Assembly (NCBI GenBank): GCA_934376945.1
Contig: CAKRPI010000016.1
Span: forward strand, 1 to 29,208
Direction of reading: 5' to 3'
DNA length: 29,208 nucleotides
Source: an uncultured Lachnospiraceae bacterium
GTDB taxonomy: Bacteria; Bacillota; Clostridia; Lachnospirales; Lachnospiraceae
Both the position numbers and the translations under genes were made by a program. Numbering within the stretch: the first letter of the stretch is position 1; every line of letters starts with the position of its first letter. Shown piece by piece: positions 1 to 29,208 of the stretch. The notes below the pieces were generated by a model that saw only the letters and a list, made by a program, of their open reading frames with translations, did not search any database and was not told the DNA's origin.

Positions 1-8
1 TATTTCAT

Positions 9-130
9 GAACGCAGTCGCTTCGCGACCTGTCAGTGGGAGCTTTCAACTCCCACTGACATAAGCATCCCCCTTACCTACCGCTTAGTGCTCCGCGCACT
101 TGAAGCGGGGGAATGCTTATCTGCGTTCAA
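9..130. repeat. Nested palindromic repeat, long form
   Basis: The outer arms GAACGCAG (9-16) and CTGCGTTC (121-128) are the same as those of the short copy at 1620-1649, and the short inner hairpin (TCGC, TTCGC, GAC) is also shared. Between CTG at 29-31 and CTG at 121-123 lie 89 extra bases that are themselves two hairpins: TCAGTGGGAG/CTCCCACTGA (32-41/49-58, perfect) and a longer one built from ATAAGCAT/ATGCTTAT (60-67/113-120), CCCCC/GGGGG (68-72/107-111), CGCTT/AAGCG (81-85/103-107) and AGTGC/GCACT (86-90/96-100). No protein is encoded. It may be a miniature mobile element or a remnant IS200/IS605-type end; that assignment is inference only. Confidence 0.75.
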
Positions 131-261
131 ATACCTGTGCTTTCTATACTAATCTGCCCCAAAGGACCCAGCTCGTTTTGTTTCTTTACGGAACACTGGT
201 AACATACCGCATGGTCTGCTGTACTGTCAATAGATTTTTCAGTTTTTTTCACTCAATTTAC

Positions 262-290
262 TTAACAAAAAGCGGTATCTGTGTTAAGAT
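262..290 (+). promoter_or_regulatory. Possible promoter of the lactonase gene
   Basis: TTAACA (262-267), a 17-bp spacer, and TAAGAT (285-290) with an extended -10 TG at 282-283. The -10 has two mismatches to consensus. It would start transcription about 70 bases before the ATG at 366. Confidence 0.4.
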
Positions 291-365
291 ATCCATTAGC
301 ACAATCCAGGTTCTCGTGAACAGGAAGCAGAAGTGGAATCAATACGAAAACAGGAGGATGTTCAG

Positions 366-1430
366 ATGGCACAGCAGGAAAAATATGTTGCATACGTTGG
401 TACTTACACGCATGGTACCAGCATTGGCATTCACGTTTATGATATCAATGTAGAAGAGGGGATCATGACTGAGCGTGAAGTCATTCCCGTAAATAATGCC
501 TCTCATATGGCAAAATCCTATAGTGGAAAATACCTGTATTCAATTGCAGATGAAGGAGTGGAGGTTCTTGCGATCAAGCCGGACGGCGGTCTTGAACCTA
601 TCAACAAAGTCGGAATTGACGGTATGCGCGGTTGTTATCTTTCCACCGATAAAAACGGAAAATTTCTGTATGTCGGCGGCTACCATGACGGAAAGGTTAC
701 TGTTGTTCATACGCATCGCGATGGGCGTCTTGGATCTGTTATGGACGGAGTTTTTCATAAAGGCATCGGAAGTGTGGCTGAGCGGAATTTCCGTCCGCAT
801 GTTAGCTGCGTGATACCGACTCCGGATGATAAATACCTTTGTGCAGTAGACAATGGCATCGATCAGGTTAAAATTTACCGTGTTGACGAGAAGCGCGGAC
901 GTCTTTCTTTGTATGATATTCTTCGCTGTAAACTGGATTCCGGTCCACGTCTTCTTGCATTCAGCGCTGATGGGCGTTTTGCATACATAAACTGTGAGCT
1001 GACAAACGAAATTGTAGTTTACCGCTATGACGGAAGCAAAAAAAGTCCGGAGTTTGAAAAGATTCAGGAAATCTCCACATTGAGAGATCCGGAAACAATG
1101 GGCAGTGCCTGCTGCGGAATGAAACTTTCCCCAAGCGGAAAATATCTTTATGCATCCACTGCAGGTGAAAATACGGTTGCTGTTTACCAGATTGATCAGG
1201 AAACCGGTATGCTTACGCGGCTTTGCTGTCTTCCAATCAGTGGAGAGTACCCAAAAGACATTGATGTTTTTCCGGGTGAGAAAACTCTTGTCGTACTCAA
1301 TCATGAATCCAATGAGATTCGTTTCTTTACGATTAACTATGAAAAAGGGCTTCTTATCATGAAGGGCAAGCCAATTAAAATCGATACACCAAACTGTATT
1401 CTGATCTCTAAGGTAGAAGAGCAGAAATAA
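366..1430 (+). CDS. Lactonase family protein (6-phosphogluconolactonase-like beta-propeller)
   Basis: A 354-residue protein of the lactonase family (COG2706, YbhE/Pgl type), which in characterised members hydrolyses 6-phosphogluconolactone in the oxidative pentose phosphate pathway. The N-terminus has YVGTYTHGTSIGIHVYDI, followed by repeated blade-like segments of the type GKYLY, GKFLYVGGYHDG, DDKYLCAVDNG, GRFAYINCEL and GKYLYASTAGENTVAVYQI, as expected for a seven-bladed propeller, and it ends with the typical GEYPKDIDVFPGEKTLVVLNHES-type segment (spread over about 290-320). The start at 366 is preferred over the in-frame ATG at 333 because AGGAGG lies 8 bases before it (352-357). It stands alone, followed by a strong terminator. 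The exact substrate is not shown by the sequence; other lactones or a non-pentose-phosphate role are possible. Confidence 0.85.
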   Translation: MAQQEKYVAYVGTYTHGTSIGIHVYDINVEEGIMTEREVIPVNNASHMAKSYSGKYLYSIADEGVEVLAIKPDGGLEPINKVGIDGMRGCYLSTDKNGKFLYVGGYHDGKVTVVHTHRDGRLGSVMDGVFHKGIGSVAERNFRPHVSCVIPTPDDKYLCAVDNGIDQVKIYRVDEKRGRLSLYDILRCKLDSGPRLLAFSADGRFAYINCELTNEIVVYRYDGSKKSPEFEKIQEISTLRDPETMGSACCGMKLSPSGKYLYASTAGENTVAVYQIDQETGMLTRLCCLPISGEYPKDIDVFPGEKTLVVLNHESNEIRFFTINYEKGLLIMKGKPIKIDTPNCILISKVEEQK

Positions 1431-1481
1431 CAATACCTGTTTGGAAATATATCTTAATCAAATCGCTTTTAACCAAATCAA

Positions 1482-1556
1482 GCAAAGTCCCCAACCATTG
1501 TTCTGTATAATTGAAACAGTGGTTGGGGACTTTGCAATATCTGTTTTATATTTTTT
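1482..1556 (+). terminator. Strong intrinsic terminator after the lactonase gene
   Basis: A perfect 16-bp stem, GCAAAGTCCCCAACCA (1482-1497) with TGGTTGGGGACTTTGC (1520-1535), a 22-base loop, and a T-rich tract to about 1556. It ends the lactonase transcript and may also stop readthrough from the convergent aroC. Confidence 0.85.
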
Positions 1557-1575
1557 TATGACAGAAGATTCTTTT

Positions 1576-1603
1576 CTGCTGTAAAACGGACATTCGCAAT
1601 CCG
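1576..1603 (+). repeat. 28-bp dispersed repeat, copy 1
   Basis: This matches 2885-2912 at 26 of 28 positions in the same orientation; the core is CGGACATTCGCAATCCG. The two copies bracket aroC. The core can form a small hairpin (CGGA with TCCG). Here it runs directly into the palindromic repeat at 1619-1652. Confidence 0.8.
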
Positions 1604-1618
1604 CTTCGCTACTTACTC

Positions 1619-1652
1619 ATGAACGCAGTCGCTTCACGACCTGCGTTCAATC
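1619..1652. repeat. Palindromic repeat, short form, at the 3' end of aroC
   Basis: Arms GAACGCAG (1620-1627) and CTGCGTTC (1641-1648) enclose GTCG/CGAC-type pairing, giving about 11 bp with one bulge. It is the short form of the element at 9-130, lacking the 89-base insert. It lies just beyond the aroC stop codon, so on the minus strand it could help end that transcript, although no clear T run follows. Confidence 0.75.
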
Positions 1653-1657
1653 TTCAA

Positions 1658-2761
1658 TCAGGAACAGTAGATTTTTCTGATATGCTCCATCCGTGAAGTC
1701 ATATTTAACAGCAGGTGATCCGCCAGCGTAAGAGCAGTCATTGCCTCCACTACAACTACAGCCCGTGTAACGACAATCGGATCATGCCGCCCATGGATTA
1801 CCTCTGTCACACAATGTCCGTTTTTGCCGAGCATGCTCTGCGGCTGTGCAATCGACGGAGTCGGCTTAAACGAAGCTCTGATGCACACCGGTGATCCGTC
1901 GCTGATTCCTCCCAGAATACCACCTGCGTGATTTGTCATCTTCATAACAGATCCATCCTCATTTTCCTGATAACAGTCATTATTTTCGGATCCGCGCAGC
2001 TTTGAAACAGCTGTCCCTTCACCGATCTCTACTGCCTTTACCGCACCGATTGACATAATTGCCTTCGCAAGATTAGCATCCAGCTTTTCAAATGCCGGTT
2101 CACCAAGACCGGCAGGAAGATGCTCCACGATGCACTCTACCACACCTCCGCTGGAATCCTTTGCCTCAAGACATTCCTCCAGCCATGAAAGTGCCTGCTT
2201 TTCCGCCTCTGCATCCGGCATGCGCAGGCTGCTTCCTTCAATTCTGGACGCATCGAAATTCTCCTGTTTTATCTCTACCGGACCGATCGACCTTACATAC
2301 GTTGTAAACGTAATTCCAAGTTCTTCAAGAAGCTTTTCAGCCACTGCTCCGGCTGCGACTCTCGCAATCGTTTCCCGGCCGGAAGAACGCCCACCGCCGC
2401 GATAATCCCGAAAGCCATATTTTTCATCATACGTATAATCTGCATGTCCCGGACGATATAATTGTGCAATGGTACTATAATCTCCTGATCGCTGATCCTG
2501 ATTTCTTACCAGTAAAGAAATCGGTGTTCCTGTCGTTTTCCCTTCGAAGGTACCAGAAAGAATCTCTACCTGATCAGATTCCGCACGCTTCGTCGTATAC
2601 CGGTTCTGCCCTGGCTTTCTTCTGTTCAGAAACGGCTGAATATCTGCTTCTGAAAGTGAAATTCCAGCCGGGCATCCATCAATGACCACGCCAATTCCTT
2701 TTCCATGTGATTCGCCCCAGGTCATAACTTTAAATATTGTTCCAAACGTTGATCCAGCCAT
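1658..2761 (-). CDS. aroC: Chorismate synthase
   Basis: A 367-residue chorismate synthase, which converts 5-enolpyruvylshikimate 3-phosphate to chorismate using reduced FMN, the last step of the shikimate pathway. The N-terminus MAGSTFGTIFKVMTWGESHG carries the conserved GESHG signature; further on are RRKPGQ, the AGGILGGISDG loop and KPTPSI, all typical, and the length is normal for the family. The start is set at the MAGSTF methionine because GGAGAG lies just upstream on the minus strand; a reading frame continues upstream but that extension has no family resemblance. It has its own promoter at 2799-2828 and is a single-gene unit, not linked here to other aro genes. It converges on the lactonase gene. 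Confidence 0.97.
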   Translation of the reverse strand: MAGSTFGTIFKVMTWGESHGKGIGVVIDGCPAGISLSEADIQPFLNRRKPGQNRYTTKRAESDQVEILSGTFEGKTTGTPISLLVRNQDQRSGDYSTIAQLYRPGHADYTYDEKYGFRDYRGGGRSSGRETIARVAAGAVAEKLLEELGITFTTYVRSIGPVEIKQENFDASRIEGSSLRMPDAEAEKQALSWLEECLEAKDSSGGVVECIVEHLPAGLGEPAFEKLDANLAKAIMSIGAVKAVEIGEGTAVSKLRGSENNDCYQENEDGSVMKMTNHAGGILGGISDGSPVCIRASFKPTPSIAQPQSMLGKNGHCVTEVIHGRHDPIVVTRAVVVVEAMTALTLADHLLLNMTSRMEHIRKIYCS

Positions 2762-2798
2762 AGATTTCTCTCCTCTATATTTTGCATATTCTTTCCAT

Positions 2799-2828
2799 AG
2801 TATAATACAAACAATCGGTAACTGGCAA
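2799..2828 (-). promoter_or_regulatory. Sigma-A promoter of aroC
   Basis: Read on the minus strand: TTGCCA (2828-2823), an 18-bp spacer, TATACT (2804-2799). It lies about 40 bases upstream of the aroC start codon. Confidence 0.65.
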
Positions 2829-2884
2829 ATACAAATTTTATAAACCAACCTTAATTTGCAGACATTTGCAATCTGCTTTTGTGA

Positions 2885-2912
2885 CTGCGGTAAAGCGGAC
2901 ATTCGCAATCCG
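2885..2912 (+). repeat. 28-bp dispersed repeat, copy 2
   Basis: Second copy of the repeat at 1576-1603, same orientation, two mismatches. It lies upstream of the aroC promoter and is not followed by the GAACGCAG palindrome that follows copy 1. Confidence 0.8.
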
Positions 2913-2967
2913 AATAAAATGCACTTTCTTAAAATTATCTAAACCGCAGAAAAGGAGCGGCTTCCAG

Positions 2968-2996
2968 ATTGACAAAAAGTAGCCGGAAATCTATAA
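2968..2996 (+). promoter_or_regulatory. Consensus sigma-A promoter for the rhomboid-like gene
   Basis: TTGACA (2968-2973), a 17-bp spacer, TATAAT (2991-2996): a perfect consensus match. The predicted leader is about 130 bases and contains CCTGCA/TGCAGG arms that could pair around 3045-3070, so some control in the leader is possible but not shown. Confidence 0.85.
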
Positions 2997-3132
2997 TAGA
3001 AAAATCTGCAGTAATGCATATAAGTGTGTTTGAAAATTATTTCCTGCAAATTTTTTATAAAGTGCAGGACACATTTTGCAGGAATACTTTTGCAAGCATG
3101 CTCAAGAATAATTAAAAGAAAGAGGATGACCT

Positions 3133-3981
3133 ATGAATTTTCTGAATAAACTTGAGCGTAAATACGGAAAATACGCAATACAGAATCTGCCGATGATCAT
3201 GGTATTTCTGTACGTTGCAGGTTATGTAATCGAATTGTTTTTCCCTTCCGTGCTCAGCCTTTTCCAACTGGAGCCTTATGATATTCTGCATGGGCAGATC
3301 TGGCGTCTGGTAACCTGGGTGATCATTCCACCTTCCAGTCTTGACATCTTCACGATCATCATGCTGTATTTTTATTTTTCCCTTGGTCGTTCGCTTGAGC
3401 AGACCTGGGGTTCTTTCCGATTTAATATTTATATTTTTTCCGGCATGCTTTTTACCGCAATCGGCGCTTTCATTCTCTATGGTGCTCTCTATGCAATGAC
3501 CGGAAGTCAGGTATACGGAATCGGAAACTTCTTCAGTACGTATTATATCAATATGTCTATTTTCCTCGCCTTTGCTCTGACCTATCCGGATATGCAGATA
3601 ATGCTTTATTTTCTGATTCCAATCCGGATCAAATGGATGGGACTGCTCTATGGCGTGCTGATTCTTGCTGACCTGGTACGCGGCAACTGGGCGAGCCGTG
3701 TTGCAATTATTGCCTCTTTATTCAATTTTATTATTTTCTACCTGATCTCCGGGAAACTGGATCGTTTTACACCGCATCAGGTACACAGAAGACAAACCTA
3801 TAAGAAAAAAGTAAAACAGGTACAGCCGCATGGCGGTATCACGAAACACAAATGTGCGATCTGCGGACGGACAGAACAGGACGGAGATGACCTTGAGTTC
3901 CGTTTCTGTTCAAAATGTGACGGTAATTATGAATATTGTCAGGATCATCTTTTCACACACCAGCATATAAAAAAACAGTAA
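3133..3981 (+). CDS. Rhomboid-fold membrane protein with C-terminal zinc-ribbon-like tail
   Basis: A 282-residue protein with about six hydrophobic segments between residues 18 and 210. The motif HGQIWRLVTW near residue 53 is a hallmark of the rhomboid/Derlin fold. The catalytic GxSG and the later histidine of rhomboid proteases are not visible: the corresponding region reads YYINMSIFLAF, and the last helix has ASLFNFIIF where an active enzyme would have a histidine followed by small residues. I therefore call it a probable pseudo-protease. After a basic linker (about 215-237), the tail has C241, C244, C259, C262, C269, H272, H276 and H278, arranged like a zinc ribbon. The start has AGAGGA 5-6 bases upstream. 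The stop codon abuts a dispersed repeat, and the LTA-synthase-like gene follows 62 bases later, so cotranscription is likely. Its substrate or partner is unknown. Confidence 0.7.
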   Translation: MNFLNKLERKYGKYAIQNLPMIMVFLYVAGYVIELFFPSVLSLFQLEPYDILHGQIWRLVTWVIIPPSSLDIFTIIMLYFYFSLGRSLEQTWGSFRFNIYIFSGMLFTAIGAFILYGALYAMTGSQVYGIGNFFSTYYINMSIFLAFALTYPDMQIMLYFLIPIRIKWMGLLYGVLILADLVRGNWASRVAIIASLFNFIIFYLISGKLDRFTPHQVHRRQTYKKKVKQVQPHGGITKHKCAICGRTEQDGDDLEFRFCSKCDGNYEYCQDHLFTHQHIKKQ

Positions 3982-4008
3982 TCCGTAAGGCATCTTTTGA
4001 CTTTAATA
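3980..4008 (+). repeat. 29-bp dispersed repeat, copy 1
   Basis: This matches 20535-20563 at 28 of 29 positions, same orientation; the core is CCGTAAGGCATCTTTTGAC. It begins within the stop codon of the rhomboid-like gene and fills most of the gap before the next gene. Confidence 0.8.
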
Positions 4009-4043
4009 CCTAATTTATAAAGCAAAGAAGGAATGTAAAAATA

Positions 4044-6035
4044 ATGAAGAACTTAAAATCTCTGTTCGTTCTGGACAGAAAAAGAATTCTGACTGCTGTA
4101 TTCGCTGCCACACTCATTCTGTGTCTTACCATATTTACCGCTTGCGGCAGCGGTGCAAATATGGTCTTGATTACTGTGTTTCTCCTGCTTGGCGCAGGTG
4201 CTGCTGTCTGGGTATTGCTCGATGTGAAGTTTGGCCGGATCCTTTCCACCATACTTTATTTTGTCTTTCCGCTTGGTGCGCTGTATGCGCTTGAAAATTA
4301 CACACACGTTATTTCAGATCTCGCACCGATGATTCTCCTGCTGAATCTGTTGTTTTTCTATCTTTTATACGGATTTGCAGCATTTCTGTTTGGGAGTGTT
4401 CGCCGCGGTTTTCAGATAGCCACACTTATCCCAATGATTTTCGGACTTACAAATTATTTTGTAGTCAGCTTTCGCGGTTCGCCCATCGTTCCATGGGATC
4501 TGCTTTCCCTTGGGACGGCAGCTTCCGTTGCAGATAACTATACCTTTACCCTGTCCTGGAAGGCAGCAGTCAGCGTTCTGATATTTATCTGGCTGATTCT
4601 GATCGCCTCCAAATCAACAGTCGTATTCCATCGTTGGAAGATACGCCTGGCTGTTGCAGCCGTCTGGCTGATCGGTCTTGGCGGTTATCTTACAGGCATT
4701 CAGAAGAGTAGTGTACAGAGCTTTTTTGGCATGGATACTACTTTGTTTACCCTTAACGTACTGTACCGAAACAACGGTATCGCAGCTGCATTTCTTGGAA
4801 ATCTGCGCTTTCTGAATATTGAAGAGCCGGATGGATACTCGGTAGAAAAAGTAGAGGAGCTTGCAGCCGCAACAGACTCTGCCTCACAGGCAGATACCAG
4901 TTCAAAGATTTCCGCTTCCGTCACAAATCCGAATATCATCGTTATCATGAACGAAGCTTTTTCCGATCTTTCTGTCTGGGGCGATTTTGAAACAAGTGAG
5001 GAAGTCATGCCGTTTTTCAAGAAACTGCAGCAAGAAGCGGTTGGTGGTGAAGTTTATGTCTCTGTAAAAGGTGGAAATACCGCTAATACAGAATTTGAAT
5101 TTCTGACCGGAAACTCGATGGCATTTCTTCCGACCGGAAGCATTCCATACCAGCAATACATCAACAGCGAAACGCCTTCTCTGGCCAGCTATCTGAAATC
5201 TCTTGGCTATTCAACAACTGCGATCCATCCGTACAATCGTTCCGGTTGGGATCGGGACACTGTTTATGAATACTTTGGGTTTGATCAGTTTCTGGATAAG
5301 GATTCCTTTACAGATCCATACCGGCTGAGGGGATACATCAGTGATAAATCTGCATTTGACAAAATTATCGAGCAGTATGAAATCGGGAAAAAACAGGGGG
5401 CTCAGTTTATTTTTGAAGTTACAATGCAGAATCATGGCGGTTACAGCAAGGAAACACCTGATTTTGATATTTATCTGACGCTTCCGGAAGTGGAAAACAA
5501 AACAACAAGCGTTGTCGCCACAGAAAAATACCTGACGCTGATCAATCAGTCTGACCGGGCACTCCAGGAACTTGTGGAATACTTTGAGCAGCAGAGTGAT
5601 CCGACAATCATCGTCATGTTCGGCGATCATCAACCATCTGATTATATTACCAATACCATTCAGCGCATCTGCGGCACAACAGGTGATGATACGCTTGCCT
5701 CGTTCGAGCAGGGATACCGCGTTCCTTTTGTGATGTGGAGCAACTACGGATTGGAGCATCAGTATTACGATGGTATCAGTGTTAATTATTTAAGCAGTAT
5801 CCTTATGGAAAACGCGAACATTGCCAAAACCGGTTATCAGCAATTTCTAAGTTCACTGATGCAGGATTTCCCGGTTGTAAACGCAAACATCTACCGCGAT
5901 TCGAACGGTACTTTCCACAGCTGGGATGAAAATCAGGAGCAACTGCTTGAGGACTACCAGATTCTCCAATATAATCAGCTTGTTGATAAAAAACACCGCG
6001 ACTGGACGTTTTTCGGTGGAAATACAGACAATTAA
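4044..6035 (+). CDS. LTA synthase family (LtaS-like) membrane phosphoglycerol transferase
   Basis: A 663-residue protein with several transmembrane helices in residues 15-220 and an extracellular sulfatase/alkaline-phosphatase-fold domain from about 296 to 600. Visible catalytic features are a metal-binding Glu in IVIMNEAFSDL (E304), the likely Thr nucleophile in KGGNTANTEFEFLTGNS (T346), MQNHGGY (H464) and FGDHQPSDY (D528, H529). Family members transfer glycerol phosphate from phosphatidylglycerol onto envelope polymers such as lipoteichoic acid or related glycans. Here LTGNS follows the nucleophile, as in the broader clostridial group, so the acceptor could differ from classical LTA. The start at 4044 has AAGGAA about 11 bases upstream. 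It is probably cotranscribed with the preceding rhomboid-like gene and ends before the promoter at 6047. Confidence 0.85.
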   Translation: MKNLKSLFVLDRKRILTAVFAATLILCLTIFTACGSGANMVLITVFLLLGAGAAVWVLLDVKFGRILSTILYFVFPLGALYALENYTHVISDLAPMILLLNLLFFYLLYGFAAFLFGSVRRGFQIATLIPMIFGLTNYFVVSFRGSPIVPWDLLSLGTAASVADNYTFTLSWKAAVSVLIFIWLILIASKSTVVFHRWKIRLAVAAVWLIGLGGYLTGIQKSSVQSFFGMDTTLFTLNVLYRNNGIAAAFLGNLRFLNIEEPDGYSVEKVEELAAATDSASQADTSSKISASVTNPNIIVIMNEAFSDLSVWGDFETSEEVMPFFKKLQQEAVGGEVYVSVKGGNTANTEFEFLTGNSMAFLPTGSIPYQQYINSETPSLASYLKSLGYSTTAIHPYNRSGWDRDTVYEYFGFDQFLDKDSFTDPYRLRGYISDKSAFDKIIEQYEIGKKQGAQFIFEVTMQNHGGYSKETPDFDIYLTLPEVENKTTSVVATEKYLTLINQSDRALQELVEYFEQQSDPTIIVMFGDHQPSDYITNTIQRICGTTGDDTLASFEQGYRVPFVMWSNYGLEHQYYDGISVNYLSSILMENANIAKTGYQQFLSSLMQDFPVVNANIYRDSNGTFHSWDENQEQLLEDYQILQYNQLVDKKHRDWTFFGGNTDN

Positions 6036-6046
6036 CCAATATGCTA

Positions 6047-6076
6047 TTGACAATTTTATCTGTCCTGTTTTATAGT
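6047..6076 (+). promoter_or_regulatory. Strong promoter in the lysA leader
   Basis: TTGACA (6047-6052), an 18-bp spacer, TATAGT (6071-6076). Transcription would start near 6083, about 20 bases before a terminator-like hairpin and about 185 bases before the lysA start codon. Confidence 0.75.
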
Positions 6077-6103
6077 AAAATAAGTTTACGCGTACAAGGA
6101 TGT

Positions 6104-6150
6104 ATGCCTTCGGTGGTCGCAGTATGCACCAACTGAGGGCATTTTCTTTA
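6104..6150 (+). terminator. Leader hairpin resembling an intrinsic terminator or attenuator
   Basis: Fourteen base pairs join 6104-6117 to 6128-6142 (one bulged A at 6131, two G-U pairs), with a 10-base loop, followed by TTTTCTTTAT. Lying just after the promoter at 6047-6076, it would yield a short RNA of about 65 bases or attenuate lysA. It could also end readthrough from the LtaS-like gene. I see no lysine riboswitch or T-box signature around it. Confidence 0.7.
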
Positions 6151-6269
6151 TGATAACAGGATATCCTATGTTCTATGTCATAAAAAGCCTTCGGTACATT
6201 CTTTAACAAAATAAACAAAATATCGACTGTGACTTGAAATAAGTACACGATGTATGAGGAGAAATGAAA

Positions 6270-7538
6270 ATGAAAAAACCATTCGTAACAAAAGAAAAGC
6301 TGGAAGAGATCATCAAAACTTATCCAACACCATTTCATCTCTATGACGAAAAAGGGATTCGCGAAAATGTAAAGGAGCTGTATGATGCCTTTTCCTGGAA
6401 TAAAGGCTATAAAGAGTTTTTTGCAGTAAAAGCTACGCCAAATCCATTTTTGATCAACATCCTGCATGAATATGGCTGTGGCTGTGACTGTTCCTCCATG
6501 ACAGAACTGATGCTCTCAGAAGCACTTGGAATTACAGGGCACGATATTATGTTCTCCTCTAATGATACTCCGGAGGCAGAATTCAAAAAAGCTGCTGACC
6601 TTGGCGGTATCATCAATCTCGATGATATCACGCATATTGAAAAAGTAGAAAACGCCGTTGGATATCTTCCAAAAACCATGTCCTGCCGCTACAATCCGGG
6701 TGGACTGTTTAAAATCAGCAATGATATTATGGATAACCCAGGGGATGCCAAATATGGAATGACTACACAGCAGATCGAAGAGGCCTTTCGTATTATGAAA
6801 GCAAAAGGAGTAGAAGAGTTTGGCATCCATGCGTTCCTTGCAAGTAATACTGTAACCAACGACTATTATCCTCTTCTCGCAAAAGTTCTTTTTGAACTGG
6901 CAGTAAAACTGCACAAATCAACCGGCGCAAAAATCAAATTCATTAATCTCTCTGGCGGCATCGGTATCCCCTATCGTCCTGACCAGGAGAAAAATGACAT
7001 CCGCGCTATTGCAGAAGGCGTACGAAAAGTGTATGAAGAAGTGCTTGTCCCTCAAAATATGGGAGATATTGCCCTGTATACTGAGCTTGGCCGGTATATG
7101 CTCGGCCCGTATGGCTGTCTTGTCACAACTGCAATCAACGAAAAGCATACTCACAAAGAATACATTGGTGTAGATGCATGCGCAGTCAATCTGATGCGTC
7201 CAGCTATGTATGGTGCATATCATCATATTACAGTTATGGGCAAAGAAAATGAGCCTTGTGATCATACGTATGATATCACCGGCTCTTTATGTGAGAATAA
7301 CGATAAGTTTGCAATTGACCGGAAGCTTCCGAAGATTGACATGGGAGATATTCTCGTTATTCACGATACAGGTGCTCACGGTTTTTCCATGGGATATAAT
7401 TACAACGGAAAGCTGAAATCAGCAGAGATCCTGTTAAAAGAAGACGGCAGTTTCCAGATGATTCGCCGTCCAGAAACTCCTCGTGATTATTTTGCGACTT
7501 TTGATTTTTGTGATATTCTGAAGAATATGAAATATTAA
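6270..7538 (+). CDS. lysA: Diaminopimelate decarboxylase
   Basis: A 422-residue fold-type III PLP decarboxylase. It fits the diaminopimelate decarboxylase family, which converts meso-diaminopimelate to lysine in the cytoplasm. Visible features: the PLP lysine in FFAVKATPNP (K54), GIHAF (H187), the glycine-rich INLSGGIGIP (about 226-233), YTELGRYMLGPYG (E272), the C-terminal active-site Cys in GSLCENNDKF (C341), and AHGFSMGYNYNG. The wording differs from the classical enzyme (ICESGD, GAYGFSM), matching a divergent clostridial branch, so activity on a related substrate cannot be excluded. The start at 6270 is chosen over the ATG at 6264 because GAGGAG (6256-6261) is 8 bases from the former and only 2 from the latter. 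A structured 68-nt repeat begins at the stop codon. Confidence 0.85.
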   Translation: MKKPFVTKEKLEEIIKTYPTPFHLYDEKGIRENVKELYDAFSWNKGYKEFFAVKATPNPFLINILHEYGCGCDCSSMTELMLSEALGITGHDIMFSSNDTPEAEFKKAADLGGIINLDDITHIEKVENAVGYLPKTMSCRYNPGGLFKISNDIMDNPGDAKYGMTTQQIEEAFRIMKAKGVEEFGIHAFLASNTVTNDYYPLLAKVLFELAVKLHKSTGAKIKFINLSGGIGIPYRPDQEKNDIRAIAEGVRKVYEEVLVPQNMGDIALYTELGRYMLGPYGCLVTTAINEKHTHKEYIGVDACAVNLMRPAMYGAYHHITVMGKENEPCDHTYDITGSLCENNDKFAIDRKLPKIDMGDILVIHDTGAHGFSMGYNYNGKLKSAEILLKEDGSFQMIRRPETPRDYFATFDFCDILKNMKY

Positions 7539-7606
7539 GATGCCAGGGGCAAAAGCCTGAAATCGCGATGTGCTTGCACAGGAGTGGTTTTATGGCTTAA
7601 TGCCCC
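7539..7606 (+). ncRNA. 68-nt structured repeat, copy 1 (after lysA)
   Basis: This matches 20416-20483 at 64 of 68 positions with no gaps. It folds into one long hairpin: GGGGCA/TGCCCC, AAGCC/GGCTT, AAATCGC/GTGGTTT (with G-U pairs), and TGTG/CACA capped by a CTTG tetraloop, separated by small internal loops. The four differences from copy 2 keep pairing. There is no T tract after it, so it is not a standard terminator. It may be an RNA element, a 3'-end stabiliser or a mobile palindrome; I do not recognise the family. Confidence 0.7.
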
Positions 7607-7663
7607 ACCTCCAATCCAGCTCACCAGAGCGTGAAGATCTACGTCAGAGATTTTTGCCGTGCA

Positions 7664-8383
7664 TCACATAAAAACCTTAACTATCCACAGACAAGTCAGG
7701 TGCAATGGATAGAACAAATAAAAAAACCATTTTGCAAATCCACTTTTCCGCACACTTCTTTTTCCATTATAAAAAAATACAAGCAGCACACCGGAAACCA
7801 AAATACCGACACCTCCGAAGAGACCGTGGAGTACAGCCAATTCCCAGGAAACGGTTTGTGCATACTCTGTCACAAGTACAAGGACAAACAAAAGATAATC
7901 TGCTGCAAAGGCATATAATAGTTTTCTGCCTGAGCCATATGTAAAAGAAAACAGGAGCGTAAATGCAGCTGCAAGCCCTCCCCAGTCACAGATGCCCGTC
8001 GCAAGTGCAAGCAGACAGACACAAAAGCTTCTTTTTCCAGGATCCATAATCCATTCCTGACAAACAAGAATCAGAAAGCACAAAAACAGAGTAAACAACA
8101 TATTCAGCTGATGAATTTCAAGTGCTCCCTGATACGGTATCTGTGAAGTGAGCGCAAAGAATAACAGGCGCTGTCCATATTTTTTTTTCGAATGCGTATG
8201 ATGATATCCTTCCACCAGAAAATAACACATCGTGACAGCCGTAAAATAACCGATTGCCACGCAGATTTCGTAGTTCCAGGATCCTTCCTGTAAAAATACA
8301 TGTGCCAGATGATTCAGTGTCATGGCCAGCACTGCCATACCTTTTAACGCTTCCTGATTTAACTTTTTTTCTTCTTTTTCCAT
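7664..8383 (-). CDS. TraX family membrane protein
   Basis: A 239-residue integral membrane protein. The N-terminal LNQEALKGMAVLAMTLNHLAHVF, followed by FYLVEGYHHTHS-like and RLLFFALTSQIPYQ segments, is characteristic of the TraX family (related to membrane acyltransferases; the founding member acetylates F pilin). Seven to eight hydrophobic segments extend to the C-terminus, ending FYPLHLTCLWIVK, also typical. In clostridia, family members are chromosomal and unconnected with conjugation; no transfer genes are nearby here, so the name should not be read as a plasmid function. The acyl acceptor is unknown. AAAGGCGG sits about 8 bases before the start. It has its own promoter (8510-8538) and converges on lysA. 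Confidence 0.8.
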   Translation of the reverse strand: MEKEEKKLNQEALKGMAVLAMTLNHLAHVFLQEGSWNYEICVAIGYFTAVTMCYFLVEGYHHTHSKKKYGQRLLFFALTSQIPYQGALEIHQLNMLFTLFLCFLILVCQEWIMDPGKRSFCVCLLALATGICDWGGLAAAFTLLFSFTYGSGRKLLYAFAADYLLFVLVLVTEYAQTVSWELAVLHGLFGGVGILVSGVLLVFFYNGKRSVRKSGFAKWFFYLFYPLHLTCLWIVKVFM

Positions 8384-8509
8384 TCAGAATCCGCCTTTCT
8401 TCCGGTAATATACCCTCAGAATCTTTTTGCCCCTGATTTTGCAAGAAAATTTTTATCAGTTGTACAAAAATTTCGGAGTCATACACGGCACGTACGTTTC
8501 GTAAAACTC

Positions 8510-8538
8510 AGTATATCATTTTTCCTTTCCGCCTTCAA
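8510..8538 (-). promoter_or_regulatory. Promoter of the TraX-family gene
   Basis: On the minus strand: TTGAAG (8538-8533), a 17-bp spacer, TATACT (8515-8510). It implies a leader of about 120 bases. Confidence 0.55.
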
Positions 8539-8540
8539 TC

Positions 8541-8824
8541 TTTCATCCTTTTTGCTCTATATTTTTGAAAATTCTTATTTGTTACAAAAATATTACACAT
8601 TAATCAGTTCTACAGAAACATATTACATCATTTTTTCGTTTCTTTAAAATGCCTGCGCAATTTTCTACATTTCCCCTTATATGCAACAAATAAACGTTGT
8701 TTTTCGACATTTTTGTTACTGATCTGTGCCTTCTCTTTCTCCATCTTTATGCTGAGAAAAGAAATATTACTGTAATATTTATTGCATTATCTGTTGTAAT
8801 TGTTACAAAAATATGAAAAAAAGA
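8541..8824. promoter_or_regulatory. AT-rich divergent regulatory region with palindromes
   Basis: No gene is visible between the divergent TraX and hydrolase genes. The region holds a 15-base direct repeat, TTGTTACAAAAATAT, at 8579-8593 and 8800-8814; a perfect palindrome, AAATATTAC-T-GTAATATTT, at 8762-8780; and TTGTAA-TTG-TTACAA at 8794-8808, ending 16 bases before the -35 of the hydrolase promoter. These resemble binding sites for a dimeric regulator; which one is unknown. Confidence 0.5.
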
Positions 8825-8854
8825 TTGACAATCAGGAATGGCATCAGGTATAAT
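8825..8854 (+). promoter_or_regulatory. Consensus promoter of the cell wall hydrolase gene
   Basis: TTGACA (8825-8830), an 18-bp spacer, TATAAT (8849-8854). The short leader contains a hairpin, CCGGT-GAAA-ACCGG, near 8884-8898, just ahead of the ribosome binding site. Confidence 0.8.
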
Positions 8855-8916
8855 CTTATTATGTTTGAAAGAGCAGAATAAAGCCGGTGAAAACCGGTGA
8901 GAATCCAGGAGTTCTT

Positions 8917-9717
8917 ATGATACAGCAAACAGGTGTAAAAAAATCCCATCCCCGTATCTTTTCCGTTCGGACAAGGTGTATCGGAAATATTGCTGCCGTG
9001 TTATCTGCAGTCTTTGCGCTCACGATTCTTTCCATTCTCATTTCAGAATTTGACGCAGAAAATCACAGAAAAGTTTACGCGAACGATTTTTCACAGGGGG
9101 CAATCCGGTTTCAGGCCGGCCTTAGCGGGGTAGTAGCCGGCGTTTCCGGTATGGCGTCATATTCCGACCGGACACGTCTTGTAAATTCGGGATATGCTAA
9201 TGAGGATACGCTTGCCGGTATTGATGCGGTGGATAAACGCATTTTGTCCCGAACCAGGATGGAGAATGGCATCCGAAATGCAAGTGCACTTGGTTATTAT
9301 GCGCAACAGACCGTTTTGAAAAATCAGATGGATTCGGACGAATACAATACACTTCTTCAAATTGTAGAGGCAGAGGCCACAGGAGGAGATGTGACCAGTA
9401 AAATGATGGTGGCCGGTGTTGTGATGAACCGCGTCCGCGATCCTCATTTTCCTGATACGATTCAGGAAGTTGTATGGCAAAAAGATCAGTTTCAACCGAC
9501 TTCAGACGGACGGATTTATACCTGTACTGTCACCGATTCCACAACAGAAGCCGTTGACCGAGTACTTGCAGGAGAGGATGTATCGCAGGGAGCACTGTTT
9601 TTCTTTGCACGTGAATCTGCGGAAGCAGTCAATACAGCCTGGTTTGATTCCAGCCTTACAAGACTTTTCCAATACGGCGGACATGAATATTATACATTCC
9701 GGGATTATGCGGAATAA
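8917..9717 (+). CDS. SleB/CwlJ-type cell wall hydrolase
   Basis: A 266-residue protein with an N-terminal signal anchor (about 24-43) and a C-terminal Hydrolase_2 domain (about 145-260) of the kind found in SleB and CwlJ, which cleave peptidoglycan. Key features: LQIVEAEATGGD, with the probable catalytic Glu (E153, the position of AEARGE in SleB), VAGVVMNRVRDPHFPDTIQEVVW, QFQPTSDGRI, and the closing YGGHEYYTF. The peptidoglycan-binding repeats of SleB are missing; residues 45-140 form an unassigned spacer. The start at 8917 is preferred over the upstream GTG at 8887 because AGGAG (8907-8911) fits it. A single gene with a consensus promoter and operator-like palindromes upstream, it may serve growth or sporulation-linked wall remodelling; the sequence does not decide which. 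Confidence 0.85.
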   Translation: MIQQTGVKKSHPRIFSVRTRCIGNIAAVLSAVFALTILSILISEFDAENHRKVYANDFSQGAIRFQAGLSGVVAGVSGMASYSDRTRLVNSGYANEDTLAGIDAVDKRILSRTRMENGIRNASALGYYAQQTVLKNQMDSDEYNTLLQIVEAEATGGDVTSKMMVAGVVMNRVRDPHFPDTIQEVVWQKDQFQPTSDGRIYTCTVTDSTTEAVDRVLAGEDVSQGALFFFARESAEAVNTAWFDSSLTRLFQYGGHEYYTFRDYAE

Positions 9718-9748
9718 GCACTCTGAAAACACGCACTGCAGCAAAAAA

Positions 9749-9790
9749 GCAAAAGGTCATTGTAATTCAAGCATTGCAATGACCTTTTGC
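9749..9790 (+). terminator. Hairpin terminator overlapping the thrC promoter
   Basis: A perfect 14-bp stem, GCAAAAGGTCATTG (9749-9762) with CAATGACCTTTTGC (9777-9790). On the plus strand only TTTT (inside the stem) follows the GC part; on the minus strand the stem is followed by TTTTTTGC, so it could act in either direction. The -35 of the next promoter lies in its loop and right arm. Confidence 0.65.
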
Positions 9791-9802
9791 GTGTGGTATA
9801 CT
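9774..9802 (+). promoter_or_regulatory. Promoter of thrC
   Basis: TTGCAA (9774-9779), a 17-bp spacer, TATACT (9797-9802), with TG one base before the -10 (extended -10). It overlaps the preceding terminator hairpin. Confidence 0.65.
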
Positions 9803-9878
9803 CACGGAAGAGTTTATCTGCCGAACGCAAGATATGGCATAAATACTCATGAAAACAGAAAAGGAGCAGGAGACAGAT

Positions 9879-11366
9879 ATGGAATGGATGTATAGAAGTA
9901 CAAGAGACGCACAGAACCGTGTAACTGCATCACAGGCAGTATTAAAAGGACTCGCAGACGACGGCGGACTTTACGTTCCTGAACAGATTCCGGCGCTTGG
10001 TATTCCGGCTGAATCACTGGCGGATATGACATATCAGGAGACTGCATACGCTGTTATGAGCCGTTTCCTCACCGATTATACAGAAGAAGAACTAAAAGAC
10101 TGTATTTACCATGCTTATGATGAAAAATTTGACACACCGGAAATTGCACCGCTTCGCAAGGTGGATGACTGCTTTTATCTTGAGCTTTTTCACGGAGCAA
10201 CAATCGCATTTAAGGATATGGCACTTTCTATTCTTCCGTATCTCATGACAACCGCTGCCCGAAAAAATAACGAGAAAAAAGAAATTGTTATCTTAACCGC
10301 AACCTCTGGTGACACCGGAAAAGCTGCCCTGGCCGGATTCGCAGATGTACCAGGCACGCGGATCATCGTATTTTATCCAAAGAACGGGGTCAGCGCAGTA
10401 CAAGAAAAACAAATGGTCACACAGAAAGGAGCAAACACCTGCGTAATCGGCATTCACGGCAATTTTGATGATGCGCAGTCAGGTGTAAAGAAGCTTTTTT
10501 CCGATGAAGCACTGTGCGAAGAACTTTCCAAAAACGGCTTCTGTTTTTCTTCTGCAAACTCAATCAATATCGGTCGGCTTGTTCCGCAGATCGTTTATTA
10601 TGTTTATGCGTATGGAAAACTGGTCAAAAACGGCGCTTTAAAAGCAGGGCAGGAGATGAACGTAGTTGTTCCGACCGGAAATTTCGGAAATATCCTTGCT
10701 GCATTCTACGCCAAGAATATGGGACTTCCAATCGGAAAACTGCTTTGCGCCTCTAACGAGAACAAAGTTCTGTATGATTTCTTCCAGACCGGTATCTATG
10801 ATCGGAATCGTGACTTTGTTCTTACAACATCGCCATCCATGGATATTCTGATTTCCAGCAATCTCGAACGTCTCATTTACCGGATTGCAGGAAATGACTC
10901 TGAAAAAAATGCAGCACTGATGGCAGAACTTGCAAAGAACGGTTCTTACACCATCACAGACGAAATGAAAAATGCCATGAGAGATTTTGCCGGCGGATAT
11001 GCGACCGAAGAGCAGACTGCACAGGAAATCCGCACGGTTTATGAAAAAAACGGTTACGTTCTTGATCCTCACACCGCAGTTGCTTCCTACGTTTACCATA
11101 CCTGGAAAGCAGAGGAGCATCCGACCGTTCCGGTAGTAATTGCATCTACCGCAAGCCCCTTTAAATTTGCTAGAAGTGTCATGAGCGCCATTGACAGCAA
11201 ATACAAGGATATGGAAGATTTTTCACTGATTGATGAACTCTGTCGTATTTCCGGCGTAAAGGTTCCAAGAGCTGTGGAAGAAATCAGAACCGCGCCGATC
11301 CTTCACAATAAGGTGATCGAAACAGGTGAAATGCGTCAGGCAGTAAAGGATTTTCTTTGTATTTGA
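9879..11366 (+). CDS. thrC: Threonine synthase
   Basis: A 495-residue PLP enzyme that converts O-phosphohomoserine to threonine. The N-terminus YRSTRD...LADDGGLYVPE is the typical threonine synthase N domain; the PLP lysine is in FHGATIAFKDMAL (K112); and ATSGDTGKAALAGF, HGNFDDAQSGVKKLF, SSANSINIGRLVPQIVYY and PTGNFGNILAA are the standard cofactor-binding and domain signatures of the long-form enzyme. The start at 9879 has AGGAG six bases before it (9868-9872); the in-frame ATG at 9849 has no comparable site and adds ten poorly conserved residues. No hom or thrB gene is adjacent. A 91-base gap with no clear terminator leads to a small membrane protein gene, so partial cotranscription is possible. 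Confidence 0.95.
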   Translation: MEWMYRSTRDAQNRVTASQAVLKGLADDGGLYVPEQIPALGIPAESLADMTYQETAYAVMSRFLTDYTEEELKDCIYHAYDEKFDTPEIAPLRKVDDCFYLELFHGATIAFKDMALSILPYLMTTAARKNNEKKEIVILTATSGDTGKAALAGFADVPGTRIIVFYPKNGVSAVQEKQMVTQKGANTCVIGIHGNFDDAQSGVKKLFSDEALCEELSKNGFCFSSANSINIGRLVPQIVYYVYAYGKLVKNGALKAGQEMNVVVPTGNFGNILAAFYAKNMGLPIGKLLCASNENKVLYDFFQTGIYDRNRDFVLTTSPSMDILISSNLERLIYRIAGNDSEKNAALMAELAKNGSYTITDEMKNAMRDFAGGYATEEQTAQEIRTVYEKNGYVLDPHTAVASYVYHTWKAEEHPTVPVVIASTASPFKFARSVMSAIDSKYKDMEDFSLIDELCRISGVKVPRAVEEIRTAPILHNKVIETGEMRQAVKDFLCI

Positions 11367-11457
11367 CCGCTCAAGGCAATCACCAAATATCCATGCAAGC
11401 ATGGCTGTCTGGCATGTTGCTCACAGGAATAAAGCAGAAAAATAAGAGGACTACACC

Positions 11458-11811
11458 ATGGATAATTTCTCAATAAACGCAATGTTCGATCTAATGATCG
11501 CCGTATGCGGTATTTACATCATTGTCAATTTTGTAATGATGAAAACTTCCGGAACTGTCCGGGGCACCGTACTGCTCCCAAAAGATACTCTACCGGAAAA
11601 ATGCAAGGATCCGGCCGGCTATATTCATGCTATCGCGCTGTGGCAGGTATTATTTGGAGTCTCCTGCATCTTAAGTGGTGCTACCGGATTAATACAGGGC
11701 TATTTTAAGCTTAACATCGGTTTTCTTTATTACGCAACCTACGTCCTCTTTTTTGTATTTGCAGTGCTTTACGGCAGAGCAATCAAAAAAGCAGTTGCAC
11801 TGTACTGGTAA
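11458..11811 (+). CDS. Small membrane protein of unknown function
   Basis: 117 residues with three predicted transmembrane helices (about 8-28, 58-82 and 87-110), a short basic and polar loop between the first two (KTSGTVRGTVLLPKDTLPEKCKDPAG), and the C-terminal sequence YGRAIKKAVALYW. I do not recognise the family. AGAGGA (11445-11450) lies 7 bases before the ATG, and base use resembles the neighbours, so it is likely a real gene. It lies 32 bases before the SH3b-protein gene in the same orientation, so the two are probably one transcript; a joint envelope role is a guess. Confidence 0.7.
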   Translation: MDNFSINAMFDLMIAVCGIYIIVNFVMMKTSGTVRGTVLLPKDTLPEKCKDPAGYIHAIALWQVLFGVSCILSGATGLIQGYFKLNIGFLYYATYVLFFVFAVLYGRAIKKAVALYW

Positions 11812-11843
11812 CATATCCAATCAGGAGAGAAGGGAGAAAAAAC

Positions 11844-12533
11844 ATGAAAAAATTCAAAGAATGGCTTTCTGATTATCTGAGATACATTCTGCTTCTCATC
11901 GGTGCATTACTGGCCTTTACGTTGATTGCTTTCAGTGTACAGACCTGGCTTATTGTAAAAAAGGCCGGATCACCGCAGACTGCTGAAACTCAGATAGAAG
12001 AAATGCAGCCCACAAAAGGAGGCGCAATTCAGATACTGACTGAAGCATCCAGCGAAACAGAATCCGATACGGAAAAACAACCAGACAAAACAGACGAATC
12101 CAAATCCCAGTCTGAGAGCAGTTCTGAATTAACCGAGTCAGAAACGGAAACCGAAAAAGAAGATCAGGAGTCAGAGACTGAAACACCTGATACTGTTACA
12201 GCACCGGAAACCTCTGCCACACCACAAACGGAAGCGGCTATCGCGCAAACAGAGACATCCACCGAAGCCCCCATCGAAATACAGACCGAAACTCAGGCCG
12301 AAACTCAGCCTGAAACTCAGCCTCCAACTGAGCCGGTCACAGAGGCGCCTTATCAGCCGGTCTACCTGACTATGAAAGGAGCTTGTTATATTCGCAGCTA
12401 TCCGGACTACGGTGACAATATCATCGGAGAATATCCTGCAGGTACTATTGTGGAATTTCTCGAAGATGTCGGAGGCTGGTATAAAGTACAGATTGATGGT
12501 ATGATAGGATATATGGGTGCTCGTTTCTTCTGA
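11844..12533 (+). CDS. Membrane-anchored SH3b-domain protein with long acidic Thr/Glu linker
   Basis: 229 residues in three parts. A single N-terminal transmembrane anchor (about 14-37) follows a short positively charged start, predicting an exterior C-terminus. Residues about 45-170 form a low-complexity linker rich in Thr, Glu, Ser, Gln and Pro, including ETQA/ETQP/ETQP/PTEP tandem units. Residues about 172-229 are a bacterial SH3 domain (ACYIRSYPDYGDNIIGEYPAGT, GGWYKVQIDGMIGYMGARFF), a fold that commonly binds peptidoglycan or proteins in the wall. There is no catalytic domain. The likely role is an envelope scaffold or sensor stretching through the wall. GGAGA precedes the ATG. It is followed by a strong bidirectional terminator. 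Confidence 0.8.
   Translation: MKKFKEWLSDYLRYILLLIGALLAFTLIAFSVQTWLIVKKAGSPQTAETQIEEMQPTKGGAIQILTEASSETESDTEKQPDKTDESKSQSESSSELTESETETEKEDQESETETPDTVTAPETSATPQTEAAIAQTETSTEAPIEIQTETQAETQPETQPPTEPVTEAPYQPVYLTMKGACYIRSYPDYGDNIIGEYPAGTIVEFLEDVGGWYKVQIDGMIGYMGARFF
12288..12335 (+). repeat. 12-bp tandem repeat inside the SH3b-protein linker
   Basis: Four 12-base units, the first three GAAACTCAG plus SCY and the last diverged (CCAACTGAGCCG), encode ETQA, ETQP, ETQP and PTEP. A likely site of length variation by slippage. Confidence 0.75.
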
Positions 12534-12624
12534 TCATCAGACCTTATATCTGTGTAATCTCAAATTATCTTCTTCACTGCTTTGCACAGGGAAATGTTTA
12601 TCTGTCTATACTTAGATAGCAACA

Positions 12625-12672
12625 AAAAATCTCCCGGCTGATTGTATTATAGCAATCAGCCGGGAGATTTTT
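12625..12672. terminator. Bidirectional terminator between convergent genes
   Basis: A perfect 20-bp stem, 12625-12644 with 12653-12672, has a GC-rich core CTCCCGGCTGATTG, an 8-base loop, and A and T runs at the two ends, so it works on both strands for the SH3b gene and the ABC-F gene. Confidence 0.92.
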
Positions 12673-12685
12673 CGTTTTATATCTT

Positions 12686-14602
12686 TTATTCTGACAAAGC
12701 TTCCCACTGTTCATAAAGAGCATCAAGTGCCTCCAGAAGTTCTGCCTTCTCCTTACTCAGCTTCGTGCACTCTGCTACATCTGTATAAACTTCTTCCCGA
12801 GTCATCAGATCGTCAATTTCGTTGCTGCGTTTTTCCAGCTTTGTAATTTCATTCTCCACCTTTTTCAGATCATTCTGTCGTTTACGAATTTTCGCCTGCT
12901 CCTCTTTTTTACGCGCCCAGTCTTCTCTGGAAGAGGAGAGCGTGGCTGCTGTCTGTTTTGTTTCTCCATCCTGCTCCGGCGCATAGATTCTGGTCAGTTC
13001 CTCTGATTTTTCCAGATAATAATCATAATTTCCGATATAATTAACAAGCGCATGATTTTTCAACTCCAGAATTCTCGTCGCTGTCTGGTTGATAAAATAA
13101 CGGTCATGCGAGACGTACAGCACTGTGCCGGTATACTTTCGGATCGCTTCCTCCAAAATTTCCTTAGACACAATATCCAGATGGTTTGTCGGCTCATCAA
13201 GAATCAGAAAATTTGATTTCGAGAGCATCAGCCTGGCCAGAGAAATACGACCACGTTCACCTCCGCTCAGATCACGGATTCGTTTGTATACATCATCACC
13301 CGTAAAAAGAAAAGCTGCCAAAATATTTCGAATCTCTGTACCCGTCATATCCGGATAAACATCCGAAATTTCTTCCATCAGTGTCTTTTCCATATGCAGC
13401 TGCTGATGCTCCTGGTCGTAATAGCTGATATGAACTTTGCTTCCAAGCTCTACGCTTCCTGCATCCGCACGTTCCAGCTCATTGATGATTTTGAGAATTG
13501 TAGTCTTTCCGGTTCCGTTGTCACCGATAATTGCCACCTTTTCACCTCGGTGAATTTCAAAACTGATATCCTCAAAAAGAGGATTTCCAGGAAAAGCTTT
13601 CGAAAGATGTGAAACGGTCAGTACATCATTTCCGCTTAAAATCTGCGGCTCCAGATGAAGATGCATGTCAGAGCGTATCTCAGACGGTTTTTCCAGAACA
13701 TCCATTTTGTCCAGCATCTTTTCCCTGCTTTCCGCTCTGCGGATCGATTTTTCCCGGTTAAATGATTTCAGCTTTGCAATGACTGCTTCCTGATGGCGGA
13801 TTTCCTGCTGTTGATTCATATATGCCTTCCAGGCTGTCTCGCGCAGCTGCGCTTTTTTCTCTGCGTATGCCGAATAGTTTCCGGCAAAGCTCATTACCTT
13901 TCCTCCATCAATCTCAATGATCTTAGAAACAACGCGATTTAAAAAATACCGGTCATGCGCAACGATCAGAACGGCACCTTTATAATTCATCAGATAATTT
14001 TCCAGCCAGGCGATGGAATTAAGATCCAGATGGTTGATCGGCTCGTCCAGTAAAAGAAGATCCGGTGAGGAAAGCAGCAACCGTCCAAGTGCGACACGTG
14101 TTTTCTGCCCGCCTGAAAGAGTACAGATTTTTTTGCCAAACTCATCCTCTGTAAATCCAAGTCCCTTCAGGACACCGGTCAGTTCACTGCGCAGCGCATA
14201 GCCGTTCTGATGCTCATACTCCGTAGAAATACGGTTATACTGTTCCATCAGCTGCGAGAGTACATCCCCGGAAAGATGCTTCATTTCCTGCTCCATTTCC
14301 CGCAGTTTCTTTTCCATACGCAGTACATCCTCTTTTACACTGAGCAGCTCCTCGTAAATAGTCTGCTCACTGTGAACGTCCTGATGCTGTTCGAGATATC
14401 CGATCGTTTTTCCCTTTGATAATGCAACCATACCCTCGTCTGGTTCCATTTCTCCGACAATGATCCGCAGCAGCGTCGTTTTTCCGGCACCATTGATTCC
14501 TACGATCGCCGCCTTTTCATGGTCTTCAATATGAAAGGATGCCTGTTTTAAAATCACATCCGTTCCAAATGCTTTACTTATATTCTGACACGATAATATC
14601 AT
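12686..14602 (-). CDS. ABC-F family ATPase, YdiF-like
   Basis: A 638-residue soluble tandem ATPase without transmembrane parts. The first domain has GINGAGKTT (35-43, K41) and LSGGQKTRVALGRLL (162 on); the second has GDNGTGKTT, LSGGERGRISLARLM and LDEPTNHLD. The linker between them (about 245-325) is charged and helical, as in ABC-F proteins that enter the ribosomal E site, and a C-terminal coiled coil (about 540-635) resembles YdiF/Uup. ABC-F proteins act on stalled ribosomes; some give antibiotic resistance, but nothing here shows that. One oddity: the first Walker B reads LDEPINHLD, with Ile replacing the near-invariant Thr (residue 189). AAGGAG lies 7 bases before the start. It is divergent from helD. 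Confidence 0.9.
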   Translation of the reverse strand: MILSCQNISKAFGTDVILKQASFHIEDHEKAAIVGINGAGKTTLLRIIVGEMEPDEGMVALSKGKTIGYLEQHQDVHSEQTIYEELLSVKEDVLRMEKKLREMEQEMKHLSGDVLSQLMEQYNRISTEYEHQNGYALRSELTGVLKGLGFTEDEFGKKICTLSGGQKTRVALGRLLLSSPDLLLLDEPINHLDLNSIAWLENYLMNYKGAVLIVAHDRYFLNRVVSKIIEIDGGKVMSFAGNYSAYAEKKAQLRETAWKAYMNQQQEIRHQEAVIAKLKSFNREKSIRRAESREKMLDKMDVLEKPSEIRSDMHLHLEPQILSGNDVLTVSHLSKAFPGNPLFEDISFEIHRGEKVAIIGDNGTGKTTILKIINELERADAGSVELGSKVHISYYDQEHQQLHMEKTLMEEISDVYPDMTGTEIRNILAAFLFTGDDVYKRIRDLSGGERGRISLARLMLSKSNFLILDEPTNHLDIVSKEILEEAIRKYTGTVLYVSHDRYFINQTATRILELKNHALVNYIGNYDYYLEKSEELTRIYAPEQDGETKQTAATLSSSREDWARKKEEQAKIRKRQNDLKKVENEITKLEKRSNEIDDLMTREEVYTDVAECTKLSKEKAELLEALDALYEQWEALSE

Positions 14603-14664
14603 GAAGAACTCCTTTTCAAAATTGTAATGCCCTGTTCCTGCCGCACATACACAGCATCTTATTT

Positions 14665-14692
14665 ATTATAACGGAAATCAGGAAAAACTCAA
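14665..14692 (-). promoter_or_regulatory. Promoter of the ABC-F gene
   Basis: On the minus strand: TTGAGT (14692-14687), a 16-bp spacer, TATAAT (14670-14665). Divergent from the helD promoter, with about 27 bases between the two -35 elements. Confidence 0.6.
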
Positions 14693-14718
14693 GGAAAAAT
14701 TCGTTTTCCAACTTTCTC

Positions 14719-14747
14719 TTGCAAGCAAACGTCGCCTTCGTTATAAT
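14719..14747 (+). promoter_or_regulatory. Promoter of helD
   Basis: TTGCAA (14719-14724), a 17-bp spacer, TATAAT (14742-14747), 37 bases before the start codon. Confidence 0.75.
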
Positions 14748-14783
14748 GGAAAAAGTGTCTAAAACAAAACGGGAGGAGAATTC

Positions 14784-16835
14784 ATGATCAATCAGACAGA
14801 TGCCAATGCATACCTTGCTTTCGTATCCGATGAAATAAAAAACAGAATCCTCGAGGTAAAAGAAACTCTTTTGCAGGGGCAGCAGGAAGTCCGTGATATG
14901 CATGACTATTACTGGGAAAATTATACAGAAATGGATGAGTACGGATATGAAAATTACGACAACCGCCAGGCTTTGCTGCTTCAAGTCAATGCCAATCAGA
15001 CTGCCCTTCGTCAAAAACAGCATCTGCTCCGCATGCTGGATGCCCCGTTTTTCGGCCGGATCGATTTCCGGTATGAAGGAGAAGAAACGTCTGAAATTTT
15101 TTATATCGGAATCGGAACCTTTGCCAGACAAAGCGGTGCGCTTCCTCTGATTTATGACTGGCGTTCCCCGGTCTGCAGCCTGTTTTACGATTATGAAAAA
15201 GGTCCCGCTTCATACGAGGCTCCAGGCGGAACCATGTCCGGCGAAATCACCTCCAGATGGCAGTATAAAATCCGCAGTGGAAAAATGATTTATGCATTTG
15301 AAAGTGATGTAAAAATTGATGATGACATTTTGCGTGCAGAGCTGGGAAGCAGCGGAGAAGTTCAGCTGAAAAATATTATCCGGACAATTCAGAAAGAACA
15401 AAATGCCATCATCCGTAATACAAAGGATCGGATCCTTGTGATTCAGGGAGCTGCTGGAAGTGGAAAAACCTCCGTCGCTCTCCATCGAATTGCATATCTG
15501 CTGTATCATGACCGTAAAAATCTTAAATCCTCAAACATTCTGATTCTATCTCCAAACGGCGCATTTTCGGATTATATATCTCATATTCTTCCGGAACTTG
15601 GTGAAGAAGCGATTCAGGAAATGAGTTTTGATGTCTTTGCCTACCGCCGGCTCCGTGATGTCGCAGCTGACTGCGAAGATCGCTGGGATCAGACGGAACG
15701 GCTGCTCCTTGGCGCATCAGAAAGCAATTCTTTTATCTGGAAACAATCCGATGCGTTTCTTAGCGAAATGGAAGGCTTTTTGCTTTCTCTAGAAGACGAT
15801 CTGATGAATTTTCGCGAAGCAGAATACCGCGGAACCGTTTATTCTCCAGAAAAAATCTGCCGTCTTTTCTATGAAAAGCTTGCCGATATTCCGCTTCTTT
15901 CCAGAATGGACGAAATTGCAGAATTTTTCATCGATGAAGCAGAAACACTTCTGAACAAAGATCTTTCAGAGGAAGTGCGCACAGAGCTGCATGAAAAATT
16001 TTGCAAAATGTACGAAACAACAGATCTGTACTGCATCTATAACCGTTTTCTCAGGCAGGAAGGCTTTGATGCATTACCGGACGTTTCTCTTGAAAAGCGC
16101 CGTCTTCCGTATGAAGATGTTTATCCGCTCCTGTATCTGAAATATCGGCTGACGCGCCAAAGAGACCGTACCGATATCAAACATCTGATCGTAGATGAAA
16201 TGCAGGATTACTCAAAACTGCAGTACACAATTCTTCGACAGATGTTTTCCTGTCGAATGACAATTCTCGGTGACCGCGCGCAGACGCTTGATCAGGAACC
16301 CCGTGATGTCCTGAAGTTTCTTCCATCCGTCTTCGGGCGTGACATCCGACGCATAGAAATGAAAAAATCCTATCGAAACACTACGGAAATTGCAGAATAT
16401 GCAAATCAGATCCTTGGGCTTACGGATATTGAGCTTTACGAGCGTCATGGCAAACCAGTGATGACGCAGCACGTTTCTTCCCTTGATGCGGCTTTATCCC
16501 ATGTCAAAGACTCGCTTGCACTGTCTGAGCGCTACGAAACCGCTGCGATCCTTTTCCCATGTGAGGCGGATGCAAAAGAAGCTTTCGAAATTTTGAAAAA
16601 GGATTCTTCGTTCTGTGATCCAACTGGTATCACGCTATCGCTTCTGGATCGGAACAGCACACATTTTTGCAAAGGTCTTACTATCACCACCTATTATCTG
16701 GCAAAAGGCCTGGAATTTGATCAGGTATTCGGAATTTTCCCGGCAGGAGATGAGCGCCCGATCATGCGGCAGGCACGTTACATCACCGCCACTCGCGCAC
16801 TTCATGAGCTGTACATGTACCTGTTAATCCACTGA
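14784..16835 (+). CDS. helD: HelD-like superfamily 1 helicase (RNA polymerase recycling factor)
   Basis: 683 residues. An N-terminal coiled coil with RQKQHLLRMLDAPFFGRIDF (1-95), then YIGIGTF and LIYDWRSPVCSLFYD (about 107-135), marks the HelD family, which binds RNA polymerase and removes it from stalled complexes using ATP. Motor features: Q motif TIQKEQNAIIR (about 201-211), Walker A GAAGSGKTSVALHR (222-235, K228), Walker B LIVDEMQDYSKLQ (D471, E472), GDRAQTLD (about 497), the KKSYRNTTEIAEYA motif, and the final TTYYLAKGLEFDQVF and ITATRALHELYMYL motifs. It is slightly shorter than the Bacillus protein (about 774 residues), mostly in the middle. GGAGGA lies just upstream of the ATG. It is a single gene, followed after about 100 bases by rex with its own promoter. 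Confidence 0.88.
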   Translation: MINQTDANAYLAFVSDEIKNRILEVKETLLQGQQEVRDMHDYYWENYTEMDEYGYENYDNRQALLLQVNANQTALRQKQHLLRMLDAPFFGRIDFRYEGEETSEIFYIGIGTFARQSGALPLIYDWRSPVCSLFYDYEKGPASYEAPGGTMSGEITSRWQYKIRSGKMIYAFESDVKIDDDILRAELGSSGEVQLKNIIRTIQKEQNAIIRNTKDRILVIQGAAGSGKTSVALHRIAYLLYHDRKNLKSSNILILSPNGAFSDYISHILPELGEEAIQEMSFDVFAYRRLRDVAADCEDRWDQTERLLLGASESNSFIWKQSDAFLSEMEGFLLSLEDDLMNFREAEYRGTVYSPEKICRLFYEKLADIPLLSRMDEIAEFFIDEAETLLNKDLSEEVRTELHEKFCKMYETTDLYCIYNRFLRQEGFDALPDVSLEKRRLPYEDVYPLLYLKYRLTRQRDRTDIKHLIVDEMQDYSKLQYTILRQMFSCRMTILGDRAQTLDQEPRDVLKFLPSVFGRDIRRIEMKKSYRNTTEIAEYANQILGLTDIELYERHGKPVMTQHVSSLDAALSHVKDSLALSERYETAAILFPCEADAKEAFEILKKDSSFCDPTGITLSLLDRNSTHFCKGLTITTYYLAKGLEFDQVFGIFPAGDERPIMRQARYITATRALHELYMYLLIH

Positions 16836-16865
16836 TTTTTCAGTCTTTGTTCAGTGTCAATTACA

Positions 16866-16894
16866 TTGACAATTATTTATCACTCAGGTATAAT
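16866..16894 (+). promoter_or_regulatory. Consensus promoter of rex, with flanking palindromes
   Basis: TTGACA (16866-16871), a 17-bp spacer, TATAAT (16889-16894). The -35 is the right arm of TGTCAA-TTACA-TTGACA (16855-16871), and CACAATTGTG (16908-16917) lies just after the expected start. Either could be an operator; neither exactly fits the known clostridial Rex site. Confidence 0.8.
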
Positions 16895-16936
16895 GAGCAC
16901 TAAATAACACAATTGTGCAAAAAGAGGTTTAAATAC

Positions 16937-17578
16937 GTGGAAGAACATGAAATTTCAAAAGCTGTAGTTAAAAGACTCCCTCGTTATTATCGTTATCTTG
17001 GCGATCTTCTGGAAGCAAAGGTGGAACGCATTTCCTCAAATGAGCTCAGTGATATGATGCACGTCACTGCCTCTCAGATTCGTCAGGATCTTAATAATTT
17101 CGGTGGCTTTGGACAGCAGGGATATGGATACAATGTGAAATATCTCTATAATGAGATCGGAAAGATCCTTGGACTGGATCAGATCTACAGTATGATTATC
17201 ATAGGTGCCGGCAATCTTGGCCAGGCGCTTGCAAATTATGTCAAATTTGAAAAACGCGGCTTCTGGATTAAAGGTATTTTTGATGTCAATCCGCGCCTTA
17301 AAGGCATGACGGTACGCGGTATCGAAATCCGCATGACAGAGGAACTGCCACAGTTTATCCGCGACAATCAGATTCAGATCGCTGCTTTGACGCTTCCGAA
17401 AGCCGGAGCAGAAGCAGTCGCTCCGATTCTTGTAGAAAACGGTGTACGCGCCATCTGGAATTTTGCGCATACCGATCTGAACGTTCCGAAAAATGTCATT
17501 GTGGAAAATGTGCATCTTTCTGAAAGCTTGATGCAGCTTTCTTATAACCTGAATCATCAGGACATTCCTCACAAATAA
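16937..17578 (+). CDS. rex: Redox-sensing transcriptional repressor Rex
   Basis: A 213-residue Rex protein. The N-terminal winged helix (about 1-80) has RLPRYYRYLGDLL and TASQIRQDLNNFGGFGQQGYGYNV, the DNA-reading helix. The Rossmann domain has IIIGAGNLGQALANY (about 88-101), which binds NADH or NAD+, and the C-terminal segment NFAHTDLNVP...VENVHLSESLMQLSYNL closes the dimer. Rex represses fermentation and respiration genes when NADH is low and releases DNA when NADH rises. The GTG at 16937 is taken as the start because AGAGG is 9 bases upstream and the protein then has the usual length; earlier in-frame TTG/GTG codons lack a site. Single gene with its own terminator. Confidence 0.95.
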   Translation: MEEHEISKAVVKRLPRYYRYLGDLLEAKVERISSNELSDMMHVTASQIRQDLNNFGGFGQQGYGYNVKYLYNEIGKILGLDQIYSMIIIGAGNLGQALANYVKFEKRGFWIKGIFDVNPRLKGMTVRGIEIRMTEELPQFIRDNQIQIAALTLPKAGAEAVAPILVENGVRAIWNFAHTDLNVPKNVIVENVHLSESLMQLSYNLNHQDIPHK

Positions 17579-17597
17579 AAGCATACCTCCCAATCAA

Positions 17598-17631
17598 AAA
17601 AGGCTGAAGCAGAATTCTGCGACAGCCTTTT
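17598..17631 (+). terminator. Terminator of rex
   Basis: AAAAGGCTG (17598-17606) pairs with CAGCCTTTT (17623-17631), with a small inner CAGAATTCTG palindrome in the loop. The plus-strand T run is only TTTT within the stem. Confidence 0.7.
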
Positions 17632-17690
17632 CGCATGAACCTCATATCTGTTTTACGCAATACTACCGATTCAGAAAGAAGGATAACTTC

Positions 17691-19205
17691 ATGGAACAAA
17701 TTCTCACAAGTGAACAGATGCGGCATTTTGAAACAAAGACCATTTCAGAAATTGGCATACCGGATCTTGTACTGATGGAACGGGCAGCCCTGGCAGTTGC
17801 AGATGAAATCGAAAAACTATTTTCCCCACCTGGCTCGGTCCTGTTTGTCTGCGGTACCGGTAACAACGCAGGAGATGGATTTGCCGCAGCCAGAATCCTG
17901 ACAGAGCGTGGAATTTCTGTCAGGATTCTGCAGATCGGTGATCTTCATCTAATGTCAGAGGCATGCCGTATACAGCAACAGATCTGCGAAAACTATAATA
18001 TTCCTGTTCTGAAGACCTTTCATCCGGATACACCGGTACCGGATACCTGTCGCGTGATCGTTGATGCACTGTTTGGCATCGGACTTTCCAGAAAAATCGA
18101 AGGCATCTATGCAGAAGCAATTGAATGGATCAACCGGCAAAACACAAAAAAACTGGCAGTTGACCTGCCCTCTGGTGTGTCAGCAGATACAGGAGGAATC
18201 TTCGGAATTTCTGTTATTGCTGATGTCACAGTCACATTCGCAGCCAGAAAGCCGGGGCATATTCTTTTTCCCGGTGCGTCCTGCTGCGGGACTGTGATCT
18301 GCCGTCCGATCGGTATTCTTTTTTCAGGATCGGATGCAGCTTTCACCTGCACGAAAGACGATCTTGCACAACTATTGCCACCGCGAAAGCCTCACAGCAA
18401 TAAGGGAACCTGCGGAAAAGTTCTTCTGATTGCAGGCTCTGATGGAATGAGCGGGTCTGCCTGTCTTGCCGCCCGTGCCGCGTATCGCAGCGGCTGCGGC
18501 CTTGTCCGCGTGTTTACACCGGAATGCAACCGAATCCCGGTACAGGTTCAGATTCCGGAAGCAATCGTCACCACTTATCATGAAGCATTCCAGGCAGAAG
18601 ATCGTCTGAAGAACGCCCTTATCTGGGCAGATGTCTGTGGAATCGGCCCGGGACTTGGAACCTCTCAGTCCGCAAAATGGATACTGCAGTACGTTCTGAA
18701 CCATTACAATGGACCGCTTATTCTTGATGCCGATGCACTGAACCTTATTTCTGCCGACTCTGAATTGCTGGATCTTGTCTACAGAAGAGAAACCCCTGCT
18801 ATTATCACTCCGCATCTTGGTGAAATGGCACGCCTTACCGGAAAATCTGTACGTACCATTTCGGAAGACGTGATCAAAAGCTGCAAAGATTTCGCGGCGC
18901 AGCATCATCTGATCTGCGTCCAGAAAGATGCCCATACGATCGTTTCTGATGGTACACGCGTTTTTCTGAACACGACCGGGAACAACGGTATGTCAACCGG
19001 AGGTTCCGGCGACGTACTCACCGGTATCCTCTGCGGATTGATTGCACAGCATTCCCCGCTCTTTGAAGGTACCGTTGCCGCTGTAACACTTCATGGACTT
19101 GCCGGTGATGCAGCAGCACAAAAAAACAGCACTTATTCCATGATGGCTGGTGAAATCGCAGAAAATATCAGCACCGTACTTCGCCATATAGAAACAGCCA
19201 TGTGA
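17691..19205 (+). CDS. nnrED: Bifunctional NAD(P)HX epimerase and ADP-dependent dehydratase
   Basis: A 504-residue fusion. The N-terminal YjeF_N epimerase (about 1-215) has CGTGNNAGDGFAAARIL (54-70), VDALFGIGLSR and VDLPSGVSADTG. The C-terminal ribokinase-like dehydratase (about 225-500) has NKGTCGKVLLIAGSDGMSGS, GIGPGLGTS, LILDADALNLI, ITPHLGEMARL and GMSTGGSGDVLTGIL with its nucleotide-binding loop. Together they repair hydrated, damaged NADH and NADPH: the epimerase interconverts the R and S forms and the dehydratase restores S-NAD(P)HX using ADP. This fused form is the usual bacterial arrangement. AGAAGGA precedes the ATG. It lies between rex and alr, an order common in Firmicutes, though acpS, often present here, is absent. 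Nothing appears truncated. Confidence 0.95.
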   Translation: MEQILTSEQMRHFETKTISEIGIPDLVLMERAALAVADEIEKLFSPPGSVLFVCGTGNNAGDGFAAARILTERGISVRILQIGDLHLMSEACRIQQQICENYNIPVLKTFHPDTPVPDTCRVIVDALFGIGLSRKIEGIYAEAIEWINRQNTKKLAVDLPSGVSADTGGIFGISVIADVTVTFAARKPGHILFPGASCCGTVICRPIGILFSGSDAAFTCTKDDLAQLLPPRKPHSNKGTCGKVLLIAGSDGMSGSACLAARAAYRSGCGLVRVFTPECNRIPVQVQIPEAIVTTYHEAFQAEDRLKNALIWADVCGIGPGLGTSQSAKWILQYVLNHYNGPLILDADALNLISADSELLDLVYRRETPAIITPHLGEMARLTGKSVRTISEDVIKSCKDFAAQHHLICVQKDAHTIVSDGTRVFLNTTGNNGMSTGGSGDVLTGILCGLIAQHSPLFEGTVAAVTLHGLAGDAAAQKNSTYSMMAGEIAENISTVLRHIETAM

Positions 19206-19224
19206 AGCATCACTACGGAGCGTT

Positions 19225-19253
19225 TTGCAACTTATTTTTCATTATCCTATTAT
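19225..19253 (+). promoter_or_regulatory. Possible promoter of alr
   Basis: TTGCAA (19225-19230), a 17-bp spacer, TATTAT (19248-19253). The leader would be very short (about 14 bases) but includes AGAAGGA. Readthrough from nnrED is an alternative. Confidence 0.4.
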
Positions 19254-19273
19254 TTTAGAAAGAAGGAACCTTT

Positions 19274-20398
19274 ATGTCAGGCAAAAACGGAAGAATCACC
19301 GCATATATTAATAAAAAAGCAATTGCCGCAAATTTCCGGAATATGAAAGAAAACATCAAAGACGGAGTAAAAATGATCGCAGTCGTAAAAACGGACGGCT
19401 ATGGCCACGGTGCGGTACAGATTGCACAAATTGCAGAGCCGTACGATTACATCTGGGGCTTTGCCGTGGCGGCAGTAGAGGAGGGGCTTGAACTGCGCGA
19501 GGCAGGGATTACAAAACCGATTCTTGTACTCGGCTATACCTTTGTACAGGATTATCCGGTTATGATAAAAAACGGGATCCGACCAGCCGTCTTCACAATG
19601 AAAATGGCAGAAGAGTTTGCTGCAGCCGCCCATGTACTCGGTGTAAAAGCTCCGATCCACATTGCAGTTGATACCGGTATGTCACGTATCGGCTTTTCTG
19701 ACTGCGAAGAGAGCGTACATATCGTCAGTGCCATCAATCGTATCCCTGAACTGACCATCGAGGGAGCCTTCACTCATTTTGCAAGAGCAGATGAAACGGA
19801 TAAATCAGCCGCTCTGCAACAGTATCAGCGCTTTAATGGTTTCTGTCGCAATCTGGAGCACGCCGGCGTAAAAAATTTTCTCCGTCACTGTTCAAACAGC
19901 GCCGGAATTCTGGAGCTTTCTCAGACCCATATGGATATGGTGCGCGCCGGAATCACCATTTATGGAATTTATCCTTCCGATGAAGTTGCAAGAGATATCC
20001 GGCTCTATCCGGCAATGGAATTGAAATCCCATATTGTATACATAAAACAGATTGTCAGAGGAACCTCCATCAGCTATGGTGGTACGTTTACTGCGGATCA
20101 CGACATGCGCATTGCCACAATTCCGGTTGGATACGGAGACGGATATCCACGCAGTCTGAGCAATAAAGGAAGTGTCCTGATCCGTGGCAGACGGGCGCCG
20201 ATTGTCGGAAGAGTCTGCATGGATCAGTTTATGGTCGATGTGACAACAATTCCGGCAGAACAGCTCGATGAAGTGACACTTCTTGGAAAAGATGGAGAAG
20301 AGGAGATTACTATTGATGAACTCGGCGCACTTTCCGGTCGTTTTCCATACGAATTTGTCTGCGATATCGGAAAACGTGTACCACGCATCTATTTATGA
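19274..20398 (+). CDS. alr: Alanine racemase
   Basis: A 374-residue PLP-dependent racemase that interconverts L- and D-alanine for peptidoglycan. The PLP lysine is in IAVVKTDGYGHGA (K39; many enzymes have VVKADAYGHG), VDTGMSRIGF follows at about 132-141, the second catalytic residue is the Tyr of TSISYGGTF (Y268), and TIPVGYGDGYPR and GRVCMDQFMVDVT close the active site. Length and domain order (TIM-barrel then beta domain) are normal. AGAAGGAAC lies upstream of the ATG. The gene follows nnrED by 68 bases and is followed by a 345-base repeat-rich gap before mazF. It could be a sibling serine/alanine racemase, but no extra membrane domain is present. Confidence 0.95.
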   Translation: MSGKNGRITAYINKKAIAANFRNMKENIKDGVKMIAVVKTDGYGHGAVQIAQIAEPYDYIWGFAVAAVEEGLELREAGITKPILVLGYTFVQDYPVMIKNGIRPAVFTMKMAEEFAAAAHVLGVKAPIHIAVDTGMSRIGFSDCEESVHIVSAINRIPELTIEGAFTHFARADETDKSAALQQYQRFNGFCRNLEHAGVKNFLRHCSNSAGILELSQTHMDMVRAGITIYGIYPSDEVARDIRLYPAMELKSHIVYIKQIVRGTSISYGGTFTADHDMRIATIPVGYGDGYPRSLSNKGSVLIRGRRAPIVGRVCMDQFMVDVTTIPAEQLDEVTLLGKDGEEEITIDELGALSGRFPYEFVCDIGKRVPRIYL

Positions 20399-20415
20399 CA
20401 AAACCATAAAATGAT

Positions 20416-20483
20416 GATGCCAGGGTCAAAAGCCTGAAACCACGATGTGCTTGCACAGGAGTGGTTTTATGGCTTAATGACCC
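20416..20483 (+). ncRNA. 68-nt structured repeat, copy 2 (after alr)
   Basis: Second copy of the element at 7539-7606, same orientation and same length. Helices: GGGTCA/TGACCC, AAGCC/GGCTT, AAACCAC/GTGGTTT (fully canonical here), and TGTG/CACA with a CTTG tetraloop. The outer helix shows a two-sided change relative to copy 1 (G-C there, T-A here). It starts 18 bases after the alr stop codon. Confidence 0.7.
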
Positions 20484-20507
20484 GCCACGATATGCGAATA
20501 TCTGGCA

Positions 20508-20539
20508 GGATTGTGGGAGTATGAAGTACGGAACAATCC
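20508..20539 (+). repeat. Short hairpin next to the 29-bp repeat
   Basis: GGATTGT (20508-20514) and ACAATCC (20533-20539) can pair; the right arm overlaps the 29-bp repeat. Part of the cluster of palindromic elements between alr and mazF. Confidence 0.55.
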
Positions 20540-20563
20540 GTAAGGCATCTTTTGACCTTAATA
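20535..20563 (+). repeat. 29-bp dispersed repeat, copy 2
   Basis: This matches 3980-4008 at 28 of 29 positions. Here it is followed by a strong hairpin at 20573-20603, and its CTTTTGAC can also pair with GTCAAAAG at 20579-20586. Confidence 0.8.
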
Positions 20564-20572
20564 TCAAATGAT

Positions 20573-20603
20573 GTGAGTGTCAAAAGTAAATTTTGCCACT
20601 CAC
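20573..20603 (+). repeat. Hairpin in the alr-mazF gap
   Basis: GTGAGTG and CAAAA (20573-20585) pair with TTTTG and CACTCAC (20591-20603): 12 bp with one T/C mismatch and a 5-base loop. There is no T run after it, so it is not a clear terminator. Apart from these repeats, I see no gene between 20399 and 20743. Confidence 0.65.
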
Positions 20604-20743
20604 TGATGTAACCGGATTGCTCCATTGCTATGCAATTCCCGCATAAAAACCATTTTATAATCTTTCGTCAGGTGAATACACAAAGGAAACAGGGAAATAC
20701 TGATCTTAGAACAAAAAATCCTTGTGATCGGAGTGTGAAGTTT

Positions 20744-21127
20744 GTGAATATTCGAAGAGGCGATATTTTTTATGCGGATCTGCGACCGGTAGTAGGCTCT
20801 GAACAGGGCGGGATCCGTCCTGTTCTCATCATCCAGAATGATGTAGGAAACAGACACAGTCCTACCGTAATCTGTGCCGCTATCACATCAAAAATGAATA
20901 AGGCAAAGCTGCCAACCCATGTAGAGATTGAAGCGGGACGTTACGAGATCGTCCGGGATTCTGTAATTCTTTTGGAACAATTACGCACCATCGACAAACG
21001 TCGCTTAAAGGATCGCGTCTGCCACCTGGACGATGAAATGCTTACACGTGTTGATCATGCACTATTAGTAAGCCTTGAATTGTTTACGTGTTATCACCCT
21101 GAATCAAACAAAGAAACCTGTACATAA
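20744..21127 (+). CDS. mazF: MazF/EndoA (PemK) family endoribonuclease, no antitoxin visible
   Basis: 127 residues with a full MazF fold: [30 protein letters not shown], then [33 protein letters not shown] and a hydrophobic C-terminal helix. The catalytic pair known from Bacillus subtilis EndoA corresponds to R25 and T48, both present. The enzyme cuts single-stranded RNA at short motifs. The GTG at 20744 is chosen because CGGAG (20729-20733) fits it and the protein then starts like its relatives; the frame extends upstream to 20630 without family resemblance. The order alr then mazF is the classic Firmicute arrangement, but the MazE-like antitoxin gene that usually sits between them is not seen here. 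The C-terminal ten residues beyond the fold are unusual but short. Confidence 0.9.
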
Positions 21128-21171
21128 ATGGTTTCCTGCAAAAACGTCTGCCAAAACGAATGATCCAAACC

Positions 21172-21200
21172 TTGACGAATAACCTCGAAAATGGTATAGT
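21172..21200 (+). promoter_or_regulatory. Promoter of the CBS-domain protein gene
   Basis: TTGACG (21172-21177), a 17-bp spacer, TATAGT (21195-21200). The leader holds GCGG/CCGC arms at 21211-21227 and a perfect CTTTTAT-C-ATAAAAG palindrome at about 21227-21241, right before the ribosome binding site. Confidence 0.7.
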
Positions 21201-21263
21201 CTTAAATAATGCGGTCTTTTGGCCCGCTTTTATCATAAAAGGTTAAGGAGAGAAAAACACCAT

Positions 21264-22532
21264 ATGGACAGTGACGCGAGTACCTTGCTTGGTACCATTT
21301 TATTAGCGTTTCTACTGATAATTAATTTTATTATGACAGCGTTTCTGGCTGCAATTCATTCAATATCCGACAGTGAACTGGAAGATGCTTTTGCAGCGGA
21401 AGGCCGCCCGCCGGATCAGATCTGCGAGCTGAAGGATCACCCGGGACAGCTTACTCATACCGTCTGGCTTCTGACTGCCGTCACGTATACGCTGGCCGGT
21501 TATCTCATTACACGTGCTTCCAGGCAATATCCATTCTACGTGGTCCTCCCGGTGCTTGCCGTGCTATTTTATCTTTTCGGGAATTCCATCCCCGAAATGC
21601 TTGGTCACAAAAATGCTTCCCGCTGGCTCTTACGCCGATTCGGTATTTCTCACACTGTAATGACACTTCTTTTTCCGTTTACGTGGGTAATGACCTGTCT
21701 TTCCAACCTTTGTATCCGTCTTTTTGGCATTGATCCAAAATCACTTGAAACAGAGGTCACGGAAGATGAGATTATTTCCATGGTAAATGAAGGTCATGAG
21801 CAGGGCGTGCTTGATGCAGATGAAGCAGAGATGATTCAGAACATATTTGAAATGGACGATAAAAAAGCCGCTGATATCATGATTCACCGCAAAAATATTA
21901 TCGGCATCGACGGTCACCTGAATCTACAGGACGCAATCGCTTTCATGGTCGAGCAGCCGATATCACGATTCCCGGTCTATGAAGAGAATATCGACAACAT
22001 TATCGGTATTCTTCATTTTAAAGATGCCATGAGATTTCATACCATGAATTCTTATGACAACTGGCTGATCAAGGATATTCCGGAACTCATCCGAAAAGCA
22101 CGCTTCATTCCGGAAACACGCGGAATCAGTGATCTTTTCCGCAGTATGCAGGCAGAAAAGCTTCAGATGGTTATTGTTTCTGACGAATATGGACAGACCG
22201 CCGGTCTTCTGACAATGGAAGATATTCTTGAAGAGATCGTTGGTAACATCCAGGACGAATACGATAAGGATGTTGTTTTTATCCGTCAGACCCCGGACGG
22301 TGCATTCCTGATGGATGGGATGACTCCACTTTCCGAGGTGGAAGACGCACTTGGTCTTCAATTTGAAGGAGAAGAGTATGATACGCTCAACGGCTTTCTC
22401 ATTTCCAGACTTGACCACATTCCTGCAGACGGAGAAAAAGCTGACGTTGAGGAGCAAGGCTACCTGTTTCAGATTCTTGAAGCGAAAAACAAAATCGTAC
22501 GTCTCGTCAAAATTTCAAAGATACAAACGTAA
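21264..22532 (+). CDS. CNNM/CorC-like membrane protein with CBS pair (hemolysin C family)
   Basis: 422 residues. The N-terminal DUF21-like membrane region has about four helices (8-31, 65-84, 90-112 and 130-152), followed by the usual acidic connector EDEIISMVNEGHEQGVLDADEAEMIQNIFEMDD (about 167-199), two CBS domains (about 205-265 and 270-330, with SRFPVYEENIDNIIGILHFKD and MVIVSDEYGQTAGLLTMEDILEEIVG), and a CorC/HlyC C-terminal domain (about 340-420). Family members are linked to magnesium or cobalt export and resistance; the hemolysin label is historical. The N-terminal region is less typical than usual (NFIMTAFLAAIHSIS), and an alternative assignment is another DUF21 branch. The start at 21264 is used because AAGGAG lies 13 bases upstream, somewhat far; the longer frame from 21219 lacks a site. 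Confidence 0.85.
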   Translation: MDSDASTLLGTILLAFLLIINFIMTAFLAAIHSISDSELEDAFAAEGRPPDQICELKDHPGQLTHTVWLLTAVTYTLAGYLITRASRQYPFYVVLPVLAVLFYLFGNSIPEMLGHKNASRWLLRRFGISHTVMTLLFPFTWVMTCLSNLCIRLFGIDPKSLETEVTEDEIISMVNEGHEQGVLDADEAEMIQNIFEMDDKKAADIMIHRKNIIGIDGHLNLQDAIAFMVEQPISRFPVYEENIDNIIGILHFKDAMRFHTMNSYDNWLIKDIPELIRKARFIPETRGISDLFRSMQAEKLQMVIVSDEYGQTAGLLTMEDILEEIVGNIQDEYDKDVVFIRQTPDGAFLMDGMTPLSEVEDALGLQFEGEEYDTLNGFLISRLDHIPADGEKADVEEQGYLFQILEAKNKIVRLVKISKIQT

Positions 22533-22728
22533 TTCTTCCCATACCGCCAGGATCATGAGAGGAATAATCGGAAAGAACATACCGTCAGTCGCGGGCGGAG
22601 AGAAATCGGTATCCCACACTGGCAGAAAGTAAGCCTCAGTCGAACAAGCTTCGACGTGTCAGACTCCGTGAAAATATCGACTGTGAAACAAAAAGAACAG
22701 AAAAACAGAAAGAAAAGGAGCAATTATA
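22533..22728 (+). other. Intergenic leader of yebC with several inverted repeats
   Basis: No gene is apparent. Inverted repeats: ATACCG/CGGTAT (22579-22584/22607-22612), CAGTCGA/TCGACTG (22637-22643/22677-22683) and, alternatively, GTCGAA/TTCGAC (22639-22644/22650-22655). The second and third pairings exclude each other. AAAATATCGACTGTGA (22671-22686) also occurs in the lysA leader. No clear promoter was found. Confidence 0.45.
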
Positions 22729-23457
22729 ATGTCAGGACATTCAAAATTCGCAAATATCAAGCACAAAAAAGAAAAAAATGATGCTGCAAAGGGCAAAATT
22801 TTTACTATCATCGGCCGCGAAATCGCCGTAGCTGTAAAAGAAGGCGGTTCTGATCCTGCAAATAACAGCCGTCTGCGCGATGTCATTGCAAAAGCAAAAG
22901 CAAACAATATGCCGAACGATACCATTGAACGCGGCATCAAAAAAGCTGCCGGTGAGCTTGGTACCGTCAATTACGAATACGTAACGTACGAGGGCTATGG
23001 TCCGAGCGGAATCGCAATTATCGTTGATGCACTGACCGATAACAAAAACCGTACAGCATCCAATGTCCGCAATGCATTTACGAAAGGAAACGGAAGCATC
23101 GGTACTCAGGGCTGCGTCTCCTATATGTTCGATCAGAAGGGACAGATCATTATCGACCGCGAAGAATGTGATATGGATCCGGACGAGCTGATGATGCTTG
23201 CACTTGATGCAGGTGCAGAAGATTTCTCTGAGGAAGAGGACAGCTTCGAAATTCTTACCGCACCGGATGATTTCAGCGCTGTACGCCAGAAGCTTGAGGA
23301 GGAAGGAATTCCGATGGCATCTGCAGACGTTACCATGATTCCACAGAATTATGTGGCACTTACTGATGAAACTGCTCTGAAGCAGCTGAACCGTACGCTG
23401 GATATGCTCGACGAGGATGATGACGTTCAGGCGGTGTACACAAACCTGGAGGAATAA
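22729..23457 (+). CDS. yebC: YebC/PmpR (TACO1) family protein
   Basis: 242 residues. [26 protein letters not shown] is the invariant opening of the family, followed by [54 protein letters not shown] and the acidic C-terminal part, with the normal length and three-domain layout. Members were described as transcription regulators, and recent work on YebC and its mitochondrial relative TACO1 points to a role in translating proline-rich or difficult stretches; the sequence cannot decide. The local wording KFANIKHKK, with F where many have W, is common in clostridia. AAAGGAG precedes the ATG. The next gene starts two bases after this stop codon, so the two are translationally linked. Confidence 0.95.
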
Positions 23458-23459
23458 TC

Positions 23460-24230
23460 ATGAACGCTTACCTGACCGGAATTGAGGGAATGCCGAAGCT
23501 TCTTGACTGCTGCAACGATGACCCGATGCAGTATTTTAAAAAGAAAACGTATGCTGACTCCTTTCAGAAAATGTACCAGCAGCATATCACTACTTTTGAT
23601 GCAATCGAGCAGGGTTACAACACGGTCATTGACAAAGAGCAGTTTCTTACCAATATGGCAGAAGCACTCGCAAAACGTGGTACAGAAAAATATAATGCTT
23701 TCACAAAAAAGAGTCAGAAAGAACGATATCTCATGGATATGAATCTGACAATGGCTGTATTTGTTCTCCCGATGATTCTTGAATTCCATGGGAATTCTTC
23801 CGTACCGCTCTCAGAAAAGGTGCTTGCAGCCTGGAAACAGGAATTTCCAAAGGCAACACTTCAGGCAGCGGAGTACTCTTATATTGAAGCTGGTTTTCAC
23901 AAAAAATTCTGCTATATCACAACTGCAGTCTGTGAAACCTTCGGAAAGCCGGATGACTGCTATGAGTTAAGGCTCCTGCGTACCTACCGTGATGAATATC
24001 TTGCCCAAACACCTGATGGGCAGGAAATGATCCGGCAATATTATGATGTTGCCCCTTCCATTGTCAAGCACATCAACCAGCGTGCTGACCGTCTGGAAAT
24101 CTATCAGTCTATCTGGGATGACTATCTCTCTCCGTGTATCGGCATGATCGAAGCTCATCAGCCGGAAAAATGCCGGATCCGCTATGAAGATATGGTACAT
24201 ACTCTGTCAGATAAATATTTTCTTTCCTGA
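23460..24230 (+). CDS. CFI-box protein of unknown function, coupled to yebC
   Basis: 256 soluble residues; no signal peptide or membrane segment. Residues 150-200 contain CYITTAVCETFGKPDDCYELRLLRTYRDEYL (in two parts, C151-I153-T155 and R174-R177), a good match to the CFI-box theme (C, aromatic, I, A/T, T, A, later RxxRDxxL), seen at the ends of many unrelated bacterial proteins, often in clostridia. The N-terminal 150 residues are helical with paired cysteines C17-C18 and are not recognised. The ATG is 2 bases after the yebC stop, with GGAGG at 23449-23453 inside yebC, so it is expressed with yebC. The link to YebC could mean a part in translation or quality control; this is a guess. A strong terminator follows. 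Confidence 0.75.
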   Translation: MNAYLTGIEGMPKLLDCCNDDPMQYFKKKTYADSFQKMYQQHITTFDAIEQGYNTVIDKEQFLTNMAEALAKRGTEKYNAFTKKSQKERYLMDMNLTMAVFVLPMILEFHGNSSVPLSEKVLAAWKQEFPKATLQAAEYSYIEAGFHKKFCYITTAVCETFGKPDDCYELRLLRTYRDEYLAQTPDGQEMIRQYYDVAPSIVKHINQRADRLEIYQSIWDDYLSPCIGMIEAHQPEKCRIRYEDMVHTLSDKYFLS

Positions 24231-24236
24231 CATTTC

Positions 24237-24277
24237 CCCCTGTATTCATTGTTTCTCAGTGAGTGCAGGGGATTTTT
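24237..24277 (+). terminator. Terminator after the yebC operon
   Basis: CCCCTGTATTCATTG (24237-24251) pairs throughout with CAGTGAGTGCAGGGG (24257-24271), with four G-U pairs and a 5-base loop, followed by ATTTTTATA. Confidence 0.88.
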
Positions 24278-24395
24278 ATAGTTTTGCTATGGTCCTTCTT
24301 TCTGCCTTTTTTCTGAATTTATTGTTCTCTTTTGGATATACTAATGTGGAGCTCTCAAAGAAACTTATCCCGAATATAAGGAGGACTACGCCAGC

Positions 24396-25094
24396 ATGGA
24401 ATTAGATAAAGAAGCTTCCGGTGCACATGCGATGGAAAACCAAAAAGAGCAGCGGGAGAGTATCCGTGAAATCGGAAGCCTCAATCTTTCTCACAGAGTC
24501 TGTCTGCTCAGTGTGATCGGTGAGATCGAAGGTCATGAATGCCTTCCTGCAAATTCAAAAACAACAAAATATGAGCATATACTGCCAAAGCTTGCTGCCA
24601 TCGAGGACAGTCCTGACACCGACGGACTTTTGCTTTTGCTCAATACCGTAGGCGGAGATGTCGAAGCCGGACTGGCAATCGCGGAAATGATTGCTTCCTT
24701 AAGCAAACCGACCGTCTCACTTGTACTTGGCGGCAGTCATTCCATCGGCGTCCCGATTGCCGTTTCCACCAATCATTCTTTTATCGTACCAACCGGCACT
24801 ATGGTCATCCACCCGGTACGAATGAGCGGCACGGTTATCGGAGCACCGCAGACGTATGATTACTTCCGCCAGATGCAGGATCGGATTCTCGGTTTTATTG
24901 CCGCACATTCCCGTGCATCTCTCAATCGACTGGAAAATCTGATGCTGGATACGGGCATTCTGACAAAAGATCTCGGAACCATCCTTGTAGGAGAGGACGC
25001 TGTCCGGGAAGGCCTGATCAACGAAGTCGGCGGAATCAGCCAGGCATTTACAAAGCTATACGCTCTGATCGCAGCAAAAAAAAGAGAAAAATAA
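24396..25094 (+). CDS. TepA-like ClpP-fold protease
   Basis: 232 residues with the ClpP/crotonase-type fold of the translocation-enhancing protein (TepA/YmfB) family. GLLLLLNTVGGDVEAGLAIAEMIASL gives the oxyanion-loop region (GGDV), the nucleophile is the Ser of LGGSHSIGVPIAVS (S116), and the likely catalytic His is in GTMVIHPVRM (H139). Family members degrade signal peptides or other small substrates and were named for an effect on protein export in Bacillus; the sequence does not show the substrate. AAGGAGG (24378-24384) precedes the ATG at 24396 by 11 bases; M13 (24432) is an alternative with a weaker site. It lies between the yebC terminator and the uppP promoter, so it is a single-gene unit. 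In Bacillus the gene lies just upstream of spoIIIE; here only uppP separates them. Confidence 0.88.
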   Translation: MELDKEASGAHAMENQKEQRESIREIGSLNLSHRVCLLSVIGEIEGHECLPANSKTTKYEHILPKLAAIEDSPDTDGLLLLLNTVGGDVEAGLAIAEMIASLSKPTVSLVLGGSHSIGVPIAVSTNHSFIVPTGTMVIHPVRMSGTVIGAPQTYDYFRQMQDRILGFIAAHSRASLNRLENLMLDTGILTKDLGTILVGEDAVREGLINEVGGISQAFTKLYALIAAKKREK

Positions 25095-25101
25095 AGTACG
25101 C

Positions 25102-25130
25102 TTGTCCCGGCACACATTCTTTGTTATAAT
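25102..25130 (+). promoter_or_regulatory. Promoter of uppP embedded in an inverted repeat
   Basis: TTGTCC (25102-25107), a 17-bp spacer, TATAAT (25125-25130). CCCGGCAC (25106-25113) and GTGCCGGG (25133-25140) bracket the spacer and -10. For the upstream gene this could be a weak terminator hairpin. Confidence 0.7.
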
Positions 25131-25163
25131 AAGTGCCGGGATAAATTACACAGGAGGCGTATC

Positions 25164-26039
25164 ATGAATATTTTTCAATCTGTTTTTCTTGGAATCGTAC
25201 AGGGCGTAACAGAATTTCTTCCGATCAGCAGTTCCGGTCATCTTGCGATTCTCCAAAATATTTTTCATATAGACACCGGAAGCACCATGCTCTTTGATAT
25301 TCTTCTTCATCTTGGTACACTTATCGCAATCTTTACGGTTTATCACAAGGATATTGGGAAAATGATCGTGGAATTTTTTCAAATGATCGGTGATCTGTTC
25401 TTTAATCTGCATATTTTTATTTTAAACCGCATACATAAAACAGCTCTGAAATATCGTCACGTTGTTCATAATAACTACCGTAAATTTGTTGTCCTGGTTC
25501 TTGTATCAACAATTCCGACGGCATTGATCGGTGTTGCCGGAAAACAGCTTATCTTAGCCGCTTCTGATACGCTTCTGATTCCAGGCATCTGTCTGTTTAT
25601 GACCGGCGTGCTCCTCTTAATTGCGGACAGTTCCCCGGAAGGACGTAAGCTTCCGAAGGATATTACTTACAAAAACAGCATTCTGATCGGTATTGCCCAG
25701 GGATTTTCCACTCTTCCCGGTCTTTCCCGCTCCGGCACCACAATCACCGCCTGCCTTCTGTGCGGTATGGATCGTCGTTTTGCAGTAAAATATTCGTTTA
25801 TTCTTTCTATTCCGGCCGTACTTGGCGCTGCAGTGCTTGAAATAAAGGACGTCATCGCCGAGCCAATAACCGCCGCTTCCCTCGGCGTCTATTTTGTCGG
25901 AATGATTGTCTCGGCGGTAGTTGGATATATCTGTATTAAAACCCTTTTGATTATTGTACGCGGAAAAAATTTTAAATATTTTTCTTATTATTGTTTCGCC
26001 GCAGGAACTCTTGCAGTCGCAGGCCATTTTCTAATTTGA
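25164..26039 (+). CDS. uppP: Undecaprenyl-diphosphatase
   Basis: A 291-residue integral membrane enzyme that removes a phosphate from undecaprenyl diphosphate so that the lipid carrier can be reused for peptidoglycan and other wall polymers; overexpression gives bacitracin resistance in other species. The first helix has GIVQGVTEFLPISSSGHLAI (E17, S24 and H26 in the conserved motif) and the second motif is QGFSTLPGLSRSGTTITACL (near 180-200), both diagnostic, with about eight hydrophobic segments. AGGAGG (25152-25157) is 6 bases before the ATG. The ftsK/spoIIIE gene follows 60 bases later in the same orientation without a visible terminator, so cotranscription is likely. A loop at about residues 75-110 (ILNRIHKTALKYRHVVHNNY) is longer and more basic than usual. 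Confidence 0.95.
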   Translation: MNIFQSVFLGIVQGVTEFLPISSSGHLAILQNIFHIDTGSTMLFDILLHLGTLIAIFTVYHKDIGKMIVEFFQMIGDLFFNLHIFILNRIHKTALKYRHVVHNNYRKFVVLVLVSTIPTALIGVAGKQLILAASDTLLIPGICLFMTGVLLLIADSSPEGRKLPKDITYKNSILIGIAQGFSTLPGLSRSGTTITACLLCGMDRRFAVKYSFILSIPAVLGAAVLEIKDVIAEPITAASLGVYFVGMIVSAVVGYICIKTLLIIVRGKNFKYFSYYCFAAGTLAVAGHFLI

Positions 26040-26098
26040 AAAAGGCTGCCGCAAACAATGTGCTGAAACTGAATAGACATAGAAATGGAGGCTGAATT

Positions 26099-29000
26099 TT
26101 GGCAGCAAAAGCAGTAAAAAAGAAACCTGATACACTGGAAAAAAATGGAACAAAAACCGTCAAAAAAACAGAATCACAAAAGACAGTAGAAAAAACAACC
26201 GGTCGGCGTACAGCCACATCCGCAAAAAAAAGCAGCAGCAGCTCCACTGGAAATGCTGCTGTTGTTTCGAAAAAACAGGAGAGTACCCAGTTTGTAAAAC
26301 CTTCAAAAAAACCGAGAATACCATCCCCATTTGCAAAAGAGGCCACCCTCTTGGTTCTCTGGGCGCTTTGTGCATTTCTCTTTTTCAGCTATTTCGGATT
26401 TGGCGGATATATCGGTGATTTTCTTTCTGCACTTTCGTTTGGCCTTTTCGGAAGCCCTGCCTATCTGCTTCCTGCGCTTTTTGCAGTTGCAGCCGGTTTT
26501 CTGATCTCAAATCACAGGAACCATCTTGCCGTCATGAAAACACTCGCAGCAGCCGTGCTGTATATCACAATATGCAGTTTTATCGGACTGGGTGATTCTG
26601 TTTTTTATTCAGAGGCAAAAATTCTTGATATTTACCAGTACTGTGCAAACGGAAAAACCGGAGGAGGCGCTGTCAGCGGCGAAATCTGTCATCTGCTTAC
26701 ACCTGCACTTGGAACGATCGGCACCGGTATTTTTCTGACAATTGCAGTTGTTTTATGTCTTCTGTTGATTACTCAGCGCTCCCTCTTAAAATGGCTCCGC
26801 TGTCACCTCAGAGAATTTTATACTACGTCAAAAGAACGAAGTACACAGCGGAAAGAAGAGCAGACTACGGACAGATCAGCCTTTTCCAACTTTCCGGATC
26901 CAACCGGACTGCAGGTAGAACGAAAACCGGTCAGATCCGGAGCATTACACACGCGCAGTAAAAAGCAACCTTTTACTTCATGCGAAAATGCAGGCAGAAG
27001 GCATCCGGCATATGAAAAAAAAGGCGAATCAGAAAAAGCTGTTACCGCACAAAACTCCGTGCGCATCGAACAACGTGATGTCGTTCCCTCTCTGATCGTA
27101 GAGACAGCCAGCCGCCCGTCCGTTTCCGGACCTGCCAAAACAGCAGAAAACTCCATCAACGTTGCACAGAACACACACTCTGAAAATTACAGCCCCGTCA
27201 GAACCGACATCGATATCCCGATCCATTTTCCATCCGTACCGCGTCAGCGAAGACAGGACCACAAGATAACCGGTGTCACACTGGATACAAAAATTACTGG
27301 TGACCCGTCTCTGACAGGAAGTGATGTCAGTGAAATTCTTTCACCGCGTGCCTCTCTTTCTGCCAGAACGGCTGCCACTGAAGATCAAAGGCCAAAGCCA
27401 GCCCTGCGCTATATTGATCTGGATACGGAGGACGATGATTTTTCTGATCTCCCGGATGATTTTCTGGCACAGCTGCAGGAGTCGTCAACCCATGCCAATC
27501 CGGCCGATGCGCAGATGGAAGAACCTTCTCCTGTGCAGGAATTATCCGGTGAAGCATTCCGGGAGCTTGACTTTGATCCTCCTGCTGAACAAACGGAAGC
27601 TTCTGACCTGGAACATCACATATCAAAAGAACCTCCTTGTTCTGAATTGAAACCGGAAGAAAAATCAGCAGCCTCCTTTTCACCGGACGACTTTTTCCTT
27701 TCTGATGAAGAGGCAAAATTGCGCGCCGCTACTTCCTCAGGGCATGTTTTTACACAAAATACCAAAAAGCAGGAAGCTGCACCTCTTTCACGTACCGGTT
27801 CCGACACTGCAGCTTCTGCTCAGGATATGCATGACCACAGTCCCAAACGCAACCCGCGCTCCTCTTCGGAGGAAATCCAGGAAGGGATCAATGACGTCAG
27901 GCAGGAAGCCGCCAAAGCTGCGGAAACCATCCGAAAAGAACACATTTTTCCTCCGATCGATCTGCTGAAACCAGGTCAGCTGCGATCCGGCAACAGCCAG
28001 GATCTGGAGGTCAAGCGGACAGCAGCAAAGCTTCAACAGACACTAAACAGCTTCGGTGTCCGCGCATCCGTCATAAACGCCAGCTGCGGTCCGAGTGTTA
28101 CCCGATATGAACTGATGCCGGAACAGGGGGTTAAGGTCAGCAAGATTGTTGCACTCACGGATGACATCCGACTCAATCTTGCAGCTGCAGATATCCGAAT
28201 TGAAGCTCCGATCCCAGGAAAATCAGCGGTCGGAATCGAAGTGCCTAATAAGGAAAACAGTACGGTTGCACTGCGGGATCTGATTGAATCCGATGCATTC
28301 AAAACACATAAATCAAACCTTGCGTTTGCAGTCGGAAAGGATATCGGTGGAAATACAGTCGTCGCCGACATTGCAAAAATGCCGCATCTACTGATTGCCG
28401 GTGCAACCGGCTCCGGTAAATCGGTCTGCATTAACACTCTGATCATGAGTATCCTCTATAAGGCGAAGCCTGATGATGTCAAACTGATCATGATCGATCC
28501 AAAAGTCGTTGAGCTGAGTGTTTACAATGGTATCCCGCATCTGTTCATCCCGGTTGTGACCGATCCCAAAAAGGCAGCAGGTGCCCTGAACTGGGGTGTT
28601 GCCGAAATGACGGACCGCTATAACAAATTTGCCGAATACGGCGTTCGTGATTTAAAGGGGTACAATCAAAAGGTAGCGGCCCTTGAAGATATCGATGATC
28701 CGAATAAACCGAAAAAGCTTCCACAGATTGTAATTATTGTCGATGAGCTGGCAGACCTCATGATGGTGGCACCTGGCGAAGTTGAAGATTCGATCTGCCG
28801 CCTTGCACAGCTGGCGCGTGCCGCCGGTATCCATCTGATCATCGCTACGCAGCGCCCTTCTGTCAATGTCATTACCGGACTGATCAAAGCAAACATGCCT
28901 TCCCGTATCGCTTTTTCTGTTTCCTCCGGTGTTGATTCCCGCACGATCATCGATATGAATGGTGCAGAAAAGCTGCTCGGAAAGGGAGATATGCTGTTTT

Positions 29001-29208
29001 ATCCGCAGGGATATCAAAAACCGGCCCGCGTACAGGGTGCTTTCGTTTCGGATGAAGAAGTTTCCGATGTCGTGGATTTTCTGAAAAATCAGAATACAGA
29101 TTCCTCCTATAGCGCTGATATGCAGGCGCAGCTGGAAAAAGTACAGCAGGTATCCTCGGCATCCCGCAGCGGTGAAGATGTGGATGAACTCTTTGCCGAT
29201 GCCGGGAA
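26099..29208 (+). CDS. FtsK/SpoIIIE family DNA translocase, 3' end cut by window
   Basis: An open frame of at least 1036 codons without interruption to the window edge. The TTG at 26099 is the best start: GGAGG (26087-26091) is 7 bases upstream and the product begins [11 protein letters not shown]. Layout: a Lys/Ser/Thr-rich cytoplasmic tail (1-80), about four transmembrane helices (80-240), a long low-complexity acidic linker (about 240-610), then the motor. The motor has [21 protein letters not shown], Walker [10 protein letters not shown] (768-776, K774), Walker [14 protein letters not shown] (D882, E883) and [24 protein letters not shown]. The DNA-reading gamma domain lies beyond the window. 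FtsK clears chromosome ends from the septum and SpoIIIE pumps DNA into the forespore; the present part does not decide between them. The linker is longer than in SpoIIIE and more like FtsK. Probably cotranscribed with uppP. Confidence 0.93.

Follow-up and report, generated by a model that had tools for sequence, protein, structure and literature searches.

A worn copy of Clostridiales-1 RNA (RF01699) behind lysA in a Lachnospiraceae genome, and the probable mobility of its family

Two copies of a known RNA family in the window

In the 29,208-nt stretch of Lachnospiraceae DNA analysed here (the window), two closely similar 68-nt segments lie just behind protein genes: copy 1 (7539-7606) starts at the base directly after the lysA stop codon (TAA 7536-7538), and copy 2 (20416-20483) starts 17 nt 3' of the alr stop. 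Recounting gave 64 identical bases of 68, as the original prediction had it, the four differences falling at exactly positions 11 (G/T), 25 (T/C), 27 (G/A) and 65 (C/A); outside the 68 nt the two sequences differ. The common fold that had been described, with its CUUG loop closed by a G-C pair (tetraloop G-CUUG-C), was also recovered, the same structure being predicted for both copies at -31.6 and -32.5 kcal/mol (z -4.5 and -5.9 against shuffles, with 0 of 200 shuffles as good for either copy). Projecting the fold of one copy on the other left 21 pairs unchanged, with two one-sided changes, one two-sided change and no broken pair, so that pairing is indeed preserved at all four substitutions; these four changes prove little alone, since randomly placed substitutions, which break ~2.2 pairs on average, also reached a minimum of 0 over 500 draws.

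The element had been proposed as an unrecognised structured RNA, an idea displaced by the comparison with Rfam that had been suggested at the same time: a single match above cut-off was found in the window, to Clostridiales-1 RNA (RF01699), at 20415-20550 (90.6 bits, E 3.1e-19; gathering cut-off 48 bits). Copy 2 thus shares both sequence family and fold with RF01699. Copy 1, searched as the stretch from 7538, scored 29.6 bits (E 1.3e-4 in a 501-base search) and so falls under the cut-off, though its 64/68 identity to the 5' part of copy 2 marks it as an RF01699 derivative; it scored 35.7 bits (E 1.4e-8) with covariance model R1, which was built here from 29 rows, copy 2 being one of them. In the RF01699 architecture P1 closes P2, P3 and P4. 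Copy 2 has all four, with a P3 ~30 nt shorter than in relatives, and the fold of 20412-20550 gave z -8.2; copy 1 is a truncated derivative in which no P3 or P4 can be recognised and what remains is the 5' strand of P1 with P2. The 68-nt element is therefore a real repeat but not the full-length one, because copy 2 continues through two further hairpins to 20565. What lies behind lysA is a worn copy of an already known RNA family (Table 1).

A third gene end in the window carries a piece of the RF01699 family: on the minus strand at 1591-1645, ~37 nt behind the aroC stop codon, a hairpin is followed by a P3 core, for which the window scan gave no Rfam match at the cut-off of that family. Directly behind the right direct repeat of copy 2, at 20573-20603, lies a small hairpin (GTGAGTGTCAAAAGTAAATTTTGCCACTCAC) resembling the inverted ends of the element, possibly a nested mini-element.

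Table 1. Coordinates of RF01699-related features in the window
Feature	Position	Strand	Evidence
Copy 1: P1 5' strand (GATGCC) and P2 hairpin	7539..7606	+	64/68 to copy 2; RF01699 29.6 bits; model R1
Diverged 3' part of copy 1	7607..7665, 3' end uncertain (7665 to ~7684)	+	Inserted relative to the G324 lysA-traX junction; weak Rfam alignment to 7666
Copy 2: 150-bp element, RF01699, with shortened P3	20416..20565	+	Rfam 90.6 bits; 3' end from inverted and direct repeats
P1 5' strand, pairing with 20544-20549; also outer part of the 5' inverted end GATGCCAGGGTCAAAAG	20416..20421	+	Fold, Rfam alignment
P2 hairpin, CUUG loop	20423..20483	+	Fold
P3, shortened, without the GAG.A.GUAG part conserved in relatives	20484..20506	+	Fold, alignment of relatives
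P4 hairpin GGAUUGUGGGAG...CGGAACAAUCC	20508..20539	+	Fold, Rfam alignment
3' inverted end TTTTGACCTTAATATC	20550..20565	+	Inverted-repeat and direct-repeat analysis
Target-site duplication, left, AAATGAT	20409..20415		Direct-repeat test
Target-site duplication, right, AAATGAT	20566..20572		Direct-repeat test
Partial relative: P3 module ATGAGTAAGTAGC-GAA-GCGGATTGCGAATG, ~37 nt after the aroC stop	1591..1621	-	R1 19.5 bits, E 3.6e-4

The RNA fold is kept by compensatory change

From 65 full copies we kept 29 that were less than 90% alike (alignment A1) for a covariation check of the kind that the original prediction had proposed. Standard pairs filled 97.1% of the cells, and 23 of 27 pairs had two-sided changes; this pair count leaves out P1 and most of P2, because the alignment is poor there. 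The covariation score was 0.527, against 0.200 for shuffled alignments and at most 0.115 for slid structures. Many copies with stem-breaking substitutions, a result that had been named as refuting the prediction, were not seen among those counted, all of which had been found by a structure model. For 17 matches from genomes outside A1, the same structure scored 0.604 against 0.199 shuffled (alignment A2), a score that leans towards the structure because A2 is fitted to model R1. Compensatory changes thus preserve, across copies, the fold in which P1 closes P2, P3 and P4, and the selection on the folded form that had been suggested from two copies is strongly supported by this family-wide covariation and by the ortholog projections given below.

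Inverted ends, direct repeats and empty sites

The Rfam model does not span the whole DNA element: the P1 3' strand is followed, often with a short insert between, by TTTTGACCCCAACATC, which repeats the start GATGCCAGGGTCAAAA in inverted form. Terminal inverted repeats of this kind (GATGCCAGGGTCAAAAG at the start against the consensus CTTTTGACCCCAACATC at the end) are found in the family and in copy 2, and many intact copies start with GATGCC and end with the inverted copy of their own start, the Rfam model ending 15-35 nt before the 3' end of the element in inverted-end copies (L002 aside). In copy 1 the 3' inverted end is not recognisable.

Taking the element as GATGCC...CATC, we looked for direct repeats around the 65 copies with a detected 3' end (L002 and copies with no detected 3' end were left out). 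Exact 7-bp repeats stood at the predicted place in 29 of the 65 (shuffled pairings: mean 0.9, maximum 5 in 2000), and exact 8-bp repeats in six more; at least six of seven repeat bases matched in 36 of 65 (shuffled 5.4, maximum 14), and an earlier, looser version of the test had given 30 of 68 (shuffled 2.3, maximum 8). The 29 exact 7-bp repeats favour ATnnnAT, a palindrome. Copy 2 is flanked on both sides by AAATGAT. Two results count against a mobile element, namely that 30 of the 65 copies had neither an exact 7-bp nor an exact 8-bp repeat, and that no clean 7-bp repeat could be seen by eye at copy 1.

The nearest genome found, G324 (lysA 84% identical), has lysA and traX back to back with the element absent, and so provides an empty site for copy 1. 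Among 30 lysA loci scanned with the family model the sole match was a weak fragment in G325. The alr-pemK interval lacks the element in nine of the ten genomes that have both genes, G324 included, and in G323 it holds an independent copy of a different subfamily on the opposite strand.

Two observations concern the gene ends at these lysA loci. In the window, the stop codon of traX, which is convergent with lysA, lies at 7664-7666 within the inserted sequence, and in G324 traX appears by eye to continue into the lysA end; the insertion (region 7607-7690) altered the 3' end of traX. The fragment in G325 (locus L078, 1369-1415; 16.8 bits, E 0.008) lies close behind lysA.

Of the 47 genus genomes, 43 have the family; no more than 47 candidates were scored, and a single genome yielded up to 44 copies. 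It occurs in at least 161 of 299 genomes in a sample across the bacterial family, presumably Lachnospiraceae (nine candidates scored in most), and in at least four of 398 in a phylum-wide sample (six candidates scored), all four of which were already in the family-level sample. A scan of genome contigs with a strict P4 pattern gave one locus. Plasmid searches with the surroundings of copy 1, the insertion-sequence end and copy 2 gave no match, and viral contigs yielded no locus when searched with alr, a P2 pattern or either of two patterns for the insertion-sequence end. Eight short records from human faeces, filed as 'Bacteriophage sp.' and lacking annotation (MT837342.1 and others), carry pieces of the element; they may be bacterial DNA. 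In the Lachnospiraceae MAG RUI212 (L001 3153-3463), two full-length RF01699 copies stand head to tail, two bases apart.

With both window sites empty in G324, and with the inverted ends, direct repeats and copy number, we conclude that the RF01699 family is a miniature inverted-repeat transposable element (MITE), and that the element behind lysA is very probably (at about 0.85 by our estimate) a decayed copy of such a non-autonomous element carrying the RF01699 RNA. Copy 1 is probably no longer mobile. As part of this explanation, the fold is presumably kept because the transcript, folding just behind a stop codon, would shield the mRNA or tune coupling to the following gene, so that an insertion would be cheap or even helpful for the host. 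A mobile palindrome had been one of the original suggestions, and it is the one borne out: the ends are inverted, direct repeats of 7-8 bp flank the element, sites are empty in relatives, copies are numerous, and an insertion sequence described next has the same ends. In the open-licence literature we found no statement that RF01699 is a transposable element.

A candidate mover

A search with the end pattern of the element found, in genome G315 of the same genus, a complete 1875-bp insertion sequence enclosed by the ends GATGTTGGGGTCAAAAG and GATGTCGGGGTCGAAAG and an 8-bp repeat (GTCTGTAT). The original prediction had held that a match to an insertion-sequence end would speak against it; such a match is what these ends provide. 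The G315 transposase has DUF772 and DDE domains and its best match is NCBIfam IS1182, at 115.9 bits; because this lies below the curated cut-off of 270, we grade the element as IS1182-like only, alike in its best-matching transposase family and domains and unlike in its score.

The family is probably moved by an IS1182-like transposase, which would act in trans on the element. The transposase was matched at 1e-20 in only four of the 47 genus genomes, so that many element-rich genomes have no visible mover; such movers may be repeats lost from the draft assemblies, or the mover may be gone. Transposases in G330 and G335 are 59-60% identical to that of G315, with ends that are similar but match less well, and no exact direct repeat was seen around these two IS1182-like elements, which counts against mobility. 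G341 has two kinds of contig end, numbering six and seven, that resemble the opposite ends of an interrupted insertion sequence (GATATTGGGGTCAAAAG and GATATTGAGGTCGAAA); 7 or 8 bp are common to both members in five pairs of these contig ends, and no transposase was seen in that genome.

Short derivatives and a divergent subfamily

Genome G322 has 64-66-bp elements made up of P1, P4 and the 3' end. Among 14 of these, hand-picked from ~20 such matches (L175 being the same site as L208), 7-8-bp repeats were present in seven, a count that stands beside no shuffled control; four had no repeats (L204, L205, L210 and L211) and three no recognised 5' end (L206, L207 and L209). Since such derivatives still carry repeats, it seems that the element can do without P2, P3 and the inner portion of its 5' inverted end. 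Some further copies (L214-L216) keep only P1 and P2, like copy 1.

A subfamily (L041, L043, L051 and L054) has quite different P1 ends (CGTAAAAGC...GCTTTTACG) around an unchanged P3/P4 core, and no 7-bp repeat was found in these four.

Comparison with known small repeats

The closest parallels are known from other bacteria, and the likeness is judged from published descriptions. For Streptococcus pneumoniae, Croucher et al. (2011, PMC3049150) describe BOX, RUP and SPRITE as small dispersed repeats, BOX being modular and folded when transcribed. BOX and RUP are thought to be moved by resident insertion sequences, for which that paper proposes ISSpn2 and IS630-Spn1 as partners, where the family described here has an IS1182-like element. 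In the same account 58 coding sequences overlap BOX, and 36 of these take their stop codon from the repeat; the pneumococcal repeats are also overrepresented between convergent genes. In the Bacillus cereus group, bcr1-bcr3 are described as high-copy, MITE-like repeats often found in untranslated regions or inside operons (PMC3446304, PMC6542083), and resemble the present family in copy number and MITE-like nature. RF01699 is best described as a MITE whose RNA fold covaries strongly, behaving much as pneumococcal BOX and Bacillus bcr1-bcr3 do.

An Rfam entry filed as an sRNA, for which we found no statement of function, can thus be re-read as a mobile element that is widespread in one of the major families of gut bacteria, and a likely transposase is now supplied for it. 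Together, this transposase and the 64-66-bp derivatives with target duplications make mobility directly testable.

Copies abutting stop codons, and alternative readings

The two window copies lie behind genes for PLP enzymes (lysA and alr), and the original prediction had remarked on both this and their closeness to stop codons. The closeness recurs in many copies of the family, but behind many kinds of gene, and the PLP-enzyme association is therefore rejected. In genomes G262 and G739, which belong to one genus, and in G208, copies have no visible inverted tail and abut the upstream stop codon. Of the 16 copies from these genomes that score at least 66 bits, 15 have the first base of that stop between -4 and +6 relative to the start of the element, and a possible start codon lies 17-46 nt behind the Rfam 3' end in 10 or 11. 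Adding four weaker copies from G262 and G739 (L302, L304, L306 and L307, with stops at -13, -14, none and none) changes the count to 15 of 20, one of them (L306, 50.3 bits) exceeding the Rfam cut-off. Judged from translations, some of the neighbours are presumably rpsH-rplF, rnr-smpB, purF-purB and groEL. Across the 20 copies 7-bp repeats were at chance level (two of 20, against 1.5 shuffled, maximum 5), which counts against mobility there. In G208, a second match (L258 2937-3097; 26.9 bits) contains a terminator-like hairpin and overlaps the 3'-most part of the following gene in that operon.

Three loci are common to G262 and G739 (L259/L300, L263/L299 or L298, and L265/L301). One sequence of each pair was folded alone and its fold projected on the other, with 500 random placements of the substitutions as controls. 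Two-sided changes numbered 6-10, against averages of 1.1-4.0 for the random placements, and broken pairs 6-20, against 17.6-27.2. Two-sided changes lay above every one of the 500 controls in seven of eight directions, L263 to L299 equalling the highest, and broken pairs lay below every control in six of eight, the exceptions being L263 to L299 and L263 to L298. Another comparison, in which the structures were predicted from the same pair, gave no broken pairs in four ortholog comparisons and one in the paralog pair L298/L299; the single-sequence projection is the more independent check because only one sequence is folded. The compensatory excess indicates that the fold is being kept at these fixed places, and the family looks domesticated at stop codons in this one lineage. 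Stop-abutting copies common to two species offer a clean place to ask whether the host took over the RNA fold of a transposon.

These copies bear directly on a reading in which the element is above all a stop-abutting 3'-UTR or intercistronic element, selected for mRNA protection or translational coupling, with mobility only its means of spread. The regular placement in G262, G739 and G208 agrees with it, and for bcr3 there is a precedent in the co-transcribed genes with longer mRNA half-lives reported in PMC3446304, whose authors warn against a firm conclusion about the cause. Inverted-end copies, however, have stops at both ends and in both orientations: a stop codon lay within 12 nt in 17 of 32 same-strand and 11 of 28 convergent cases, in a rough count that includes short open frames. 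Such crowding is what a preference for, or tolerance of, insertion there would produce, more than a function tied to orientation, and we hold selection of this kind as the main explanation to be possible, at distinctly less than even odds.

A transposable element and a stop-codon RNA might also be two lives of one RNA family. It would be a DNA element mobilised by an IS1182-like enzyme and also, in some Lachnospiraceae, a domesticated RNA fixed exactly at stop codons, some of them within apparent housekeeping operons, whose fold would have a cis effect on termination, on protection of the mRNA or on coupling to the gene that follows. We offer this as a tentative and rather doubtful proposal. 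If so, the transposon would be distributing a preformed regulatory RNA by which its own insertion is rendered harmless.

A conventional small RNA gene or cis-acting RNA, duplicated now and then, would be closer to the current classification. Rfam files RF01699 as type 'Gene; sRNA', and the table of Weinberg et al. (2010, PMC2864571) enters Clostridiales-1 as 'probably' an RNA, 'probably not' cis-regulatory and 'probably not' a switch. Strong covariation and the two-sided changes at the three loci common to G262 and G739 are what such an RNA should leave behind. An sRNA gene as filed, however, differs from what we find here, where dozens of dispersed copies are bounded by inverted ends and direct repeats, with empty sites and with ends common to an insertion sequence; nor were promoter-like sites near the copies more frequent than in shuffles (1 against 0.7, and 0 against 1.0). 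We consider a conventional RNA unlikely; for the copies in the genus of the window it is largely refuted, and it may still apply to the G262-type copies.

Two further possibilities can be set aside briefly. Stable hairpins directly 3' of stop codons would suit an intrinsic terminator or attenuator at the ends of lysA and alr, but the hairpins are followed by no U-run, no terminator-like site was found in 7400-7800 or 20350-20720, and some relatives lie between apparently co-transcribed genes; with no GC-rich stem followed by a U-run found at either copy, a terminator is rejected as highly improbable. Chance similarity or an assembly duplicate, for which only the small number of differences between the copies speaks, has practically no likelihood left, being refuted by the Rfam match and the matches throughout the genus, and by the divergence of the two sequences past the 68 nt.
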